A stretch of DNA of 64,000 nucleotides from Nitrososphaerota archaeon. Its GTDB lineage: Archaea > Thermoproteota > Nitrososphaeria > Nitrososphaerales > Nitrosopumilaceae. The stretch's first letter is position 1, and each line of letters starts with the position of its first letter. This document shows positions 1 through 64,000 of the stretch, one piece after another. The notes under the pieces were generated by a model. It searched no databases, was not told where the DNA came from, and saw only the letters and a program-made list of their open reading frames with translations. Where the stretch lies: contig JAGWGB010000001.1 in the NCBI GenBank assembly GCA_028867595.1, forward strand, positions 1 to 64,000, read 5' to 3'. Both the position numbers and the translations under genes were made by a program.

Positions 1-61
1 AGGGCTTGAACTAACAGATAGTTCTAGCCTTACTGATTTCGAGTCGATTGATTCAGATTAG
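1..61 (+). CDS. C-terminal fragment of an acidic protein (5' truncated by window edge)
   Basis: Reading from base 2, an open frame gives about 19 residues rich in Asp, Ser and Glu (ending FESIDSD) and stops with TAG at 59-61. The acidic Ser/Asp tail is unlike random translation, and it faces the convergent gene ending at 103, leaving a gap of about 40 bp. The fragment is too short to assign to a family. It could also be a chance open frame. Confidence 0.4.
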   Translation, partial: GLELTDSSSLTDFESIDSD

Positions 62-102
62 TTACTTGTAGTTTACGTTGTTACAATCGTTGTCTTTGAT
101 TA

Positions 103-2112
103 TCAATGGTTGGTCTGAGTCGCATCTGCTATTGCATCTTCAGCATGCTTCCATGCATTGCCGTAGTGTTCTATTCCAGCTGCAAATTGTCCCTTGCTAA
201 TCTCATCTGATGCCTGTGTCATCTCTTTTTGTGCTTGTGAAATGTCACTTTGTACATCTTTTGCATGGTCACCAGTCAATCCAGTAGCAGCAGCGTTGGC
301 ATCTGAGATTGCAGTCGTGGCAAGTTTCTGGTCTACATCAGTTAGTGTTGATATGTCATTTTGTAATGTAGTTACAGTTGACGATGACTCTTTATTTTCT
401 TTAATTATATCCGTTAGATGATCTACTGCTTGTTTTTCATAGTCAAATACCTTATCGCCTTTCTTTACAACTAGATGGATGCCATCTGATTGCCAGAGGC
501 TTGCGTTAACACTGTCTTGTACTGCCTCTATTGCCTGCTTGAAGTCTTGCTGGTCATCATGGCCTGCAGGCGTAATGGCTTGGAGGCTTGGGATTACACC
601 TTGTTTCTCTTGAAGGAATGTCGATATTGTAACTGTAAATGATGCAGTACCAGTGTTGCTGTGGGTATCTGTAGAGGTACATGTTACTGTAGTTGTGCCT
701 ATTGGGAATGTGGAACCTGAAGCTGTGTTGCATTGGACAGGACCTGCAGTGTCATCTGGGTCTGTTGCAGATGTGGTAAATGTCACTACAGCACCGGATG
801 GACCAGTAGCTGATGTGGTAATTGGTGCTGGGACTGTAACAACAGGTGCTGTTGTGTCCTGCACTGTAAATTGTGTCTGAGTCTGTATTATTGCAACGTT
901 AGTGCCACTGGTTATGTAGATATCGGAGTTTATTGGATCAAATATTGCATAGTAATAGTAAGGAGCACTTGGAAGTGTGACAGGATTGATGAAAGCGTTG
1001 GTTGAAGTATCGATTACATTTAGTCTAGTACCTGCAAAGTCTGGCACGTAGACAAATCCGTTTGCTGGATCAAATGCGACACCGTTTGGACCACCACTAG
1101 AACCTGTAGAAATATTAGAAACAGTGTTGGTTGAAGTATCGATTATAGATACAGTGTTGGATGCAAAGTTTGCAACGTACATCATACCATTTGCAGGATC
1201 AAAGGCTATGCCTCTTGGCGAGCCACCTACTGAGATTGTGGCAACAACAGTGTTGGTTGAAGGATTAATTACAGAGACCGTGTTAGACGCTTGGTTTGTC
1301 ATGTAAAGAAGATGACTTGTAGAATCATATGCGAAATCTTGCGGATGAACACCGACAGGAATGATTCCAACAATAGTGTTTGTTGAAGGATCAATTACAG
1401 AGACCGTGCTGCTCCCTGTGTTAGCAACATAGATCTTTCCGTTTGGAACATATGCCACACCAAATGGCTGAACACCACCCGCACTAATCGTGGTCACAAC
1501 GTGATTGGTTGCTGTATCTACCACGGAGATATTATTAAAATTATAATTTGCTGTGTAAAGGTAACCGTTTACAGAGTCATAAGCAATACCCGTTGGTCCA
1601 GGGATTCCAGATATCGTGCTTATTACGTGATTTGTAGTGCTGCCGATTACAGAGATAGTACCTTGAGCAATATTTGCAACATAGACATTTCCATTTGCAG
1701 GATCAAAGACTAGTTCCTGTCCATTACCTGTAGGTATTGTGGCGCCTGTGAGGACATTTGTGCTATATCCAATCAGGCCTTGGCTGTCTGTTGCCTTGGC
1801 AGTAATAGAGTGGAGACCATTTGCAAGTCCAGTTGCAGTATAAGACCAACTTGTTGTTCCTGTGGCAGCAACATATGGCTCGCCATCAATTGATACTTGA
1901 ACGGTCGATATTGTATTTGATGAAGAAGATGCAGTACCTGTTATTGTTACAGTACTTGAAGATAACGAGGCACCGTTGGCAGGTGACGTAACTGTAACAT
2001 CTGGTGGTGAAGAAACTGCAAAAGCATTTTGATTATACGATAAACCAGAAATTGTTCCAGCAGACATTACAACTGCAGAAATGATCAAAACAAAAGCTAA
2101 AACAGATTTCAA
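103..2112 (-). CDS. Exported YVTN beta-propeller / HYR-domain surface protein
   Basis: About 669 residues from a TTG start at 2112. A signal peptide (hydrophobic run LAFVLIISAVVMSAG, then an alanine cleavage region) is followed by an Ig-like module (about 35-120). Next come seven or so YVTN/NHL-type propeller repeats (about 125-420), with recurring VINPSTNTVV and FDPANG motifs. An HYR module (about 418-497, starting DTTAPVVTVP) and a C-terminal helical region of about 170 residues complete it. The protein is probably displayed outside the membrane in adhesion or envelope roles; no catalytic residues are evident. The open frame extends to an ATG at 2259, but the extra 49 residues are basic and would precede the signal peptide, and a TATA-like element lies 25 bp before the TTG. 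Ligand unknown. Confidence 0.85.
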   Translation of the reverse strand: MKSVLAFVLIISAVVMSAGTISGLSYNQNAFAVSSPPDVTVTSPANGASLSSSTVTITGTASSSSNTISTVQVSIDGEPYVAATGTTSWSYTATGLANGLHSITAKATDSQGLIGYSTNVLTGATIPTGNGQELVFDPANGNVYVANIAQGTISVIGSTTNHVISTISGIPGPTGIAYDSVNGYLYTANYNFNNISVVDTATNHVVTTISAGGVQPFGVAYVPNGKIYVANTGSSTVSVIDPSTNTIVGIIPVGVHPQDFAYDSTSHLLYMTNQASNTVSVINPSTNTVVATISVGGSPRGIAFDPANGMMYVANFASNTVSIIDTSTNTVSNISTGSSGGPNGVAFDPANGFVYVPDFAGTRLNVIDTSTNAFINPVTLPSAPYYYYAIFDPINSDIYITSGTNVAIIQTQTQFTVQDTTAPVVTVPAPITTSATGPSGAVVTFTTSATDPDDTAGPVQCNTASGSTFPIGTTTVTCTSTDTHSNTGTASFTVTISTFLQEKQGVIPSLQAITPAGHDDQQDFKQAIEAVQDSVNASLWQSDGIHLVVKKGDKVFDYEKQAVDHLTDIIKENKESSSTVTTLQNDISTLTDVDQKLATTAISDANAAATGLTGDHAKDVQSDISQAQKEMTQASDEISKGQFAAGIEHYGNAWKHAEDAIADATQTNH

Positions 2113-2453
2113 CGCGTTGAACTGTAAGAGTATTCTATAAGAATGTTCTGTACATATTTTTTGTAAAATTATAGATCCATCAAACTTCCTAAAAAATTGT
2201 AAAGATCGTTTTTCAATTTCTAAAAATGGACAATTATCGCGTTTTAGAAGAATATGCAATTAATTTAGAAAAATTAGATGTTACCAATGTGCAGTATTAA
2301 AAAATAATTCTAATCCATCAACTTGGATTGCACAAATCTGCGGCTGCAAATGAATCTGATTTTTTTGTTTCTTGGTTTAATTTCCATACTACCAGATTTA
2401 GATAAAATAAAAAGTAAAGAAGAAGTTTTGTAGCTACTCCAATAGAGTACTGT
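2113..2453. other. AT-rich intergenic stretch
   Basis: Apart from the promoter of the YVTN/HYR gene I see no convincing gene, repeat or RNA here. Short open frames on the minus strand (for example 2318-2575) lack recognisable protein character. Confidence 0.5.
2133..2141 (-). promoter_or_regulatory. TATA-like element for the YVTN/HYR gene
   Basis: On the minus strand the element reads CTTATAGAA and is centred 25 bp upstream of the TTG at 2112. This is the spacing expected for a leaderless archaeal transcript, and it decides the start. Confidence 0.5.
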
Positions 2454-2621
2454 TCATCTTGTGTCGATTTTCTCTGACAAAACCGCAAATCCAAATCCTT
2501 TGCGGTGCAAGAAACCCCGCGGTGTACTAGATGTCTCTTCATAGATATCGTAGACAAAAACCTCGTTATTTTCACTCACGAAGGCTGAAATATCGAATGT
2601 ATGTATCACATTCTGCGACAT
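2454..2621 (-). CDS. Small hypothetical protein, divergently overlapping the HTH-CBS gene
   Basis: A 55-residue frame starting at the ATG on 2619-2621 (MSQNVIHTFDIS...). It has alternating hydrophobic and charged residues (EVFVYDIYEE) and a basic aromatic end (RGFLHRKGFGFAV), suggesting a small beta-rich protein. Its start codon shares bases with the start codon of the opposite-strand HTH-CBS gene (CATG). A CTTTATTG element about 22 bp upstream, inside that gene, could act as TATA box. No family recognised; it may not be expressed. Confidence 0.38.
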   Translation of the reverse strand: MSQNVIHTFDISAFVSENNEVFVYDIYEETSSTPRGFLHRKGFGFAVLSEKIDTR

Positions 2622-3174
2622 GCTACCTAGACTTGAATCAATAAAGCAGGCAAGACTGAAGATTGGGCTGACGCAGCAAAAGCTTGCGTCACTTACAGGT
2701 GTCAGCACATCAATGATAAACCAAATCGAGTCTGGGAGATGCCAGCCAAGCTATGCCACTGCAAGAAAGATATTCGAGGTGTTGTGGTCACTTGAAAGCC
2801 AGTCTTCCATGAAGGCAGGAGACATCTGCAGCAAAGAGATTGTAAAGCTTAGGACAAGCGATACGTTACATGATGCAATCAAAAAAATGCAAGATCTCTC
2901 AATTAGCCAGGTTCCAGTCTTTGAAGGAAATGAGGTAGTAGGCCTAGTTACAGAAGACGGAATTGTAAAGCATCTAATTGACAACGATGAGACACAGCGA
3001 AAAAAGATAAGGCTTGCAGAGATAATGGATTCGCGCCCACCCATTGTTGACTATGAAACACCTGTCAAGACGCTTGTCTCCCTTATACGATATTCCAAGT
3101 GTGTATTGGTGTCAAAGCAAAGCAAGATTGTCGGAATAATTACTGCATCAGATACGCTAAAGCTAGTAGAATAA
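2620..3174 (+). CDS. HTH (XRE/Cro type) transcriptional regulator with paired CBS domains
   Basis: 184 residues. Residues about 5-55 form a Cro/cI helix-turn-helix (LTQQKLASLTGVSTSMINQIE matches the Q-x-x-LA...S-x-IxxxE pattern). Residues about 66-184 contain two CBS motifs (MKAGDICSKEI...GLVTEDGIVKHL and LAEIMDSRPP...GIITASDTLKLVE). Such fusions are common in archaea, where CBS pairs usually bind adenine nucleotides or SAM, so this is probably a ligand-sensing DNA-binding regulator; its targets are unknown. It ends 1 bp before the convergent epimerase gene. The ATG at 2620 lies directly before the HTH with no room for extension. Confidence 0.88.
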   Translation: MLPRLESIKQARLKIGLTQQKLASLTGVSTSMINQIESGRCQPSYATARKIFEVLWSLESQSSMKAGDICSKEIVKLRTSDTLHDAIKKMQDLSISQVPVFEGNEVVGLVTEDGIVKHLIDNDETQRKKIRLAEIMDSRPPIVDYETPVKTLVSLIRYSKCVLVSKQSKIVGIITASDTLKLVE

Positions 3175-3175
3175 A

Positions 3176-3571
3176 TTATTTCGGATGCGAGCAGAGCTCA
3201 GTCAACACACCGTGCAGAGATTTTGGATGTATGAAAGTTATTTTGGTTCCGCGCGAGCCTGGCCTTACCTCTCCCAAAAATCTTACTCCGTCTCCTTTCA
3301 TCCTGTCTACCTCTCCCTCTATCTTTTCAGTCTCAAGGGCAATGTGGTGCAGCCCCTCTCCCCTGCTTTCTAGAAATTTCTTAATTGGGCTTGAATCCTT
3401 TGTTGCCTCCATCAGCTCAATTCTAGAGTTATTCAGATGCAATATTGCAACTCGCACTCCTTCAGTCTCTACAGTTTCAAACTCCACTTCCTTTACTCCA
3501 AGCACCTTTTGGTATTCCTTAACCGCATCATCAAGATTGTTTACTGCAATTGCAACATGATCTATTCTCAT
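3176..3571 (-). CDS. mce: Methylmalonyl-CoA epimerase
   Basis: 131 residues, the usual length for this glyoxalase/VOC-fold enzyme, which interconverts (2S)- and (2R)-methylmalonyl-CoA. The start MRIDHVAIAV carries the first metal-ligand His. Other VOC hallmarks are NSRIELMEAT, GEGLHHIALE (second His) and a C-terminal HPKSLHGVLTEL (Glu ligand). It is the last gene of a meaB-mutase-epimerase operon on the minus strand and starts 2 bp after the mutase stop. In Nitrososphaerota the enzyme serves the 3-hydroxypropionate/4-hydroxybutyrate cycle. Confidence 0.95.
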   Translation of the reverse strand: MRIDHVAIAVNNLDDAVKEYQKVLGVKEVEFETVETEGVRVAILHLNNSRIELMEATKDSSPIKKFLESRGEGLHHIALETEKIEGEVDRMKGDGVRFLGEVRPGSRGTKITFIHPKSLHGVLTELCSHPK

Positions 3572-3573
3572 TT

Positions 3574-5145
3574 CTAAAATGACTCCTTTGGTTGGTATAC
3601 GCCAAAGACATCTCTAAAGGTATTGCTTATCTCCCCAAGTGTTGCATAGCTTCTTACAGATTCCAAGATATACGGCATCAAGTTTTCTTCTTTTTCAGCA
3701 GCGCTTTTCATCTTGGATAACGCAGACTCTGCCCTTTTGTTGTCTCGCGTGCTTCGAAGTTCCTTTAGGTTCTGCATCTGGTGCACCTGTATGCTGTCGT
3801 CTATCTTCATTATCTCAGGCTTTTCTTCCGTAGAATCTGTAAACTTGTTTACTCCAACTATGACTCGTTCATTGCTGTCTATCTCTTTTTTCAGTCGGTA
3901 TGCATTTTGTCGTATCTCAGACTGGAAGAACCCCTTTTCTATTCCAGCAAGCGAGCCTCCCATCCTGTCAATTCTCTTGAGATACTTGAGTGCCTCCTCC
4001 TCGATTTTGTCTGTCAGGTATTCCACATAATACGAGCCAGCAAGAGGATCTACCGTCTTTGTTATTCCGCTCTCGTGTCCCACTATCTGCTGAGTCCTTA
4101 GCGCAATCTTTACTGCAGCCTCTGTCGGCAATGCCAATGCCTCATCTTTTGAATTTGTGTGAAGCGACTGGCACCCACCAAGTACTGCCGCCATTGACTG
4201 TACTGCAACTCTAACAATATTATTGTCTGGTTGCTGTGCAGTTAGAGATTCACCGCTTGTCTGGACATGGAACTTGAGCTGCATTGATTTTTTGTCTTTT
4301 GCGTGAAACCTGTCCTTGACTATTTTTGCATAGATTCTTCTTGCGGCACGGAACTTGGCAACCTCTTCGAGAAACTCGCTTGTACAGCAAAAGAAGAACG
4401 ATAGCCTTGGCGCAAAGTCATCAATTTTCAGGCCGCGGTCTACACATGTCTCAATGTACTCAATGGCATTTGCAAGGGTAAAGGCAACCTCCTGTACTGC
4501 ATTGCATCCTGCTTCCCGCATGTGATATCCTGATATCGATATCGGATACCATTGTGGTACTTTTTTTGAACAGTATTCTATCATGTCACCAATTAATCGC
4601 ATAGATGGCCTTGGCGGATAGATGTAGGTGTTTCTTGCAATGTATTCCTTGAGGATGTCGTTTTGTGTGGTGCCGCGCAGCTGCTCGCTTTTTACTCCCT
4701 GCGATTCTCCTGTTGCAATGTAAAGTGAAAGCAGTGTTGAAGCAGTTGCATTGATTGTCATAGATGTGCTCACCTTGTCAAGTGGTATTCCGTTAAAGCA
4801 TGTCATCATGTCTTTTAGCGATGTTATTGATACGCCTACCTTTCCTACCTCGCCTTCTGCGTGCGAGTCGTCTGCGTCGTACCCTATCTGAGTTGGCAAG
4901 TCAAACGCCATGCTAAGGCCTGTCTGCCCCCTTTCAAGAAGATACTTGAACCTCTGGTTTGTCTGGGCCGCAGTACCAAAACCGGTATACTGTCTCATAG
5001 TCCACAGTCTGTCCCGGTACATTCCAGGATGGATGCTTCTTGTAAAGGGATGCTTTCCCGGCTCTTCTAACCTACTTTTTGGTTTTACTTTAGAGTCATA
5101 GAAGCGTTTTACCGGAATGTTGGAATCAGTCTTTATCTTATCCAT
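3574..5145 (-). CDS. mcmA1: Methylmalonyl-CoA mutase, large (catalytic) subunit
   Basis: 523 residues, the length of the separate TIM-barrel subunit of archaeal B12-dependent mutases, without the cobalamin-binding domain. Motifs: the PGMYRDRLWTMRQYTGFG substrate-binding entry, RGQTGLSMAFDLPTQIGYD, GTTQNDILKEY and HVQTSGESLTAQQP. With the small subunit at 9123-9545 it converts methylmalonyl-CoA to succinyl-CoA. It lies 4 bp after meaB and 2 bp before mce. The B12-binding subunit is about 4 kb away and on the opposite strand. Confidence 0.96.
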   Translation of the reverse strand: MDKIKTDSNIPVKRFYDSKVKPKSRLEEPGKHPFTRSIHPGMYRDRLWTMRQYTGFGTAAQTNQRFKYLLERGQTGLSMAFDLPTQIGYDADDSHAEGEVGKVGVSITSLKDMMTCFNGIPLDKVSTSMTINATASTLLSLYIATGESQGVKSEQLRGTTQNDILKEYIARNTYIYPPRPSMRLIGDMIEYCSKKVPQWYPISISGYHMREAGCNAVQEVAFTLANAIEYIETCVDRGLKIDDFAPRLSFFFCCTSEFLEEVAKFRAARRIYAKIVKDRFHAKDKKSMQLKFHVQTSGESLTAQQPDNNIVRVAVQSMAAVLGGCQSLHTNSKDEALALPTEAAVKIALRTQQIVGHESGITKTVDPLAGSYYVEYLTDKIEEEALKYLKRIDRMGGSLAGIEKGFFQSEIRQNAYRLKKEIDSNERVIVGVNKFTDSTEEKPEIMKIDDSIQVHQMQNLKELRSTRDNKRAESALSKMKSAAEKEENLMPYILESVRSYATLGEISNTFRDVFGVYQPKESF

Positions 5146-5149
5146 AGTA

Positions 5150-6064
5150 TCACTTTATCAATTTTGATATCTTGTCTGCCGCCTCGAAAGGATCAAGTGT
5201 TTTTTCTTGAACTTTTTTTAGGTATCTAGTGTAAGTGTTGCTTGAATCAAGCATGTTGCTCACTTTGTTTTTGACATTATTTAAAACAATATCTCGCAGT
5301 TCCGCATCAAGGATTTGCTCCTCCCTTTGCTTCTTTGATTTTTTCTTTGCCCCCATCAATTCTTGAAGTTTTTTTGCAAATTCCGTTATTCCTTTGTTTG
5401 ATTTGGTCGATGTCATCATGATTACAGGATTGCTCTCTGACATTCCTATGAAATCTCTTACAGAGTCAAAGAGCTGGTTTGCCCCAGGCAAGTCGCTTTT
5501 GTTTATCAGATAAATGTCCCCAATCTCAGTCAGTCCTGCCTTTATTGTCTGAATGCTGTCGCCTGTGTTTGGATTGAAGACCACAACGGTTACATCAACA
5601 AGTCTTGATATGTCTACTTCGGTCTGCCCCGCCCCAACGCTTTCTATTATAATAGGATCAAACCCAGCAAACTCTAGTATCCGTATGCTGTTTCGCAGTG
5701 CCATCGATACCGCACCTGTTGCGCCCCTTGAGGCCATGCTTCGAATATACGTTCCAGAGTCAGTTGATTCAGTCATGCGTACCCTGTCACCCAAAATGGC
5801 GCCTCCTGTTATGTGACTTGTAGGATCTATTGCAAGAACTGCAGTCTTGTATCCAAGCTTGTTAAGCTGCACGCTTGTCTTGTTTATGAGCGTGCTCTTT
5901 CCTGCGCCCGCAGGGCCGGTTATTCCAATAGTGAAAGACTTGCCAGAATTTTTGAATATTTTTTTAATCAAATCTCTTGCCGATTTTTCATCGTTTTCAA
6001 CCATCGATATGGCTCGAGCAATAGCGCGCCTCTTTCCTTGTTTTAGATCCTTTACCAAATCCAT
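5150..6064 (-). CDS. meaB: MeaB/ArgK-type G-protein chaperone of methylmalonyl-CoA mutase
   Basis: 304 residues. Walker A GPAGAGKST at about 50-58, switch region DPTSHITGGAILGDRVRM, Walker B/switch IIIESVGAGQTEVDI and NKSD (G4) place it in the SIMIBI MeaB family. These GTPases protect and reload cobalamin in methylmalonyl-CoA mutase. It is the first gene of the meaB-mcmA1-mce operon. A TATA-like GATATATGC lies about 28 bp upstream of the ATG (around 6090-6098). Confidence 0.95.
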   Translation of the reverse strand: MDLVKDLKQGKRRAIARAISMVENDEKSARDLIKKIFKNSGKSFTIGITGPAGAGKSTLINKTSVQLNKLGYKTAVLAIDPTSHITGGAILGDRVRMTESTDSGTYIRSMASRGATGAVSMALRNSIRILEFAGFDPIIIESVGAGQTEVDISRLVDVTVVVFNPNTGDSIQTIKAGLTEIGDIYLINKSDLPGANQLFDSVRDFIGMSESNPVIMMTSTKSNKGITEFAKKLQELMGAKKKSKKQREEQILDAELRDIVLNNVKNKVSNMLDSSNTYTRYLKKVQEKTLDPFEAADKISKLIK

Positions 6065-6195
6065 AAAGAACAGAGTCTGTCAAGGTATCGGCATATATCA
6101 CAATTACTTTTTGACAAGGCTTTTGGTTTAAGATAACTGGATAAAAATTAAATTAGAATGGATTTGGTTTTTCAAAAACTGCCTGATCCTTGATT

Positions 6196-9003
6196 TTATG
6201 AACCCGAATAGACATCGCCGCCATAAACACTTTCAGAGCTCGACTCTATGACAGCATTACTCAAATCATACACCTTGATGGCACCTGCAATCGGAAAGTT
6301 GTATTTTCCAACATCAAGTGTGGCAGTACCTCCCATGACCTGACTTGTGGCAAGAACATTTCCAGATGGATCATCAAGATCAACCCTTGCAGCAGTAACT
6401 GGAAGATTAATCACCTTGGCAGTTTCATTTGTTGTCACATAATAGTTGGTAAATGTGCCAACCAACTCCTGTCCTGCATACGAAGTTTCAGGTTCAAGAA
6501 AGTCGTTAAATGGTTCAGGCATCTGCAGATTTAGATTATTGCTAGTGTATACCATGTTGCCATCAAGATACACTTTGAGATAGTTGTTGCCGTTTGTTAT
6601 TATGGTACAGTCATGCGTTAGCGGCTGGTTGGCGCTGTTGTCGACCCACAGCAGTGTTTCACTTGTGACTTGGTTTGTGTTGCCAGTAGCAGAGAACACA
6701 GCCCAGATGGTTGCCTGATTGTTTGTAAGCGTAGTACATGTAACATAGTTTATCAGTCCATTTGAGGTCTGCACGTACATTCCGTTTTCATAACCATCTT
6801 GGGTTGATGAGATGGTCCTCACCGGGTTTGTTACTTTTGCACTCCATAGTTCTGCATTGTGGTTTTGGCTCATTGCAAAAAATCCAGCCCATGTACCATC
6901 CTTTGGCGCCTGTACACCTATGTGAAGGCCTTGAGTATCCCTGTTAAAGCTGTACGGTGCATGCTCCGGAGGAGCAGAGCCAAAATATGTCCAGTATCCA
7001 GGATTTGCCTGCAATTGCTGCTGCGACATGGTCTCATTAGTTAGCGAGTCTGATGCAACAAGGCCAGATTGTACTTGACTCAAGTGTGCAGTTGTTGCAC
7101 TGGCCTGGGTGGTGGCAGATGCAGTATTAGAAGGAGAACTTGTTCCAGCAGAGTTTATTGCAGATACGCGGTAAGTGTAAGTGGTACTTGGAACAAGTCC
7201 AGTGTCAGAATATGTGGTGTTAGTGTTGCCGGTGTTTTGCGCCAAGACTGAAAATGCGCTTCCATTGGTTGAACGTTCAATTTCATATCCAGTTATCGGA
7301 GAACCACCGTTAGATGATGGAGTAGACCAGCTTAGATTTATCTGGGACGAGGATACGGTGTTGGCTGTCAGTCCGGTCGGAGAGCTTGGTGGTGTAGCTG
7401 TGTTTGTGGTGCCAGATTGTGTGTCTGCTTTTACCTCAATTGCAACATCATCATACAGATCATTATTGCTTGCAGTCCATTTGCAGGTGGTTGTCGTAGG
7501 GGCTGGCACGATTTGCGTGCTTGATGCTCCCGTGATTGCATTTGGAATATTGCCATTCCATTCTTGCGTGCAACTTGGAGAACCTAGTGTTGAGCCACCA
7601 TAGATTGACGGCAAGTCAAGTACCCAATCGTTTGGATATGCAGTAGTAATTGAGATTGTTGGACTGCCTGCAGAGGTGTTGTGTTTTGCGACATGTGTTG
7701 GTATGGGTTGTGTTTGGTTTATTCCGGAGAAGGCGTATGCGCCTACTACGGCCGATGTAGAGCCTGACATTGTAACCACGACATTTCCTGTTCCACTAGG
7801 GTTTTTGAGATACCAAAATTCTGCATCGTTGTTGTTAAATGATGACACTGCCTGCGTCAGTGGCATTCCGCCAAATGTAACAGATGCCACGTTATTGTTA
7901 TTTGCACTCACGCCAACTACGAGTAAAAGGTCACTGCCTGTGCCGACATTGAAGTTTGAAAGGGTAAACTGGTATGGAGATAACGATGCAGTGCCTGATG
8001 TTGACTGGACGTTGTTTAGTACAATGCTGCTTGATGTGCTACCACCGCCGCTACTGTTAGTTGTGGCAGAGGCAGTGTTGGAAGGAGAACTTGTTCCGAC
8101 GGAGTTTATTGCAGACACACGGTAAGTGTAAGCCGTGCCTGCTGTAAGACCGGTATCAGAGTAAGTAGTACCTGTACTTCCTGTATTTGATGCGATAACG
8201 CTCCATGTCGAACCTCCATCAGATGATCTCTCAATTTTGTATCCAGTTATTGCAGAACCACCGTTGTTAGAGGGTGCAGTCCAGCTCAAGTTTATCTGAG
8301 ATGGGGAGACTGCAGTAGCTGAAAGTCCTGTAGGAGGCTGCGGTGCAGTAGATGTAGTACCGGTAGAATAGAATGCTGTTATAGTTGTGCTTTGCGTTAG
8401 TGTGATTGACCTTGATGGGTTAGTTGAACCATTATCCCAGTGGTTGAACTGGAAATTCTGGTAATTGTTTGCATAGACAATGTACTGCTGTCCGGATGTT
8501 ACCGAAAAGGTTACAGGAGTATAGCCAGTGGCAATATCTTTTCCAGTCGTGTCTTGTAGCTCAATGTACAGACCTGAGATTGGGCTTCCTGACAAGCTAT
8601 CTGCATCTACAGTCAAAGACACCGTATTACCTGCAGCGGGTTTTCCCGGACCCTTGGGATCAAAGTAAAATGACATGTTCACTCCGTTGACCGATGTTAT
8701 CAGAGTGCCGTTGGCAAAGATCTCAGTTCCTGCCACATTGCTTGATACACTAATTGGAATGGTTTCATTAGGAAGTGGCAGTCCTAACGTATTGTTGACA
8801 GAGCCAGATACATTTGTATCAGTAACATTGGTTGACGCTGTTGCGTTTATGATACTAGTGGTAAGTGTAGCAGTGGTGTTGCCAAGAGATGATGTCAAGT
8901 TAGTTAAAGTCAAAGCATGTGCAGGATCTATATTTGCAACTGGCACCAGCAACAATGATAAAATTATTCCCATGCTAAATGCTGACCTAAAACCTAGCAC
9001 CAT
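6196..9003 (-). CDS. Large exported fibronectin type III surface protein
   Basis: About 935 residues from ATG 9003; the open frame continues to 9078, but the signal peptide (MVLGFRSAFSMGIILSLLL, cleavage near PAHA) begins at 9003. A beta-rich region precedes FN3 module 1 (about 222-315), a beta domain of about 200 residues, FN3 module 2, and a C-terminal region of about 270 residues that may be a lectin-like sandwich. The FN3 modules share long segments (QINLSW, ITGYEIERS, SPSNTASATT). Ser/Thr/Asn-rich composition suggests glycosylation. No transmembrane anchor is seen at the C-terminus. It separates the two mutase subunit genes; function is probably adhesive or envelope-related. Confidence 0.85.
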   Translation of the reverse strand: MVLGFRSAFSMGIILSLLLVPVANIDPAHALTLTNLTSSLGNTTATLTTSIINATASTNVTDTNVSGSVNNTLGLPLPNETIPISVSSNVAGTEIFANGTLITSVNGVNMSFYFDPKGPGKPAAGNTVSLTVDADSLSGSPISGLYIELQDTTGKDIATGYTPVTFSVTSGQQYIVYANNYQNFQFNHWDNGSTNPSRSITLTQSTTITAFYSTGTTSTAPQPPTGLSATAVSPSQINLSWTAPSNNGGSAITGYKIERSSDGGSTWSVIASNTGSTGTTYSDTGLTAGTAYTYRVSAINSVGTSSPSNTASATTNSSGGGSTSSSIVLNNVQSTSGTASLSPYQFTLSNFNVGTGSDLLLVVGVSANNNNVASVTFGGMPLTQAVSSFNNNDAEFWYLKNPSGTGNVVVTMSGSTSAVVGAYAFSGINQTQPIPTHVAKHNTSAGSPTISITTAYPNDWVLDLPSIYGGSTLGSPSCTQEWNGNIPNAITGASSTQIVPAPTTTTCKWTASNNDLYDDVAIEVKADTQSGTTNTATPPSSPTGLTANTVSSSQINLSWSTPSSNGGSPITGYEIERSTNGSAFSVLAQNTGNTNTTYSDTGLVPSTTYTYRVSAINSAGTSSPSNTASATTQASATTAHLSQVQSGLVASDSLTNETMSQQQLQANPGYWTYFGSAPPEHAPYSFNRDTQGLHIGVQAPKDGTWAGFFAMSQNHNAELWSAKVTNPVRTISSTQDGYENGMYVQTSNGLINYVTCTTLTNNQATIWAVFSATGNTNQVTSETLLWVDNSANQPLTHDCTIITNGNNYLKVYLDGNMVYTSNNLNLQMPEPFNDFLEPETSYAGQELVGTFTNYYVTTNETAKVINLPVTAARVDLDDPSGNVLATSQVMGGTATLDVGKYNFPIAGAIKVYDLSNAVIESSSESVYGGDVYSGS
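7090..8340 (-). repeat. Two near-identical FN3-coding segments (about 7090-7360 and 8050-8340)
   Basis: The two segments encode FN3 modules with long stretches of nearly the same DNA, for example around the GAAGGAGAACTTGTTCC word near 7130 and 8080, followed by the same TTTATTGCAGA segment. They look like an internal duplication. The interval between them encodes a different beta domain. Confidence 0.75.
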
Positions 9004-9093
9004 GTTGTAATATTGTAATTGCATTGCATATCTGAATATGCTCACAATATTCTGGTAGATTTCTACAAAGCAATCCATTATAACGAATAAAGG

Positions 9094-9100
9094 TTTTAAG
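9094..9100 (+). promoter_or_regulatory. TATA-like element for mcmA2
   Basis: TTTTAAG centred 26 bp upstream of the ATG at 9123. This supports ATG 9123 over an in-frame TTG at 9114. Confidence 0.45.
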
Positions 9101-9122
9101 ACCCGCCTACAACTTGAAAATT

Positions 9123-9545
9123 ATGGCGCAAAAGGCCCAGACAAAGCGAATTAGGATTCTGGTCTCAAAGCTCGGACTTGACGGTCACGACAGAGGCGCC
9201 CTGGTATTGTGCAGGGCATTTAGAGATGCAGGCATGGAAGTTATCTATTCAGGTTTGTTTGCCACACCAGAGCGAATAGCGCAGATTGCAGAGGACGAGG
9301 ACGTCGATGTGATAGCCTTGAGCCTGCTAAATGGAGCTCATCTGACATTGTTTCCGCGTGTTGTCAAGGCACTCAAGGCAAAAGGAATCAATGATGTTCT
9401 AGTGATAGGCGGTGGCGTAATACCACAAGATGACAAGACTGAGCTTGAAAAATCAGGAGTCCTTGGAAACTTTGGACCTGGAACTCCACTGCCCACTATA
9501 ATTGGTTTTATCCAATCCAACCTTGAAAAGATCAAGAAAAATTAA
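9123..9545 (+). CDS. mcmA2: Methylmalonyl-CoA mutase, small cobalamin-binding subunit
   Basis: 140 residues with the B12-binding Rossmann-like fold: KLGLDGHDRGA contains the D-x-H-x-x-G motif that supplies the lower axial His to cobalt, followed by VIALSLLNGAH and VLVIGGGVIP (the S-x-L and GG motifs). Partner of the large subunit at 3574-5145. It is transcribed alone and divergently from the intervening FN3 gene. It ends 3 bp before convergent ilvC. Confidence 0.96.
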   Translation: MAQKAQTKRIRILVSKLGLDGHDRGALVLCRAFRDAGMEVIYSGLFATPERIAQIAEDEDVDVIALSLLNGAHLTLFPRVVKALKAKGINDVLVIGGGVIPQDDKTELEKSGVLGNFGPGTPLPTIIGFIQSNLEKIKKN

Positions 9546-9548
9546 AAA

Positions 9549-10547
9549 CTATTCTGTAGAGCCTGGCCACATCATCTGTCGCATTTTCTTTCCCACTTGT
9601 TCAATCTGATGCGAGTCTATTTCCTTCATGTACCTATCAAATGCGTTTTTGCCATTTTTCCTGTAATCGCTTGTCCACTCTTGGTTGAACGTTCCGTCCT
9701 GAATCATTTTTAGCGCTTTTTTCATTTTTTCTTTGACATCCTTGTCCATCACCATCGGGCCGCGCGTCAGGCCACCATATCTTGCAGTCTCGCTTACACG
9801 CCTATACATTCCAGATATTCCGTATCGCTGTATCATATCTACAATGAGTTTGAGTTCGTGCAACACTTCAAAGTATGCTATCTCAGGCTGGTATCCTGCT
9901 TCAACCAAGGTCTCAAATGCAGTCATCACCATGGATGCAGAGCCTCCACACAGGTCCACCTGCTCGCCAAACCAATCAGTCTCAACTTCTTCTTTGAAAG
10001 TTGTTTCAATGACTCCGGCTCTTGTGCTGCCGATTCCCTTTGCAATTGCAAGTGTTCTATCCCATGCTTTTTTTGTATAATCTTGATAAACTGCTACAAT
10101 GGCAGGCGTTCCAAATCCTTGCTGGTATGTCTCTCGAACCTTAGAGCCTGGACCTTTTGGGGCCACCATGATTACGTCAACGTCTTTTGGTGGAGTTATC
10201 CATCCCCAGTGTATTGCAGCAGCATGCGAGAATGAAAGTGCCTTTCCTGCTTTCAAGTGCGGTGCAATTTCTTCTTTGTAAACTTGAGCTTGAACCATAT
10301 CTGGAATCAGTATGTGAATGATATCGGCTTTTTCACATGCATTTTTGACTGACATTGTATGGTGTCCGTCTTCTTTTGCTTTTTTCCAGCTAGTCCCTGA
10401 TTCGTTTAAACCTACAATGACATTAAATCCGGAATCTTTCAGGTTGTTTGCTTGCGCATTGCCCTGAATTCCATATCCAATTACTGCAATAATCTCATTT
10501 TTTACTGAATCTACCTTTACATCAGAATCTTTCCAAGTTTTTGCCAT
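9549..10547 (-). CDS. ilvC: Ketol-acid reductoisomerase (class I)
   Basis: 332 residues, class I length. N-terminal NAD(P)-binding GYGIQGNAQANNL (about 25-37), DVIMVAPKGPGSKVRE, and the C-terminal knotted domain with Mg-binding FGEQVDLCGG and the E-x-x-x-E region (AYFEVLHELKLIVD). It catalyses the second step of valine/isoleucine synthesis. It is monocistronic here, with no other branched-chain genes nearby. The upstream intergenic region carries a cluster of GTAC words. Confidence 0.97.
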   Translation of the reverse strand: MAKTWKDSDVKVDSVKNEIIAVIGYGIQGNAQANNLKDSGFNVIVGLNESGTSWKKAKEDGHHTMSVKNACEKADIIHILIPDMVQAQVYKEEIAPHLKAGKALSFSHAAAIHWGWITPPKDVDVIMVAPKGPGSKVRETYQQGFGTPAIVAVYQDYTKKAWDRTLAIAKGIGSTRAGVIETTFKEEVETDWFGEQVDLCGGSASMVMTAFETLVEAGYQPEIAYFEVLHELKLIVDMIQRYGISGMYRRVSETARYGGLTRGPMVMDKDVKEKMKKALKMIQDGTFNQEWTSDYRKNGKNAFDRYMKEIDSHQIEQVGKKMRQMMWPGSTE

Positions 10548-10576
10548 GGGTGACCTTCAGATGATCGAAATAAAAA

Positions 10577-10700
10577 CGTACGATATCAATTCCCACAGAT
10601 ATTGCCCAGTTATGGGAAAATGGATGAGGAGTACAGGAATAGACCCAATTTGAATATCAATGGGGTTCAATGTACAGTACACTTAATATCGTACCGTACC
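10577..10700. promoter_or_regulatory. GTAC-rich inverted-repeat cluster between ilvC and the response regulator
   Basis: Six GTAC words occur in about 120 bp. They include a 9-bp perfect inverted repeat (GTACGATAT at 10578-10586 with ATATCGTAC at 10686-10694) and a near-palindrome TGTACAGTACA at 10671-10681. The spacing and symmetry suggest operator sites for a dimeric regulator of one or both divergent genes. The regulator is unknown. Confidence 0.35.
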
Positions 10701-10804
10701 AAGATCCAGACATTTCATCAATTACGGCGTAATTTCCATAACAAAAATAGTTCTCGAAAAAAAGAAAATGTAAATCAAAAGATACCTTAAATAGGAAATT
10801 TACC

Positions 10805-11227
10805 ATGCATATGTCATTGGGGGAAATTAGAGAGAACATCAGTGCCCTAGTGGTAGATGACAATCAAGATATCCTTGCCTTGTTCACCGAGCTTTTAGCA
10901 TTAAAAAATTTCAAGGTTGTAGGCAAGGCACAAAGCGGCAAGGAAGCAGTTGAGCTGTACAATAACCTCAGGCCAGACATTACATTTTTGGACGTTGTGA
11001 TGCAAGACGGTGATGGTGTCTATGCACTGGAAAAAATTCGCGAAAGCAATCCGGATGCCATTGTAATAATGGTCACGTCTGACCTTGCCCCCACAACAGC
11101 AACGCGATTAGAACAACTGCATGCTTCAGCCATAGTTTACAAGCCATTTGACATCAATGACATAGTCCAAGTTGTCAAAGAATTGCTGTCAGAGGCCAAA
11201 ATCAGCCAAACGAAATTTTTCAATTGA
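10805..11227 (+). CDS. Stand-alone CheY-like response regulator
   Basis: 140 residues forming a single receiver domain: ALVVDDNQD (acidic pocket, about 16-24), phospho-acceptor Asp in ITFLDVVMQDGDG (about 61), Thr/Ser in VIMVTSD and Lys in VYKPFDIND. There is no output domain, so it must act on partner proteins; no histidine kinase gene lies in the window. An AT-rich CTTAAATAGG occurs only about 12 bp before the first ATG (18 bp before a second at 10811), so the exact start is uncertain. Confidence 0.9.
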   Translation: MHMSLGEIRENISALVVDDNQDILALFTELLALKNFKVVGKAQSGKEAVELYNNLRPDITFLDVVMQDGDGVYALEKIRESNPDAIVIMVTSDLAPTTATRLEQLHASAIVYKPFDINDIVQVVKELLSEAKISQTKFFN

Positions 11228-11357
11228 TTTCTATTCTAACAAAACAACTAAAATTCAGATCGCATGCAAAAACAGAAAATGTTTTCCATATTTGGAGAAT
11301 GCCAAAATTTTTCAAGATGCGGATATGATTTTGAGATTTTCGTTTTGACATAGAAAA

Positions 11358-11367
11358 TTTTTAAATA
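11358..11367 (+). promoter_or_regulatory. TATA-like element for the 64-residue protein gene
   Basis: TTTTTAAATA lies 31-40 bp upstream of the GTG at 11398. A GGGAG purine run just before the GTG could be a ribosome-binding site, suggesting a short leader here. Confidence 0.4.
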
Positions 11368-11397
11368 CTGTTGTAATTGTGATTTGATGGGAGTACA

Positions 11398-11592
11398 GTG
11401 AGTTCCGAATTAACCACAGATGAAATGTGGAAAGTGATGGAAGAGTACGGAATAGACCGCAGGCTTTTAGAATCTACCAACCCTAGCACTGAATTGTTAT
11501 TTAGATTATATTCTGCAATCAAGCAAGTAAAAGAAAAGGCAGACTCGTTTGAGAAAGAAAACAGCGAGTTTTTCAAGCCTGATATCACATAG
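11398..11592 (+). CDS. Small hypothetical protein
   Basis: 64 residues from a GTG start. It has a charged, helical character (TTDEMWKVMEEYGIDRRLLES, then LYSAIKQVKEKADSFEKEN), suggesting two helices and a coiled-coil-like end. It has its own TATA-like element and follows the response regulator by 170 bp. No family recognised; the promoter and composition support a real gene. Confidence 0.55.
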   Translation: MSSELTTDEMWKVMEEYGIDRRLLESTNPSTELLFRLYSAIKQVKEKADSFEKENSEFFKPDIT

Positions 11593-11668
11593 TAATATTT
11601 CAGCACATCCGAATTTAGAATCATTCACACAAGTAAGACATTGACCTTTACGCATTTCCTTTAGAAAC

Positions 11669-11833
11669 CTAGATTGACATTTCCTTTCCACAGTTTACGC
11701 ACCTTACCACGGTTTCTTCAGATTTTAGCCTGTCAAATTTTTTAGAACCGCAGTTAGGACAGATTGGGCATGCTCTGACTTTTTCCACGTAATATCTAGA
11801 TTGAAGTTCTTTATCAGTTTGTTTGACATACAA
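11669..11833 (-). CDS. Zinc-ribbon microprotein
   Basis: 54 residues from a TTG at 11831-11833. The second half holds two Cys pairs, ACPICPNCGSKKFDR (with CPNC) and VVRCVNCGKEM (CVNC), typical of a four-Cys zinc ribbon. The first half is charged (KQTDKELQSRYYVEKVR). It may bind nucleic acid or act as a protein adaptor; the function is unknown. It lies convergent to the 64-residue gene and divergent from the TPR gene. Confidence 0.6.
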   Translation of the reverse strand: MYVKQTDKELQSRYYVEKVRACPICPNCGSKKFDRLKSEETVVRCVNCGKEMSI

Positions 11834-11868
11834 TAGATTTTATCAGCTAGAAAACAATACACAACGTA

Positions 11869-12393
11869 TTGGACGGAATAAGTTTTTCTTCCGATGACGA
11901 GGAGATTAGCCTAGAATACATATACAAGATTGGCCTTGGGCATGCAAAGCGAGGCAAGCCAAAAGACGCAATATTTTACTTTGACAAGGTTCTCATGGTA
12001 GACCCTACCCATCTCAATGCTCTTCTCAACAAGGGAAACGCACTGGGAAAATTGGGCAAGTATGAGGATGCAATCAAGGCCTACGATAGGGCTTTGAAGA
12101 AAAGTCCAAGCCACCCAGTCTGTCTTTTAAACAAGGGGCTTGCATTGCATTATCTCCAGAGGTATGACGAAGCAGTCATCTGCTATGACATGATTCAGCC
12201 TCCACAGTCAGAGAGCGCAAGTGTACTATACCACAAGGCATGCAGTAGGGCACGTCAAAAAAACATTTCAGAGGCTTTGAAACTGCTTGAGCGTGCCATA
12301 GTTCTTGACCCAGAGTATGCCAACAAGGCAAGCAAGGACAAAGATTTTGACATTCTTTTCAATGACGACAGATTCAAAGCTCTTGTTACATAA
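11869..12393 (+). CDS. Tetratricopeptide repeat protein
   Basis: 174 residues from TTG. About three and a half TPRs: YKIGLGHAKRGKPKDAIFYFDKVL, NKGNALGKLGKYEDAIKAYDRAL, NKGLALHYLQRYDEAVICYD and a C-terminal KACSRARQKN unit. The ending DKDFDILFNDDRFKALV is typical of archaeal TPR proteins. It has no signal peptide, so it is probably a cytosolic scaffold. Partner unknown. Confidence 0.85.
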   Translation: MDGISFSSDDEEISLEYIYKIGLGHAKRGKPKDAIFYFDKVLMVDPTHLNALLNKGNALGKLGKYEDAIKAYDRALKKSPSHPVCLLNKGLALHYLQRYDEAVICYDMIQPPQSESASVLYHKACSRARQKNISEALKLLERAIVLDPEYANKASKDKDFDILFNDDRFKALVT

Positions 12394-12431
12394 TCCAATA
12401 AAGAAAAATATGTCATGGAAAACAGGATATC

Positions 12432-13307
12432 ATGAATGTTGGAATAATTGGTACAGGATTGCTTGGCAGTGCAGTTGCAACGCGTCTTCTTAGCACAGGA
12501 CATACAGTGACAGTTTACAACAGGACAAAAGAAAAGGCAGAGCCACTCAAGAGATTGGGTGCAAGTGTTGTAGAGTCCCCAAAAAAAGTATCTGAAAAAT
12601 CTGATCTTGTAATAACAATTGTAAAGGATGCATCTGCTGTAGAATCAATAGCGTTTGGAAGCGATGGCATCATACAAGGAAGACATGACGGACTTGTCGT
12701 GGCAGACATGAGCACAATCAATCCTGTATCATCAAGAAAAATTGCAGAAAAATATGCACAGTATGGAATACAGATGATTGACAGCCCAGTGATGGGAGGT
12801 CCCTCGCTTGCAGAAAAGGGGCAGCTTGTGGTAATGATAGGAGGAGAAAAAACAGCCTATGAAAAATGCAAAGCAGTTTTTGATTCAATCGGTGAGAAAA
12901 CATTTTACATCGGTGCCAACGGTGCAGCTGATTCGATGAAGCTTGCAATGAACCTCCAGATTGCAATTTTGGCGTTATCCATATCAGAAGGAATCATACT
13001 TGCAAAAAAGTCAGGTCTTGATCCGCTTCTCTTCCTTGAGGTCCTAAACTCTACCTACTTTAAGACAGGAATGAGCCTTCTCAAGGGGCCAAAGATGGCA
13101 AAAGGAGTCTTTGAGCCAAGTTTCTTTTTGAGTGTGATGCAAAAGGATCTTGATGAGATAAACTATACAGCCAAGGAGTTTGGTGCAAGTCTACCTGTAG
13201 CCAGGCTTGCAAATGAACTATACCAAAATGCCGTAAAAGAAGGATTTGGCAAAATCGATTATACTGGAATCATGGCATATCTTGAAAAATTAAAAGCAAC
13301 TACCTAG
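12432..13307 (+). CDS. NAD(P)-dependent beta-hydroxyacid dehydrogenase family protein
   Basis: 291 residues. N-terminal Rossmann GIIGTGLLGSAVA (about 3-15), the family signature MIDSPVMGGPSLAEKGQLVVMIGG around 116-140, catalytic Lys in SMKLAMNLQIA, and the all-alpha C-terminal domain. It belongs to the 3-hydroxyisobutyrate/6-phosphogluconate dehydrogenase-like superfamily; the substrate (3-hydroxyisobutyrate, tartronate or succinic semialdehyde) cannot be fixed from sequence. It ends in a CTAG shared with the convergent MFS gene. Confidence 0.88.
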   Translation: MNVGIIGTGLLGSAVATRLLSTGHTVTVYNRTKEKAEPLKRLGASVVESPKKVSEKSDLVITIVKDASAVESIAFGSDGIIQGRHDGLVVADMSTINPVSSRKIAEKYAQYGIQMIDSPVMGGPSLAEKGQLVVMIGGEKTAYEKCKAVFDSIGEKTFYIGANGAADSMKLAMNLQIAILALSISEGIILAKKSGLDPLLFLEVLNSTYFKTGMSLLKGPKMAKGVFEPSFFLSVMQKDLDEINYTAKEFGASLPVARLANELYQNAVKEGFGKIDYTGIMAYLEKLKATT

Positions 13308-14530
13308 AGTTCTTCTGGCGGCTTTATCTTTCTGAAGCTTAGAAACAAGCCCACGTCGTACGCAATCTTTAGCACACCACCGATGACAAAGGGGGCTGAC
13401 AAGAGCTGCCCAAGTATGGCACCAGCAAGTGAGGGCCCAACTGCCTGTGCAATGTTTCTTGACGTATTAGTGATGCCGGCTGCCGCAACACGTTCGTTTT
13501 CTGCCACTACAGCCATCAGGTATGATTGGCGTGTAGGTACATCCATTTGCGATATGCTCATCCTTGCAAGGTACAACACAATAGCAAGCGGAAAGCTTGG
13601 TGCAAACGCAACAAGTATCAACAAGATGTTTGACGGTATATGCGTCCACACCATTGTGTTTACAAGGCCAACCCTTGATGCAATCTTGCTTGCAAGCAAG
13701 TATGACAGCGCAGTAAATATTCCTGCTGCCGTAAATATGTATGATATTGTGGACAGGTCGGCTCCAAATTTTGTGTAAAACCAAAAAGAGACGATGCTTT
13801 GTATGACAAATCCCCCTGCAAAAGAATCAACTGCAAATAACGATGACATTTTCGTGATGATGCTGCGAGATTTCGGTGACAGGCTCTGATGCGGCATGAC
13901 AGTTTTTTGGCTCTTTGATGCAGATTCAATCTTTGAAGACAGTGCAAGATAGATTATCAGAGAAACTAGCGCACATGCAGCATATGCAACAAAGAGCATC
14001 TTGATTGAAGTTATTTTATCAAGCCCAAACTGCTGCGAAAAAATATGCGGTAGTCCAGAAACAAGTACGCCTCCTGACATGGCAAATGTGCCTAGCATGT
14101 TATAAATCGCAAAAGCAGATGTGCGCTTTTTTTCATCGCGTATTGTCTGCGGCAATATTGCTTGCTCAAGAGACAAAAATGCCCCAACCTCTGACCCTGT
14201 CACGTTTACTGTGCCAACAAGTGCTGCCACAATTAGCGCGAGATAGTTATTTGTCACAAAAAATATGACTGCAGATACAATCATCAAAGATGCGTAAAGA
14301 ACCAGAAACTTTCTGCGCCCTATTCTGTCGGCATACATGCTTGAGACAAGGTTGAAGATTATGCTGTTTACCAAGGTGGCAGTCAAGACAATACCTATGA
14401 GAATCTCGTTGAATCCAAGTATGCTGAGATATATTGCTAAAACTACGCTTAGGAACCCATAAGAGAATGTTCTGATGATTCTTGCGCCAAGTATCAGTTT
14501 TCCGTCACGCGAGATCCAGTCTAGTGCCAT
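13304..14530 (-). CDS. Major facilitator superfamily transporter
   Basis: 408 residues with about 12 hydrophobic segments. The MFS loop-2 motif appears as MYADRIGRRKFLV, between helices 2 and 3. A hydrophilic loop (SSKIESASKSQKTVMPHQ) separates the two halves. A later loop contains RNIAQAVGPSLAGAILGQ, recalling drug-efflux members. Substrate unknown. It overlaps metG at one base (14530), so the two are probably co-transcribed, and ends in a CTAG shared with the convergent dehydrogenase. Confidence 0.88.
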   Translation of the reverse strand: MALDWISRDGKLILGARIIRTFSYGFLSVVLAIYLSILGFNEILIGIVLTATLVNSIIFNLVSSMYADRIGRRKFLVLYASLMIVSAVIFFVTNNYLALIVAALVGTVNVTGSEVGAFLSLEQAILPQTIRDEKKRTSAFAIYNMLGTFAMSGGVLVSGLPHIFSQQFGLDKITSIKMLFVAYAACALVSLIIYLALSSKIESASKSQKTVMPHQSLSPKSRSIITKMSSLFAVDSFAGGFVIQSIVSFWFYTKFGADLSTISYIFTAAGIFTALSYLLASKIASRVGLVNTMVWTHIPSNILLILVAFAPSFPLAIVLYLARMSISQMDVPTRQSYLMAVVAENERVAAAGITNTSRNIAQAVGPSLAGAILGQLLSAPFVIGGVLKIAYDVGLFLSFRKIKPPEEL

Positions 14531-16176
14531 TATTTTCCAAGTTTTGACTTGTGTACTTGAATGTCGGCAGCCTCTACTTTCTTGAAAAGCGGGGTAGGTT
14601 CTCCCAACATATGACCCTCTTTTATTGCAATATCAGACATTGAACTCCAAGGTTGTTCAGACACGGCACCCTGCAGATTGAGTTGCGACCATATTTTCTG
14701 TGAGGATTCTGGCAAAAATGGAGAGAGAGATATGGCAATTGAGCGCACCGCGTTGACCGAGATGAATATACAGTTGTTTGTTCCCTCACCGCCCTTCCAT
14801 GGTTCTTTTTTCTGAAAGTATTGGTTGAAATGTGCTGAAAACTCCAAGATCTTTTTGAGTGCGCGGTCCAAGTTATTGTCCTCCATCAGTGGCACAAGAT
14901 CTCCTGCCAGATTTTTTATCTTGTCTTGCGCTTCCTTGTCTGCCAAATCAAGGTTTTCGGCAGGCGGTATAACCCCTCCTGTGCTCTTCTTTGTAAACCC
15001 AAGTGCGCGGTTGACAAAGTTTCCCACATTTCCTATGAGCTCAGAGTTTATTCTGGCAGCAAATTCATCCCAATCAAAATTTAGGTCATCCTGGCTATAT
15101 GGCGTGATAAGAGTAAGATAGAATCTCAGATAATCGGCAGGGTAGCTTTGCAGAAAGTCCTTGAGTCCAATGTACCAATTTCGGCTCTTTGAGATCTTTT
15201 TTGATTGCAGCATGAGGTGCCCTCTTGTTGGGATATAGTCTGGCAGTTTGAACTCTTTTTTTATTCCAATCCTCATTGCAGGCAAGAACAGATAGTGGTG
15301 ATACACAATGTCTTTGCCTATAAAATGGTAAATGTCGGCTGAGTTCCAAAACTCTTTTCCATCAATTCCCTTTCCCTCCAAGTATTTTAGTGCAGACGAT
15401 ATGTACGCAAGGTGGTTGTCAAACCAACCATAAAAGACCTGCCCCTTGGCATCATCAAGCGGTATCGGCACACCCCACTTGATGTCCCGCGTAATGTCCC
15501 AGTCTACCAGCCCATCCTTTATCCAGTTTTGGACATATTTTTTCACGTCTTTTTGCAAGTGCGAGTCAGCGTCAAGCCATTGATTCAGCTCGCTTTCAAA
15601 GTCTTTTAGTTTGAAAAAGTAATGCTTGGTCTTTTCTTTTGTAGGAGGGTTCTTACAGATTGAGCATTTTGGTTCCTCAATTTCCTGCGGAACTCGCCCA
15701 CATTTTTCGCACAGGTCTGAATACTGGTCTTCTGCCTTGCAGTATGGACACCTGCCTATCACATACCTATCTGGCAGGAATTTCTTGTCTACATTGCAGT
15801 AAAACTGTATTATCTCCTGCTCGTATATGTAGCCGTTTTCCATCAGTTTTTTGAACGTGTCTTGTACAAAGGAGACATTTTCAGGGGAGCTTGTCCTGTA
15901 AAAAAAATCAAACCCTATGCCAAACGAACTAAAATCATCATAATCTCTCTTGTTCCAGATCTTTACATATTCTTCCGGAGTCTTTTTTTCTTTTTCAGCC
16001 TGGATTAGAATTGGTGTTCCATAGTCGTCTGATGCGCATATGTAGTATGCCTCAGTCCCGGTTGCTTTGAGAAATCTTGTAGTAATATCAGCAGGAAGAT
16101 AAGTTGAAGCGACATGCCCAAGATGTATCTCGCCATTGGCATATGGCAATGCACTTGTAATAATTGCCCGCTTCAT
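14530..16176 (-). CDS. metG: Methionyl-tRNA synthetase
   Basis: 548 residues. HLGH (variant HIGH, in NGEIHLGHVAS), a zinc-knuckle insertion with CPYC...CEKC and CSIC, KISKS (variant KMSKS) near residue 335, and a C-terminal anticodon-binding helical domain. It charges tRNA-Met. The appended C-terminal EMAP-like tRNA-binding domain of longer forms is absent. Located 30 bp downstream of ahcY on the same strand, a sensible methionine/SAM-cycle pairing. Confidence 0.97.
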   Translation of the reverse strand: MKRAIITSALPYANGEIHLGHVASTYLPADITTRFLKATGTEAYYICASDDYGTPILIQAEKEKKTPEEYVKIWNKRDYDDFSSFGIGFDFFYRTSSPENVSFVQDTFKKLMENGYIYEQEIIQFYCNVDKKFLPDRYVIGRCPYCKAEDQYSDLCEKCGRVPQEIEEPKCSICKNPPTKEKTKHYFFKLKDFESELNQWLDADSHLQKDVKKYVQNWIKDGLVDWDITRDIKWGVPIPLDDAKGQVFYGWFDNHLAYISSALKYLEGKGIDGKEFWNSADIYHFIGKDIVYHHYLFLPAMRIGIKKEFKLPDYIPTRGHLMLQSKKISKSRNWYIGLKDFLQSYPADYLRFYLTLITPYSQDDLNFDWDEFAARINSELIGNVGNFVNRALGFTKKSTGGVIPPAENLDLADKEAQDKIKNLAGDLVPLMEDNNLDRALKKILEFSAHFNQYFQKKEPWKGGEGTNNCIFISVNAVRSIAISLSPFLPESSQKIWSQLNLQGAVSEQPWSSMSDIAIKEGHMLGEPTPLFKKVEAADIQVHKSKLGK

Positions 16177-16206
16177 TATTTTGGTAGAGTTTGCGCGTGA
16201 TTTAAG

Positions 16207-17448
16207 CTATGCCCAACTTTGAGCATATTTTATTTGAGCTGCAGTTGGTTTGTCGATTTTTACACTCATTGCAGCTAGTGCATCTATTGCGATTTGCTTG
16301 TCGATTTCTTGCGGGACTGTAATCACTTTCTTTCCTATCTTTTTGTGATTCTTTTTTATGTAAATCATAGACAGTAACTGATTTGAAAATGATTGCGCCA
16401 TTACCTCTGGTGGATGTCCTTCTGCTGCAACAAGGTTGGCAATTCTTCCTTTTCCAATAAGGTATACGCGCTTGCCATTTTTCAGCATGCATTCGTCAAG
16501 ATTTGGTCTAACCTCTCTTACTGATTTTGATTCGTTTAGAAGGAATTTTGCATCAACTTCAACATCAAAGTGTCCCACGTTCCCAAGTACTGCGCCATCT
16601 TTCATCTTGAGAATGTGTTCTTTTCGTATTACTCCTGTCTGCCCAGTGGCAGTGATAAACACGTCTCCTACTTTTGCTGCTTCCTCAATTGGCATGACTT
16701 CATACCCATCCATGTGTGCCTCAAGCGCTCGCACAGGATCAATTTCTGTTACATACACTTTGGCTCCAAGGCCGTGTGATCTAGAAGCTACACCTCTTCC
16801 TACCCATCCATATCCTGCGACAACTACTCTTTTTCCAGCAAAGAGCAGGTTCATTGATCTGAAATAACCATCAATTGTGCTCTGCCCTGTACCATACCTG
16901 TTATCAAACATGTGTTTTGTGTAAGCATCGTTGACTGCAATGACTGGATACTTGAGTTTCTTTTGTTTTTCAAGTGCTTTTAGTCTGATAACACCAGTTG
17001 TGGTCTCTTCAGTGCCTCCCAAGATGGGCCATGTGGAAAATTCTTTTTTGCCGTGAATTTTGCTATGGCAGTCAGAGCCGTCATCTGTTAGAACATTGGG
17101 CTTGTGGCTCAACATTTGTTCTATGCACCAATCATATTCTTCAGGTGTCTGTCCTTCCCAAGCATAAATGTGAATTCCATTATCTGCAAGAAATGCAGCA
17201 ATATCATCTTGTGTGGAAAGTGGGTTTGCACCACATGCGCTGACATCAGCTCCTAGTGCTTTTGCACCCATTATCAAAACGGATGTCTCTTTTGTTATGT
17301 GTAAACATACCCCTAGTCTTACTCCTTTCAGGGGCTGTGATTTCTTCAATCGCTCAACAGTATTAGTGAGAATCTTCATGTGATCTCGTGCCCATTCATA
17401 TGACATTTTTCCTTTTTCTGCCAAACCGGGATCTTTTATCTGACTCAT
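16207..17448 (-). CDS. ahcY: Adenosylhomocysteinase
   Basis: About 413 residues from ATG 17448. It hydrolyses S-adenosylhomocysteine to adenosine and homocysteine. Motifs: NPLSTQDDIAAFL, DDGSDCHS, AVNDAYTKHMFDNRYGTGQS (NAD/substrate region), NAD-binding VVVAGYGWVGRGVA and the ending IDALAAM...KYAQSWA. It is slightly shorter than bacterial forms, as usual in archaea. An in-frame ATG at 17460 exists, but a TATA-like element sits exactly 26 bp before 17448. It precedes metG. Confidence 0.96.
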   Translation of the reverse strand: MSQIKDPGLAEKGKMSYEWARDHMKILTNTVERLKKSQPLKGVRLGVCLHITKETSVLIMGAKALGADVSACGANPLSTQDDIAAFLADNGIHIYAWEGQTPEEYDWCIEQMLSHKPNVLTDDGSDCHSKIHGKKEFSTWPILGGTEETTTGVIRLKALEKQKKLKYPVIAVNDAYTKHMFDNRYGTGQSTIDGYFRSMNLLFAGKRVVVAGYGWVGRGVASRSHGLGAKVYVTEIDPVRALEAHMDGYEVMPIEEAAKVGDVFITATGQTGVIRKEHILKMKDGAVLGNVGHFDVEVDAKFLLNESKSVREVRPNLDECMLKNGKRVYLIGKGRIANLVAAEGHPPEVMAQSFSNQLLSMIYIKKNHKKIGKKVITVPQEIDKQIAIDALAAMSVKIDKPTAAQIKYAQSWA

Positions 17449-17469
17449 GTGAAATTTCAAATTTCAGGG

Positions 17470-17477
17470 ATATAAAA
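17470..17477 (-). promoter_or_regulatory. TATA-like element for ahcY
   Basis: TTTTATAT on the minus strand, centred about 26 bp before the ATG at 17448. It points to a leaderless transcript and selects that ATG over 17460. Confidence 0.5.
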
Positions 17478-17521
17478 TGTTATCAATGTATTGCCTAATT
17501 TACCAGCCTCAAAAATGGCAA

Positions 17522-17529
17522 TCTAAATA
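17522..17529 (+). promoter_or_regulatory. TATA-like element for the Rieske protein gene
   Basis: TCTAAATA centred about 28 bp upstream of ATG 17554. It overlaps the in-frame TTG at 17530, arguing against that longer start. Confidence 0.45.
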
Positions 17530-17553
17530 TTGGATGATCTTGGCTTAGGAAAC

Positions 17554-17856
17554 ATGGCATGGAAAAAAGTGGCTGAAAAAAATGATGTCGCTCCAGGAAA
17601 AGGAAGAGAGTTTGTAGTTGACGGCAAAAAAATCGCCATATTCAATCAAAACGGTTTTCATGCACTAGACTCTGTTTGTGTACATCAAGACGGCTCTCTT
17701 GCGCCGGGAAAACTAGAAGGAGATGTTGTAGAGTGCCCGCTTCATTTCTGGCATTACAACATCAAGACAGGAGAGCTTTTGGATTATATCAAAGGAGTAA
17801 AGCTTCAGACATACAAAGTTGAAGTAAAAAACGACGGAATTTATCTAGACCTGTGA
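17554..17856 (+). CDS. Soluble Rieske [2Fe-2S] ferredoxin
   Basis: 100 residues. C42-V-H44 and C61-P-L-H64 give the C-x-H...C-x2-H ligand set of a Rieske cluster. There is no signal peptide or membrane helix, so it is a cytosolic ferredoxin-like Rieske protein (like the small partners of nitrite reductases or dioxygenases) rather than a bc1 component. It is followed by nadE on the same strand. Electron partner unknown. Confidence 0.93.
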   Translation: MAWKKVAEKNDVAPGKGREFVVDGKKIAIFNQNGFHALDSVCVHQDGSLAPGKLEGDVVECPLHFWHYNIKTGELLDYIKGVKLQTYKVEVKNDGIYLDL

Positions 17857-17895
17857 TAAGTTTAATTCTTTACGGCATATCACTCTAACAAGAGC

Positions 17896-18684
17896 TTGAA
17901 TACACAGATACTAGACGAGATAACAAAAATAGATTACAGGCAAGTTCAAGAAAAAATTGGCGCCTTTTTGCTAAAAGAGACAGAAGAGCGCAAGGCACAT
18001 GGTGTTGTATTTGGCCTAAGTGGAGGGATAGATTCTGCAGTAACTGCCATGCTTTGCGCAAAATATGTCAAAGAAAAATCTCTTGCACTCATCATGCCAG
18101 ACTCTAAAATTACGCCAGAATCAGACACAAACGATGCGATAAAAATTGTCGACGGTTCACATATAGAATACAAGCTAGTTGACATTGGGTTCATACATAA
18201 AGAATATTCAAAATATATCGAGCCGAATCCTTTAGCGTTTGGCAATCTCGGAGCAAGAATAAGATCAAGCATGTTATACTATTACGCTAATGCCAGAAAC
18301 TACCTTGTTCTTGGCTCAAGCGACAAGAGTGAGTTTCTGATTGGATATTTTACAAAATACGGCGATGGCGCGGCAGACATTTTACCAATAGCTTCTTTGT
18401 ACAAGACCCAGATTCGGGAGCTTGCAAGATACCTCGGCATTCCATCAGAAATTATATCAAAACCAAGCGGTCCTCGCTTGTGGGAAGGACACACAGCAGA
18501 AGGAGAGATTGGCATGACATATGACGAGATTGATTCTATTCTGTATTGCATGTTTGAGAAGAATCTCTCAGTTGAAGCCACTGCAAAACTCACAGAGATT
18601 CCCATCTCAAATGTGGATAAAATTTACCAGATGCATAAAAGAAGCGAGCACAAAAGAATAACACCCAAAATATGCGTTCTTTAA
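17896..18684 (+). CDS. nadE: NAD+ synthetase (ammonia-dependent)
   Basis: 262 residues from TTG. PP-loop ATP-pyrophosphatase motif FGLSGGIDSAV (about 35-45), LIMPDSKITPESD, GARIRSSMLYYYAN and SSDKSEFLIGYFTKYGDGAADI, all NadE signatures. It lacks the N-terminal glutaminase domain, so it uses free ammonia to amidate deamido-NAD. Followed 11 bp later by cysS, with a GAGG purine run between them, so probably one operon. Confidence 0.96.
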   Translation: MNTQILDEITKIDYRQVQEKIGAFLLKETEERKAHGVVFGLSGGIDSAVTAMLCAKYVKEKSLALIMPDSKITPESDTNDAIKIVDGSHIEYKLVDIGFIHKEYSKYIEPNPLAFGNLGARIRSSMLYYYANARNYLVLGSSDKSEFLIGYFTKYGDGAADILPIASLYKTQIRELARYLGIPSEIISKPSGPRLWEGHTAEGEIGMTYDEIDSILYCMFEKNLSVEATAKLTEIPISNVDKIYQMHKRSEHKRITPKICVL

Positions 18685-18695
18685 GAGGATAAGGT

Positions 18696-20099
18696 TTGAA
18701 AATTTTTGACACCCTGTCAGTAACAGAAAAGGAACTTGACACATCAAATGGTGTCAGAATATACCTCTGCGGAGTTACTGTATATGACGACAGCCACATA
18801 GGACACGCCAGGACTATCATAGTTTTTGACACGCTCCGAAGATTTTTGGAATCACAAGGAATCAAGGTAAAGTTCATTCAAAATTTCACAGATGTCGATG
18901 ACAAGATAATAAACCGCGCAGTCTCGGAAAGCACTTCAGCAGACAAGATAAGCTCAAGGTACATCTCAAATTATTTCACAGAATTTGACCATCTCAATGT
19001 CAAACGCGCCGACATGTATCCCAAGGCAACAGAGCACATAGAATCTATGATTGATTTGATCAAAACACTCATTGAGAAAGGTTTTGCATACGTATCAACA
19101 AATGGGGTATACTTTTCAGTCTCAAAGTTTCACGATTACGGCAAACTGTCAAAGAAAAAAATAGACGAGTTGGTCTCGGGCGCTCGTGTTGAGGTGGATG
19201 ATACAAAAAAAGATCCACTGGATTTCGCATTGTGGAAGTTTGCAGATGACGAGCCCAGATGGCAAAGCCCTTGGGGCGCTGGAAGGCCCGGATGGCACAT
19301 AGAATGCTCTGCCATGAGCCTCAAGTATCTAGGAACTGACTTTGAGATACATGGTGGAGGAAGAGACCTCATATTTCCGCACCATGAAAACGAGATTGCC
19401 CAGTCAGAATCATACTCTGGCAAGAACTTTGCCAAGATTTGGATGCATGTAGGGATGGTCACAATAGGCGGCGAGAAGATGTCAAAGTCTTTAGGAAATA
19501 CAAAGTCTGTTGATTTTGTTCTAAAAAAGTGGGGTGCAAACATAATCAGGCTCTTCTGTCTTGCAGGACACTATTCCAAACCAATTGATTATGCAGAAGA
19601 CATGCTAAAAGAAACTATAACAAAATGGCGCCAGGTGGAAAACTGCTATTATGAATTGATCTTGTCAGGAGAAGGCCCTGCAGATAGCAAAGACATTGAA
19701 TCAATTGAAAAAATAGTAACAGAAACAAAAAAAGAATTTTTTGACTCGCTAAATTACGATTTTAACACGTCGCTTGCAATCGGAGCATTTTTCAAGCTTG
19801 TCAAGGCCACAAACCAGATTGCAGCATCGGAACGTTTGACAAAACCTATTTCAGATCTGGTCTTGCCAGTGCTAGAACAGATGCTTGATGTACTGGGCTT
19901 GAAGATTTCAAAGGTTACAGAAGAAGAGAGAAAAAAGATTCATGCACTCATTGACAAGCGCAACCTACTTCGAAGCGAGAAAAAATTTCAAGAGGCAGAT
20001 GCAGTCAGAAAGGAATTGTCAGATGCAGGAATTATGCTAACTGATCACAAGAACAAAGTTTTATGGATAAAACAGGAAAAAATTGGCGACGGCATCTAG
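18696..20099 (+). CDS. cysS: Cysteinyl-tRNA synthetase
   Basis: 467 residues from TTG. HIGH motif in DSHIGHART, zinc ligands C26 region (YLCGVTV), IECSAMS and the HHENE pair, and KMSKS in GGEKMSKSLGN near residue 266, with a C-terminal helical anticodon domain. It charges tRNA-Cys directly, so the organism need not rely on the SepRS/SepCysS route. The stop is a CTAG shared with the convergent GTPase gene. Confidence 0.97.
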   Translation: MKIFDTLSVTEKELDTSNGVRIYLCGVTVYDDSHIGHARTIIVFDTLRRFLESQGIKVKFIQNFTDVDDKIINRAVSESTSADKISSRYISNYFTEFDHLNVKRADMYPKATEHIESMIDLIKTLIEKGFAYVSTNGVYFSVSKFHDYGKLSKKKIDELVSGARVEVDDTKKDPLDFALWKFADDEPRWQSPWGAGRPGWHIECSAMSLKYLGTDFEIHGGGRDLIFPHHENEIAQSESYSGKNFAKIWMHVGMVTIGGEKMSKSLGNTKSVDFVLKKWGANIIRLFCLAGHYSKPIDYAEDMLKETITKWRQVENCYYELILSGEGPADSKDIESIEKIVTETKKEFFDSLNYDFNTSLAIGAFFKLVKATNQIAASERLTKPISDLVLPVLEQMLDVLGLKISKVTEEERKKIHALIDKRNLLRSEKKFQEADAVRKELSDAGIMLTDHKNKVLWIKQEKIGDGI

Positions 20100-21313
20100 G
20101 ATTTTTTTGTCTTTGCACTGACTAGTGACACTATATCCCTGTCACGAAGCTGATAGTTGACAGGCAGCCTTACTCCATATCTTACATCTTTTGCATAGAG
20201 AAGCCCTTTTGTTAGATCTGAGTGAATCTCTTTTGCCAGGTCTTCTATTGTAGACCCGTCCTTCATCAAAATAAGGTCAGGGAGTATTCTACCCTTTTTG
20301 TCAGATAGTTTTTCAGGGTCTGCCACGGGGTAAACAGAGTTCATCTTTAGCAGCTTGAACACAGTCACATTGATTGCAAACTGGACTCCTGTCCTCATGT
20401 ATTCTCCAAGTATTCCTTTTGTGATAAACTCCAATGCCTCAAGTTGCCTTTTTCCAAGTGCTTCTTTGTGTAGTATCTCAAACTGCTCTGAGCCTGGAAC
20501 ATATTTTATCAAGCCTTTCTGCTCTGCGCGCCTAAGCGAGAGCTCGCTGTCTGCGCTTGCAGGTATAATTATAGTATCAACATATTTTTCCCGAAGCCTG
20601 TCAAAGTTTTTGTCGGCACCTGGAAGGTCAATCTTGTTTGCAACTATCAGTGTAGGCTTCGATATTTTCCTCAAATGGGCAGAGAATTTTTTGCTGTCTT
20701 CCATGTTGAAATTATCAAAATGTTTGTCTTCAAGTCCAGTTACCTTGAGGGCATCTTTTACATGTGCTTCTTTTACCCCTATTCCGCGAAATACATCAGT
20801 GATTGCAATTACAGGCTCTGTCTCTGCATTGACAAGCTTTGATATCTTGTCTCTGTTTCCTTCCAGCAGTTTTTGATACCACATTATCAATTCTTCTTCA
20901 ATGTCTGAAACGTCGGCGATTGGATCACCTTGACCAACCTCGGTTATCCTTCCAGCAGCATCCACGCTTCCTGACACATCAACTACATGCAAGAGCGCAT
21001 CAGACTGTGTTGCAACAGAAAGAAACTGGTTTCCAAGCCCCTTTCCAGCCCAGGCTCCCTTTATCAGACCTGGCAGATCAATGAGCTCAACTGGTATGAA
21101 CCTCCACCCGTCAAGACACTTCGAGTTTTGCGGATTATCCTTGACGCTAAGTTCAGTGTGAACACATGGAGTTATTGCATTTCCCATTCCACGCTCTGGT
21201 TTTTTTGTTGTAAACGGATAAGTCGAAATTTCTCCGCCAGACAGTGTGGCAGCATTGAAAAATGTGGTTTTTCCAGTGTTTGTTTTACCGATAAGGCCAA
21301 TTTTTATTGGCAT
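20096..21313 (-). CDS. ychF: YchF/Obg-family GTPase with C-terminal TGS domain
   Basis: 405 residues. G1 GLIGKTNTGKTTFFNA at the N-terminus, G3 LIDLPGLIKGAWAGKGLGNQ, G4 VANKIDLPG, and a C-terminal TGS domain (about 320-400, ending YQLRDRDIVSLVSAKTK). It is the archaeal branch of YchF-like proteins, probably ribosome-associated. A TATA-like GATAAATAG lies 25 bp before the ATG. Its stop is shared as CTAG with cysS. Confidence 0.93.
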   Translation of the reverse strand: MPIKIGLIGKTNTGKTTFFNAATLSGGEISTYPFTTKKPERGMGNAITPCVHTELSVKDNPQNSKCLDGWRFIPVELIDLPGLIKGAWAGKGLGNQFLSVATQSDALLHVVDVSGSVDAAGRITEVGQGDPIADVSDIEEELIMWYQKLLEGNRDKISKLVNAETEPVIAITDVFRGIGVKEAHVKDALKVTGLEDKHFDNFNMEDSKKFSAHLRKISKPTLIVANKIDLPGADKNFDRLREKYVDTIIIPASADSELSLRRAEQKGLIKYVPGSEQFEILHKEALGKRQLEALEFITKGILGEYMRTGVQFAINVTVFKLLKMNSVYPVADPEKLSDKKGRILPDLILMKDGSTIEDLAKEIHSDLTKGLLYAKDVRYGVRLPVNYQLRDRDIVSLVSAKTKKS

Positions 21314-21333
21314 GGTTCATTTCGCCTCTCTTA

Positions 21334-21342
21334 CTATTTATC
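21334..21342 (-). promoter_or_regulatory. TATA-like element for the YchF-type GTPase gene
   Basis: GATAAATAG on the minus strand, centred 25 bp before the ATG at 21313. Confidence 0.45.
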
Positions 21343-21353
21343 TCTGTTGTGAA

Positions 21354-21716
21354 TTAGTGGTGATGGTTGCCTGATACATTTGCCGTTGCATCTTTTATCT
21401 TCTCTGCATACCACTTTATTTCTTTGAGCTCATCTTCTGTCAAGTCCTCATTCCACTTTTCCAAAACAATTTTTAAAATCTGCGAGCCGTCATACAACAA
21501 GTTCCAATATGGGTGATGCTCTGCAGTGTCATAGGCAAGTTCGGCAACCTCATCTAGTCCGGCCTTTGCGCGAGTAAGAGCGCTTGATCTTTCTCCATAT
21601 ATCTTAACCATACCAGAATCCAAGTCCTGAGTCATCTTGAGTGTGACATTTTTTTGCTCAAATGACTTTACTAGGTCAGAGAGTGCATCATAGAATTTTG
21701 CAATCTCTTCTGTCAT
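21354..21716 (-). CDS. Conserved-looking helical hypothetical protein with His-rich C-terminus
   Basis: 120 residues, largely helical and acidic (AKFYDALSDLVKSFEQKN, WNEDLTEDELKEIKWYAEKIKD), ending NVSGNHHH. The terminal His run may bind metal but could be incidental. It starts 3 bp after the CoA-binding gene, forming a two-gene operon. Family not recognised. Confidence 0.75.
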   Translation of the reverse strand: MTEEIAKFYDALSDLVKSFEQKNVTLKMTQDLDSGMVKIYGERSSALTRAKAGLDEVAELAYDTAEHHPYWNLLYDGSQILKIVLEKWNEDLTEDELKEIKWYAEKIKDATANVSGNHHH

Positions 21717-21719
21717 GTC

Positions 21720-22130
21720 CTAGAATAGTCTCTGATGTTCTGCAAGCATGCATCTGTTAAAGACCACGTCTATTCCCACCTTTTTTGCTATGGATTCAGC
21801 TTCTGGATTGTGTATTCCCTCCTGTAGCCAGATTATTTTGGGTTTTATCTTGACTGCCTCTTCAATTACAGGCTGCACCTGCTCTGATGGCCTAAAAACA
21901 TCAACAATGTCTACATGAACCGGAATCTCTGCAAGAGTGTGATAACATTTTTTCCCAAGAATCTCATCAGTTGTAGGGTTGACAGGTATTACGTTGTAGC
22001 CTTTTTCTGACAAATATTTTGGCACATAGTGAGCTGCTTTTTCAGGATTCTTTGACATTCCAACAACTGCAATGGTTTTGAGTTTATAGATTTCCTTTAT
22101 CTGTTCGTCTGAATGTGTATCGCTTTCCAC
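21720..22130 (-). CDS. CoA-binding (YccU-like) Rossmann protein
   Basis: 136 residues. KTIAVVGMSKNPEKAAHYVPKYL, GYNVIPVNPTTDEILGKKCY, VDIVDVFRPSEQV and IIWLQEGIHNPEA are signatures of the CoA_binding_2 family, single-domain homologues of the succinyl-CoA synthetase N-terminal fold. Biochemical role unclear; some bacterial relatives bind CoA. First gene of a pair with the helical protein at 21354. Confidence 0.9.
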   Translation of the reverse strand: MESDTHSDEQIKEIYKLKTIAVVGMSKNPEKAAHYVPKYLSEKGYNVIPVNPTTDEILGKKCYHTLAEIPVHVDIVDVFRPSEQVQPVIEEAVKIKPKIIWLQEGIHNPEAESIAKKVGIDVVFNRCMLAEHQRLF

Positions 22131-22173
22131 AATCCTAGTAGAAATATTCCTCTTAATAGAATTGCTGTAGAAC

Positions 22174-22182
22174 GATTTATAG
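22174..22182 (+). promoter_or_regulatory. TATA-like element for the winged-helix/Met-rich gene
   Basis: GATTTATAG centred 28 bp upstream of ATG 22206. Confidence 0.4.
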
Positions 22183-22205
22183 CCACAAGGATGCGCTGAT
22201 ACTTT

Positions 22206-22772
22206 ATGGAAGAAGTCCCAAATGACGTAATAGTCCTAAGTGCAATAGAACAGGGAGCCAAAAAATTTGACAAGATAAGAAAAAAGACAAAAATTGAAGG
22301 CGAAGATTTGAATGCAGTTCTTGAACGACTTGAAAATAACGGATTAATTGTTCTGGTTGAAAAGAAGGGGTTCTTTGGTCCAAAAAAAGAATTAATTCTT
22401 ACAGAAAAGGGGTCAAAAGAACTGGAAGCAAGAAGATTTGAGCTGCAACAAAACTGGGATCAGTTGGTAACTCTTTGGCAGGGAGGGGACAAGGAAAAGC
22501 TGCAACAGCACATTGACAACAACCGTTCCATGTTTCCTGCGATGATGTTCATGGGAATCATGGACATGATGATGTTTTCCTCAATGATGTCCTTCATGGG
22601 TCTTGCGATGACGAGTTTCATACCTGACCAATACATGTATGACACAGGTTCTACAGACATGGGCCACGACGGCGGCCATGATATGGGACAGGGTGGAGAT
22701 TATAGTGGCGGAGACTTTGGCCACGGAGACGGCGGCCCAGGCGACATGGGCGGTTTTGACGTTAACTTTTGA
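22206..22772 (+). CDS. Winged-helix protein with Met-rich hydrophobic segment and Gly/Asp/His tail
   Basis: 188 residues. Residues about 1-80 form a winged helix (DVIVLSAIEQGAKKFDKIRKK, VLERLENNGLIVLVEKKGFFG, ELILTEKGSKELEA). A charged helix (about 80-108) leads to an exceptionally Met-rich hydrophobic stretch (about 110-140, with MDMMMF and SSMMSFMG). The C-terminal 45 residues are Gly/Asp/His/Met repeats (GHDGGHDMGQGG, GGDFGHGDGGPG). The tail could bind metal such as copper, and the Met-rich part could interact with membranes. Function unknown. The KKGFFGPKK motif recurs as KKGLFGTKK in the protein at 51973. Confidence 0.8.
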   Translation: MEEVPNDVIVLSAIEQGAKKFDKIRKKTKIEGEDLNAVLERLENNGLIVLVEKKGFFGPKKELILTEKGSKELEARRFELQQNWDQLVTLWQGGDKEKLQQHIDNNRSMFPAMMFMGIMDMMMFSSMMSFMGLAMTSFIPDQYMYDTGSTDMGHDGGHDMGQGGDYSGGDFGHGDGGPGDMGGFDVNF

Positions 22773-22826
22773 ATCTCGATTAGAGAAGAAGAAATTTTAA
22801 AAAAAGAGATTTGAAATACTAACCGT

Positions 22827-23204
22827 TTAGCAACCTAATGCTGACAGCACTTTTTGTGCGATGGTTGGATCTGCATTTGCGCTAGTGAGTGCAGCCTTTA
22901 CTGCAGTGCACATAGCTGATGATCCACCAGTTGTTGGTGCTGTGGTCGTGGTTGTTGTTGTGCTCTTAGTTGCATTACCAAGCTGAGCGGAATTGATTGA
23001 TGCTTGCAATTTATCCCATTCACCTGGTGCGCACAAGTGATCCCCACATACCTTTGTATTTCCGGTTCTCACTGTCAAGTGATTATCATTTAGGTAGGAG
23101 TAGTCTCTCTGTATCAATGCATTTGATGCAGGAATAGTTGATACTGCAACAGATGCCACCAGAACTGCTGTTAACAACAGTACTACCGGTAACTTGGACG
23201 ACAT
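22827..23204 (-). CDS. Small exported Cys-containing protein
   Basis: About 125 residues from ATG 23204. Signal peptide MSSKLPVVLLLTAVLVASVAV, cleavage near SNA. The mature part carries VCGDHLCAPGEWDK (two Cys), a Thr/Ser-rich linker and a C-terminal helical unit with Cys at both ends (MCTAVKAAL...LSALGC), so two disulfides are possible. The open frame extends to 23264, but the TATA-like element 26 bp before 23204 and the signal peptide favour the shorter form. Function unknown. Confidence 0.78.
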   Translation of the reverse strand: MSSKLPVVLLLTAVLVASVAVSTIPASNALIQRDYSYLNDNHLTVRTGNTKVCGDHLCAPGEWDKLQASINSAQLGNATKSTTTTTTTAPTTGGSSAMCTAVKAALTSANADPTIAQKVLSALGC

Positions 23205-23226
23205 GTTTTCTGCTATTTGATGCGCA

Positions 23227-23233
23227 TATAAAA
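23227..23233 (-). promoter_or_regulatory. TATA-like element for the small exported protein gene
   Basis: TTTTATA on the minus strand, centred 26 bp before the ATG at 23204. Confidence 0.5.
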
Positions 23234-23297
23234 GAATTTCGCAAAACATTGCGAGATCTTGCAAAGAAATAGATAGTAAAAGATCAAAAGTTTGTTC

Positions 23298-23960
23298 ATG
23301 ATTGCCAAAGTCGGGGCAAAGGCACCAAACCTCAGCGTTTCAAAATGGGTGCAGGGGTTGCCGACCAATATAGACAAGGAAAAAGATAACGTGGTTCTAG
23401 TAGAAGTGTTTCAGGTAAACTGTCCAGGGTGTTTTCTGTACGGCATACCACAGGCAATTGACATATACAACAAGTATCGCAAAAACGGAGTAACAGTTTT
23501 GGGCATTGCAACGGCGTTTGAAGATTTTGATAAAAACACTGTCGAGAACCTCGAATTACTCCTGACAAAGGGCGAGACAATAGGGGAGACATACAAAGCG
23601 TTGGGACAGTATGGCCATCTTGTAGATGGAAAAAATCTTCCATACAAAATTCCGTTTCCAGTAGGAATGGATCTTTTAAAACAGGAAAGCGGTAACATTA
23701 GTCAAGAAAAGATAAACGAGATAATCGAGGCAAACGTTCCAGGTTTTGATTCTTACAATGAAAGCCAAAAGGCAGACATTATCGAACGCGTCAAACAATA
23801 TCTCAAGAACAAGGAATATTCCGCACAGACGTTTGAGCAATTTGCTTTGCGTGGAACTCCGTCTACCATTCTGATTGATAAAAAAGGGATACTCAGAGAT
23901 GTAGGCTTTGGCCAAAACGACTTGCTTGAGGAACAGATAAGAAAACTGTTAGATGAGTAG
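23298..23960 (+). CDS. Thioredoxin-fold (TlpA/AhpC-like) protein
   Basis: About 220 residues. VKAPNLSVSKWVQG-type redoxin start, a C42-P-G-C45 active site in QVNCPGCFLYG, and the cis-Pro region LRGTPSTILIDKKGI near the C-terminus. A long helical insertion lies between (about 115-175). No signal peptide, so it is cytosolic, probably a disulfide reductase or peroxiredoxin-like reductase. It starts 93 bp downstream of the divergent exported Cys protein. An in-frame TTG at 23292 is less likely. Confidence 0.88.
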   Translation: MIAKVGAKAPNLSVSKWVQGLPTNIDKEKDNVVLVEVFQVNCPGCFLYGIPQAIDIYNKYRKNGVTVLGIATAFEDFDKNTVENLELLLTKGETIGETYKALGQYGHLVDGKNLPYKIPFPVGMDLLKQESGNISQEKINEIIEANVPGFDSYNESQKADIIERVKQYLKNKEYSAQTFEQFALRGTPSTILIDKKGILRDVGFGQNDLLEEQIRKLLDE

Positions 23961-23975
23961 ATACTGCAGAGTGCT

Positions 23976-24992
23976 TTGTCAAACAAACAACACATGTATA
24001 CATCACTTGATGATACGCCAGACAAGATAGTAAGACTGCTAAAGTCTCACAAGTCTGGATACATTTCAGGAGAAAAACTTTGCAAGTCTCTAGGACTGAG
24101 CCGAGCTGCAGTCTGGAAGAACATAAAAAAACTCCAATCCCTAGGTTACAAGATAGACTCAAAACAAAAGTCAGGCTACAGACTTGTTGCCAAGACCAGC
24201 CTAATGTTGCCATGGGAAATATCAGATGGGCTGCAGACAGATATCATTGGAAGAAAAATTTACTATTTTGATACCATAGACTCGACACAAAGTTTTGCAT
24301 TAAAGTTGGCCTCAAGGCCACATGAGAACGGCACCATCATAGTTGCCAAACGACAAACACATGGGAGGGGAAGACAGGATAGAAGATGGATATCTCCAGA
24401 CGGAGGCATCTGGCTATCAATACTTCTTAGACCAAATTTTGAAGTCTCTCATGTCTCATTATTTCCAATGCTTGTCTCACTTGCACTTGCTTTAACGATA
24501 GAGAAGACACTAAAACTAAAACCCAGACTAAAGTGGCCAAACGATGTAACTTTGGGCGATAAAAAAGTGGCAGGCATACTGGTAGACGCCTCAGTCGAAT
24601 CAAACCAGATAGATTACTTGGTCATTGGAGTTGGAATAAATTTCAAAGTAGAGCCAAGTGCAATAACCAAGATTGCAAAAGGCTCCAAGAACTTTTATGG
24701 TGCAACTACACTTGTAGGAAAAAAAACAGATGCAGACCCAGTGATGTTTTTGCAGACATTCTTGGCGGAGCTTGAAAAGATGTACAACAAGGTAATTGAA
24801 AATAATATTTCTGGAATAAAAAAAGACTGGAAAAAAAGATCTTCCACAGTTGGAAAAAACGTCAAGATATCCACGCCAAATGGCTATGTCACTGGAAAAG
24901 CCACAGGCATAGATAACGATGGTGCATTGCTAGTTTCAAGCAGGGGAAAGACCCAGAGACTGCTTGTCGGCGATATATCCAGTCAGGCCTAG
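23976..24992 (+). CDS. birA: Bifunctional biotin-protein ligase / HTH regulator
   Basis: 338 residues. N-terminal HTH (about 20-75: GYISGEKLCKSLGLSRAAVWKNI), then the ligase domain with HGRGRQDRRWISP (biotinyl-AMP loop), LKWPNDV and KVAGILVD, and a C-terminal SH3-like domain. It biotinylates the carboxyl carrier protein of acetyl/propionyl-CoA carboxylase, which feeds the same carbon cycle as the mutase, and may repress biotin or carboxylase genes. It starts at TTG 23976; an ATG at 23994 is an alternative. Confidence 0.94.
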   Translation: MSNKQHMYTSLDDTPDKIVRLLKSHKSGYISGEKLCKSLGLSRAAVWKNIKKLQSLGYKIDSKQKSGYRLVAKTSLMLPWEISDGLQTDIIGRKIYYFDTIDSTQSFALKLASRPHENGTIIVAKRQTHGRGRQDRRWISPDGGIWLSILLRPNFEVSHVSLFPMLVSLALALTIEKTLKLKPRLKWPNDVTLGDKKVAGILVDASVESNQIDYLVIGVGINFKVEPSAITKIAKGSKNFYGATTLVGKKTDADPVMFLQTFLAELEKMYNKVIENNISGIKKDWKKRSSTVGKNVKISTPNGYVTGKATGIDNDGALLVSSRGKTQRLLVGDISSQA

Positions 24993-24997
24993 TCAGT

Positions 24998-25006
24998 TTT
25001 TTATAA
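24998..25006 (+). promoter_or_regulatory. TATA-like element for the ureohydrolase gene
   Basis: TTTTATAAT centred 26 bp upstream of ATG 25028. Confidence 0.5.
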
Positions 25007-25027
25007 TTACAAATTATCAATACATCA

Positions 25028-25876
25028 ATGAGGATATGCTGGGCAAACACAGATAATTTTGACGATGCAGATGTGGTCATTTTTGGAATACCTGATGAAT
25101 CAAAATCACATTCACTTCGCAAGGGAAGTTCCGAAGCGCCCCACAAGATAAGGGAGATCTCCAACATTAGGGACACGTACAAAAGAGGCAATGAGATCTC
25201 AAAGGGTTTCCCGCTTGGAGGCGTAAAACGTAAGGTATACGATCAAGGAAACGTGTTGAGGATGGAGGCAGGAGACACTGCAGACAAGATAGTTTCAAAG
25301 GCAAAAATCCCCATTGCCATGGGCGGCGACCATTCCATTTCTGCGGATATAATACGGTCAATAGCAAAGAGATGCGGTCCAGTATCGCTGGTTTATTTTG
25401 ACGCACATCCAGATTTTATCAGCTCATCTACTGGCTATTACGGCTCTGTTCTGCATGATGTCTTGCCCAATATAGATCTCAAGTCAAGTGTTCAGATAGG
25501 AATCAGAACACCAGAGCAAGAAGAAATAGACAATATCAAAAGATACAATCTCAAGGTGATAACTCCACTTGATGTTCTAAAAGAAGGCATAGTAAAAATC
25601 GAAAGCGCTGTGTTAAGCAAACTAGGACCAAGGGTATACGTTTCAGTAGACATGGATGCAATCGATCCGGCTTATGCACCAGGAGTCTCAGTTCCCGTGC
25701 CGCTTGGCCTTGCAAGTCGTGAAGTACTCTACCTCCTCAAATCCATAGCAAAGAAAGGAATCATAGGACTCGACATCATGGAGGTTTGTCCAAGTTATGA
25801 CATTAAAGACAGAACCTCTCACTTGGCATCAAGGATAATTGGCGAAGTGATATCCTCGATGGATAAAACTTCTTAA
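25028..25876 (+). CDS. Arginase/agmatinase-family ureohydrolase
   Basis: 282 residues. The dimanganese site is complete: GGDHS (about 98-102), YFDAHPDF and VSVDMDAIDPAYAPG. N-terminal IFGIPDE and SRKGSSEAP-like segments suit the agmatinase branch. Possible substrates are agmatine, arginine or a guanidino compound; sequence alone does not decide, though agmatine to putrescine is the common archaeal assignment. Stop and start overlap by one base with the next gene (TAATG), so they are probably co-transcribed. Confidence 0.92.
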   Translation: MRICWANTDNFDDADVVIFGIPDESKSHSLRKGSSEAPHKIREISNIRDTYKRGNEISKGFPLGGVKRKVYDQGNVLRMEAGDTADKIVSKAKIPIAMGGDHSISADIIRSIAKRCGPVSLVYFDAHPDFISSSTGYYGSVLHDVLPNIDLKSSVQIGIRTPEQEEIDNIKRYNLKVITPLDVLKEGIVKIESAVLSKLGPRVYVSVDMDAIDPAYAPGVSVPVPLGLASREVLYLLKSIAKKGIIGLDIMEVCPSYDIKDRTSHLASRIIGEVISSMDKTS

Positions 25877-26313
25877 TGCTTTTAACTGGGCCAAATAGTA
25901 GCTTGGTAATGTTTTCTCATTTTACTGTGAAGCAAGCAAACGAGATGCTTCCATCAATAATTAAAAAATTCAGCGAATTGACAAATTTGAAAAACAAAGT
26001 TATAGAAATTCAAACTGAGATGGAAACAAACCCGAAATACATGTCCAGTTTTAAGGAATACATACTCAAAAAACAAGAATTCAACACGGCAATCTCGAAT
26101 TTTTACAAGGCAGTAGAAGAAATAGAAAGCACCGGAGTTGTAATGAAAAGTGTCGAGGAAGGACTGCTTGACTTTCCATCGCTTCGGTTCAATGAAGAAA
26201 TCTGGCTTTGCTGGAAAAAAGGCGAGACTGAGATCAAGTTCTGGCATGGAAAAGACGAAGGATTCAACGGCAGAAAGCCATTGGAAACCTTTGATGTAGA
26301 AAAATTACGATGA
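25876..26313 (+). CDS. DUF2203-type protein
   Basis: 145 residues, or 134 if translation begins at the ATG on 25909, which matches the usual family start (MFSHFTVKQANEMLP). A central helical hairpin (KKFSELTNLKNKVIEIQTEM) is followed by the conserved GVVMKSVEEGLLDFPSLRF and WLCWKKGE...FWHGKDEGFNGRKP segments. This family is uncharacterised. It overlaps the ureohydrolase gene by one base. Confidence 0.85.
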   Translation: MLLTGPNSSLVMFSHFTVKQANEMLPSIIKKFSELTNLKNKVIEIQTEMETNPKYMSSFKEYILKKQEFNTAISNFYKAVEEIESTGVVMKSVEEGLLDFPSLRFNEEIWLCWKKGETEIKFWHGKDEGFNGRKPLETFDVEKLR

Positions 26314-26372
26314 CTATCACGTATACATGCAACCATATACCGAAATAGACCTAAACATCTAAGGCATATACA

Positions 26373-27275
26373 ATGCTGTCATACTGGCTTCGTGCAGTAA
26401 GAATCAGATTCCTGCTTGCATCAGTAATCTCAGTTTTTCTCGGGCTTGTCATAGGATGGTGGCAAAATGCCGCAATAAACATAGAGTTTGCAGCATTAAC
26501 GCTGGCAGGCGTTGTGGCATTACATGGAAGTGTAGACCTACTCAATGATTATTGGGATTACAAGAGAAATATAGACACTGAGACCAAGAGGACCAAATTC
26601 AGCGGAGGCACCGGAGTCTTGCCAGAAGGACTGCTCAAGCCATCAGACGTCTATCGCGCCGGAGTTATTTTATTAATTGCAGGGGCTGCAATCGGAGCAT
26701 ATTTTGTATTTGAGAGAGGAATAACAATCGCACTAATTTTGGGATTTGCAATCATCTCAATCTACTTTTATTCAACAAGAATAGTTGATTCCGGCCTAGG
26801 AGAAGTCTTTGTTGCTATCAAGGGAACAATGATAGTGCTTGGAACATATTTTGTCCAGACATCACACATAACCATGGAGCCAGTCTTTGCAGGAATATTT
26901 TCAGGCGTATTATCATCAACTGTTCTCTTTGTCAATTCATTTCCCGATTATGATGCAGACAAGACACATGGAAGAAAGACGTTGGTCATACTGCTTGGAA
27001 AACAAAAAGCAGCATCAAGTGCATGGATTTTTCCTGCCATAACGTATGGAATAATCATAACGGCAGTGTCATTGCATATTTTTCCAGTCATCTCTCTTCT
27101 TGCTTTTGGCACCATACCAATTGCGATAAGATCCTGCAGAGCATTGAAACAAAAATTTGATCAGGTGGAAGAGCTTGTTCCAATAATGGAAAACTTTGTG
27201 TCCTATAGCAGGATAACCGGTGTTCTTCTTGTCATAAGTTTTGTTGCAGATTATTTTGTAAGAGTTGTTCAGTAG
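26373..27275 (+). CDS. UbiA-family prenyltransferase
   Basis: 300 residues, polytopic (about 8-9 membrane helices). First Asp-rich motif NDYWDYKRNID (about 64-74), second DYDADKTHGRKT (about 192-203). It resembles MenA (1,4-dihydroxy-2-naphthoate prenyltransferase), which suggests a role in menaquinone-type quinone synthesis; related archaeal members transfer geranylgeranyl to other acceptors. Acceptor not provable from sequence. Confidence 0.9.
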   Translation: MLSYWLRAVRIRFLLASVISVFLGLVIGWWQNAAINIEFAALTLAGVVALHGSVDLLNDYWDYKRNIDTETKRTKFSGGTGVLPEGLLKPSDVYRAGVILLIAGAAIGAYFVFERGITIALILGFAIISIYFYSTRIVDSGLGEVFVAIKGTMIVLGTYFVQTSHITMEPVFAGIFSGVLSSTVLFVNSFPDYDADKTHGRKTLVILLGKQKAASSAWIFPAITYGIIITAVSLHIFPVISLLAFGTIPIAIRSCRALKQKFDQVEELVPIMENFVSYSRITGVLLVISFVADYFVRVVQ

Positions 27276-27278
27276 GAT

Positions 27279-27286
27279 TAAATCAA
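27279..27286 (+). promoter_or_regulatory. TATA-like element for the aldo-keto reductase gene
   Basis: ATTAAATC centred 24 bp upstream of ATG 27306. Confidence 0.4.
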
Positions 27287-27305
27287 CCATATCTAAAGCC
27301 ACATC

Positions 27306-28412
27306 ATGATATCAGGATATGCAACTCAAGAAGGGACAGCAGAGTTTGCAAAAAACCATCCAAGTGTTGCAAGTAATCATTTTAAGAAATTCAACGGGCT
27401 CACATTATCATCAATTGGAATAGGCACTTATCTTGGAAATCTAGATGAGACCACTGACACCTTGGTCAAGGATGCAGTTGTAAAAACAGTCACACTTGGA
27501 GCAAATGTCATAGATACTGCCATAAATTACAGATCGCAAAAGGCAGAAAGGTCAGTAGCTAGGGCAATCGCACAGTTGATTGAAAAAAACAAGGCACAAA
27601 GAGATCAATTATTCATCAGCACAAAAAACGGCTACATTACAAATGACGGTGACGTAAACGAAGATTTTTGGCAAAATATCCAAAATACACTAGTAAAACC
27701 AGGCATAATCAAGTCAGGTGATATCTCATCAGGATATCATTGCATGACAGTACCTTATCTTCAGGACCAGTTGGAAAGAAGTCTGAAAAATTTAGGGTTG
27801 GAATGCATCGACCTCATGTACCTTCACAATGCAGCCGAGGGACAGCTCCAGGACATTACAAAAGATGAATTTATGAAAAAACTTGGCCAAGTGTTTGAGT
27901 TTTATGAAAAACAGAGAATTGCCGGAAAGATAAGATACTACGGAATGGCCACGTGGGATTGTTTTCGAGTGCCTCAAGAGCATCCACAGCATCTTTCAAT
28001 TTTTGATGTTACAAAGTTGGCAAATAATATTGGTGGCGCTGAAAACGGATTCAAGTTCATTCAACTACCATACAACATGTATCTAGACCAAGCCCTCACC
28101 ATGAAGAACCAGGTTCAAGATGGAGCATCATTTAGCATTTTTGAGGCTGCAACAAAGCTTGGGATTGGCATCTTTACCAGTGTTCCACTCATGCAGTCAA
28201 AACTCTTAGGTCCAAATATTTTACCAGAGTTTGGACAGTTATCGCGTGCATCACATAGAGCAATCCAATTTGTCAGGTCCACACCAGGTGTCATAGCACC
28301 TCTTGTGGGTCAAAAGTCTCCTTCACATGTAGATGAGAACTTGGAGCTTGCAAAGATTCCCGTATTAACCGAATCAGAATTTTCTGATCTTGTGCACAAG
28401 TTATCATCTTAA
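27306..28412 (+). CDS. Aldo/keto reductase family protein
   Basis: 368 residues, TIM barrel. The N-terminal SSIGIGTYLGNLDE, NVIDTAINYRSQKAERSV (catalytic Asp and Tyr), ISTKNGY (Lys) and IDLMYLHNA (His) supply the tetrad. The family's C-terminal NADPH-binding segment is represented by STPGVIAPLVGQKSPSHVDENLELA. About 40 residues longer than typical AKRs, mainly in an extended region around 105-130. Substrate unknown. Confidence 0.9.
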   Translation: MISGYATQEGTAEFAKNHPSVASNHFKKFNGLTLSSIGIGTYLGNLDETTDTLVKDAVVKTVTLGANVIDTAINYRSQKAERSVARAIAQLIEKNKAQRDQLFISTKNGYITNDGDVNEDFWQNIQNTLVKPGIIKSGDISSGYHCMTVPYLQDQLERSLKNLGLECIDLMYLHNAAEGQLQDITKDEFMKKLGQVFEFYEKQRIAGKIRYYGMATWDCFRVPQEHPQHLSIFDVTKLANNIGGAENGFKFIQLPYNMYLDQALTMKNQVQDGASFSIFEAATKLGIGIFTSVPLMQSKLLGPNILPEFGQLSRASHRAIQFVRSTPGVIAPLVGQKSPSHVDENLELAKIPVLTESEFSDLVHKLSS

Positions 28413-28420
28413 TTGTAAGT

Positions 28421-28429
28421 TTTAAATAC
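28421..28429 (+). promoter_or_regulatory. TATA-like element for the YHS protein gene
   Basis: TTTAAATAC centred 26 bp upstream of ATG 28451. It supports a separate promoter and a leaderless transcript for this 47-residue gene. Confidence 0.5.
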
Positions 28430-28450
28430 AAATAGCAGACGAATCAAGGC

Positions 28451-28594
28451 ATGCCGGTAGATCCAGTCTGTGGAATAGAACTAGACGAAAAACTTGCGTT
28501 AGAACACGAATACAAAGGAAAAAAGTACTATTTTTGTTGCCATGGATGCAAGAGAATCTTTGTAAGAAAACCCAACAAGTGGAAAAAAGACTAG
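28451..28594 (+). CDS. YHS-domain metal-binding microprotein
   Basis: 47 residues: the YHS/TRASH signature DPVCGIELD, then YKGKKYYFCCHGCKRIF, ending in a basic tail. The Cys of PVCG together with CCHGC could bind a metal, probably copper or zinc. Such free YHS domains occur as metal chaperones or sensors. It has its own TATA-like element. Its TAG stop is part of a CTAG shared with the convergent PP-loop synthetase gene. Confidence 0.88.
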   Translation: MPVDPVCGIELDEKLALEHEYKGKKYYFCCHGCKRIFVRKPNKWKKD

Positions 28595-29580
28595 ATTGGA
28601 AAGCTTCCACACATTCGGCAGAAATGCGATTTTTCCTCAAAAGAGTAACTACAGTTAGGACATTTGTTTTTCGATTGCCCTAGCATAGAGGGGTAGTCAT
28701 AATATCTCCGGTATATCTCATAGTAACAGAGTGCCTCTTTTGATGATAGTGATACCTGCTCTTTTTCCAGATATCTTGCAGCCTTTTCCGCGAAGGTATG
28801 ACTTGGGATTGTGTTATCAAAGAAACTTGTAAGGCCGTTTGTGCCAGACCCATCCTGCATTGCAGATTTCTCTCGCCACACAATTGATTGTGGAAGCGAT
28901 CTCTCAAATGCCTTTCTTAGAACCCATTTACCGTATTTTTTACCATTTTCCTCTCGAACTTTGAGTTCAGGTGATAAAGATTTTGCATATGCTACAACAT
29001 CGTCATCAAGAAATGGAGTGTGCAACTCAATTCCAAGTTCCTTTGATATAGAGCGCGATGGAAAGTGCATTACTTTCCATATGCGTTCAAGGTCTTTTTT
29101 CAGTTCAGGAATTGACATTCTCTGAAAAAAATTATAGCCTGCAAAAAGTTCGTCAGCTCCATCTCCGGTCATCATAGATTTGAAGCCATCATCTTTTGCA
29201 TGCTTCATGGTGGTATAGACTACAATATTATTTCTAATTTCAATTGGATTGAAGACCTTGAGAATCTTGATGGTTTGCTCTATTGCATTCAACAAGTTGT
29301 CAGTAGATTCAGGTATCACAACAAGTTCCAGGCCAAACATATTGGCAACCAATTGAGCATTTACCAAGTCTGTTGACGGAAAATCCCGAGCAATCATTGC
29401 ATATGCTCTTGCTTTTCTACCAAGACAAGATGCCAATATTGACGAGTCAAGACCTCCGGATAGAGAGATGCTTTCAGTTTTGTGTTTTATCACAGCCTCA
29501 GATATTAGTGACTGGAGCTTTGAGCGAGTTTCTTGCAACGATCCGCTTTTGGTTCGTCTCTCAATTAAGTTATCATGCAC
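28591..29580 (-). CDS. Asparagine synthetase-like PP-loop enzyme lacking the glutaminase domain, with C-terminal zinc ribbon
   Basis: 329 residues. The PP-loop SLSGGLDSSI at about 39-48 and MMTGDGADELFAGYNFF around 136-152 match the C-terminal synthetase half of AsnB. The N-terminal glutamine amidotransferase half (about 200 residues with Cys2) is absent. The last 25 residues carry CPNC...CRMC, a zinc ribbon. It may amidate or adenylate a substrate using free ammonia or a partner's amine. Divergent from an HTH gene with a shared promoter region, and convergent with the YHS gene. Confidence 0.85.
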   Translation of the reverse strand: MHDNLIERRTKSGSLQETRSKLQSLISEAVIKHKTESISLSGGLDSSILASCLGRKARAYAMIARDFPSTDLVNAQLVANMFGLELVVIPESTDNLLNAIEQTIKILKVFNPIEIRNNIVVYTTMKHAKDDGFKSMMTGDGADELFAGYNFFQRMSIPELKKDLERIWKVMHFPSRSISKELGIELHTPFLDDDVVAYAKSLSPELKVREENGKKYGKWVLRKAFERSLPQSIVWREKSAMQDGSGTNGLTSFFDNTIPSHTFAEKAARYLEKEQVSLSSKEALCYYEIYRRYYDYPSMLGQSKNKCPNCSYSFEEKSHFCRMCGSFPI

Positions 29581-29591
29581 TAAAGATTAGC

Positions 29592-29599
29592 TTTAAATA
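29592..29599 (+). promoter_or_regulatory. TATA-like element for the HTH gene, possibly shared with the divergent PP-loop gene
   Basis: TTTAAATA centred 26 bp before ATG 29622 on the plus strand. The AT-rich run continues to 29603 and may also serve the minus-strand gene starting at 29580, although that spacing is shorter (about 17 bp). Confidence 0.45.
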
Positions 29600-29621
29600 T
29601 TTTACACAGGCAAAAATTCGT

Positions 29622-30038
29622 ATGCTTTTGCCTGCAGAAATAGAAACAAAGACTCTCATCCCCGCATTAAGAGCCATCTTGGCCAAGAAACTCATTGAAG
29701 ACCACAAGATACGAGAAGAAGAAGTCTCAAAGATGCTTGGAGTGACACAAGCTGCAATCAGCAACTATGTCAGGGGAACAAGAGGAGATCCCGAACTTAT
29801 CCACAAACTTCTCGCAGTCAAGGAAGTGTCAGACATGATAAATGACATATGCAGTAATCTGGCATCAAACATGGCATATACGCCTTCTAGTCTTTCAAAA
29901 TTCATAGGCCTTTGCAATTACATAAAATCAAGCCTTTTGATCTGCGACATACACCACAAGTTAGAATCAAACATAGACGAGGCAATATGCAAAGAATGTG
30001 AAAATATGTTGCTTAAAGGTCCTGGAACACACTTTTAG
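29622..30038 (+). CDS. HTH transcriptional regulator
   Basis: 138 residues from ATG 29622. A long upstream frame (to 29373) is only antisense to the PP-loop gene. Residues about 25-65 form an HTH (KIREEEVSKMLGVTQAAISNYVRGTRG). The remainder is helical with a dispersed Cys/His set (SLLICDIHHKL, AICKECENM) that could sense metal or redox state. Divergent to the PP-loop enzyme, so a plausible local regulator. Its stop forms a TTAG overlap with the Alba-like gene. Confidence 0.85.
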   Translation: MLLPAEIETKTLIPALRAILAKKLIEDHKIREEEVSKMLGVTQAAISNYVRGTRGDPELIHKLLAVKEVSDMINDICSNLASNMAYTPSSLSKFIGLCNYIKSSLLICDIHHKLESNIDEAICKECENMLLKGPGTHF

Positions 30039-30352
30039 TTTGTCTTAGTTATAGTAATCCTAATTGTAGATACCAACGGTCCGTTGTTTCCTTGACTTTC
30101 ACTGTCTACTATGATACCAAGTATCTTGGAATTTCCCTTCATCATGTTCTCGGTCACTACATTTGCTACTGCAACTGCCACAGGAATTGAATCTCCCTTG
30201 GCAGTAAGGGTCACGGTCTTGTGTTGTACAAGTTCAGTCAAAATATCAAGCGCGCATTCCATAACTGGCTGCTGATTAATTATTATCAATTTACCATCTT
30301 TTAGGCTCGATGCCTTATCTAGCTGTACATTTTCCTCAATTCCACTCAACAA
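30035..30352 (-). CDS. albA: Alba-family nucleic-acid-binding protein
   Basis: 105 residues. KLIIINQQPVMECALDILTEL aligns with the Alba first strand and helix, LTAKGDSIPVAVAVANVV with the second, and the C-terminal STIRITITK with the last strand. The canonical acetylatable Lys-Lys of the N-terminus is replaced by a longer acidic leader (SGIEENVQLDK). It binds DNA or RNA as a dimer and could be a chromatin or RNA-structuring protein. Adjacent to rpoK. Confidence 0.85.
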   Translation of the reverse strand: MLSGIEENVQLDKASSLKDGKLIIINQQPVMECALDILTELVQHKTVTLTAKGDSIPVAVAVANVVTENMMKGNSKILGIIVDSESQGNNGPLVSTIRITITKTN

Positions 30353-30406
30353 ACTCTACCACACACCAAGATACATTCTATTAAAATCTTATCGACAATT
30401 TATCCA

Positions 30407-30910
30407 TTATTCAAAAAGATCAATCGGAATATTCTGAAAGTCTCCATTTGGCAATACGCGTTTTATTGTGATCGGTATTACACGTTTTTCAAGTTCAGTA
30501 TAAGCTAGATCTAATGAAGTTGCAACTTCTTTTGGCACCGGTATGAACGGAGGTGCTCCAAGCGAAAGCTGTAACGCACGAGCGCCAAGTATTCTTGCTT
30601 TTTCAAATCGCGTAAGAGTCGGTGGTCCAATCATTATCTTACCCTTGCCTACAGTTTCGTATTCTATAGGCTCATGAACAGGGTCTACTTCTATTATCTC
30701 CCTTGCTGCAATGATTTTCTGTATTCTTTCTTGCTCGGCAAGTTCTTCTGGCGAGAGTTCTTTCTTTCCTCGCTTAGTTGCTGGTTTTTCTTCTTCCTCA
30801 GATGTAACTTCAACAGTTTCTGTTTCTGGAGGTAAAACTACTGGTGCAACTTCTTCCTCTGCCTGAACCTCTTCGGTATCTACACTAACTTCCTCAGGTT
30901 CATCAGACAT
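30407..30910 (-). CDS. rpoK: DNA-directed RNA polymerase subunit K (Rpb6/omega homologue)
   Basis: 167 residues from ATG 30910; the longer open frame is an artefact antisense to the next gene. The C-terminal half has the Rpb6 core: TLTRFEKARILGARALQLSLGAPPF and an ending ITIKRVLPNGDFQNIPID. The first 80 residues are an acidic Glu/Val-rich extension (EEVQAEEEV, SEEEEKPATKRGKK), much longer than typical archaeal RpoK (about 60-90 residues total). Shares a symmetrical promoter with the cyclophilin-like gene. Confidence 0.93.
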   Translation of the reverse strand: MSDEPEEVSVDTEEVQAEEEVAPVVLPPETETVEVTSEEEEKPATKRGKKELSPEELAEQERIQKIIAAREIIEVDPVHEPIEYETVGKGKIMIGPPTLTRFEKARILGARALQLSLGAPPFIPVPKEVATSLDLAYTELEKRVIPITIKRVLPNGDFQNIPIDLFE

Positions 30911-30932
30911 TAGGGATTTGGTGAAACAAACG

Positions 30933-30940
30933 TTATATAT
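30933..30940. promoter_or_regulatory. Symmetrical bidirectional TATA element (rpoK / cyclophilin-like gene)
   Basis: TTATATAT, with its 7-bp core centred at 30937. The distance is 27 bp to the A of the minus-strand rpoK start (30910) and 26 bp to the A of the plus-strand start (30963). The self-complementary core sits equidistant from two divergent start codons, as expected for one TBP site used in both directions. Confidence 0.6.
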
Positions 30941-30962
30941 TTCATCATACTCCCGTTCAAAA

Positions 30963-31349
30963 ATGAGTTCCGGGTCGGTATCAAAAATTGATCTGGTGTT
31001 GTCACTGAAAGGAAAAACGACAACTACATTAGAATTGAAACGCCATCTTGCACCAAAAACTGTCGGCGCCATACTCAGGGGCTTGCCACTTGAAGGCAAT
31101 GCCCACATGATGGGCAACTCAATTGCTTTTGTTGATACTGCACTTACTGCAGGCGGCGAAAAACTCAGAACTCAATTCAAAAGAGGTGATGTCGGATTCA
31201 TGGCATCAAATGGCTCGATTTGTTTCTTTTTGCAAGATGTCTTGTCTTCAAAACCTATGACGTTTGTTGGCAAGATAACATCAAATCTAGATGCATTAAA
31301 CGAAATCAAACCTGGAGATATTTTCTTGATTTCTCAAGCAGGTACGTAA
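30963..31349 (+). CDS. Cyclophilin-like fold protein (DUF369/TM1367 type)
   Basis: 128 residues from ATG 30963. Beta-barrel pattern with KTTTTLELKRHLAPKTVGAIL, GNSIAFVDT, KRGDVGFMASNGSICFFL and the closing IKPGDIFLISQAG, matching the archaeal/bacterial cyclophilin_like family of Pfam PF04126. Peptidyl-prolyl isomerase activity has not been shown for this family. It overlaps the 3' end of the S25e gene by 16 bp on the opposite strand. Confidence 0.8.
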   Translation: MSSGSVSKIDLVLSLKGKTTTTLELKRHLAPKTVGAILRGLPLEGNAHMMGNSIAFVDTALTAGGEKLRTQFKRGDVGFMASNGSICFFLQDVLSSKPMTFVGKITSNLDALNEIKPGDIFLISQAGT

Positions 31350-31645
31350 ATGTGGTGTCCGCTATATCCGCCTATTCTCTTTACAGTTCCCTGTTTTAAC
31401 AAGTTCAACAAGAACGTATTTGCAGCAGACACTTTGACATTTGTCTGTCTAGACAATTCTTGCGCCGTAAATACTTTGGAGCTCTTTATGAAATTCATTG
31501 CTTGATTCTCGTCCACTATCACCGATATGGTGTTTTTTGATTTTTGCTCTTTCTTGTCTTTCTTCTGACCGCCTTCTTTCTTTGCAGATTCCGCAGCTTG
31601 TGCTTTCTCTGCTTGTGCGGGAGATTTTTTCTTTGCTCCACCCAT
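31334..31645 (-). CDS. rps25e: 30S ribosomal protein S25e
   Basis: About 103 residues from ATG 31645 (MGGAKKK...). A Lys/Ala/Glu-rich N-terminal tail (about 1-40) is typical. The C-terminal winged-helix core contains VFTAQELSRQTNVKVSAANTFL and the ending VKRIGGYSGHHIYVPA. It is a component of the small subunit near the head/decoding region. Its 3' end overlaps the convergent cyclophilin-like gene by 16 bp. Confidence 0.93.
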   Translation of the reverse strand: MGGAKKKSPAQAEKAQAAESAKKEGGQKKDKKEQKSKNTISVIVDENQAMNFIKSSKVFTAQELSRQTNVKVSAANTFLLNLLKQGTVKRIGGYSGHHIYVPA

Positions 31646-31693
31646 AACCAAACTTTCCATGTCCTATTTATAAACGAACAAGATTTCACAAGT

Positions 31694-31702
31694 CCTAAAT
31701 AC
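31694..31702 (+). promoter_or_regulatory. TATA-like element for the 96-residue hypothetical gene
   Basis: CCTAAATAC, with its AT core centred 26 bp before ATG 31724. It supports this start and excludes the long upstream open frame. Confidence 0.5.
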
Positions 31703-31723
31703 AAGCTAAATTTGGCCACTCTT

Positions 31724-32014
31724 ATGGGAATAGATCTAATTGAAGAAAAAAATCTCAATGACATCATAACGTATGCTCTCGACTACCCAAAGATGGTGTT
31801 GTCAGAGGCCAAGTCGTTGTCTATAACATCCAACCTTGAAGACTTTGCGTATGGGATCTATGTCGGATACATTTGTGGTGTTTTCTTTGATGGTTTTCTG
31901 CAAAGAAACAAGAGGTATCTTGATTTGGAAGAATCTTCTGACTTTCACAATATTATTTTGAAAAGAACTCCAGAGATGAGATTAAGAATCAAGGCACATC
32001 TACATTTGAAATAA
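31724..32014 (+). CDS. Hypothetical protein with hydrophobic central segment
   Basis: 96 residues from ATG 31724. MGIDLIEEKNLND and a helical acidic region precede a hydrophobic stretch (YGIYVGYICGVFFDGFL, about 45-61) that might be a membrane-embedded or buried helix. The basic end RMRLRIKAHLHLK-like residues close it. It precedes DNA ligase by 37 bp. No family recognised; the promoter element and position support a real gene. Confidence 0.7.
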   Translation: MGIDLIEEKNLNDIITYALDYPKMVLSEAKSLSITSNLEDFAYGIYVGYICGVFFDGFLQRNKRYLDLEESSDFHNIILKRTPEMRLRIKAHLHLK

Positions 32015-32021
32015 TTCAACC

Positions 32022-32029
32022 TTTTATTC
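32022..32029 (+). promoter_or_regulatory. TATA-like element for DNA ligase
   Basis: TTTTATTC centred about 26 bp upstream of ATG 32052. Confidence 0.4.
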
Positions 32030-32051
32030 TACAGAGAGTACAAGTCATCAG

Positions 32052-33818
32052 ATGAGATTTTCACTAGTTGCCGAAACACTTGGATACATGGAAGGCACCA
32101 CAAAGCGACTAGAGCTAACTCAACATCTAGTTGATCTGTTCAAGATAACTCCTCCTGAAATAATTCCAAAAGTAGTATACTTACTTCAAGGCAAGCTGAG
32201 GCCTGACCACGAGGGAATAGAAGTTGGCGTTGCAGAAAAAATTGCAGTAAAGGCACTATCCAAGTCATCAGGAGTTTCAGTACCTAAAATTGAGCACGAA
32301 TACAAAAAGGCTGGAGATTTCGGGCAGGCAACGGCTACAATTTTAGAACAAAAAACACAGACAACCTTTCTCAAAGAAGACATCACAGTTGAGAGAGTGT
32401 ACGATACCCTGTTTAGGATAGCAGAACTCAAGGGAAACAGGTCGCAAGACATGAAGATGAAATACATCTCAAGTTTGCTAAACGATGCAAGTCCTGCAGA
32501 GGGAAGATTCATTGCAAAAATAATTACCGCCAACTTGAGGCTAGGAATAGCGGATTATACCATACTTGATGCGTTGTCTATTGCCTTTACAGGCTCAAAA
32601 GAAAATAGATCACTTCTAGAATACGCGTACAATGTGTGCAGCGATTTGGGTAGGGTGGCAGAGGCAGTGGCAAAAAACGGGACCGAAGAACTAAAACATT
32701 TTCAAGTTTCAGTTTTCAGCCCAATTCGCCCCATGCTTGCTGAAAGGGTAAAGAGTCCAGAAGAGGCGCGCGAAAAGATGGGCCAAGAGTTTGCTGCAGA
32801 ATACAAACTTGATGGCGAACGCGTTCAGATCCACATACAAAAAGAGACTACGATTCTGTACTCCCGAAGCCTTGAAAATATTACAAGTTACTACCCAGAT
32901 ATTGTTGAAAAAATTGGAAAAGCGATTAAAGCTAAAGACGCAATATTGGAAGCAGAGGCAGTTGCAATAAATGAAAACACTGGAGAGTTTTTACCTTTCC
33001 AAGAGCTCATGCATCGCAGAAGAAAGTACAACATAACAAAGGCGGTACAAGAGTATCCAATCACAGTCAATCTTTTTGACGTCATGTTTGTCGATGGCAA
33101 GAGTTGCTTGGACTTGACATACAAGGAACGCAGGAAGATACTTGAGAACATAGTAACTGAAGATGCTTTTGCACGAGTCATGCCAATGACAATAGTCAAG
33201 ACAGATGATGAGGTGGAAGACTTTCTTGAAAATGCAATAAATTCTGGATGTGAAGGATTGATGCTCAAACAGCTTGATTCCTCTTACAGGGCAGGTGCAC
33301 GGGCAAGCAACTGGCTCAAGTTAAAGCGCGAGTACAGAAATGAACTTGGTGACTCGCTTGATCTAGTAGTTGTTGGCGCATTTTATGGACGCGGTAGAAG
33401 GACAGGTAAATACGGAGCACTCCTTTTGTCTGCATACAATGAAGAAGAAGATACATACCCCAGTGTCTGCAAGGTTGGAACTGGTTTTACTGACGAGAGT
33501 CTGGACCAAATTTATCAGATTTTATCAGACAAGATAATTGTCAAAAAGGACCCAAGGATTGCCAGTGGTCTTGAAGCGGATGTTTGGTTTGAGCCAGAGG
33601 TTGTTATTGAGATAGTGGCGTCTGAGATTACATTGAGTCCAATTCACAAAGCAGCATTAGACCAAATAAGAAAGGGCAGCGGCCTTGCATTGCGGTTCCC
33701 AAAGTTTACTGGCAAAATAAGATTTGAAAAAACTCCCGAAAATGCAACTTCTGTTAATGAAGTCATGACAATGTATAACAACCAGAAAAAAGTCGTACAG
33801 GCTGAAAAACAATTTTGA
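32052..33818 (+). CDS. lig: ATP-dependent DNA ligase
   Basis: 588 residues, the usual archaeal length. An N-terminal DNA-binding helical domain (about 1-240) is followed by the adenylation motif I EYKLDGERVQIH (about 252), with the nucleophilic Lys; motif III YSRSLENIT; motif IV EAEAVAIN; motif V GLMLKQLDSSYRAG plus LKLKREY; and an OB-fold with motif VI RFPKFTGKIRFEK. It seals nicks in replication and repair. Confidence 0.97.
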   Translation: MRFSLVAETLGYMEGTTKRLELTQHLVDLFKITPPEIIPKVVYLLQGKLRPDHEGIEVGVAEKIAVKALSKSSGVSVPKIEHEYKKAGDFGQATATILEQKTQTTFLKEDITVERVYDTLFRIAELKGNRSQDMKMKYISSLLNDASPAEGRFIAKIITANLRLGIADYTILDALSIAFTGSKENRSLLEYAYNVCSDLGRVAEAVAKNGTEELKHFQVSVFSPIRPMLAERVKSPEEAREKMGQEFAAEYKLDGERVQIHIQKETTILYSRSLENITSYYPDIVEKIGKAIKAKDAILEAEAVAINENTGEFLPFQELMHRRRKYNITKAVQEYPITVNLFDVMFVDGKSCLDLTYKERRKILENIVTEDAFARVMPMTIVKTDDEVEDFLENAINSGCEGLMLKQLDSSYRAGARASNWLKLKREYRNELGDSLDLVVVGAFYGRGRRTGKYGALLLSAYNEEEDTYPSVCKVGTGFTDESLDQIYQILSDKIIVKKDPRIASGLEADVWFEPEVVIEIVASEITLSPIHKAALDQIRKGSGLALRFPKFTGKIRFEKTPENATSVNEVMTMYNNQKKVVQAEKQF

Positions 33819-33884
33819 ATGGTTGCTGACTGAAGGTTGTTTACGTAAGAATTATTAGCTGCCGGCATTAGATAAAACGTCTAG

Positions 33885-34538
33885 ATGTACAGCGGGGAAC
33901 TTGAAGTTCAAGCAAAAAGAAAGGCACTTGCCGTTTTGCAGGACGAGATTAACAGAATTCTTAACGCAGTAAGAGATCTTTCATCACTTCCTGAATTGAT
34001 AATCAAGTCTGACAAGTCAGAGGTAAAGCAAGTACTTGAAAGAATAAAGAATACAGAAGATGAGGTCGAGGCCCTACGCAGAAAGATAACTCGTGAAATA
34101 GCAGATGTCGGAGGGTTGATGATGAATAGAGAGAACCTGCTAAACACAGCATACACAATGGATGAGATTGCAGGCTACATCACAGGCATAGCCTTCAAGT
34201 TATCAAACATCAAGGGTGCTACCCTCAAGAAAGAGAAAATCGAGAAAGATTTGGGAGAGCTCATAGAGCAGGCAGTAGACCAAATTTACAAGCTAAATGA
34301 GATTGTCCGTGCACTTGGTGGAAATGCCACAGTTGCAATAGACCTTGCTCACGAGGCTCAGAAGATAGAAAGGACGGTAGATGAAAAATATCGCGCTTTA
34401 ACCATCAAGGTTCTAGAGGAAGTTACAACAACAAAAGAACTGATGCTCCTAAAAGATGTGGTAGAAGGAATCGAGGAAATGTCCGACAAATGTCTCCAAG
34501 TATCAGACTCGTTCATTTTGCTGGCGCTTAGCCTATAA
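33885..34538 (+). CDS. DUF47/PhoU-like helical protein
   Basis: 217 residues, almost entirely helical with PhoU-like three-helix bundles: NRILNAVRDLSSLPELI, VEALRRKITREIADVGGLMMNRENLLNTAYTMDEIAGYI and a mirrored C-terminal half ending KDVVEGIEEMSDKCLQVSDSFILL. DUF47 relatives are often encoded beside phosphate permeases. No transporter is adjacent here, so the link to phosphate is only by family. Confidence 0.85.
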   Translation: MYSGELEVQAKRKALAVLQDEINRILNAVRDLSSLPELIIKSDKSEVKQVLERIKNTEDEVEALRRKITREIADVGGLMMNRENLLNTAYTMDEIAGYITGIAFKLSNIKGATLKKEKIEKDLGELIEQAVDQIYKLNEIVRALGGNATVAIDLAHEAQKIERTVDEKYRALTIKVLEEVTTTKELMLLKDVVEGIEEMSDKCLQVSDSFILLALSL

Positions 34539-34569
34539 AATTACAAAATTATTTCTTTTGCATTGCGTT

Positions 34570-34576
34570 CATAAAC
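34570..34576 (+). promoter_or_regulatory. TATA-like element for endA
   Basis: CATAAAC centred 26 bp upstream of ATG 34599. It favours that ATG over the TTG at 34593. Confidence 0.35.
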
Positions 34577-34598
34577 ACTCAAATCGATTGATTTGCAC

Positions 34599-35144
34599 AT
34601 GGAAGACAGATTGAAAGGAGAGATAATTGAAAACAGGATAATAGTTTGGAATTTAGATGAATCAAGATCACTGTTTGCAAATGGATATTATGGAAAGCCA
34701 ATAGGAGTTACAAAACCAAAACCGGAGGAGATTAATGTTCCTCTAATTTTAGACCTTATAGAAGGATATTATCTTCTTGAAACATCAAAACTGAAAATCT
34801 ATCGAGCTAAAAAAATAATCTCTCCACAAGAAATGCTTGAGATATGCAGACGAGAGCATCACAACTTTGACAAAAAATATCTAGTTTACAAGGAATTTAG
34901 GGACAAGGGATACATTGTAAACCCAGGAATCAAGTTTGGTTGTGATTTTGCAGTTTATCAGAAAGGTCCAGGCATAGACCATGCACCATATTTGTTACAG
35001 GTTTACAATTCTACAGACACCGTGTCAGCAACAAGTGTTGTTCTTGCAGGAAGACTAGCCACGACAGTACGAAAACAATTCATCCTTGCAATTCCAAAAG
35101 GAAACAAAATCGATTGTTTGGCGCTTGACTGGTGGAGGGCTTAG
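34599..35144 (+). CDS. endA: tRNA-splicing endonuclease
   Basis: 181 residues. The catalytic triad is recognisable: Tyr in GIKFGCDFAVYQ, His in GPGIDHAPYLLQV and Lys in ATTVRKQFILA. The conserved VYKEFRDKGYIVNPGIKFG precedes the Tyr. The length matches the homotetramer (alpha4) or short heteromeric form; no second subunit gene is present in the window. It cleaves bulge-helix-bulge introns from pre-tRNA. Its stop forms TTAG shared with the convergent gene. Confidence 0.95.
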   Translation: MEDRLKGEIIENRIIVWNLDESRSLFANGYYGKPIGVTKPKPEEINVPLILDLIEGYYLLETSKLKIYRAKKIISPQEMLEICRREHHNFDKKYLVYKEFRDKGYIVNPGIKFGCDFAVYQKGPGIDHAPYLLQVYNSTDTVSATSVVLAGRLATTVRKQFILAIPKGNKIDCLALDWWRA

Positions 35145-35521
35145 AGTTGTTTTTTAATATGAGAAGCTATTCTGTCGTAAACCTCGAATAGTTCTTTTGT
35201 AATTCCCATTTGTTGGCTACTTTTCCATTTGCCGTGAATTCGAATTCCTTTCTTTGTTGGATCCACCCAGATGAAGGCATCGTTGTATGGTAGCTTGACA
35301 ATCATGGCCTTGAGTTCTGCATCGGAGTTTAGTACTTCGGCAAGTTCGCCCCCAACCCATTCCACATCAGACACCTTTTTTGCGGCAAAATGCCCCTTTG
35401 TCTGCAGTTTAGTTTTGGCAAGGAGGTCATCGAGGTTAATCTGGTTATCAGTTTTTACGATAAAGTGTGCCTGAAATCGGTCTTGTGCACCCCAAGGCTG
35501 CGGATTTAGATCTTGTGACAT
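35141..35521 (-). CDS. Uncharacterised protein
   Basis: 126 residues, alpha/beta: RFQAHFIVKTDNQINLDDLL, VEWVGGELAEVLNSDAELKAMIVKLP, DAFIWVDPTKKGIRIHGKW, then a C-terminal helix. No metal or nucleotide motif. It lies 1 bp after the small gene at 35523, forming a two-gene operon transcribed from a TATA-like site near 35783-35794. Family not recognised. Confidence 0.75.
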   Translation of the reverse strand: MSQDLNPQPWGAQDRFQAHFIVKTDNQINLDDLLAKTKLQTKGHFAAKKVSDVEWVGGELAEVLNSDAELKAMIVKLPYNDAFIWVDPTKKGIRIHGKWKSSQQMGITKELFEVYDRIASHIKKQL

Positions 35522-35522
35522 T

Positions 35523-35759
35523 TCAACCCTTCTGGATTATCTGAATGACGTCGATGTTGCGTCCCTTGAGTTCAATACAGCCATGGTTTGTAACCATGGC
35601 AGGCGAATTCGAGAAATATTTAGAATAATAATCACTTTTTTCCACCTCGTCTGTCTCAAATTGTTTTGGCTCTGCGTTTATGCCAATTTTTTCTAATACC
35701 TCACAGTACTCTTTTCTTTTATTTTTCGGTGAAAAAGTATCAGGTTCTGAATCGTGCAT
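35523..35759 (-). CDS. Small uncharacterised protein
   Basis: 78 residues, first gene of a two-gene operon. An acidic N-terminal part (SEPDTFSPKNKRKEYCEVLEKI) and a C-terminal segment NHGCIELKGRNIDVIQIIQKG. Two Cys are present, too few for a zinc ribbon. A TATA-like AATATTTATTTG element lies about 26-35 bp upstream. No family recognised. Confidence 0.7.
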   Translation of the reverse strand: MHDSEPDTFSPKNKRKEYCEVLEKIGINAEPKQFETDEVEKSDYYSKYFSNSPAMVTNHGCIELKGRNIDVIQIIQKG

Positions 35760-35823
35760 GCGTCAGGTTGAATTTGACCCACAAATAAATATTGGTGTGA
35801 CATATCGGACGCCGAGCATAATC

Positions 35824-35833
35824 GAATAAATAG
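35824..35833 (+). promoter_or_regulatory. TATA-like element for the tandem-SDR gene
   Basis: GAATAAATAG centred about 29 bp upstream of ATG 35859. Confidence 0.4.
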
Positions 35834-35858
35834 TCCAAAAATATGCCAGATCCTGTCA

Positions 35859-37646
35859 ATGTCCAAGTTCCAGAACAAACTTGTTGTTATCACCGGAAGT
35901 GGCACTGGAATAGGAAAAGCAATAGCGATCAAGTTTGCCGAAAATGGGGCAAGCATTGTCATCTTGGGAAGAAGAAAAGAGCCACTTGAAGAGGCAGCCA
36001 AAGAACTACAGCAAGTGATTGACAAAGTAAAGAGCGGAGCCTTTGTAAAAATATTCTCAGGGGTGGACGTCAGCGACGAAGAAGGCGTCTCAAAAATGTT
36101 TGACGAGTTGAAGAAGGCTCATGGAACAGTAGACATTGTAATCAATAACGCAGGAGTTTCAGGTCCAGTAACATGTTTTCCCAATTCGCCAATTAATGAT
36201 TTTAAGAGTACAGTCGGCATTCACCTCACTGGTACTTTCTGGACATCGGCTCAGGCAGTAAAGGCCATGAAGCCTGGATGCAAGATAGTGACCATATCAA
36301 CATTCTTTACAGAAGAGCGACCGTTTGAACAAAGGCCGTATCGATTTAGAAGTCCATACACTGCATCACAGGGAGCAAAAAACAGGCTTGCCGAAGCAAT
36401 GTCGTGGGAGCTTACAGACAAAGGAATAGTGTCAATTGCTACCAATCCAGGTCCAGTGCACTCTGACAGAATATACAAGACGGTCTATCCAAAGGCCGCA
36501 GCGGAATTTATGAGAGTAAGCGGATTTGAGAGTCTCTCACCTGAAGAAGTAGAAAGTGTCAACAATGACATACTTCCGTTACTTGGAGAAGATGAAAACA
36601 CTGTAAAAAACGGCATAATGCAAGCTACTACCAAGCTTGCAAAGGCAAAATCAATAACGTCGGAGCAAGATATCCAAAAACTAAATGCCACGATCTCTTC
36701 TCTTTTGGCAAAGATACAGCAGATTGCAGAGAAAGTACAAACCAATACAAGCAAAATGATTGCAGATGAACAATTCTTGTCACAGCAACAAGTTGCTGAG
36801 ACTGTCATGATGTTGTGTGACGAATCAATTTCAAAGATATTAAACGGCAAGGTCATTCCAGGTGACAGAGTGTTCTATCCTGTCAAGCCACACATTGCAT
36901 GCTCAATACCTGAGACCAGTCCCAATTATGCCTCCAAAGTTGTTGTATTTGTGGTAGATGCCACTGAAGAATCAGATGTGGCAAGAGTGGAGTATCTTGC
37001 ACAAAATATCGAAAATAACGGCGGAAAGACAGTGATCTTGATTTCAAAGACTAGTATAAAACAAGCCGAAGAAAGATTATCCAAATTCCATTCTCATGTA
37101 ATGGACATAACAAGCCAAGAAAACATGAGAAGGATGCTAAATACGGCCACACAAAAGATTGGGCCTATCAGTACAGTCATCTACATAACAGGAAAACTGG
37201 GTCAGGTTTCAAAGCTTGTTGAGCTTTCAAGACAGCAATGGGATGGACTCGTGGACAAGTTCATAAACACACCTGCGGCAGTCCTGCAGGAAACACTTGG
37301 CAGATTTGTCCAAGGGGGAGCAAAGAATCCACCTCTTTTCAAAGACAAAGAAGGCACAATCATACTCATCGGACCTGACATGCCATCAGGAAGTAAGGTC
37401 ACAGGAAGGGATAGAGCTAAAGTCGAGGTGTTCAGAGGAGCGCTGAGGCCCTTTACAACAACGGTCAATCAAGAGCTAAGCGATGTTCTCAAATCAAAGA
37501 TAAGGATGCATTTGATTCTCCCTGGCAGCGTTGACGGAACGGAACCAAGCAATGCCAAGATTCTAAATGCAATTAACTTTTTCAGTTCCGGAAAGGCGGT
37601 TTCAAACTCTGAGATAATTTATTATCCAGACGAAACTAGATCCTGA
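35859..37646 (+). CDS. Tandem short-chain dehydrogenase protein resembling the C-terminal half of malonyl-CoA reductase
   Basis: 595 residues. SDR 1 (about 5-215): NAD(P) loop TGSGTGIG (12-19), NNAG near 96-99, Ser147, Tyr167. The residue four after Tyr167 is Gln171, not the usual Lys, although Lys174 follows. A helical linker (about 225-320) ends in VAETVMMLCDE...NGKVIPGD, the usual SDR C-terminal segment. A second degenerate Rossmann domain (about 350-590) lacks the TGxxxGxG and YxxxK motifs. Layout and motif order recall the C-terminal half of Chloroflexus bifunctional malonyl-CoA reductase. Coupled (ATGA) to a hot-dog gene. Malonyl-CoA reduction is only a hypothesis. Confidence 0.85.
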   Translation: MSKFQNKLVVITGSGTGIGKAIAIKFAENGASIVILGRRKEPLEEAAKELQQVIDKVKSGAFVKIFSGVDVSDEEGVSKMFDELKKAHGTVDIVINNAGVSGPVTCFPNSPINDFKSTVGIHLTGTFWTSAQAVKAMKPGCKIVTISTFFTEERPFEQRPYRFRSPYTASQGAKNRLAEAMSWELTDKGIVSIATNPGPVHSDRIYKTVYPKAAAEFMRVSGFESLSPEEVESVNNDILPLLGEDENTVKNGIMQATTKLAKAKSITSEQDIQKLNATISSLLAKIQQIAEKVQTNTSKMIADEQFLSQQQVAETVMMLCDESISKILNGKVIPGDRVFYPVKPHIACSIPETSPNYASKVVVFVVDATEESDVARVEYLAQNIENNGGKTVILISKTSIKQAEERLSKFHSHVMDITSQENMRRMLNTATQKIGPISTVIYITGKLGQVSKLVELSRQQWDGLVDKFINTPAAVLQETLGRFVQGGAKNPPLFKDKEGTIILIGPDMPSGSKVTGRDRAKVEVFRGALRPFTTTVNQELSDVLKSKIRMHLILPGSVDGTEPSNAKILNAINFFSSGKAVSNSEIIYYPDETRS

Positions 37647-38092
37647 TGAAAAAATTTTCTGAGATTCAAATCGGCGATGAGTTTTTTTCAGAATGCAAAA
37701 TTACATCAGATGACTTGGAAAAGTATCTTTCCTTTTCAGGTATAAAAAACATAATTTACGAAAAAGAAGAGTTTGCAGACAAGCAAGGAAAGATGGTTTC
37801 AGGCAGAGCCATACTTGCAAGAATGGAGGGAGAGTTTACAAGACTTGAAGAAATGTATGGAAATGTTTTGATTTTCTACGGCATTGATGGAGATGCTTCT
37901 TGGAACAATAGGCAGACACGGTTCTTAAAGCCTCTCCGTACTGATGAAAAATTGAAGATCAAGTTCAGGATTTCCGACAAGCGAGATCTCAATGACGAAT
38001 TCGGACTCGTGACAGTAGATTTCGAGGGGACAGATAAAGATGGTAAGACAGTCCTTCTATCTAAACGAAACATCTACCAGATGAAAAAATAG
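37646..38092 (+). CDS. MaoC-like hot-dog-fold protein lacking catalytic Asp/His
   Basis: 148 residues. N-terminal FSEIQIGDEFFSECKITSDDLEKYLSFSG matches the MaoC/FabZ-like start, and the latter half FLKPLRTDEKLKIKFRIS with VTVDFEGTDKDG matches the hot-dog sheet. The D-x-N-P-x-H hydratase motif is replaced by GIKNIIYEK, so dehydratase activity is doubtful; it may be a binding or accessory subunit. Its start overlaps the SDR stop region (37646), pointing to translational coupling. Confidence 0.78.
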   Translation: MKKFSEIQIGDEFFSECKITSDDLEKYLSFSGIKNIIYEKEEFADKQGKMVSGRAILARMEGEFTRLEEMYGNVLIFYGIDGDASWNNRQTRFLKPLRTDEKLKIKFRISDKRDLNDEFGLVTVDFEGTDKDGKTVLLSKRNIYQMKK

Positions 38093-38118
38093 TACCAGTA
38101 GAGAATACAATTGTAAGA

Positions 38119-38904
38119 TCATGGAGTCTTGATGTGGACATTTAATCCATCCATAAACAATTTGATAGATGTTACTGCAAGCACTATCGTGACAAATATT
38201 CTGAGTTTTCGCTCTCCCACTTTCAATGACATCTTGCTGCCAACAATGCCACCTGCAAACGCTCCCACAGACAACAATCCTGCCTGCATATAGTCAGGAT
38301 GTCCTAGCAAAGAATGAACAATCATTCCAGATGCAGCTGCAAACATCAGTATGAATTGGGATGTCGGAGCAGCAAGTTTCATCGACAGACCTATTGCCAC
38401 CACCATGAGCGGTACAAAGACGGTTCCTCCACCAATCCCAAACAAGCTTGAAATTATTCCTGCAAAAAAACTTGAACCGGCGGCAAGAATCATTATCTGT
38501 TTTGAAAAATTGTATTCTTTAGGTTCCATCTTTCTTCTGGAATAAATATACACACTTGAGCCAACAAGTACGATGCCAAACAGCAGTTTGAATGCAGATG
38601 CAGAAATGTCATCTGATATATACGCGCCAAGCACTGTTCCAGGTATAGAAAGCAATGCAAGTTTTATCCCTAAAGAATAGACGATTCTCTTTTGTTTTGC
38701 ATACGACACTGTAGAGCCAACAGCATTACAAAAGGCGGCAAATAGGCTGTCGCTTGCTGCAAGCGTTGGTTGAAATCCAGCAAAGGTCAGCGTAGGAACA
38801 ATAACAAATCCCCCTCCAAGGCCAATCATTGACCCAAGAACGCCTGCCACAAATCCAAGCGGTACTAACCAGATATACTCAAGCAATACTAACACCAGAT
38901 TCAA
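38119..38904 (-). CDS. TauE/SafE-family sulfite/anion exporter
   Basis: 261 residues, eight hydrophobic segments. The family repeat appears twice: VAGVLGSMIGLGGGFVIVPTL (about 18-38) and AGIISSLFGIGGGTVFVPLM (about 150-169). Family members move sulfite, sulfoacetate or other organosulfonates across the membrane; the sulfur assimilation genes later in the window are far away. Substrate not determined. Confidence 0.9.
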   Translation of the reverse strand: MNLVLVLLEYIWLVPLGFVAGVLGSMIGLGGGFVIVPTLTFAGFQPTLAASDSLFAAFCNAVGSTVSYAKQKRIVYSLGIKLALLSIPGTVLGAYISDDISASAFKLLFGIVLVGSSVYIYSRRKMEPKEYNFSKQIMILAAGSSFFAGIISSLFGIGGGTVFVPLMVVAIGLSMKLAAPTSQFILMFAAASGMIVHSLLGHPDYMQAGLLSVGAFAGGIVGSKMSLKVGERKLRIFVTIVLAVTSIKLFMDGLNVHIKTP

Positions 38905-38962
38905 GTTTCCATAGGTTAAGTGAGTTCGTCAAGCTTAATGGACCTCAGAGACATAGAACTGA

Positions 38963-39631
38963 TTATTTTGCTACAAGAAACTTCCAGAGATATCCCTGCG
39001 AATTAGTAGATAGTTCAATCTCAAAGTGTTTCCCGCCCAACGGTATACCATGTGTTGTGCTGTTAGGCTCTTTTCCTTTCAAGTGAAAGTCGCGCAATGC
39101 ATCCATCATGTCGGACAACGTAGAATACCCACCAGGTTTTTCTTTATTCCAACATTGGCATACGGTTTCATTCAAGACATCACCAAACAATGTCTTCACA
39201 TCCTTATAGTTACTAAATACTGGGTCAGACTGGGCAGTTGTAATTACAAGTACTGGCGCTAAAGATGAACCTACCATGTTGAGATTTCCAAGAAAATTTG
39301 CATGTTCATCTTTTATTTCTGTTGAGGTACAATATTCAAGCATAGCTTGCTTTGTCTGATTAGAAAGAAAATTACAATATTGATTGATGTCTGCAGTTGT
39401 ACTGAACTTTAGAGGGTTTGACATGTTTATGTTCTGAGTTATCAAAGTGCTTTTCAGATCAGAGTTTACTTCTTCATAAGTATAGTCAAGAGTAAATGCA
39501 GATATTCCTACAGGAACAATAGACACTGAAGGTCCCGTACTGATTTGCGTGAGAATTATTACTGCAGCTATAACACCAGCAGCTGCTGCGATTCCAATGT
39601 AAGCATATTTTTTGTGGATCACGCCATCCAA
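38963..39631 (-). CDS. Membrane-anchored extracytoplasmic protein, unknown family
   Basis: 222 residues. An N-terminal anchor (KKYAYIGIAAAAGVIAAVIIL, about 7-27) has no clear cleavage site. The outer domain has about four Cys (YCNFL, EYCTS, VCQCW) that could form disulfides, and several N-glycosylation-type Asn sites. Function unknown. No close neighbour suggests an operon. Confidence 0.78.
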   Translation of the reverse strand: MDGVIHKKYAYIGIAAAAGVIAAVIILTQISTGPSVSIVPVGISAFTLDYTYEEVNSDLKSTLITQNINMSNPLKFSTTADINQYCNFLSNQTKQAMLEYCTSTEIKDEHANFLGNLNMVGSSLAPVLVITTAQSDPVFSNYKDVKTLFGDVLNETVCQCWNKEKPGGYSTLSDMMDALRDFHLKGKEPNSTTHGIPLGGKHFEIELSTNSQGYLWKFLVAK

Positions 39632-39673
39632 AGTTTTTTAAGCTTTAATAAAGGAATCTGGTAATTCGTGAAT

Positions 39674-39683
39674 CTTAATTAAT
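39674..39683 (+). promoter_or_regulatory. TATA-like element for homoserine dehydrogenase
   Basis: CTTAATTAAT centred 25 bp upstream of ATG 39703. It overlaps the earlier in-frame ATG at 39682. Confidence 0.4.
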
Positions 39684-39702
39684 GCCAATATGTGTTTGGT
39701 GG

Positions 39703-40719
39703 ATGTTGCGCATAATACTATGTGGTTTTGGCGTGGTTGGACAAAGTTTTGCAAAACTTCTTCTTTCAAGATCAGAGGATCTTTATGCAAAACATGGACT
39801 CAAGCCAAGAATTGTAGGAGTGTTCGATAGCAAAGGCTCCGCCGCATCGTCGGCAGGAATTGATCTTGACAGGCTATTAGAAACCAAGAAAAAATACGGA
39901 AACATACGAAAGTATCACAACAAGGAAAAAGAAGCAAATGGGCTTGATATGATAAATGGTATGGAAGCAGAAGTTTTGATTGAGACTACTCCAAGCAACT
40001 ACAAAGATGCAGAACCAGGCATGTCACATATTGTCACTGCAATGAAAAAAGGACTTCATGTCATTACAGTAAACAAGGGCCCACTTGCATTGGCGTTTCC
40101 GTCTTTGATAGAACTTGCGACATATAATCAAGTACAATTAAAATTCAGTGGTACTGTTGGAGGAGGCACTCCAATACTTGACTACGCAAAAAATAGTTTA
40201 AGGGGAGAAAGAATAGTGTCTTTTCAGGGAATACTTAACGGTACTACCAATTACATTCTTACAAACATGACAACTGGAGGCATGACATTCAAGACTGCAT
40301 TAGCAGATGCAAAGAAAAAAGGATATGTTGAGGCAGATGAATCACTCGACATTGATGGTTTTGACGCAGCAGCCAAGCTTGTCATCCTTGCAAACTGGAT
40401 AATGGACATGAAGGTAACTATCAAGGATATCAAGAGAACAGGCATTAGAAATGTGGAAACATCGGACATCAAAAAAGCATCCAAGAATCACGCTGCAGTG
40501 AAATTAATCGCATCATGTGACAGAAGCCTGGAGGTATCTCCAAGAGAGGTTCCAGTAGATGATCCCCTCTGTGTCAATGGCACATTAAATGCTATTACAT
40601 TCAATTCAGAACACTCTGGACAGCAGACAATAATTGGCCGTGGGGCAGGCGGCTTGGAGACTGCAAGCTCCATACTACGAGACTTGCTTGATATCAAGCA
40701 GGAAATGACGCGAGTTTGA
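39703..40719 (+). CDS. hom: Homoserine dehydrogenase
   Basis: 338 residues. Rossmann GFGVVGQSFAKLL (about 8-20), VITVNKGPLALAFP (catalytic Lys region), GGGTPILDY, GILNGTTNYILTNM and EADESLDIDGFDAAAKLVILAN. The last contains the Glu, Asp and Lys used for homoserine. It makes homoserine for threonine/methionine synthesis. No fused aspartokinase or C-terminal ACT domain. The stop overlaps the TTG start of the PUA gene. Confidence 0.96.
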   Translation: MLRIILCGFGVVGQSFAKLLLSRSEDLYAKHGLKPRIVGVFDSKGSAASSAGIDLDRLLETKKKYGNIRKYHNKEKEANGLDMINGMEAEVLIETTPSNYKDAEPGMSHIVTAMKKGLHVITVNKGPLALAFPSLIELATYNQVQLKFSGTVGGGTPILDYAKNSLRGERIVSFQGILNGTTNYILTNMTTGGMTFKTALADAKKKGYVEADESLDIDGFDAAAKLVILANWIMDMKVTIKDIKRTGIRNVETSDIKKASKNHAAVKLIASCDRSLEVSPREVPVDDPLCVNGTLNAITFNSEHSGQQTIIGRGAGGLETASSILRDLLDIKQEMTRV

Positions 40720-41192
40720 AATCACATCCCCTATCTAAGACAGATAGTAATGATATACTTGAATCAATAGCAACGCAGTGGAAGATAGAGATTCCAAAGA
40801 TAAAGACTCTTGTCAAACACGAAATTGATGATGAAACGTCAATCATCACAGGAGAAGGCTTTATAGCAATCAAGTCTGGCGAAACATACCTGCCGTTTCT
40901 TTCTGAAACTTCATTGCTTGAAAAATTTCCAAAAATAGTGGTTGATGCAGGAGCCATCAAGTTTGTCTGCAACGGTGCAAACATCATGCGCCCTGGAATC
41001 AAAAAATTCACAGAATTTCAAAAGGATCAGATAGTGTGTGTGACCGAAGAAACGCACAACAAGTTTCTTGCAATAGGAAAGGCCCTTGTGTCAAGCGAAG
41101 AGATGTCAAACATGACAAAAGGTGAAGCCGTCAAGAACTTGCATTATATTTCAGACAAACATTGGGAAGCAGCAAAAACGATTAAAAAGTAA
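40716..41192 (+). CDS. PUA-domain RNA-binding protein (MCT-1/archaeal type)
   Basis: 158 residues from TTG overlapping the hom stop. N-terminal pre-PUA region (about 1-75), then a PUA domain: PKIVVDAGAIKFVCNGANIMRPGIKKF and DQIVCVTEETHNKFLAIGKAL. Archaeal proteins of this type are related to MCT-1/DENR-like translation factors. The coupling with hom is structural rather than functional as far as I can tell. Confidence 0.9.
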   Translation: MKSHPLSKTDSNDILESIATQWKIEIPKIKTLVKHEIDDETSIITGEGFIAIKSGETYLPFLSETSLLEKFPKIVVDAGAIKFVCNGANIMRPGIKKFTEFQKDQIVCVTEETHNKFLAIGKALVSSEEMSNMTKGEAVKNLHYISDKHWEAAKTIKK

Positions 41193-41195
41193 TTT

Positions 41196-41789
41196 CTAGT
41201 TTTGAGTTGATTCTCTTATTCCGTTTTTGTCGCAGACAAGTACATCAATCCCATCACCACTTGCAGAGTCACGCATTATGGCTGACTTGATTGACTTTAC
41301 TGCAAGCGCAACTGCATCTTTTTCTGACATGCCTTTTTTGAATTCTTGGTCCAGTACTCCAAGTGCCATCTCTGCACCAGTGCCTACTGCCGCATAGTCA
41401 TCAGGAAGAACAGAACCTAGAGGATCAAGCGTATAAATCGATGCACCACCGTCAACTCCGCCAACTATTACTTGAGTCAACAACGGGTAAAATCTTCTTT
41501 CATACATAAGAGATGACATCATTTTAGCAACAGAGTTTGGCGGAATTTCTCTTTTTAGTTCAAGTTTTCTTACTTTTGTAAGTGCGCGCATCTGCATTGC
41601 CAACACCTGCATGTCTGCCACCATTCCCGCACAGCATGCGCCCACAAAGTCGGTTATCTTAAATGTCTTCTTTGTAGTCTTGCTTACTACAAAATTGCCA
41701 TATGATATTCTTCTTTCGCTTGCAAGCACAATCCCTCCATCATATGTTATTCCGACGGCGGTAGCACCTGGCATATACATATAGGCCAT
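41196..41789 (-). CDS. psmB: Proteasome beta subunit lacking the catalytic N-terminal Thr
   Basis: 197 residues from ATG 41789. Beta-type core GITYDGGIVLASERRISYGNF and CAGMVADMQVLAMQMRAL. Aligned to Thermoplasma beta (G-TTTVGI, E17, R19, K33), the processing region is G-A-T-A-V-G-I, so Thr1 becomes Ala while E17, R19 and K33 are kept. Probably a non-catalytic or unprocessed ring partner of an active subunit encoded elsewhere. The open frame continues to 41813, but the promoter spacing favours 41789. Confidence 0.9.
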   Translation of the reverse strand: MAYMYMPGATAVGITYDGGIVLASERRISYGNFVVSKTTKKTFKITDFVGACCAGMVADMQVLAMQMRALTKVRKLELKREIPPNSVAKMMSSLMYERRFYPLLTQVIVGGVDGGASIYTLDPLGSVLPDDYAAVGTGAEMALGVLDQEFKKGMSEKDAVALAVKSIKSAIMRDSASGDGIDVLVCDKNGIRESTQN

Positions 41790-41811
41790 ATTTGAACTGC
41801 CAAACGAGCAC

Positions 41812-41819
41812 AATAAAGG
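41812..41819 (-). promoter_or_regulatory. TATA-like element for psmB
   Basis: CCTTTATT on the minus strand, centred about 26 bp before ATG 41789. Confidence 0.45.
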
Positions 41820-41885
41820 CCTTTCTCTAAATCAGGCGAGATCTTGTTTTGTGAGAATATTTTACAACATATAGAAAAAGCCACT

Positions 41886-43241
41886 CTAGGTACTGAATTT
41901 TTTTATTATTTTGCACATGCATTTTGTAGTCTTTTTGAGCAGATCGATTCTAGCAAATTCATTAGGCGAGTGTATTCTTGCGTAGACAAACGTGCTTCCA
42001 ATAGATATGCATGGTGCCTTTAGCACTTTGGCAAACGAGTGCATTGGACCTGTACCAGCGGATGAGATGCTCATTATTGACGTTCCAAAAGATTCGTCTG
42101 CGGCCTCTTTTACAACCTTGACAAACGGGTCAAAGATTTGGGTTCTTGATGCAGCCTCGCCATGAATCATGTGAACATGTATGTCTTCAAACCCTTTGGT
42201 TTTGAGATGTTTTTTGAGTCGTGCCAACTGTTTTATTGGATCCATTTTTGGCACTAATCTAAAATCAATTTTCACCATAGCCTTTGAGGGCAATACTGTT
42301 TTTGCACCAGGCCCCTCCCACCCTGACGAGAATCCAGCAATATTGCAAGTGGGATCTCCCACTATTGCTTTTTGTATTTCAATTCCTTTTTTATTTCCCA
42401 GAAATCTTGTTATGCCATATTCTTTTTTGAATGATTTTATATCAAACGGTTCATGCGATATCACTCCAAGTTCTTGGCTTGTGAATTTATCAACCTCTTT
42501 GTACCAATCTTTGATTAGAATTTTTCCACTCTTGTCTCTAAGTGTCTTTAATGCTTCAACTAATCTCCATGCAGGATTTTCTATCAGTACAGCAAGACTA
42601 GAGTGTGCATCTCGTATTGATTCCCTTATAGAAAGTTCAACGTATAGCAGACCTTTCATTCCTAGGCTGATAATAGGTCGGTCTTTCTCATCGACGTATC
42701 CAAATTCCCAGATTACACCGTCACATGACAATTTCTTTTGATATTTTTTCAAGTAACTTTCCACATGCATGCTCCCGATTTCTTCTTCGCCTTCAACTAG
42801 GAACTTTACATTGCACGGTACGTCTCCCGTTGTTTTAAGAAATGATTCTACTGCCTTTATCCTAGTAACAAGTTCTCCTTTGTCGTCTGCCGAGCCGCGG
42901 CCATAGATCTTGTTTCCCTTTATTTTACCACTAAATGGAGGATCAGTCCATAACTCAATTGGCTCTTCTGGTTGGACATCATAATGATTGTAAAATAATA
43001 TAGTTTTATTCGGGTTTTTCTTTGAGATTACCTCACCATAGATTGCAGGAGGTATGTCCTTGCCGAGACGTAGTATCTCAGCCTTAATTCCAGACTTTTT
43101 CATTATTTTTACTACAAGACTTGCGCATTCTTCGAGTCCAAGATTTTTTGCAGAAACGCTTGGCTGCCTAATTAATTTCTGAAGGTCGGAGATCAACGCG
43201 TGTGTGTTTTTATCTACATATCTTTCTTGCATACATATCAC
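41886..43241 (-). CDS. M20-family metallopeptidase / deacylase
   Basis: 451 residues. Metal ligands: His in YNHYDVQP (about 86), Asp in GRGSADDKGE (about 117), Glu pair in VEGEEEIGS (about 150), and a later His in SSAGTGPMHSFAKV. The dimerisation lid lies in the middle. Close to dipeptidase/succinyl-diaminopimelate desuccinylase-like M20A members; substrate not assigned. The start overlaps the NnrD stop by 4 bp (ATGA). Confidence 0.92.
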   Translation of the reverse strand: MICMQERYVDKNTHALISDLQKLIRQPSVSAKNLGLEECASLVVKIMKKSGIKAEILRLGKDIPPAIYGEVISKKNPNKTILFYNHYDVQPEEPIELWTDPPFSGKIKGNKIYGRGSADDKGELVTRIKAVESFLKTTGDVPCNVKFLVEGEEEIGSMHVESYLKKYQKKLSCDGVIWEFGYVDEKDRPIISLGMKGLLYVELSIRESIRDAHSSLAVLIENPAWRLVEALKTLRDKSGKILIKDWYKEVDKFTSQELGVISHEPFDIKSFKKEYGITRFLGNKKGIEIQKAIVGDPTCNIAGFSSGWEGPGAKTVLPSKAMVKIDFRLVPKMDPIKQLARLKKHLKTKGFEDIHVHMIHGEAASRTQIFDPFVKVVKEAADESFGTSIMSISSAGTGPMHSFAKVLKAPCISIGSTFVYARIHSPNEFARIDLLKKTTKCMCKIIKKFST

Positions 43242-44098
43242 TTGATCCTATCAAATGGCTTCATAGCCACAGGTATGAATTCCAACAGATCGGTAGCTAC
43301 AATGTGTAGTCCATTTTTCTTTTGTGCCATGGCTCCCGCTTTGCCGTTTACAAATACAGCTGCAGACGCAGCCTCTATTGGTTTTCGATTCTTGGATAGC
43401 ATTGCGGCAACTATGCCTGATAACACATCTCCGGTTCCACCAACAGTCATCGAGGCAAGATTTTTTGGATTAAGGAATGTACGGGTTCCATCAGATACAA
43501 TGTCAGTCGGTCCCTTGAGCAATATTGTGATCCCATTTTCTTTGGCATGTTTTTGCACCATAGATGTCCTCTGTTTTACGTTGTCTGGAGGCATATCACC
43601 GAACAGCCTTTTGAACTCTCCTGCGTGTGGAGTTATCGTGACTTTTTTGTCTTTAATCTCAGGAAGAATTTCAGGAACAAGAGCACTTGCATCAAGAGAT
43701 AACATCACTGCCCTATCAAGAAGATCTTTTATCAACATCTTCAATGCTTCTCGGTCTTGAATTCCAAGCCCCATTCCGATTGTAGCTGAATGAAGATCTT
43801 TTGGAAGCATTCCTACCAATTTTCTTGCAGCCCCTCTTGTTAGCTTGGCGTCAACAAGTGGAATGACTATAAGATTTGGGGAATATGCTCTTGTTGCAGT
43901 AACATTGATCTTCGGTACACAGGTGTAAACCAAGTCAGTACCTGCCCTGAGTGCAGCAAGTGATGAAAGAATTGGAGCACCGTGATATAGGTAGCTTCCT
44001 CCAAGAACAAGAACTCTACCATTTTCGCCCTTTCGTGATGAAGGTTTTCTTGCAGGTATGAAAGTTTTAACAATTGCAGGTTGAAGTGTTTTGTTCAA
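43238..44098 (-). CDS. nnrD: ADP/ATP-dependent NAD(P)H-hydrate dehydratase (NnrD domain)
   Basis: 286 residues. Ribokinase-like GENGRVLVLGGSYLYHGAPIL, DALSLDASALVPEIL-type metal region, TPHAGEFKRLFG and catalytic TVGGTGDVLSGIVAAML. It repairs hydrated NAD(P)H. The YjeF N-terminal epimerase half is absent, so the epimerase must be encoded elsewhere. Translationally coupled to the downstream M20 gene, and 9 bp after trmI. Confidence 0.93.
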   Translation of the reverse strand: MNKTLQPAIVKTFIPARKPSSRKGENGRVLVLGGSYLYHGAPILSSLAALRAGTDLVYTCVPKINVTATRAYSPNLIVIPLVDAKLTRGAARKLVGMLPKDLHSATIGMGLGIQDREALKMLIKDLLDRAVMLSLDASALVPEILPEIKDKKVTITPHAGEFKRLFGDMPPDNVKQRTSMVQKHAKENGITILLKGPTDIVSDGTRTFLNPKNLASMTVGGTGDVLSGIVAAMLSKNRKPIEAASAAVFVNGKAGAMAQKKNGLHIVATDLLEFIPVAMKPFDRIK

Positions 44099-44107
44099 CT
44101 AATCTTT

Positions 44108-44995
44108 CTATTTTTTCTCGGTGGATAAACCTTCGTCTTGGTTTGGTTCTTCTTCCGGCATTTCCAGCACTTGTTCAGTTGCATTTCTTCTAAGATCTTT
44201 TGGAGTTGTGACTTTTCTTGCAAATGCAACATATGTAGTGTGACCAATACCACGGAAAGAATGTCTAGTCTTGCCTTCGCGTGCTTCAATTGTCCTTACA
44301 ATCTGTTCAGTGAATTCCATATCAAAAAAGTCATTTTCCCACAGAGATATTGCAAGTTTTTCAAGTTGGTTCATGGTGGGACAGATTGCTACTATGAAAC
44401 CACTCCCTTTGAGCATCTTTCTTGCTTGAGGTACAACTGTCCACGGATCGCCAAGATCTACTACCACCATGTCAGCATCCGTCTGCGGCACTTTTTTGGA
44501 GCTTTTGATATCAAGTTTTTCCATTGTGACATATTTTGATACACCAGCCCTTTCGATGTTTTTTCGTGCTATTGCCATAAAGTTTTCATCCACATCGTAT
44601 GTGTATACATGACCTCTTGGTTTCACAAGACTTGCGAGAAAAGTCGTAAGAGAGCCACTACCTGTTCCAATCTCAATTATTTTCTGCCCGCTCTGCAATC
44701 CAGTTCTTGCTGCAATATAGCCCAAATCTTTTGGATATACGATCTGAGTACTACGTTGACTTTTCATCACATAGTCATATACAGTTGGTTCTAGAAGATA
44801 GATTATCTTTCCCTTGTTGGTCTTGATTGCACTTCCGTATTCCTTGCCTATTGTTTTTTTATGATCAATGATACCAACGTGAGTGTGAAATTGTTGTTTT
44901 CTTGATACTTTCATGAGCCATTTTTTTGAATCACTGAAGAAGAACAACACGTTACTATTCTGTTTTATTTTCTTCACAACTATGCCTGATTCCAT
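44108..44995 (-). CDS. trmI: tRNA (adenine-57/58-N1)-methyltransferase
   Basis: 295 residues. An N-terminal RNA-binding part, then SAM-binding IEIGTGSGSLTTFLASL (about 103-119), DVDENFMAIAR, MVVDLGDPW and the C-terminal GKTRHSFRGIGHTTYVAFAR typical of TrmI. It methylates A57/A58 in the T-loop of archaeal tRNA. The acidic Glu/Asn/Lys tail is variable. Confidence 0.94.
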   Translation of the reverse strand: MESGIVVKKIKQNSNVLFFFSDSKKWLMKVSRKQQFHTHVGIIDHKKTIGKEYGSAIKTNKGKIIYLLEPTVYDYVMKSQRSTQIVYPKDLGYIAARTGLQSGQKIIEIGTGSGSLTTFLASLVKPRGHVYTYDVDENFMAIARKNIERAGVSKYVTMEKLDIKSSKKVPQTDADMVVVDLGDPWTVVPQARKMLKGSGFIVAICPTMNQLEKLAISLWENDFFDMEFTEQIVRTIEAREGKTRHSFRGIGHTTYVAFARKVTTPKDLRRNATEQVLEMPEEEPNQDEGLSTEKK

Positions 44996-45016
44996 GCTGA
45001 TAATAATATTTCCAAA

Positions 45017-45025
45017 TTTTAAAAA
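45017..45025 (-). promoter_or_regulatory. TATA-like element for trmI
   Basis: TTTTTAAAA on the minus strand, centred 26 bp before the ATG at 44995. Confidence 0.45.
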
Positions 45026-45031
45026 TCCAGG

Positions 45032-46918
45032 CTACATCCTGTCAGGTGCATCAATCCCCAAAAGCGATAGTGCTTTTGCCAAAGTTTCCTTGAAGGACCA
45101 CACAAGGCAAAGCCTAGAATTTATCATCTCAGGCGATTCTGCAGTCAGCACCTTAGCGTGCTCATAAAACGAATTAAATGATACAGCGAGGTCATAGCAG
45201 TATCTGGCAATTATCTTTGGAGATAGATTCTTTGCCGAGTCTTCCACTTGGATATCAAATTTGCCAATGGTTTTTACAAGATTTTTTTCATATACGGTAG
45301 ACAAGATATCAAGTGATATGTCGAACTCTGGCATTTTGCTTGCTTTTTCAAGAATGCGAATTGCCCTTGCATGCGCATACTGAACGTATGGTCCTGTGTC
45401 ACCTTCCAGACTGAGAGATTCAGTAAGGTCAAATGTGATTATCTTGTCAAGGTCTTGCTTTATCATTGCATATCTTAGAGCTCCTACAGCAACTTGTTCT
45501 GCAATCTTTACCAATGAGACTTCATCAAGATCAGGATTGCGCTTCTTTGTTTCCTCATATGTCTTCACTCCCAGTATGTCAAGAACATAATCGGCGTTAA
45601 CATAGACTCCCTTTCTTCCAGACATCTGGACAGATTTTCCACCAGTCTCAAGGTTGAGAGTTTTTGCAGTATCAGGACTCAGTGTTACTGACTCGTATCC
45701 CAAATGTAAATAGGATTTGTTGGTGGATTTGAATTCAGAAATTATTTTTGTAATGATTTTTTGTAGTCTTGACTGCCTCGAATCTATAATTGTGATTACT
45801 TTATCTCCTGTAAAGTCAATCTTTGTTCCAGTATTTTCAAGGGTTGTCTGCCACAATACTTGATGGTTTTTTTGAACCATGTATTGTTTGTAGTAGAACG
45901 GATCGTCCAAGATGCCAAGTTTCCATGCAGCATATGGAATGTCTTTTGCAATGTATGTTGCAATCCCATTGCTTCGAACCAAAATCTTGTCCTCTTCTAC
46001 CTCAGAATCGGATTTTATCACCCAACAGCCTGTGTTTTTTCCTTCATTTTCAAGATATGTTATGCCCATTGACTTCATCTTCTCAAAGACTGTCTTCCAC
46101 AGGCTAGAACGTATTATCTGTGACTCAAAATTTAAGCAGTCATATGTGACTCCCAGTCTCCAGCATGTCTTGAGCTGTTCCTCGAGAACTTGCCGCGTTA
46201 TCTCATCGCCAAATTTTGCAATATCTGACTTGCCCTCTTCAAGTTCTTTTAGAACCAGAACTCTTTTTTCTGCAAGAGGTTTTTCTTTTTCATATCTTTC
46301 TGTGATGCTCACATATACAACATCTCCGCAGTAATGATCGAATTTCTGTCCATGTGGTGGCTCTTTTGAGAAACCGCCATACAGGAATCCTACTATAATG
46401 TCTGCTACCTGTAGTCCAGAATCATCGACGTAATTTAGAACGTTTACGTCATAGTTTGCTTTACGTAAAATTCTTGCAACGGTGTCACCGATTATGATGT
46501 TTCGTACATGTCCTATGTGCAATGCTTTGTTCGGGTTTACACTTGTATGTTCTACTACTGTTTTTGTACCCTTACCTAGATCATACCCACCATAGTTGTT
46601 ACTGGTAGACGATTTTATGATGTTTTTTGCAAGAGAAGAATTGTTTGCAACAAAATTCAGATATCCCGATGGATGCACGTTTACTTGAGATACAAAGTTC
46701 GTCATGTTATCTCTATATATTTTTGCGATAGATTCTGATATCTCAGATGGTCTTTTCTTGAGCGGTTTTGCCAAGAGAAATCCAATGTTGCAGCTTACGT
46801 CTCCAAAGTCTGACTTGGATGCTTCAGAAACATCAAATTCTACTACTGGATATCCAAGTTCGGCTGAGATTTTTTGTACAGCGGATCTGATTTCTGCAAA
46901 AAGTAGTCGTAGTGTCAT
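45032..46918 (-). CDS. argS: Arginyl-tRNA synthetase
   Basis: 628 residues. N-terminal Arg-tRNA additional domain, HIGH motif in NPNKALHIGHVRN (about 127-139), KFDHYCGDVVY insertion, SVQMSGRKGVYVN in place of KMSKS near residue 433, and a C-terminal DALR anticodon domain (PYVQYAHARAIRIL...). Starts 1 bp after the phosphatase stop, so co-transcribed. Confidence 0.97.
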   Translation of the reverse strand: MTLRLLFAEIRSAVQKISAELGYPVVEFDVSEASKSDFGDVSCNIGFLLAKPLKKRPSEISESIAKIYRDNMTNFVSQVNVHPSGYLNFVANNSSLAKNIIKSSTSNNYGGYDLGKGTKTVVEHTSVNPNKALHIGHVRNIIIGDTVARILRKANYDVNVLNYVDDSGLQVADIIVGFLYGGFSKEPPHGQKFDHYCGDVVYVSITERYEKEKPLAEKRVLVLKELEEGKSDIAKFGDEITRQVLEEQLKTCWRLGVTYDCLNFESQIIRSSLWKTVFEKMKSMGITYLENEGKNTGCWVIKSDSEVEEDKILVRSNGIATYIAKDIPYAAWKLGILDDPFYYKQYMVQKNHQVLWQTTLENTGTKIDFTGDKVITIIDSRQSRLQKIITKIISEFKSTNKSYLHLGYESVTLSPDTAKTLNLETGGKSVQMSGRKGVYVNADYVLDILGVKTYEETKKRNPDLDEVSLVKIAEQVAVGALRYAMIKQDLDKIITFDLTESLSLEGDTGPYVQYAHARAIRILEKASKMPEFDISLDILSTVYEKNLVKTIGKFDIQVEDSAKNLSPKIIARYCYDLAVSFNSFYEHAKVLTAESPEMINSRLCLVWSFKETLAKALSLLGIDAPDRM

Positions 46919-46919
46919 G

Positions 46920-47618
46920 TCATTCTTTCACTAGAAGTTTTAATTCAATTTTTTCAAGAGCCTCAATGACACCATCTCCTTCATGACCCTGAACTGCAAT
47001 TGTAGCGTGGGATTTTACTTTCTCTGATGCATTGCCCATTGCAACACTCATAGCTGCAAGCTTGAAGAGAGGGACATCAGTCTCGCTGTCCCCTATCGCA
47101 ATTACATCTTGTTTTGTAGCTGAGAACATTTTCATCACCTCAAGGAACCCGTTTGCCTTATTGACACCATTAGAGTTTATGTGATATGCGTACATACTAT
47201 CAGAAAGCTGAACATCAAAGGAATTTTCAGATAAGATTTTTTTTCCGAGTAAGATATCAAAATTTCGTTCGAGAACAACTTCGGTTATGCGAGGAAACAC
47301 AGGCTTTTCAATTGTTTCAGGAATCTTTGTTTTGAGGAACTCAAATGCACGTATACACTCTTGTTTGTTTCCAATCAATTTATGTTCAGCAGGGCCTGAT
47401 GTGATGATTCCGCCATTTTCCCCTACTGCGATACGTGTAGTTCCACCAAACACAGAGAGAACATATGCCTCAACCGATGATCTTCCAGTTACATAAATTA
47501 CCTTGTGGCCAAGTTTTACAAGATAACGCAGTGCTGCGAGTGCATCTAGGTCTACCCGACCTCCTTTGTTATCAGTGATAGTACCATCAATGTCTACTGC
47601 AAATATCTTTGGTCTCAT
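46920..47618 (-). CDS. HAD-family phosphoglycolate phosphatase (archaeal TA0175 type)
   Basis: 232 residues. HAD motif I FAVDIDGTITDN, motif II VTGRS, a C2-type cap (about 80-155), motif III Lys in NSNGVNKANGFLE and motif IV IAIGDSETDVPLF. Similar archaeal enzymes dephosphorylate 2-phosphoglycolate or sugar phosphates. First gene of a pair with argS; the pairing gives no functional clue. Confidence 0.9.
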   Translation of the reverse strand: MRPKIFAVDIDGTITDNKGGRVDLDALAALRYLVKLGHKVIYVTGRSSVEAYVLSVFGGTTRIAVGENGGIITSGPAEHKLIGNKQECIRAFEFLKTKIPETIEKPVFPRITEVVLERNFDILLGKKILSENSFDVQLSDSMYAYHINSNGVNKANGFLEVMKMFSATKQDVIAIGDSETDVPLFKLAAMSVAMGNASEKVKSHATIAVQGHEGDGVIEALEKIELKLLVKE

Positions 47619-47692
47619 TCAACCCACGTATCATGTTGGGCAATAATAACTGATATCATGATATGGATACTTTATTTTGATTAACAGATGAA

Positions 47693-48037
47693 TTGAAATG
47701 CCGTTGTACTCATCTAGTTTCAGACACAAGATGGACAGCATTTTTAGAATTAGGAGAAAACGGTCAGCTAAAATATTTCATTGCTAGCTGTAATACCATG
47801 ACAAGAAAAGGAATGATTGCAGAAATTTTAAGCAAAGCATTACATCATGACAGGCCGGATCTCTATCTTGTCGGATATCTTGATTTTGATACAGTCAAGG
47901 AGACTACCCTATTAGAGTTTCTCAAGATATCTGAAAATTTTCAAGTGATCCCTGCTACGAGGATCGCTTACATAAAGAAGGGAACTGAAATTTTGTATTC
48001 AAGGCAGACTACCAAAAAAGATCACGATATGATTTGA
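47693..48037 (+). CDS. Uncharacterised protein
   Basis: 114 residues from TTG (MKCRCTHLVSDTRW). Alpha/beta character: KYFIASCNTMTRKGMIAEILSKAL, LYLVGYLDFDTVKETTLLEFLKI, PATRIAYIKKGTEILYS. No catalytic motif recognised. Independent of its neighbours. The start codon is not certain because no clear TATA spacing was found. Confidence 0.65.
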   Translation: MKCRCTHLVSDTRWTAFLELGENGQLKYFIASCNTMTRKGMIAEILSKALHHDRPDLYLVGYLDFDTVKETTLLEFLKISENFQVIPATRIAYIKKGTEILYSRQTTKKDHDMI

Positions 48038-48053
48038 CATTTGCTATTGTGGG

Positions 48054-48061
48054 GTTAAATA
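48054..48061 (+). promoter_or_regulatory. TATA-like element for the DedA-like gene
   Basis: GTTAAATA centred about 28 bp upstream of ATG 48086. Confidence 0.4.
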
Positions 48062-48085
48062 GAGAGTCGATTTCATATCTTAATT

Positions 48086-48583
48086 ATGTATACTGATTTT
48101 TTGAAGACTGTTCTTGAAAATCCTTTCTTTGTAAAGTATGGATTAGTTGGCCTCTTTCTCAACTGTGTTTTTGCTTCGGTTATACCATTTCCTATTGTGC
48201 TAACATCGACTGCCCTACTCATGGATGGGGAAAATCCTGCAATGGTATTTCTAATCATGTCCATTGGATCAATCAGTGGAGGAATTCTGACTTATTTCAT
48301 AGGACAAGATGGAAAAAAGATGTACAGACTACTAAGAAAGACACACAGTGATGACCATTATAAGAAAAGTTTTGATCGACTAAACAAACACGGATGGGTC
48401 ATAATTTTTGCCCTGAGCCTAGTCCCCATCCTGACAGAAATCGTCACAATCATAGCAGGAGTACAGAGATATAATTTCAAAAAATTTGCCATATCCATGT
48501 CGGTAGCAAGAACGACCAGTGCGTTTGCATCAGTATATTTTGGAAACATGTTTGTTCAGTATTTCAATACTCTCAAAATTTAG
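48086..48583 (+). CDS. DedA/VTT-family membrane protein
   Basis: 165 residues, shorter than bacterial DedA (about 200). Hydrophobic segments at about 18-40 and 48-72, then a DedA-like F-x-R...G loop represented here by FALSLVPILTEIVTIIAGVQRYNFKKF, and a last segment ARTTSAFASVYFG. Family members are thought to scramble or move lipids. It sits just before the GTPase gene, without a close spacing. Confidence 0.82.
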   Translation: MYTDFLKTVLENPFFVKYGLVGLFLNCVFASVIPFPIVLTSTALLMDGENPAMVFLIMSIGSISGGILTYFIGQDGKKMYRLLRKTHSDDHYKKSFDRLNKHGWVIIFALSLVPILTEIVTIIAGVQRYNFKKFAISMSVARTTSAFASVYFGNMFVQYFNTLKI

Positions 48584-48649
48584 CTTGAGAATAACTCAAA
48601 ATATACGATATTAGTAGGATTTTATTCAACAAAGAAGTAGGTAAATCAG

Positions 48650-49750
48650 ATGGGAATTCCAGAAAAAATTCAAGCCATAAAAGATGAAATGGCAAAGACT
48701 CAGATTAACAAGGCTACAGAACATCACATAGGCCTTCTCAAGGCAAAACTTGCCAAGCTCAAAAGAGAACAAGAAGATGTAAAATCAAAAGGATCCGGCA
48801 GTTCAATTGGTTTTGATGTAAAAAGAACCGGAGATGCAACAGTTGTTTTCATCGGATTACCAAGTGTAGGAAAATCCACTTTGCTTAACAGACTAACGGG
48901 AGCAAAATCTGCAGTAGGAGCATTTCAATTTACAACCACGACAGTAGTACCAGGAATGATGGAACATCGCGGCGCCAGAATCCAAGTCCTTGACCTTCCG
49001 GGAATTATCAAGGGAGCATCAACTGGGAAAGGATTAGGTAAAAGAGTTCTAGCAGTGGCAAAAAGTGCAGATTTGGTTTTGATAGTGCTTGACGTATTCC
49101 AACCATATCATGAAGAAGTCATCAGAACGGAGCTTGGAAACATAGGAATTAGACTGGACCAAAAACCTCCCAATATTGTAATAGAAAAAACTGGCGATGG
49201 AGGTCTTTCGGTGAGTCAGCAAGTACCCATAACAAAGATGTCAGTCAGCCTACTCAAAGACATTTTACGAGTCTATGGAATAAACAACGGCCGTATACTG
49301 ATAAGAGAAGATATTGATTCAGAACAGCTTATCGATTACATTTCAGGAAACAAGTTTTATGTTGAATCATTAACGATAATGAATAAGATAGATCTGGTAA
49401 ACCAAGGATTCTTAAATGAATTACAGGAAAAAATAAAATCAAAAATTATCCCAATATCAGCTGACGCCGACATCAATGTAAATGCGCTTAAAGATGCAAT
49501 TTACGAAAGATTAGACTTTATTCGTGTCTACATGAGACCAAAGGGAGGAGAGACGGACTACAAAGAGCCGTTGATCATCAGGCGCAATTCTACAATTTTG
49601 GACGTATGCAATAAGCTACACCGTGATCTAAAAAAGGATTTCAGATATGGGCTTGTATGGGGCAAAAGTGTCAAGTTTGGCGGGCAGCGAGTAGGCCTAA
49701 GTCACATATTAGAAGATGAAGATGTGTTAACGATAGTGAAAAACAAATAG
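48650..49750 (+). CDS. DRG-like GTPase with C-terminal TGS domain
   Basis: 366 residues. N-terminal helical region (about 1-55), G1 IGLPSVGKSTLLNRLTG (about 74-90), FTTTTVVPGMMEHRGARIQVLDLPGIIKGASTG (G2/G3, written here only as family motif), G4 MNKIDL, SAD and a C-terminal TGS domain ending DVLTIVKNK. This is the archaeal developmentally-regulated-GTPase type, probably ribosome-associated. Confidence 0.94.
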   Translation: MGIPEKIQAIKDEMAKTQINKATEHHIGLLKAKLAKLKREQEDVKSKGSGSSIGFDVKRTGDATVVFIGLPSVGKSTLLNRLTGAKSAVGAFQFTTTTVVPGMMEHRGARIQVLDLPGIIKGASTGKGLGKRVLAVAKSADLVLIVLDVFQPYHEEVIRTELGNIGIRLDQKPPNIVIEKTGDGGLSVSQQVPITKMSVSLLKDILRVYGINNGRILIREDIDSEQLIDYISGNKFYVESLTIMNKIDLVNQGFLNELQEKIKSKIIPISADADINVNALKDAIYERLDFIRVYMRPKGGETDYKEPLIIRRNSTILDVCNKLHRDLKKDFRYGLVWGKSVKFGGQRVGLSHILEDEDVLTIVKNK

Positions 49751-49784
49751 CAACTTCTATTTTGTGCAAGTCTTTTCATAGTTT

Positions 49785-49961
49785 GTGGAAAAAGAAATAG
49801 AAAATAGATGGTGTAAGAAATGCCTGTCAAAGACAAAACAAGTGATAGTTTTCATGCCAGAAATGTCAACATACAAAAGAAGACGCCAATACAAGTGCAC
49901 TCAATGCGGTCAGTTCTCATGGTTACAAGGGAGAAGACCTTCAGCTGAATCTGTTTACTAA
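49785..49961 (+). CDS. Zinc-ribbon microprotein
   Basis: 58 residues from GTG, shortly after the GTPase gene (34 bp). Two Cys pairs: WCKKC (residues 10 and 13) and YKCTQCGQF (38 and 41). The intervening QVIVFMPEMSTYKRRRQ is basic and hydrophobic, suiting nucleic-acid binding. Family unknown; it resembles other short zinc-ribbon proteins of archaea. Confidence 0.62.
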   Translation: MEKEIENRWCKKCLSKTKQVIVFMPEMSTYKRRRQYKCTQCGQFSWLQGRRPSAESVY

Positions 49962-50078
49962 CAAAATTGCGATCAAATTTTTAGAATTTTATGAAAAATT
50001 TGTTGATACAATATCATCATTTGGTGTAATTTTCTTAAGCGTAACGATAGAAAAACAAGTGAATTGTATTGCGTTATA

Positions 50079-50216
50079 ATGGCAACTAAAAGACGCGCAA
50101 AGAAATCAGCTAGACGATCAGCTCCAAAGAGAAAAGCTCCAAAGAGAAGATCTACAGCTCGAAAAACAGCGGGTAAAAAAGCTAAAAAAAGATCTGCAAA
50201 AAAACGCAGAAGATAA
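50079..50216 (+). CDS. Very basic histone-H1-like peptide
   Basis: 45 residues, more than half of them Lys or Arg, otherwise Ala, Ser, Pro and Thr. KAPKR/SAPKR-type repeats recall the C-terminal tail of eukaryotic H1 and bacterial Hc1/AlgR3-like proteins. There is no folded domain or signal. It probably binds DNA or RNA by charge. It is a separate gene ending just before a strong hairpin. A basic ribosomal protein origin is not excluded, although no ribosomal family matches. Confidence 0.6.
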   Translation: MATKRRAKKSARRSAPKRKAPKRRSTARKTAGKKAKKRSAKKRRR

Positions 50217-50222
50217 AATCAA

Positions 50223-50254
50223 AAAATTATCGCTTGTCATCAGGCGATAATTTT
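50223..50254 (+). terminator. Perfect 11-bp hairpin after the basic peptide gene
   Basis: AAAATTATCGC (50223-50233) pairs perfectly with GCGATAATTTT (50244-50254) around a 10-nt loop, starting 7 bp after the stop codon. T-rich bases follow (TTTTAATATTTTAG). Probably a transcription terminator or mRNA 3' end stabiliser. Archaeal termination more often needs only a T-run, which is also present. Confidence 0.55.
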
Positions 50255-50273
50255 AATATTTTAGCGAATGAAA

Positions 50274-50313
50274 GCCTGACTGTTGAGCCAGCTTGTCATT
50301 AACAGGATCAGGC
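50274..50313. other. Second imperfect hairpin
   Basis: GCCTGA (50274-50279) and CTGTT (50280-50284) pair with AACAG (50301-50305) and TCAGGC (50308-50313), with a 2-nt bulge and a 16-nt loop. It could be part of a small structured RNA, a terminator-like element or an mRNA 3' end. No C/D-box pattern was seen. Confidence 0.4.
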
Positions 50314-50405
50314 AAAAGAATTTCTTTAATTTCCCACATACATTTTCATTTCTATGTTTGTTCTCAAGTATTCAAGACACGATTTACCAGGACGAATTTT
50401 TCACA

Positions 50406-50429
50406 ATACAATAAAAAAATAAATTTGTA
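50406..50429 (-). terminator. T-rich 3' end of the collagen-like gene
   Basis: Directly after the minus-strand stop, the transcript-sense sequence is T-rich (TTATTTTTTTATTG type). This is the usual archaeal termination signal. Confidence 0.4.
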
Positions 50430-51845
50430 TCAATAGAGAAAACTCAGTAGTTTTATCTGCTGTTCTGTTGTTATCATATTCTTTGAGGCCATTATCTCAA
50501 GAAGCTGAGTTATCAGTTGTTTTTGTTGTTCTGAGAATCCGGGTTGTCCTGGAGGGCCTGGAGGGCCTGGAGGGCCACGTGGACCTTGTTCACCCATAGG
50601 ACCTTGAGGGCCTTGTGGACCTTTATCACCCGGGGGACCTGGAGGGCCTGTAACACCCTTGTCGCCTTGAGGACCCTGTACTCCTTGAGGACCTTTATCA
50701 CCTGATTGCCCTTGAGGGCCTAGAGGACCTTTGTCGCCTTGAGGACCCTGTATTCCTTGAGGACCCGGAGGGCCTTGAGTACCTGGAGGACCGCGTGGCC
50801 CTTGTTCCCCTGGAGGACCTGGTAGACCCCTTGGACCTTTTTCGCCTTGAGGACCTGGAATCCCAGTCAGGCCTTTTTCCCCAGGAGGTCCTTGCGGACC
50901 TTGGGGGCCTTTGTCGCCCAATGGACCTTGAGGACCCGTGAGTCCCTTATCGCCCTGAGGACCTTGTGGACCGACAGAACCTTTGTCGCCCAGAGGGCCA
51001 GTAGGACCTTTAGGTCCTTTTTCGCCCGGAGGGCCTAGAATGCCTTTATCGCCTTGTAAACCTGGAGGGCCTGTAGGTCCTTTGTCTCCAGATATTCCTT
51101 TATCACCAGTAATTCCTTTTTCTCCAGTTGGACCCTTGTCGCCCTTGTCACCTTTATCACCAGTTTCACCTTTATCTCCTCGAGGTCCCTTGTCTCCTGA
51201 TGGACCTTTGTCACCAGTAATTCCTTTTTCTCCAGTTGGACCCTTGTCGCCCTTGTCACCTTTATCGCCTGGAGGACCAGGCGGACCTTTGTCACCTACG
51301 GGGCCTTGAGGACCTGGCATGCCTTTGTCACCTTGAGGGCCCGGTATGCCTTGAGAACCAACAGGGCCTTGAGGACCTGGAGGGCCAGGCGGACCTTGTA
51401 CCCCCTGTGGGCCCTGTGGACCTCTTGGACCAGGCGAGCCTGGTGTTGGATAATAATATTCAGTTTGAGGTTTTGAGAGGGTCTTTGGGAATTCCTTGTT
51501 TTGTGGCGGCGGAGATGAGGGTGACATTCCCTCAATCTTAGGTACGTTAAATTGAAAAGCGCCATTAATTGATGAAAATTGATCTAACACTACAATCCAG
51601 ACTGAATCTCTTGTAAATACAAAATCAGGAATTGGATTTCTTGCAGAACCTAGAACCTGAGCAAACTTTCTATCTTTTACCCTGAGATGAAAATTGTCTT
51701 TCCATAGAACAGGAAAATTCCTATGTTTTATGTCGTCCTGAGAAGGAGGATAGTCACAGATTGAAATCTGCACCTCGAAAACCCCTGATGATAGCTTGAA
51801 CGGGGACTCGCCATTTACTTCAATAGTTCTATCTTCGGCTGACAT
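50430..51845 (-). CDS. Collagen-like Gly-X-Y repeat protein
   Basis: 471 residues. A non-repetitive N-terminal domain (about 1-110) contains [14 protein letters not shown] and VWIVVLDQF, then a linker with a PP-rich stretch. Residues 136-435 are 100 uninterrupted Gly-X-Y triplets, many of them GDKG, GPQG, GPPG or GEKG. A C-terminal helical tail ([14 protein letters not shown]...LLSFLY) may drive trimer formation. No signal peptide or membrane anchor is seen. Pro-rich triplets with Lys-Gly-Asp salt bridges suggest a stable triple helix without hydroxyproline. Function unknown. Its promoter may be an AAAATAC element about 24-26 bp upstream. Confidence 0.9.
51103..51266 (-). repeat. 56-bp perfect direct repeat inside the collagen-like gene
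   Basis: Positions 51103-51158 and 51211-51266 are identical over 56 bp, 108 bp apart (36 codons, 12 triplets). The identity, including synonymous positions, points to recent duplication or slippage in the GDKG/GEKG region. Confidence 0.85.
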
Positions 51846-51972
51846 ATTCTAGATGTAATACCTCAGTATTTTTGTATTTATCAGGGCGTTATAAAGGCCG
51901 TTTGCCAACAAATTTTGCTTTTTAGACCACCGGAATAGTATTTATCCATGGAAAATCCATATTTTACCAGCC

Positions 51973-53109
51973 GTGAAAAAATTATTCAAAGATAGCTCTG
52001 GCTCGAGTAAAGACAAAGATGAGAAGTCAGAGGCAATAGAGATCGTAAAAGAATCAAAATTAACAGATCCTAACTACACAAGAGACAAGCTGTACAAAAA
52101 AGGAGTCACCTTGATGGCAGATGAAAAAATGGATGATGCTGCAAGGGCATTTGAGGGTGCAATACAAATAGACCCTGGCCATGTTGACTCTCTTTTGAAA
52201 TTAGGATATGCGAGGTTTCACATGGGTGATTTGGCAGGAGCCATGGAATCTTACAACAAGGTGCATGAGATAGACGTCACAAACTCCGAAGCTTGGAATC
52301 TCAAAGGTTTGATATACTATAGACAAAAAAATTATGAAAAGGCTTTAGATTGTGTAGAAAAAGCAATTGAAACCAATCCAACTGACGGCATGTCATGGTA
52401 TAACAAATCCTGTTATCATTCTCTTTTGAATCAGATTCCCGAATCGATGGAAGCTTTGAAGCGTTCAATAGAAATAGATGTCAAAAATGCAAAAAAAGCA
52501 GTAAGAGACAAAGATTTTGAAAATGTCAAGGCAGATGAAGGATATAGAAGAATTGTCGAGGTTGTTGTATTAGAATCAGTAAGGCAAGGATATCACAAAG
52601 TTGGCCAGATAGTTTGGACTACTATGCTTGGAAAATCAGAAGTTGAAGATGCAGCAAAAAAATTATTAGAAAAAGGACTCTTGGTGAAAATTGAAAAAAA
52701 CATAGGTTTAACAAAAACAGAAGAATATGAAATTGCACCAGAGCTTGCCTCTAAGATCGGAGTTGAAAAGAAAGGGTTGTTTGGAACAAAAAAGATAAAC
52801 CCTATACTTGTACAGCATTTGAAAGAAATCAGCGAAGCCATACAAGCAATCAAGAGTGCCATAGAAAAGGGAGATGTTGAAGATGTTCTTGCCAAGATGG
52901 ATGTGTTCATAGATCCAAACAAAAGAGGCGCCCAAATGATTGAACATTTTTTTGAGGAACATAGAGATATCAGGTTTTTTAGAATAAGACTTGCCGACAA
53001 AGGATATGAGTATCTACAATCAAACAAACAAAAAATGATAGACCTTTTTGATCGTATTGAAAGTCAGGCTACAAAGAAATTAAGAAACGAAACAGCACAA
53101 AACACCTAA
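51973..53109 (+). CDS. TPR protein with C-terminal winged-helix-like region
   Basis: 378 residues from GTG. After an acidic leader (about 1-35), three to four TPRs (about 38-190: LYKKGVTLMADEKMDDAARAFEGAI, KLGYARFHMGDLAGAMESYNKV, NLKGLIYYRQKNYEKALDCVEKA). Then a winged-helix-like part (LGKSEVEDAAKKLLEKGLLVKIE) with KKGLFGTKK, and a C-terminal helical region (AIQAIKSAIEKGDVEDVLAK). The first 20 residues are charged and low in complexity. Function unknown; probably a protein-interaction scaffold. Confidence 0.85.
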   Translation: MKKLFKDSSGSSKDKDEKSEAIEIVKESKLTDPNYTRDKLYKKGVTLMADEKMDDAARAFEGAIQIDPGHVDSLLKLGYARFHMGDLAGAMESYNKVHEIDVTNSEAWNLKGLIYYRQKNYEKALDCVEKAIETNPTDGMSWYNKSCYHSLLNQIPESMEALKRSIEIDVKNAKKAVRDKDFENVKADEGYRRIVEVVVLESVRQGYHKVGQIVWTTMLGKSEVEDAAKKLLEKGLLVKIEKNIGLTKTEEYEIAPELASKIGVEKKGLFGTKKINPILVQHLKEISEAIQAIKSAIEKGDVEDVLAKMDVFIDPNKRGAQMIEHFFEEHRDIRFFRIRLADKGYEYLQSNKQKMIDLFDRIESQATKKLRNETAQNT

Positions 53110-53114
53110 AAAGT

Positions 53115-53897
53115 TTATTCTGCGGAGAGATCCCAATAGTTGGCATCTTTCTGTTTTTCTATTGGCTTTTCAAGAGATTTCCATTCTTTAAACGAGCGTA
53201 CATAAAGCTTCACATTTGGAATACCAATAGATTTTAACGCATAATACCCAAGTCCTGATAAAGTTCCTACACTTCCACAGTACGTGATCACCTCAGAGTT
53301 GGATGACAGGTTTCTATTTTGCATTAGTCTTCTCAGATCATCTTTTGGTCGTAGTATATTTTGAGAAGATGCAAGCATGCGATATGGGACATTGATTGCT
53401 CCCGGTATGTGATTTTCAAGAAAGTTAAGTCTCTCTCTATTATCTACCAGAACTGCACCTTTTTCTTTGGCAGGCATCAGATAATCCGCAGTGGCAAGAA
53501 TTTGCGGCTGTAGTTTCATCGAATGTTTTTTCTTTACAGGATTTGGAGATTCTAGGCTTGTTTCAAGACCTAGCTTTTTCCATGAACCATATGTAATATC
53601 AAGTAGCGAAACTTCCTCGTGTCCGATATACTGGAGTGTCCATGCCACACGTGATGCAAGAGCGCCAAAAGTATCATCGTACACCACAACTGGCGTTTCA
53701 TCATCGATTCCAAAAGATTCTGCATGTTGTAGGGTCTTTTCCGGACTATCATCTGAAAGTAAGCTAGACAGTGGAAAATTGATTGCTCCCGGTATGTGAC
53801 CTTGTTTATAATCATCTTCTTTTCTTATGTCAAGAACTCTGACGCTTTTATCTCTAATTTCCGATCGCAGTGTATCGGCGTCAACTGTTATTCTCAT
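53115..53897 (-). CDS. Two-domain rhodanese sulfurtransferase
   Basis: About 260 residues from ATG 53897; the open frame extends to 53924, where it would overlap the reductase gene. N-terminal rhodanese domain (about 1-125) has Asp in place of Cys (VVYDDTFG), as in other tandem rhodaneses. The C-terminal domain carries Cys207 in the loop YCGSVGTLSG. Thiosulfate or 3-mercaptopyruvate is the likely sulfur donor. It follows the siroheme reductase on the same strand by 14 bp, so a sulfur-assimilation operon is probable. Confidence 0.9.
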   Translation of the reverse strand: MRITVDADTLRSEIRDKSVRVLDIRKEDDYKQGHIPGAINFPLSSLLSDDSPEKTLQHAESFGIDDETPVVVYDDTFGALASRVAWTLQYIGHEEVSLLDITYGSWKKLGLETSLESPNPVKKKHSMKLQPQILATADYLMPAKEKGAVLVDNRERLNFLENHIPGAINVPYRMLASSQNILRPKDDLRRLMQNRNLSSNSEVITYCGSVGTLSGLGYYALKSIGIPNVKLYVRSFKEWKSLEKPIEKQKDANYWDLSAE

Positions 53898-53911
53898 AGT
53901 TTTTTCTTTGC

Positions 53912-55717
53912 TCAAGCAGCACATTCGCCCCGTCCAGTTCTGGCGTGATAGCTTCCATCGTTTCCATAGTCAACATAAAAATCAGAGTCTTGTTCAATTG
54001 TGGGGGGCGCCACAACCGGTTTCAATAAATCCTTGATATCATTAATTGATTTAACTTTAGGACCTCCGTTGCCTTCTATTACATTATGAATCCATTTATC
54101 CAATGTTTCACCGGATCGTTTTTCTGACTTGAATATCTCAATTACTTTTAAGATTGCTGGAATAACACGCTTTGCAGGAACCTTGATAGTTGATAATCCT
54201 AACATTGATTTTTCGTCTGCTCTTCCTCCAAGCAACATAGTATACAATGGATACATGTCTTTTCCAAGCCTCCCTCCACCACCATAAAATCCAATTGTAG
54301 CAATTTCATGCTGGCCACATGAGTTTGGACATCCACTTATCTTGATTGTGGAATCTCTCAAATCATCATCTTCATCAAGTTTCATTTCAAGGAATTTTCT
54401 TTGTACTTCTTTTGCTAGTCTGTGGGAGTTTGTCAATGCCAAATTACATGATGTAGTGCCAGAGCATCCTACAACTGAAGCCATAGTCAAGGCACCTGGA
54501 TTTGCAAGCCCAACCTCTAATAATGCCGCATATAGCCGTGGAAGATCTTCGTCTTTCACCCATCGGAATACAATATCTTGTGCAAATCCATTTCGGATTC
54601 TGCCTTCCGCAGAAAATTCGCGTGCCATTTCAGCAACGGCTCTCAATTGGCTTGCAGTAATATCACCAGATTCCAGAGTAACAAATGCACTACTATAGCC
54701 ATGTTGTTTTTGTTTCACAGTGTTTGTCTTGAGCCATCTCGACAGTCCTTGTGGTGAAGAAGACATTTCAGAACTTATTGAGACCTTACGTAGAACTTCA
54801 GGAGTCTTATCAAGATCAAGTTTTACGACTACAGACTGGACAAGTTTCACCATCGCCCTTTCCTTCAATATAACACTCTGGAACTTTTCCCATCCAAGTT
54901 CATTTACAAGATATCTCATTCTGTTTCGCGCCATATTCTCACGGTTGCCCATTCTATCATAAATTCGAATTACTGCAATTACTGTATACAAAAGATCTGC
55001 TTCCGGTGTAAAAGGTTCAAGCTGGTGTCCCACAAACGACTGTGCTCCAAGCCCTCCCCCAAGGAAAACTTTGAATCCATTTTCCATGTTTCCGTTGATT
55101 TCCATTCGTTGTGGTATTAGTCCGACATCCACGATTCTTGCCATCCCGTGTTTTTCACAGCACGTAAAATTTAATTTGAATTTTCGTGGGAGAGATTGAT
55201 TCATTGCGTTGCGAAGTAGAAATTTTGCAGTAGCTAAAGCATGTGGAGTTGGATCAAACACTTCTTCTGAACATACGCCTGCAAGTGGGCTACACATTAC
55301 ATTTCTTACGCTATTTCCACATGCTTCTCTTGATGTTAATCCAATTTCTGCAAGTCCTCTCATAACCTCTGATACGTCCTCTAGTGTAATCCAATGAAGT
55401 TGGAAATTCTGTCTTGTGGACACATGTGCACTTCCAATTGAGAATGATTCACTCAGATCAGCAATTTTTTCTAGTTGCTCTGGATAAACCTCACCTGCTG
55501 GAATTTTTATACGCACCATACTGTAGTCGTCAGTCATCCTACTACCATATGCCCCATGCTGAAGTCTAAATCTCCTCATTTCATCACGAGTGATTTTTCC
55601 CTGTCTGAGCAGCTTGACCATTTCTGCAAATTTGTCAGCTTCCTCTAGACGCCCCCATTGTATCTTAGGCTTTGGCAGATTATCTGGTCGTGACTGAGAA
55701 AGGCTTGTCTTGCTCAA
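53912..55717 (-). CDS. Siroheme nitrite/sulfite reductase (ferredoxin type)
   Basis: 601 residues from TTG. The [4Fe-4S]-siroheme ligands are Cys418 and Cys424 (CSGTTSC) and Cys463 and Cys467 (GCPNSCGQ), within the second of two ferredoxin-like half domains. Siroheme-binding Arg residues appear in STRQNFQLHW and in the second half. It reduces sulfite to sulfide or nitrite to ammonia; the adjoining sulfurtransferase favours sulfite. The TATA-like AATTTATATGCG about 26-30 bp upstream supports the TTG start. Confidence 0.9.
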   Translation of the reverse strand: MSKTSLSQSRPDNLPKPKIQWGRLEEADKFAEMVKLLRQGKITRDEMRRFRLQHGAYGSRMTDDYSMVRIKIPAGEVYPEQLEKIADLSESFSIGSAHVSTRQNFQLHWITLEDVSEVMRGLAEIGLTSREACGNSVRNVMCSPLAGVCSEEVFDPTPHALATAKFLLRNAMNQSLPRKFKLNFTCCEKHGMARIVDVGLIPQRMEINGNMENGFKVFLGGGLGAQSFVGHQLEPFTPEADLLYTVIAVIRIYDRMGNRENMARNRMRYLVNELGWEKFQSVILKERAMVKLVQSVVVKLDLDKTPEVLRKVSISSEMSSSPQGLSRWLKTNTVKQKQHGYSSAFVTLESGDITASQLRAVAEMAREFSAEGRIRNGFAQDIVFRWVKDEDLPRLYAALLEVGLANPGALTMASVVGCSGTTSCNLALTNSHRLAKEVQRKFLEMKLDEDDDLRDSTIKISGCPNSCGQHEIATIGFYGGGGRLGKDMYPLYTMLLGGRADEKSMLGLSTIKVPAKRVIPAILKVIEIFKSEKRSGETLDKWIHNVIEGNGGPKVKSINDIKDLLKPVVAPPTIEQDSDFYVDYGNDGSYHARTGRGECAA

Positions 55718-55855
55718 TTATGGTAGATTCTTTTCGGAGCGCATATAAATTTTAAAATAGACGCCAGATATGCGACTTGTCAAAGATCTGGTGGCAAGAA
55801 TTTCCGCTTCATATACACATAGTGGTTTAGAAAATTACGAATAAACCAGAAAAGA

Positions 55856-55863
55856 GTTAAATG
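55856..55863 (+). promoter_or_regulatory. TATA-like element for inositol-3-phosphate synthase
   Basis: GTTAAATG centred about 26 bp upstream of the GTG at 55886. Confidence 0.4.
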
Positions 55864-55885
55864 AAGACTGGCAAGAAAAAATCAC

Positions 55886-56905
55886 GTGACAGACAAGATC
55901 AAGATTGCAATTGCTGGATACGGCAATGTAACATCAACTTTGGTAAAAGGATTAGAGTTCTACAAAAATTCTGTTGAGGGTCTCTGGCATCCAAAGATAG
56001 GAGGTTTGACACTAAATGACATAACAATTGTAGCAATTTTTGATATAGATGCGGCCAAAGTTGGTAAGAAAATAGGTGATCTGCATACAGATTACAAAAC
56101 ATCTTTTTCGGAAGTTCGCATTCAACCCGGATTAATGTTGGATCCAGCACCATCCCATATAAGTAAAAATGGACAAATAAAATCGGCAACATATCAGGAA
56201 TTTGTAAAATCTCTCGCCGCAGTAAAGGCGGATTTCCTTGTTAATGTTATTTCTTCAGGTCTTGATAAAACATCTGAAAAATATTCAGAGGCTGCACTTG
56301 ATGCAGGGTGTTCTTTTGTTAATGCAACATCTGCCAAGACAATAACAGATAAGACAAGAAAGACATACGAATCCAAAGGATTAATGATATTAGGGGATGA
56401 TTTGATGAGCCAGTTTGGTGGTACTGCGTTTCATCGAGGAATGATTGATTTCATGACAAAACGCGGCATCAAAGTACAAAAAGCATACCAACTTGATGTA
56501 GGCGGAAATCAAGATACAATGAACACCATGGCCGAGGAGATTAGAGAGAGAAAGCGCAACATAAAAACAGAATCGATTGCAATTGAATCTCCCTACAGTT
56601 TCAGATCTACTGCTGGTACCACAGAATATGCAGAACAACTCGGTGATTCCAGAGTGAGTTATTATTGGATGGAGGCCAAAGGCTTTCTTGGCTCTACAAT
56701 AGAAATGGATCTTGCGCTTAAGACTAGTGACAGTACAAACGGGTGCAATGTAATAGTGGATGTTCTACGAGCTGCTAAGACTTCACTTGTAAAGAAGGAT
56801 CTTGGAAGGACGGATATCATTTCAGCCTACGCGTTCAAGAATCCCACAAAAAAGATGCACATTAGGGAATGTATCAAGTCATTTGAAGATATTTTTGCAA
56901 ACTGA
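55886..56905 (+). CDS. ino1: Inositol-3-phosphate synthase
   Basis: 339 residues, the archaeal length. NAD-binding AGYGNVTSTLVKG (about 9-21), GLMILGDDLMSQFGGTAFHRG, YQLDVGGNQDTMNT and KTSDSTNGCNVIVDVLRAAK. It forms myo-inositol 3-phosphate from glucose 6-phosphate for archaetidylinositol and other inositol compounds. GTG start supported by promoter spacing. Followed by thi4 after 36 bp. Confidence 0.95.
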   Translation: MTDKIKIAIAGYGNVTSTLVKGLEFYKNSVEGLWHPKIGGLTLNDITIVAIFDIDAAKVGKKIGDLHTDYKTSFSEVRIQPGLMLDPAPSHISKNGQIKSATYQEFVKSLAAVKADFLVNVISSGLDKTSEKYSEAALDAGCSFVNATSAKTITDKTRKTYESKGLMILGDDLMSQFGGTAFHRGMIDFMTKRGIKVQKAYQLDVGGNQDTMNTMAEEIRERKRNIKTESIAIESPYSFRSTAGTTEYAEQLGDSRVSYYWMEAKGFLGSTIEMDLALKTSDSTNGCNVIVDVLRAAKTSLVKKDLGRTDIISAYAFKNPTKKMHIRECIKSFEDIFAN

Positions 56906-56941
56906 GCAAACTATTAATGTACTCTAAGAAAGATAATTTTC

Positions 56942-57757
56942 ATGCAGAAAAGTGTCGAAGTCGGAGCACCTAAAATCTTTGCAGACGTAGATGAAAAAGA
57001 GATTACTCGTGCTATTGCTGACGAATTTCATTCGGTACTTGTAGATAGGGCAGATTCAGATGTCATTATAATTGGGGCAGGCCCTGCAGGTTTGACTGCA
57101 AGTAGAGAACTTGCTTCAATGGGATTCAAGACACTTGTGATTGAACAGAATAACTATCTCGGAGGTGGATATTGGCTTGGAGGATATATGATGAATCCTG
57201 TTACAGTCAGAGCACCCGCCCAAAAAATTTGGGATGAGTTAGGAATACCTTACAAGAAGGTAAGAGAAGGACTATACCTTACGCCTGGACCTCATGCAGT
57301 TTCAAAATTGATTGCTGCTGCCTGTGACGCTGGTGTAAAATTCTTGAATTTGACAAAGTTCGATGATCTAGTATTAAAGAATGGCAGAGTTGCAGGCATT
57401 GTAGTAAACTGGATGCCGGTTTCAGCTCTTCCAAGAAACATTACATGTGTAGATCCGGTTGCATTAGAATCTAAAGTTGTAATTGACGCATCAGGTCATG
57501 ATTCAGTTGCTGTGAAAAGACTAGTGGACAGAAAACTTGTTGAATGGAAGGGAATGGATCCAATGTGGGTGGATGATGGAGAGAACAAAGTAGTTTATCA
57601 TACAGGCGAGGTTTTTCCAGGATTAGTAGTAGCTGGTATGTCTGTAACTGAAACTTTCGGCATTGCCAGAATGGGACCAACATATGGTTCCATGTTGCTA
57701 TCAGGTAAAAAAGCAGCCGAGATTACAGCATCTAAGATAAAAGAGCTAAGAAGATAA
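56942..57757 (+). CDS. thi4: Thiazole synthase Thi4 with a Cys at the sulfur-donor position
   Basis: 271 residues. Dinucleotide-binding IIIGAGPAGLTASRELA (about 42-58), EQNNYLGGGYWLGGYMMN, and GHD near residue 186. In Thi4 alignments the residue before x-D-P is Cys205 in yeast (CCMDP) and His in the sulfide-dependent methanogen enzymes (LHVDP); here it is Cys169 (ITCVDP). This suggests the suicidal Cys-sulfur route rather than free sulfide. It makes the thiazole of thiamine from NAD and glycine. Confidence 0.93.
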   Translation: MQKSVEVGAPKIFADVDEKEITRAIADEFHSVLVDRADSDVIIIGAGPAGLTASRELASMGFKTLVIEQNNYLGGGYWLGGYMMNPVTVRAPAQKIWDELGIPYKKVREGLYLTPGPHAVSKLIAAACDAGVKFLNLTKFDDLVLKNGRVAGIVVNWMPVSALPRNITCVDPVALESKVVIDASGHDSVAVKRLVDRKLVEWKGMDPMWVDDGENKVVYHTGEVFPGLVVAGMSVTETFGIARMGPTYGSMLLSGKKAAEITASKIKELRR

Positions 57758-57781
57758 ATCAGTTCTAGATAGAATTTCTTA

Positions 57782-58540
57782 TTGAACATATCAAAGGTAT
57801 TTTTGTATGATGAACCTAGAATACCACAGATAAAGATAGTTGAACTTGCAGAATTCATCAAAAATCAAATTGGCATAGATACAGAAGTAAGACAGAGTTT
57901 TTTCAAGTATTTTAAAAGAAAAGAAAAAACTTCTTACGAATTGGCGTCATGTAGAATTTTTAATCCGTACATTCCATTTGAAAAACATAGACCAACAATT
58001 GAAGAAATAGAATTTGAAGAGCAAGATGCTGTAAGCAACATAGTATTGTACGATGGGTTTGAACTTCAGAGGGTTTTCAGAGATACGATACCTGATTCTG
58101 AATTGACCCAAGATAAATTTCACCTCATATTTACAACCAGACTTAGTTGCAGTTATGATTATGAAGATTTCAGATACCACGGTAGAGCAATAATCTGTTC
58201 TAACCCATCAATCATTTCTACCACTGGCATAATCGAAGCTCCTGCAAAACCGCGTGATTACTATATCAAGATGCAAATTAAAATGTCTCAGGGTCTCAAT
58301 TTAGATGCGCTCAAAGAGGAATTTAATGGAAAATTTCTCGAATACAACGATGAAAGACTAAACTTTGTAGCAAGAGGATATGCCTTGCAAGCAATGTTTT
58401 ATTATCTGACCGGCACTCCTTTTTGTGAATCAAAAGAATGTGTCTTGTACAATGCACATTGGCAAGAGGATCTTTTACATACACAAATAGAAATAGGCAA
58501 GTTGTGTGAGAAACACCAGCACATACTTGATAATCTATGA
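57782..58540 (+). CDS. Uncharacterised archaeal protein (perhaps DUF6775)
   Basis: 252 residues from TTG. Alpha/beta sequence with FHLIFTTRLSCSYDYEDFRYHGRAII in the middle and a C-terminal ARGYALQAMFYYLTG...CESKECVLYNAHWQ. The last part has a Cys pair and nearby His residues that could bind metal. It stands between thi4 and trxB, 24 bp after thi4. I recall a similar family named DUF6775, but this is uncertain. Function unknown. Confidence 0.75.
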   Translation: MNISKVFLYDEPRIPQIKIVELAEFIKNQIGIDTEVRQSFFKYFKRKEKTSYELASCRIFNPYIPFEKHRPTIEEIEFEEQDAVSNIVLYDGFELQRVFRDTIPDSELTQDKFHLIFTTRLSCSYDYEDFRYHGRAIICSNPSIISTTGIIEAPAKPRDYYIKMQIKMSQGLNLDALKEEFNGKFLEYNDERLNFVARGYALQAMFYYLTGTPFCESKECVLYNAHWQEDLLHTQIEIGKLCEKHQHILDNL

Positions 58541-58555
58541 CATCGTTATGCATAA

Positions 58556-58563
58556 TTTAAATA
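58556..58563 (+). promoter_or_regulatory. TATA-like element for trxB
   Basis: TTTAAATA centred about 26 bp upstream of the GTG at 58586. Confidence 0.5.
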
Positions 58564-58585
58564 TGAATCACAGAGAATTTTATTT

Positions 58586-59557
58586 GTGCAAGCAGAAATC
58601 AAGGCAGAAAATAAAAAACCAGAAACAAAGAGAAAGTTCGATGTCGTCATAATTGGGGCAGGCCCAGCTGGATACACTGCAGCCATCTACACATCAAGAG
58701 CCAAACGTGATACCCTTGTTATATCAGGCATATTGCCAGGTGGACAATTGATGCTGACAACGGAGGTCGAAAACTATCCTGGATTTGCAACGGGCATAAT
58801 GGGTCCGGAATTAATGACAACCATGAGGCAACAAACAGAGAGAATGGGTGCGACGATAATTGATGACGAAGTAGTTAATGTTGATTTTAAAAGAAAACCG
58901 TTTAAGGTACTTACACATTCAGAAGAATACGAAGCAAACGCTGTCATAATTGCAACAGGTGCAAGCCCAAGGAAACTTGGCGCAAAGGGAGAGATAGAAT
59001 TCAGTGCCAAAGGAGTATCATATTGCGCTACTTGTGACGGTCCATTTTTCAAAAATCAAGAAATAGTGGTAGCTGGTGGCGGTGATTCTGCAATGGAAGA
59101 GGCGATATTCCTCACCAAGTTTGCAAAAAACGTTCACGTGGTTCATAGAAAAGATAAACTCAGAGCAAGCAAAATAATGCAAGACAGGGCATTTGAAAAT
59201 AGCAAGATAAAGTTTCACTGGAATTCCATAATTGAGGAGATCAAAGGAAAAGAAAAAGTGAATCAGATTACAATAAAAAACACGTCAAACAGCCAACAAG
59301 AAACAATGGATGTAGGAGGCCTGTTTGTTGCCATAGGCCATGAACCAAACACAAAGTTATTTCAAGGACAAGTTGAGCTAGACACACAAGGATATATCGC
59401 ACTCAAAAACCACACACATACAAGTGTAGAAGGGGTCTTTGCAGCAGGGGATGTTCACGATCATAGATACAGACAAGCAATAACTGCCGCAGGATTTGGA
59501 TGCATGGCAGCAATAGACGTAGACAGGTATCTATCAGAAAATAGTAGAAAAAACTAG
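58586..59557 (+). CDS. trxB: Thioredoxin reductase
   Basis: 323 residues from GTG. FAD-binding IIGAGPAGYTAAIYTSRA (about 22-39), LPGGQLMLTTEVENYPG, redox-active C147-A-T-C150 in SYCATCDG, NADPH-binding VAGGGDSAMEEAIFL and the C-terminal FAAGDVHDHRYRQAITAAGFGCMAA. It reduces thioredoxin-like proteins with NADPH or another donor. The stop is in a CTAG shared with the convergent cysteine synthase gene. Confidence 0.96.
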   Translation: MQAEIKAENKKPETKRKFDVVIIGAGPAGYTAAIYTSRAKRDTLVISGILPGGQLMLTTEVENYPGFATGIMGPELMTTMRQQTERMGATIIDDEVVNVDFKRKPFKVLTHSEEYEANAVIIATGASPRKLGAKGEIEFSAKGVSYCATCDGPFFKNQEIVVAGGGDSAMEEAIFLTKFAKNVHVVHRKDKLRASKIMQDRAFENSKIKFHWNSIIEEIKGKEKVNQITIKNTSNSQQETMDVGGLFVAIGHEPNTKLFQGQVELDTQGYIALKNHTHTSVEGVFAAGDVHDHRYRQAITAAGFGCMAAIDVDRYLSENSRKN

Positions 59558-60555
59558 TAAAGTGAATTTTGCGAAAGATGTTTTGCTTCTTTTAATGCCT
59601 TGTCAAATTCATCGTCAGAAAATATTTTCTGCTGTGTGTAGAGACTCTTGAATTTTTTACCATCATCTGCAAATATTCCAACTACATATCCTTTCTCAAT
59701 TCCATATTTTCTCATAGCGGTGTATACAGTGGCAGAAGATGGACTAACCAGCATTTTTTCTTTCTCAAATATTTCTTTTACAGAAGCAAACGCTTCATCG
59801 TTTGTTATGGTGAGCCAATCATCTACTACTTCCTCTCTTTTCAGAAATAGATCAGGCTTGGCAGACTCCTCAAAGTTTCTCAGCCCCTGAATTAGGTGAT
59901 TTTGTTGTGGCTGTACTGCGATTATCTTTATGTCAGGATTTTTCTCTTTTAGATACGCCCCTATTCCAGTTATCGTTCCCCCAGTCCCAACGCCTGAGAA
60001 AAAGTGAGTGATTTTTCCCTTAGTTTGTTCCCAGATCTCAGGGCCTGTACCTTTGTAATGACCCATAAAGTTAGCCTCGTTTGCATATTGATTTGGAGAA
60101 TAGTACTTGTCAGGTCTTGCCGATGCAATTGATTTTGCAAGTGCAATACTCTGATCGGTTCCCGCCCCTACTTTTGGGCAAAGATCATCGCTTGTTTCGT
60201 AGACCATGGCACCAAGTGATCGTATTATTTTTTTTGTTTCATCGCTTGCTTTTTCAGGTATTACAATTTCTACTGTATATCCCAAGAGCTTTGCAATTCC
60301 AGCAAGAGCTATTCCTGTATTTCCGGAAGTTGGTTCTATTATAACGCTGTGTCCTCGTTTTATGAGACCTTTTTCTTCTGCAATTTTTATCATCCAAAAT
60401 GCGGCTCTATCTTTTACCGAGCCAAATGGGTTGTGCGACTCCAGTTTTGCATAGAATTCTGCCTGATTTGTTGAGAGAGATTCTAATTTTACAATTGGTG
60501 TGTTACCAATTTTTTTCAAAAGTGACTCAGCATCATTTAATGCCTCAATTGTCAA
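59554..60555 (-). CDS. cysM: Cysteine synthase family PLP enzyme
   Basis: 333 residues from TTG. PLP Lys in NPFGSVKDRAAFWM (about 44), EPTSGNTGIALAGIA, GVGTGGTITGIGAYLKE (phosphate loop) and a C-terminal SPSSATVYTAM. The C-terminal helix extension (about 310-333) is slightly long. It makes cysteine from an activated serine and sulfide or a sulfur carrier; relatives also accept O-phosphoserine, which cannot be excluded. Lies 4 bp after the TusA-like gene, suggesting a sulfur-carrier-linked operon. Confidence 0.92.
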   Translation of the reverse strand: MTIEALNDAESLLKKIGNTPIVKLESLSTNQAEFYAKLESHNPFGSVKDRAAFWMIKIAEEKGLIKRGHSVIIEPTSGNTGIALAGIAKLLGYTVEIVIPEKASDETKKIIRSLGAMVYETSDDLCPKVGAGTDQSIALAKSIASARPDKYYSPNQYANEANFMGHYKGTGPEIWEQTKGKITHFFSGVGTGGTITGIGAYLKEKNPDIKIIAVQPQQNHLIQGLRNFEESAKPDLFLKREEVVDDWLTITNDEAFASVKEIFEKEKMLVSPSSATVYTAMRKYGIEKGYVVGIFADDGKKFKSLYTQQKIFSDDEFDKALKEAKHLSQNSLY

Positions 60556-60559
60556 GAGT

Positions 60560-60790
60560 CTATTTCACCTTCTTGATGGTAAACTCTAGATCTTTGTCAT
60601 GTTTTTTCAATTCGAGTAGTTGATGTCCGTTTCTGTTCACCCAGCGGGATATGTCGTCTTCAGATGCAGGATCGTCTGCAATGATTTTTAGAATATTTCC
60701 CACTACCATTCTTTCCATTTCTATCTTTGTTCTAAAGACAGGCTCTGGACAAAACATTCCCCTAACATCTATGGTTTTGGTTGGAGTCAA
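60560..60790 (-). CDS. TusA/SirA-like sulfur carrier protein
   Basis: 76 residues. IDVRGMFCPEPVFRTKIEM contains the C-P-x-P motif with the persulfide-forming Cys14. The rest matches the TusA beta-alpha-beta fold (GNILKIIADDPASEDDISRWVNRNGHQLLEL). It probably receives sulfur from a rhodanese or cysteine desulfurase and passes it on. It is the first gene in an operon with cysteine synthase. Confidence 0.92.
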   Translation of the reverse strand: MTPTKTIDVRGMFCPEPVFRTKIEMERMVVGNILKIIADDPASEDDISRWVNRNGHQLLELKKHDKDLEFTIKKVK

Positions 60791-60871
60791 TTCTGAAATG
60801 TCAATTCACCCGTAAATAAAAAGCTAGCAAAGTGATATTAAAAGCTATTCATGTATACAAAAAAAATTTAC

Positions 60872-61792
60872 TTATGTGAGTATCATAGGCAATATTGCTC
60901 TGAGATTGCGTTCGTATAATATGTTATAATCCTGATTTTTGAAATTAATTTTATTTGAGAGTTTTGTTGTGAGATGAACAGCAACTTGGTATACTGCCTT
61001 CCATACCACACTGTTTGGATTTGATTCAAACACGTCAATGAGAAAACTGCAGATGCCTGTGAGATGTGGGTGATTCTCTTTGAAATATGTTATAATATCA
61101 TCTTTTGAATTTTGTATCTTGTATCTTGCGTGTTCTATCATTTCACTGCTTGTGATGTATCCTGTACTACCAATTGTCATCTTGCCTTTTCTCATTGCCC
61201 ATAAAATATCATCAAGTTTATTTTCAGATTCTATCACATTGATACATCTACCCAATGTTGAAACAACATGCGAATCACTGCCAGCTACTTCTTTCATATG
61301 ATTTGCTTTTGCGAAATGAGACGCCCTAAGGTTTGAGTATCGGTCAACATTATTGCTATTAAATATCTCAATTAAATCACAAAAAGATGCTTTTTCACGC
61401 AATCCATTATTCAATGCGAAAGGATGAGGGGCGCAAGATACTGCATCTTGCGCTCTTACAATATCAAGTATTTCTTCAAGGCTTTGATTAGGTTTTATCG
61501 TATCAGCAAGCCCATATGCCAAAACATGTATTCCTTGATCTGTTGTGATCTCTTCACCTGGATAAACTTGTATGTGTTTGAATTTTTCGTGATTTTCCTT
61601 GTAATGTAACAAATGCGCATAGCCATTTATTGTGTTATGATTTGTAATAAAGAAAGCATCAAGATTTGACTTGTGTGCTTGCTCTAATTGCTCCTGTATT
61701 GTTATACCACAATCATACGGAGTTTCTTTTACGCCTAACTGAAAATTTGAAAATTCGTTATGACAGTGTAGTTCTGTCCGCAGATACTCCAA
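60872..61792 (-). CDS. PHP-domain metal-dependent phosphoesterase
   Basis: 306 residues. N-terminal ELHCHNEFSN (His-x-His, about 7-9), ITNHNTINGY (motif II) and VYPGEEITTDQGIHVLAYGL (motif III), then SCAPHPFA and AGSDSHVV (motif IV), typical of the PHP family with a trinuclear metal centre. Phosphatase or nuclease activity is likely; no polymerase or other fused domain. The C-terminal 60 residues are helical. Confidence 0.87.
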   Translation of the reverse strand: MEYLRTELHCHNEFSNFQLGVKETPYDCGITIQEQLEQAHKSNLDAFFITNHNTINGYAHLLHYKENHEKFKHIQVYPGEEITTDQGIHVLAYGLADTIKPNQSLEEILDIVRAQDAVSCAPHPFALNNGLREKASFCDLIEIFNSNNVDRYSNLRASHFAKANHMKEVAGSDSHVVSTLGRCINVIESENKLDDILWAMRKGKMTIGSTGYITSSEMIEHARYKIQNSKDDIITYFKENHPHLTGICSFLIDVFESNPNSVVWKAVYQVAVHLTTKLSNKINFKNQDYNILYERNLRAILPMILT

Positions 61793-61844
61793 TGTTTATC
61801 GCTTGCCCCAACCTTAGCATATAATCTTTGTTTTCAAATTTTGT

Positions 61845-62585
61845 TTATCTGAATAGATCATCATACCTCGATCTGATGATCTTATTTATTGTACTTGATA
61901 CGTTAACGAAATTATAGTTTCGTACAATAGATATCGGGGCATGGAGCGACTTTCCCATAACAAGTTCTGTTGCAGAACACAGTTCGTCCGCTATGGCAAT
62001 TGCAGTAACACGAAGAATTCTTCCAAAGGCATCTTTCATTCCAGCGTAATCCACTATAGCATCAATTCCGGCAACGCCTATTGCAATATTTACCTGTCCT
62101 TGCCTAAATGGCCTCCCAAATGTATCAGATATTATGACAGCAGTGGTTTTACCTGTTTTTTCCTTTATTTGTCTACAAATCATTTCAGCTGATTTGTCTG
62201 AGTTATTTGGTAAAAGCGTGACATATCCATTCCTTACATTGCTTTCATCTACACCTGCATTTGCACAGATAAAACCATGCAAAGTCTCCGAAATTATTAT
62301 TCCATTGCGCATGCGAACAATGCGCCTTGATTGATCAAGAATTAATTGTACAACTCGAGGATCCTTTTGATATTCGCTTGCGATGCCCGTTGCAAGAAGA
62401 TCTGGATGTATATTGGGAAGAGCAATAGTTTTCCCCTCTTGTTTTGAGATGATTTTTTGTGTAAATACAACAATGTCTCCATCCTGCAACTGTGGTTTTG
62501 ATTTTGAAGCTAGCATCAACTCAACAAGGTCATCATCCTGTTTGATCTCATCTTCAATACATACAGGGATAATTTCAATGGTCAT
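61845..62585 (-). CDS. cofE: Coenzyme F420-0:L-glutamate ligase
   Basis: About 246 residues from ATG 62585. Signatures: GDIVVFTQKIISKQEGKTI, ICANAGVDESNV, VIISDTFGRPFRQGQVNIAIGVAG and DYAGMKDAFGRILRVTAIAIADEL. It adds glutamates to F420-0 with GTP. Thaumarchaeota are known to make F420. A TATA-like GATTTTAAG sits about 28 bp upstream. Other cof genes are not in the window. Confidence 0.95.
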   Translation of the reverse strand: MTIEIIPVCIEDEIKQDDDLVELMLASKSKPQLQDGDIVVFTQKIISKQEGKTIALPNIHPDLLATGIASEYQKDPRVVQLILDQSRRIVRMRNGIIISETLHGFICANAGVDESNVRNGYVTLLPNNSDKSAEMICRQIKEKTGKTTAVIISDTFGRPFRQGQVNIAIGVAGIDAIVDYAGMKDAFGRILRVTAIAIADELCSATELVMGKSLHAPISIVRNYNFVNVSSTINKIIRSRYDDLFR

Positions 62586-62625
62586 CAAAATAGATTGTAT
62601 TTGACTGCTTAAAATCGTATTTCTG

Positions 62626-63276
62626 TCAAGCGAGTGTTTGCAATTGTATCTTTAGCCCATAATGCTTGTTAATCAGTTCAATCAATTTTGAGAGATCCTT
62701 GATCTCAAGGGTTACAGTAGCCAAGTCTTTTACAATGTCCTGGGCCCTAAATGCCACTCCTAGTCCACATATGTCAAACAGCTTGACGTCATTTGCACCA
62801 TCTACTACAACCACAATGTCTTCTTTTTTCTCATTCCATTCTCTAATCTTCACCATAGCAGATTTGGCTTTGTCAGAATCAACATTTATGATAACATCAT
62901 CAAGTTTGCCATTTTTGAATGTCAGTTCGTTTGAAAACACATGATCAAGACCTAGTTCATTTTTCAATCTATCAGTCATTATGGTAAACCCGCCTGATAC
63001 TGCCATTATTTTCCATCCTGCGGTTTTTAATGCATGGCAAGCCTCTCGTGCCCCCGTCATTATCTTAAGCGAATCAGCGACCTGTTTGCATGTCTCATAA
63101 TCTATCCCACGTAAAAGTTCAATTCTTTTCTTCAACCCTTCTTCCCATTTGATCGTGCCCTCTATTCCTTTTCTAGTTATTTCCCAGATTTCATCTTGTT
63201 TGTTAATTTTTTCTGCAAGGATTGGAAGAAATTCAGCGTCAAGCAACACACCTTCCACATCAAAAATTGCTAACAT
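62626..63276 (-). CDS. HAD-family phosphatase, phosphoserine phosphatase-like
   Basis: 216 residues. Motif I FDVEGVLLDAEF (D-x-E variant), a four-helix cap (about 18-80), motif II AVSGGFTIM, Lys in DVIINVDSDKAKSAM and motif IV VVVVDGANDVKLFDICG. It resembles SerB/ThrH proteins in the D-V-E-G start and cap. Serine phosphatase activity is plausible, but other phosphomonoesters are possible. No serA/serC neighbour. Confidence 0.85.
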   Translation of the reverse strand: MLAIFDVEGVLLDAEFLPILAEKINKQDEIWEITRKGIEGTIKWEEGLKKRIELLRGIDYETCKQVADSLKIMTGAREACHALKTAGWKIMAVSGGFTIMTDRLKNELGLDHVFSNELTFKNGKLDDVIINVDSDKAKSAMVKIREWNEKKEDIVVVVDGANDVKLFDICGLGVAFRAQDIVKDLATVTLEIKDLSKLIELINKHYGLKIQLQTLA

Positions 63277-63360
63277 CAGTTTTTCTGCTTTGTGGAATAA
63301 CGTAGATTATATTAATCTTAAGCGATCGGCAAACTTTCTACCACTAGTAATATATTCAAG

Positions 63361-63663
63361 ATGTTCAAGATGAAAAATATGAGTGAGCTTCCCCATAAAT
63401 ATGAAGTTTCAATCAAAGCTGCTACGACATCTAACAAACTGTCAGATCAAACAAAGGAAGAACTAAAGGCATCTGGCATGATGGATGACAAAGGAAAATT
63501 GAAGTTAAAGGGAGTCAGTCCCAAAATGCTCAAAAAAATGAAAGAAGAAGCGGTAGACTGCCCTGTCATGAAAAAAGAAGTTCCATTCATTCAATGTTTT
63601 GTCTGTTCCAATTTCCAGAGTAGAATAACTGGAAAGGTCCTTTGCAAGGGCGACCCTCTTTAG
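63361..63663 (+). CDS. Small hypothetical protein with C-terminal Cys cluster
   Basis: 100 residues at most; starts at ATG 63361, 63370 or 63379 are possible (the TATA-like AATATATTC near 63346-63354 fits 63379 best at about 29 bp). A basic helical part (SDQTKEELKASGMMDDKGKLKLKG) is followed by four Cys (DCPVM, IQCFVCSNF, VLCKG) that could bind a metal. Function unknown. It precedes proS on the same strand. Confidence 0.68.
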   Translation: MFKMKNMSELPHKYEVSIKAATTSNKLSDQTKEELKASGMMDDKGKLKLKGVSPKMLKKMKEEAVDCPVMKKEVPFIQCFVCSNFQSRITGKVLCKGDPL

Positions 63664-63706
63664 AAGAACATAAGGCTCATTAGGGCAAACGGTAAGATGA
63701 TGTAAA

Positions 63707-64000
63707 TTGAGTAAAGAGATTGGGATCACAGTAAAAAAGAATGAAGATTTTAGTGAGTGGTATACACAAGTAGTGATAAAGGCACATCTTACAGACTACG
63801 CTCCAGTAAAAGGCCTCATTGTTCTTAGACCATACGGTTATTCCATATGGGAATTTTTAAAATCATCAATTGATCAAAAGTTGAAAAAAACAGGTCACGA
63901 GAATGGTTTTCTTCCGGTACTTATTCCTGAATCTCTCCTGAGTAAAGAAACTACACATTTTGCCGGATTTACCCCGGAAGTGTTTTGGGTCACACATTCC
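63707..64000 (+). CDS. proS: Prolyl-tRNA synthetase (5' part, truncated by window edge)
   Basis: 98 residues from TTG at 63707: SKEIGITVKKNEDFSEWY, APVKGLIVLRPYGYSIWEF and LPVLIPESLLSKE are the characteristic start of the archaeal/eukaryote-like (type 3) ProRS, a class II synthetase; motif 1 falls in this part. No ATG in this frame lies just upstream. The rest of the gene is outside the window. Confidence 0.93.
   Translation, partial: MSKEIGITVKKNEDFSEWYTQVVIKAHLTDYAPVKGLIVLRPYGYSIWEFLKSSIDQKLKKTGHENGFLPVLIPESLLSKETTHFAGFTPEVFWVTHS

Follow-up and report, generated by a model that had tools for sequence, protein, structure and literature searches.

Two genes lie head to tail on the forward strand of the window, the whole stretch of 64,000 nucleotides of Nitrososphaerota DNA that was analysed. 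The first encodes a tandem-SDR protein and the second a small MaoC-like protein, and the following features were assigned to them:

35859-37646, plus strand: P0001, 595-residue tandem-SDR protein, candidate thaumarchaeal malonyl-CoA reductase (open reading frame, fold model, Foldseek)
35859-36479, plus strand: first, catalytic-type SDR domain, residues 1-207 (Pfam adh_short, 1.3e-41; tree with MCR-N and MCR-C, the N- and C-terminal halves of bacterial malonyl-CoA reductase, MCR)
36489-36878, plus strand: helical insertion at the site of the MCR-C "extra domain", residues about 211-340
36927-37643, plus strand: second, degenerate SDR domain, residues about 357-595 (model and Foldseek)
37644-37648, plus strand: TGATG, one-base stop/start overlap of P0001 and P0002 (TGA 37644-37646, ATG 37646-37648)
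37646-38092, plus strand: P0002, 148-residue MaoC-like hot-dog protein without the hydratase motif (fold match, orthologue alignment)

An earlier reading of this DNA from its sequence only had described the junction as a four-base ATGA type; the overlap is there, but it is of the one-base kind. The helical linker and second Rossmann domain postulated in the same reading are both seen in an AlphaFold2 model of P0001 built from 26 orthologues (pLDDT 87.9, pTM 0.88), in which helices occupy residues 203-221, 228-241, 246-263 and 269-299, and the strands and helices of the second domain span residues 361-576. Measured between its flanking motifs, the insertion is 118-138 residues long among orthologues, and the open reading frame is conserved in its entirety across ammonia-oxidising archaea (AOA).

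When the model was compared with the PDB by Foldseek, the best 25 matches were all MCR chains, either N- or C-terminal halves or full enzymes (E 3e-25 to 4e-18), among them the full Chloroflexus and Roseiflexus enzymes and both halves of bacterial MCRs. These matches span 635-697 columns and thus the whole of P0001, with TM values of 0.68-0.72 normalised by the query and a loose superposition (rmsd 5-9 Å). The first match outside MCR was a single-domain SDR at 7e-14, so that the protein resembles the MCR halves rather than an unrelated SDR group, as the sequence-only reading had anticipated. The best PDB match of the single P0001 sequence is also MCR (4e-33, summed over two SDR domains), and the family profile reaches 1e-45 with MCR against 5e-25 with the best non-MCR entry, again as a sum of two SDR domains; by single domains, MCR (84.6-88 bits) does not score above ordinary SDRs (90.8 bits). 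A fairer test than such summed scores is the ranking within genomes that contain both MCR and many SDRs, and here the AOA profile matched MCR itself most strongly in seven of seven MCR-bearing bacterial genomes, each with 10-39 SDR matches.

P0001 has the plan of the C-terminal half (SDR3-ED-SDR4) of the bifunctional MCRs of Chloroflexus, Roseiflexus and Porphyrobacter/Erythrobacter, in which an active SDR with a helical insertion is followed by a degenerate SDR. These enzymes are its best structural matches, and it shares with them the YxxRxxY motif and the pair Arg204/Arg785. Unlike these 1,200-residue fusions, P0001 corresponds to one 595-residue half; its insertion is shorter than that of MCR-C, its second domain is unrecognisable by sequence, and its active site has Gln171 for the catalytic Lys, Lys at Tyr+7 and Thr for Ser731. 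The residues concerned are located as follows:

35892-35915, plus strand: TGSGTGIG cofactor-binding loop, residues 12-19 (sequence, orthologue alignment)
35967-35975, plus strand: G37-R38-R39 after strand 2, invariant; R38 aligned to NADP-binding Arg616 of Roseiflexus MCR
36300-36302, plus strand: Thr148, counterpart of catalytic Ser731 (MCR-C) and Thr165 (MCR-N), invariant (alignment)
36339-36359, plus strand: Tyr161-x-x-Arg164-x-x-Tyr167, the YxxRxxY malonate-binding motif of MCR, invariant (alignment)
36369-36371, plus strand: Gln171 where Roseiflexus MCR has its catalytic Lys (Lys753), invariant in 61/61 (orthologue alignment)
36378-36380, plus strand: Lys174 at Tyr+7, on the helix face shared with Tyr167, invariant in 61/61 (orthologue alignment)
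36468-36470, plus strand: Arg204 within GPVHSDRIYKTVY, counterpart of Arg785 (MCR-C) and Arg215 (MCR-N), invariant (alignment; absent from 26 ordinary SDRs)

The glycine-rich loop, NNAG (residues 96-99), Tyr167, Gln171 and Lys174 all stand where they had been read from the sequence. The catalytic hydroxyl has to be moved by one residue, from the proposed Ser147, which is Ala or Thr in orthologues, to the invariant Thr148. In Roseiflexus MCR, malonate is bound by Tyr743-x-x-Arg746-x-x-Tyr749, the triad is completed by Ser731 and Lys753, exchange of Lys753 for Ala abolishes activity, and Arg785 is required for full activity (PMC10470521). With the numbering checked against the aligned 8hi4 sequence, the archaeal counterparts of these residues are Tyr161, Arg164, Tyr167, Thr148, Gln171 and Arg204, the last being the invariant equivalent of an arginine that follows GPVxGx in Roseiflexus. 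The extra-domain residues Arg799, Lys807 and Lys919 and Arg1164 of SDR4 fall where insertion and second domain are alignable only unreliably by sequence. Every AOA and MCR row has Tyr161, Arg164 and Arg204; among the 26 ordinary SDRs, Arg164 occurs in four and the other two residues in none.

The Ser/Thr-Tyr-Lys triad is therefore incomplete, with Thr148 and Tyr167 present and a Tyr-x-x-x-Gln in place of the classical Tyr-x-x-x-Lys in all 61 orthologues, which were drawn from four families. Conservation of Gln171 and Lys174, left as a question by the sequence-only reading, is thus complete, and neither state is found in any MCR or ordinary SDR row of the comparison set. Together with the retention of the whole reading frame over AOA, this is well beyond chance, and AOA also show no variation at the remaining residues for cofactor and substrate. 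Bacterial MCR-C has the reverse order, with Lys at +4 and Gln at +7. Since Tyr+7 lies 340 degrees round the helix and hence on the same face as the tyrosine, Lys174 may take over part of the role of the missing lysine. The alignment of R38 with the NADP-binding Arg616 suggests a preference for NADPH.

In a tree of the first domains, the AOA proteins, MCR-N and MCR-C group together apart from the 26 ordinary SDRs (support 100/97), with low support (68/25) for a placement of AOA nearer to one MCR half or the other. Removal of either MCR half left the other two groups paired to the exclusion of the SDRs (SH-aLRT 92 and 90); one of these two trees carried a long-branch warning. As the grouping was lost once the active-site columns were dropped, we keep the claim of a clade modest: most of the sequence link between P0001 and MCR comes from the active-site block and from the architecture. 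A common origin of the AOA protein and MCR appears likely from these alignments rather than proven, because the grouping needs the active-site columns and the second domains of AOA, MCR-N and MCR-C show no mutual recognition in single-domain hhalign comparisons. Convergence of another SDR on the MCR plan is a possible alternative.

Within a sample of 398 Thermoproteota genomes the gene was detected in 73, all from three families of the window's order and always as a single copy (one match ends at a contig edge and one is shortened), and no homologue was found outside that order at E 1e-40. A class-level sample of 250 genomes yielded the gene in 184 and added a fourth family. All four amoA-bearing families sampled have it, so that the absence from autotrophic relatives which would have spoken against the sequence-only reading was not observed, whereas no amoA-negative family of the order does. 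In a cross-table of 40 genomes, the 20 with the gene all encode amoA, a biotin carboxylase and a 4-hydroxybutyryl-CoA-dehydratase-type (4HBD-type) gene. Among the 20 without it are four drafts (86-93% complete) that belong to the window's own family; the other 16 come from families where no genome tested has amoA. Because eight of these 16 carry a 4HBD-type gene and four a biotin carboxylase, this gene is more closely tied to ammonia oxidisers than either of these markers is. The distribution fits AOA autotrophy and is also compatible with other AOA-specific traits. Three genomes of one family (G197, G257 and G273, family f2) have two adjacent 4HBD-type genes each rather than one.

In the thaumarchaeal 3-hydroxypropionate/4-hydroxybutyrate (HP/HB) cycle, some of the characteristic enzymes have yet to be identified (PMC7078158). 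For malonyl-CoA reductase, the activity had been measured and the gene was described as unidentified in 2018 (PMC6038301) and again in 2020 (PMC6964070), in agreement with the statement of the sequence-only reading that this enzyme was not firmly established. No earlier identification of the present gene as MCR was found in the openly accessible literature; subscription pathway papers (e.g., Könneke 2014; Otte 2015) could hold one. A malonic semialdehyde reductase of Nitrosopumilus maritimus has already been reported (Otte 2015, according to papers that cite it), so that the step left for a stand-alone enzyme is the one on the acyl-CoA.

We propose, with a probability of about 60%, that P0001 is the NADPH-dependent, semialdehyde-forming malonyl-CoA reductase of the thaumarchaeal HP/HB cycle, where we infer substrate, cofactor and direction from its likeness in sequence and model to MCR. 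The protein would act as one half of a bacterial MCR does. Its first SDR domain would hold NADPH and reduce the thioester, giving malonic semialdehyde, with YxxRxxY and Arg204 gripping the carboxylate and acyl end, and CoA would be cradled by the helical insertion, its expected place by analogy with the MCR-C extra domain, together with the degenerate second SDR domain. Reduction of the semialdehyde would be left to a separate enzyme. Lys174, one helical turn beyond Gln171, would probably provide the positive charge in place of the usual lysine. Against the reading of P0001 as an MCR stands the fact that the lysine replaced here is essential in the Roseiflexus enzyme. The candidate function put forward in the sequence-only reading for the SDR protein itself has thus survived both the fold comparison and the survey of genomes. 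P0001 follows the known tandem-SDR plan of MCR, with Gln in place of the catalytic Lys throughout the AOA orthologues aligned.

The Sulfolobales malonyl-CoA/succinyl-CoA reductase (Msed_0709), which performs the reaction proposed here in a formally similar cycle, belongs to the aspartate-semialdehyde dehydrogenase (ASD) superfamily, unlike the SDR-type P0001. The window's genome encodes one ASD and one ArgC in this superfamily and no third member; there is thus no spare paralogue, and a Sulfolobales-type MCR was rejected. We would give even odds to the wider view that AOA fix CO2 with an SDR-type MCR consisting of one MCR-like half, in which the catalytic lysine has moved from Tyr+4 to Tyr+7 and Gln has taken its place, so that three enzymes would serve one step: an ASD-type protein in Sulfolobales, a fused SDR in Chloroflexota and a single SDR half with a rewired active site in AOA.

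The substrate might instead be succinyl-CoA, P0001 either acting as the cycle's succinyl-CoA reductase or serving both thioesters, given that a dicarboxylyl-CoA-binding motif suits either. In Sulfolobales one enzyme does act on both malonyl-CoA and succinyl-CoA. The unidentified enzymes listed in 2018 also include succinyl-CoA reductase (PMC6038301). However, the relatives that have been solved and assayed use malonyl-CoA, and the genome contains an SSADH-like aldehyde dehydrogenase (L060) that could serve succinyl-CoA, and we consider this reading unlikely.

Closer to the N-terminal half of MCR (SDR1-SDR2), P0001 could reduce malonic or succinic semialdehyde to the hydroxy acid. It shares with MCR-N the tandem SDR arrangement, Thr165/Thr148, YxxRxxY and the PGPxxSxRI motif, and Thr148, Asn175, Ser202 and Ile205 resemble this semialdehyde-reducing half; N-half structures also give a higher target-normalised TM (0.75-0.77) and a lower rmsd against the model. 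The family profile aligns with MCR-N at E 1.3e-26 and with MCR-C at 6e-25 in hhalign. Separate hhalign comparisons of single domains do not discriminate, because a diverse generic SDR profile outscores the MCR profiles against everything. On the other hand, Lys182 of MCR-N is Gln in the AOA protein as well, and the AOA insertion is longer than that of MCR-N and nearer in size to the CoA-binding extra domain, for which a small semialdehyde would have no need. In N. maritimus, moreover, papers on the pathway already assign this step to another enzyme. That enzyme is reportedly an iron-type alcohol dehydrogenase. This reading therefore seems quite unlikely to us.

Less probable still is a non-catalytic or otherwise specialised AOA SDR outside carbon fixation, in which the exchange of Lys for Gln would mark lost redox activity. 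The lysine is indeed absent, the co-occurrence with amoA could mirror any AOA-specific trait, and 4HBD-type genes and biotin carboxylase occur in some amoA-negative relatives that lack the SDR gene; yet one would not expect TGxxxGxG, NNAG, Thr148, Tyr167 and the MCR motif to be retained in a protein that had lost its activity. An enoyl-thioester reductase, such as the missing acryloyl-CoA reductase, is suggested by the Tyr-x6-Lys spacing of Tyr167 and the invariant Lys174, which is that of divergent, FabI/InhA-type SDRs (enoyl reductases), but is highly improbable given the MCR-type architecture, a YxxRxxY carboxylate motif without evident use on acryloyl-CoA and the lack of any FabI-type enzyme among the 50 Foldseek matches listed. 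Acryloyl-CoA reductase, too, is listed as unidentified (PMC6038301).

The downstream protein P0002 does adopt the MaoC-like hot-dog fold claimed for it (best PDB matches 1q6w, at 1.7e-7, and 4ffu) and does lack D-x-N-P-x-H, reading FSGIKN at this position. The motif is absent from all 24 orthologues aligned, which differ from MaoC-like hydratases and NodN-like hot-dog proteins of the same fold in having an invariant set of their own (Ser52-Gly-Arg-Ala, Glu61-Gly-Glu-Phe-Thr-Arg and Asp81-Gly-Asp). The suggestion that the two proteins form a functional pair did not hold. Their genes adjoin at 34 of the loci compared, all 34 from the window's family, but the P0002 gene is located elsewhere in G215, and a MaoC-like gene is missing from 19 of 25 genomes searched, including complete ones that carry the SDR gene. 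In G390 it is broken (C1:1039867-1040311, an in-frame stop and a split match) and the SDR gene is intact. P0002 is thus not a required partner, and we reject it as an essential subunit; in some lineages it may help with the acyl end, being dispensable for the reaction over the order.

Built like half of a bacterial MCR and encoded once in each AOA lineage sampled, P0001 is a strong candidate for a missing carbon fixation step in some of Earth's most abundant microbes. With a single conserved candidate, the question of the gene becomes testable with one purified protein. The gene could also be a marker for the pathway, and its product, an SDR-type enzyme whose catalytic residue is unusual, might be of use for 3-hydroxypropionate engineering.

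The neighbours of the gene encode a DNA ligase, a PhoU-like protein, a tRNA endonuclease, TauE and a homoserine dehydrogenase, and the latter two remain beside it in several families (L036-L045 and other f2/f3 loci). At L039, L044 and L045 the neighbours, identified by eye, are a diphthine-ammonia-ligase-like protein and the SRP GTPase Ffh. A tie to the cycle by neighbourhood was rejected: no cycle gene adjoins P0001, and the nearest sign of one, methylmalonyl-CoA mutase about 30 kb away, is weak. This HP/HB cycle enzyme is encoded beside a MeaB GTPase (3574-5145 and 5150-6064, both minus strand). A mobile or plasmid origin was also rejected, as no plasmid record covers 80% of P0001. Elsewhere in the window we noted a 3-hydroxyisobutyrate-dehydrogenase-like protein (12432-13307, plus strand), of a family able to act on small semialdehydes, a protein of the nitrite/sulphite reductase type that has two domains each of the NIR_SIR and ferredoxin-like kinds (53912-55717, minus strand), and, in an archaeon, a 471-residue protein with collagen-type repeats (50430-51845, minus strand; Pfam Collagen, 2.9e-51).
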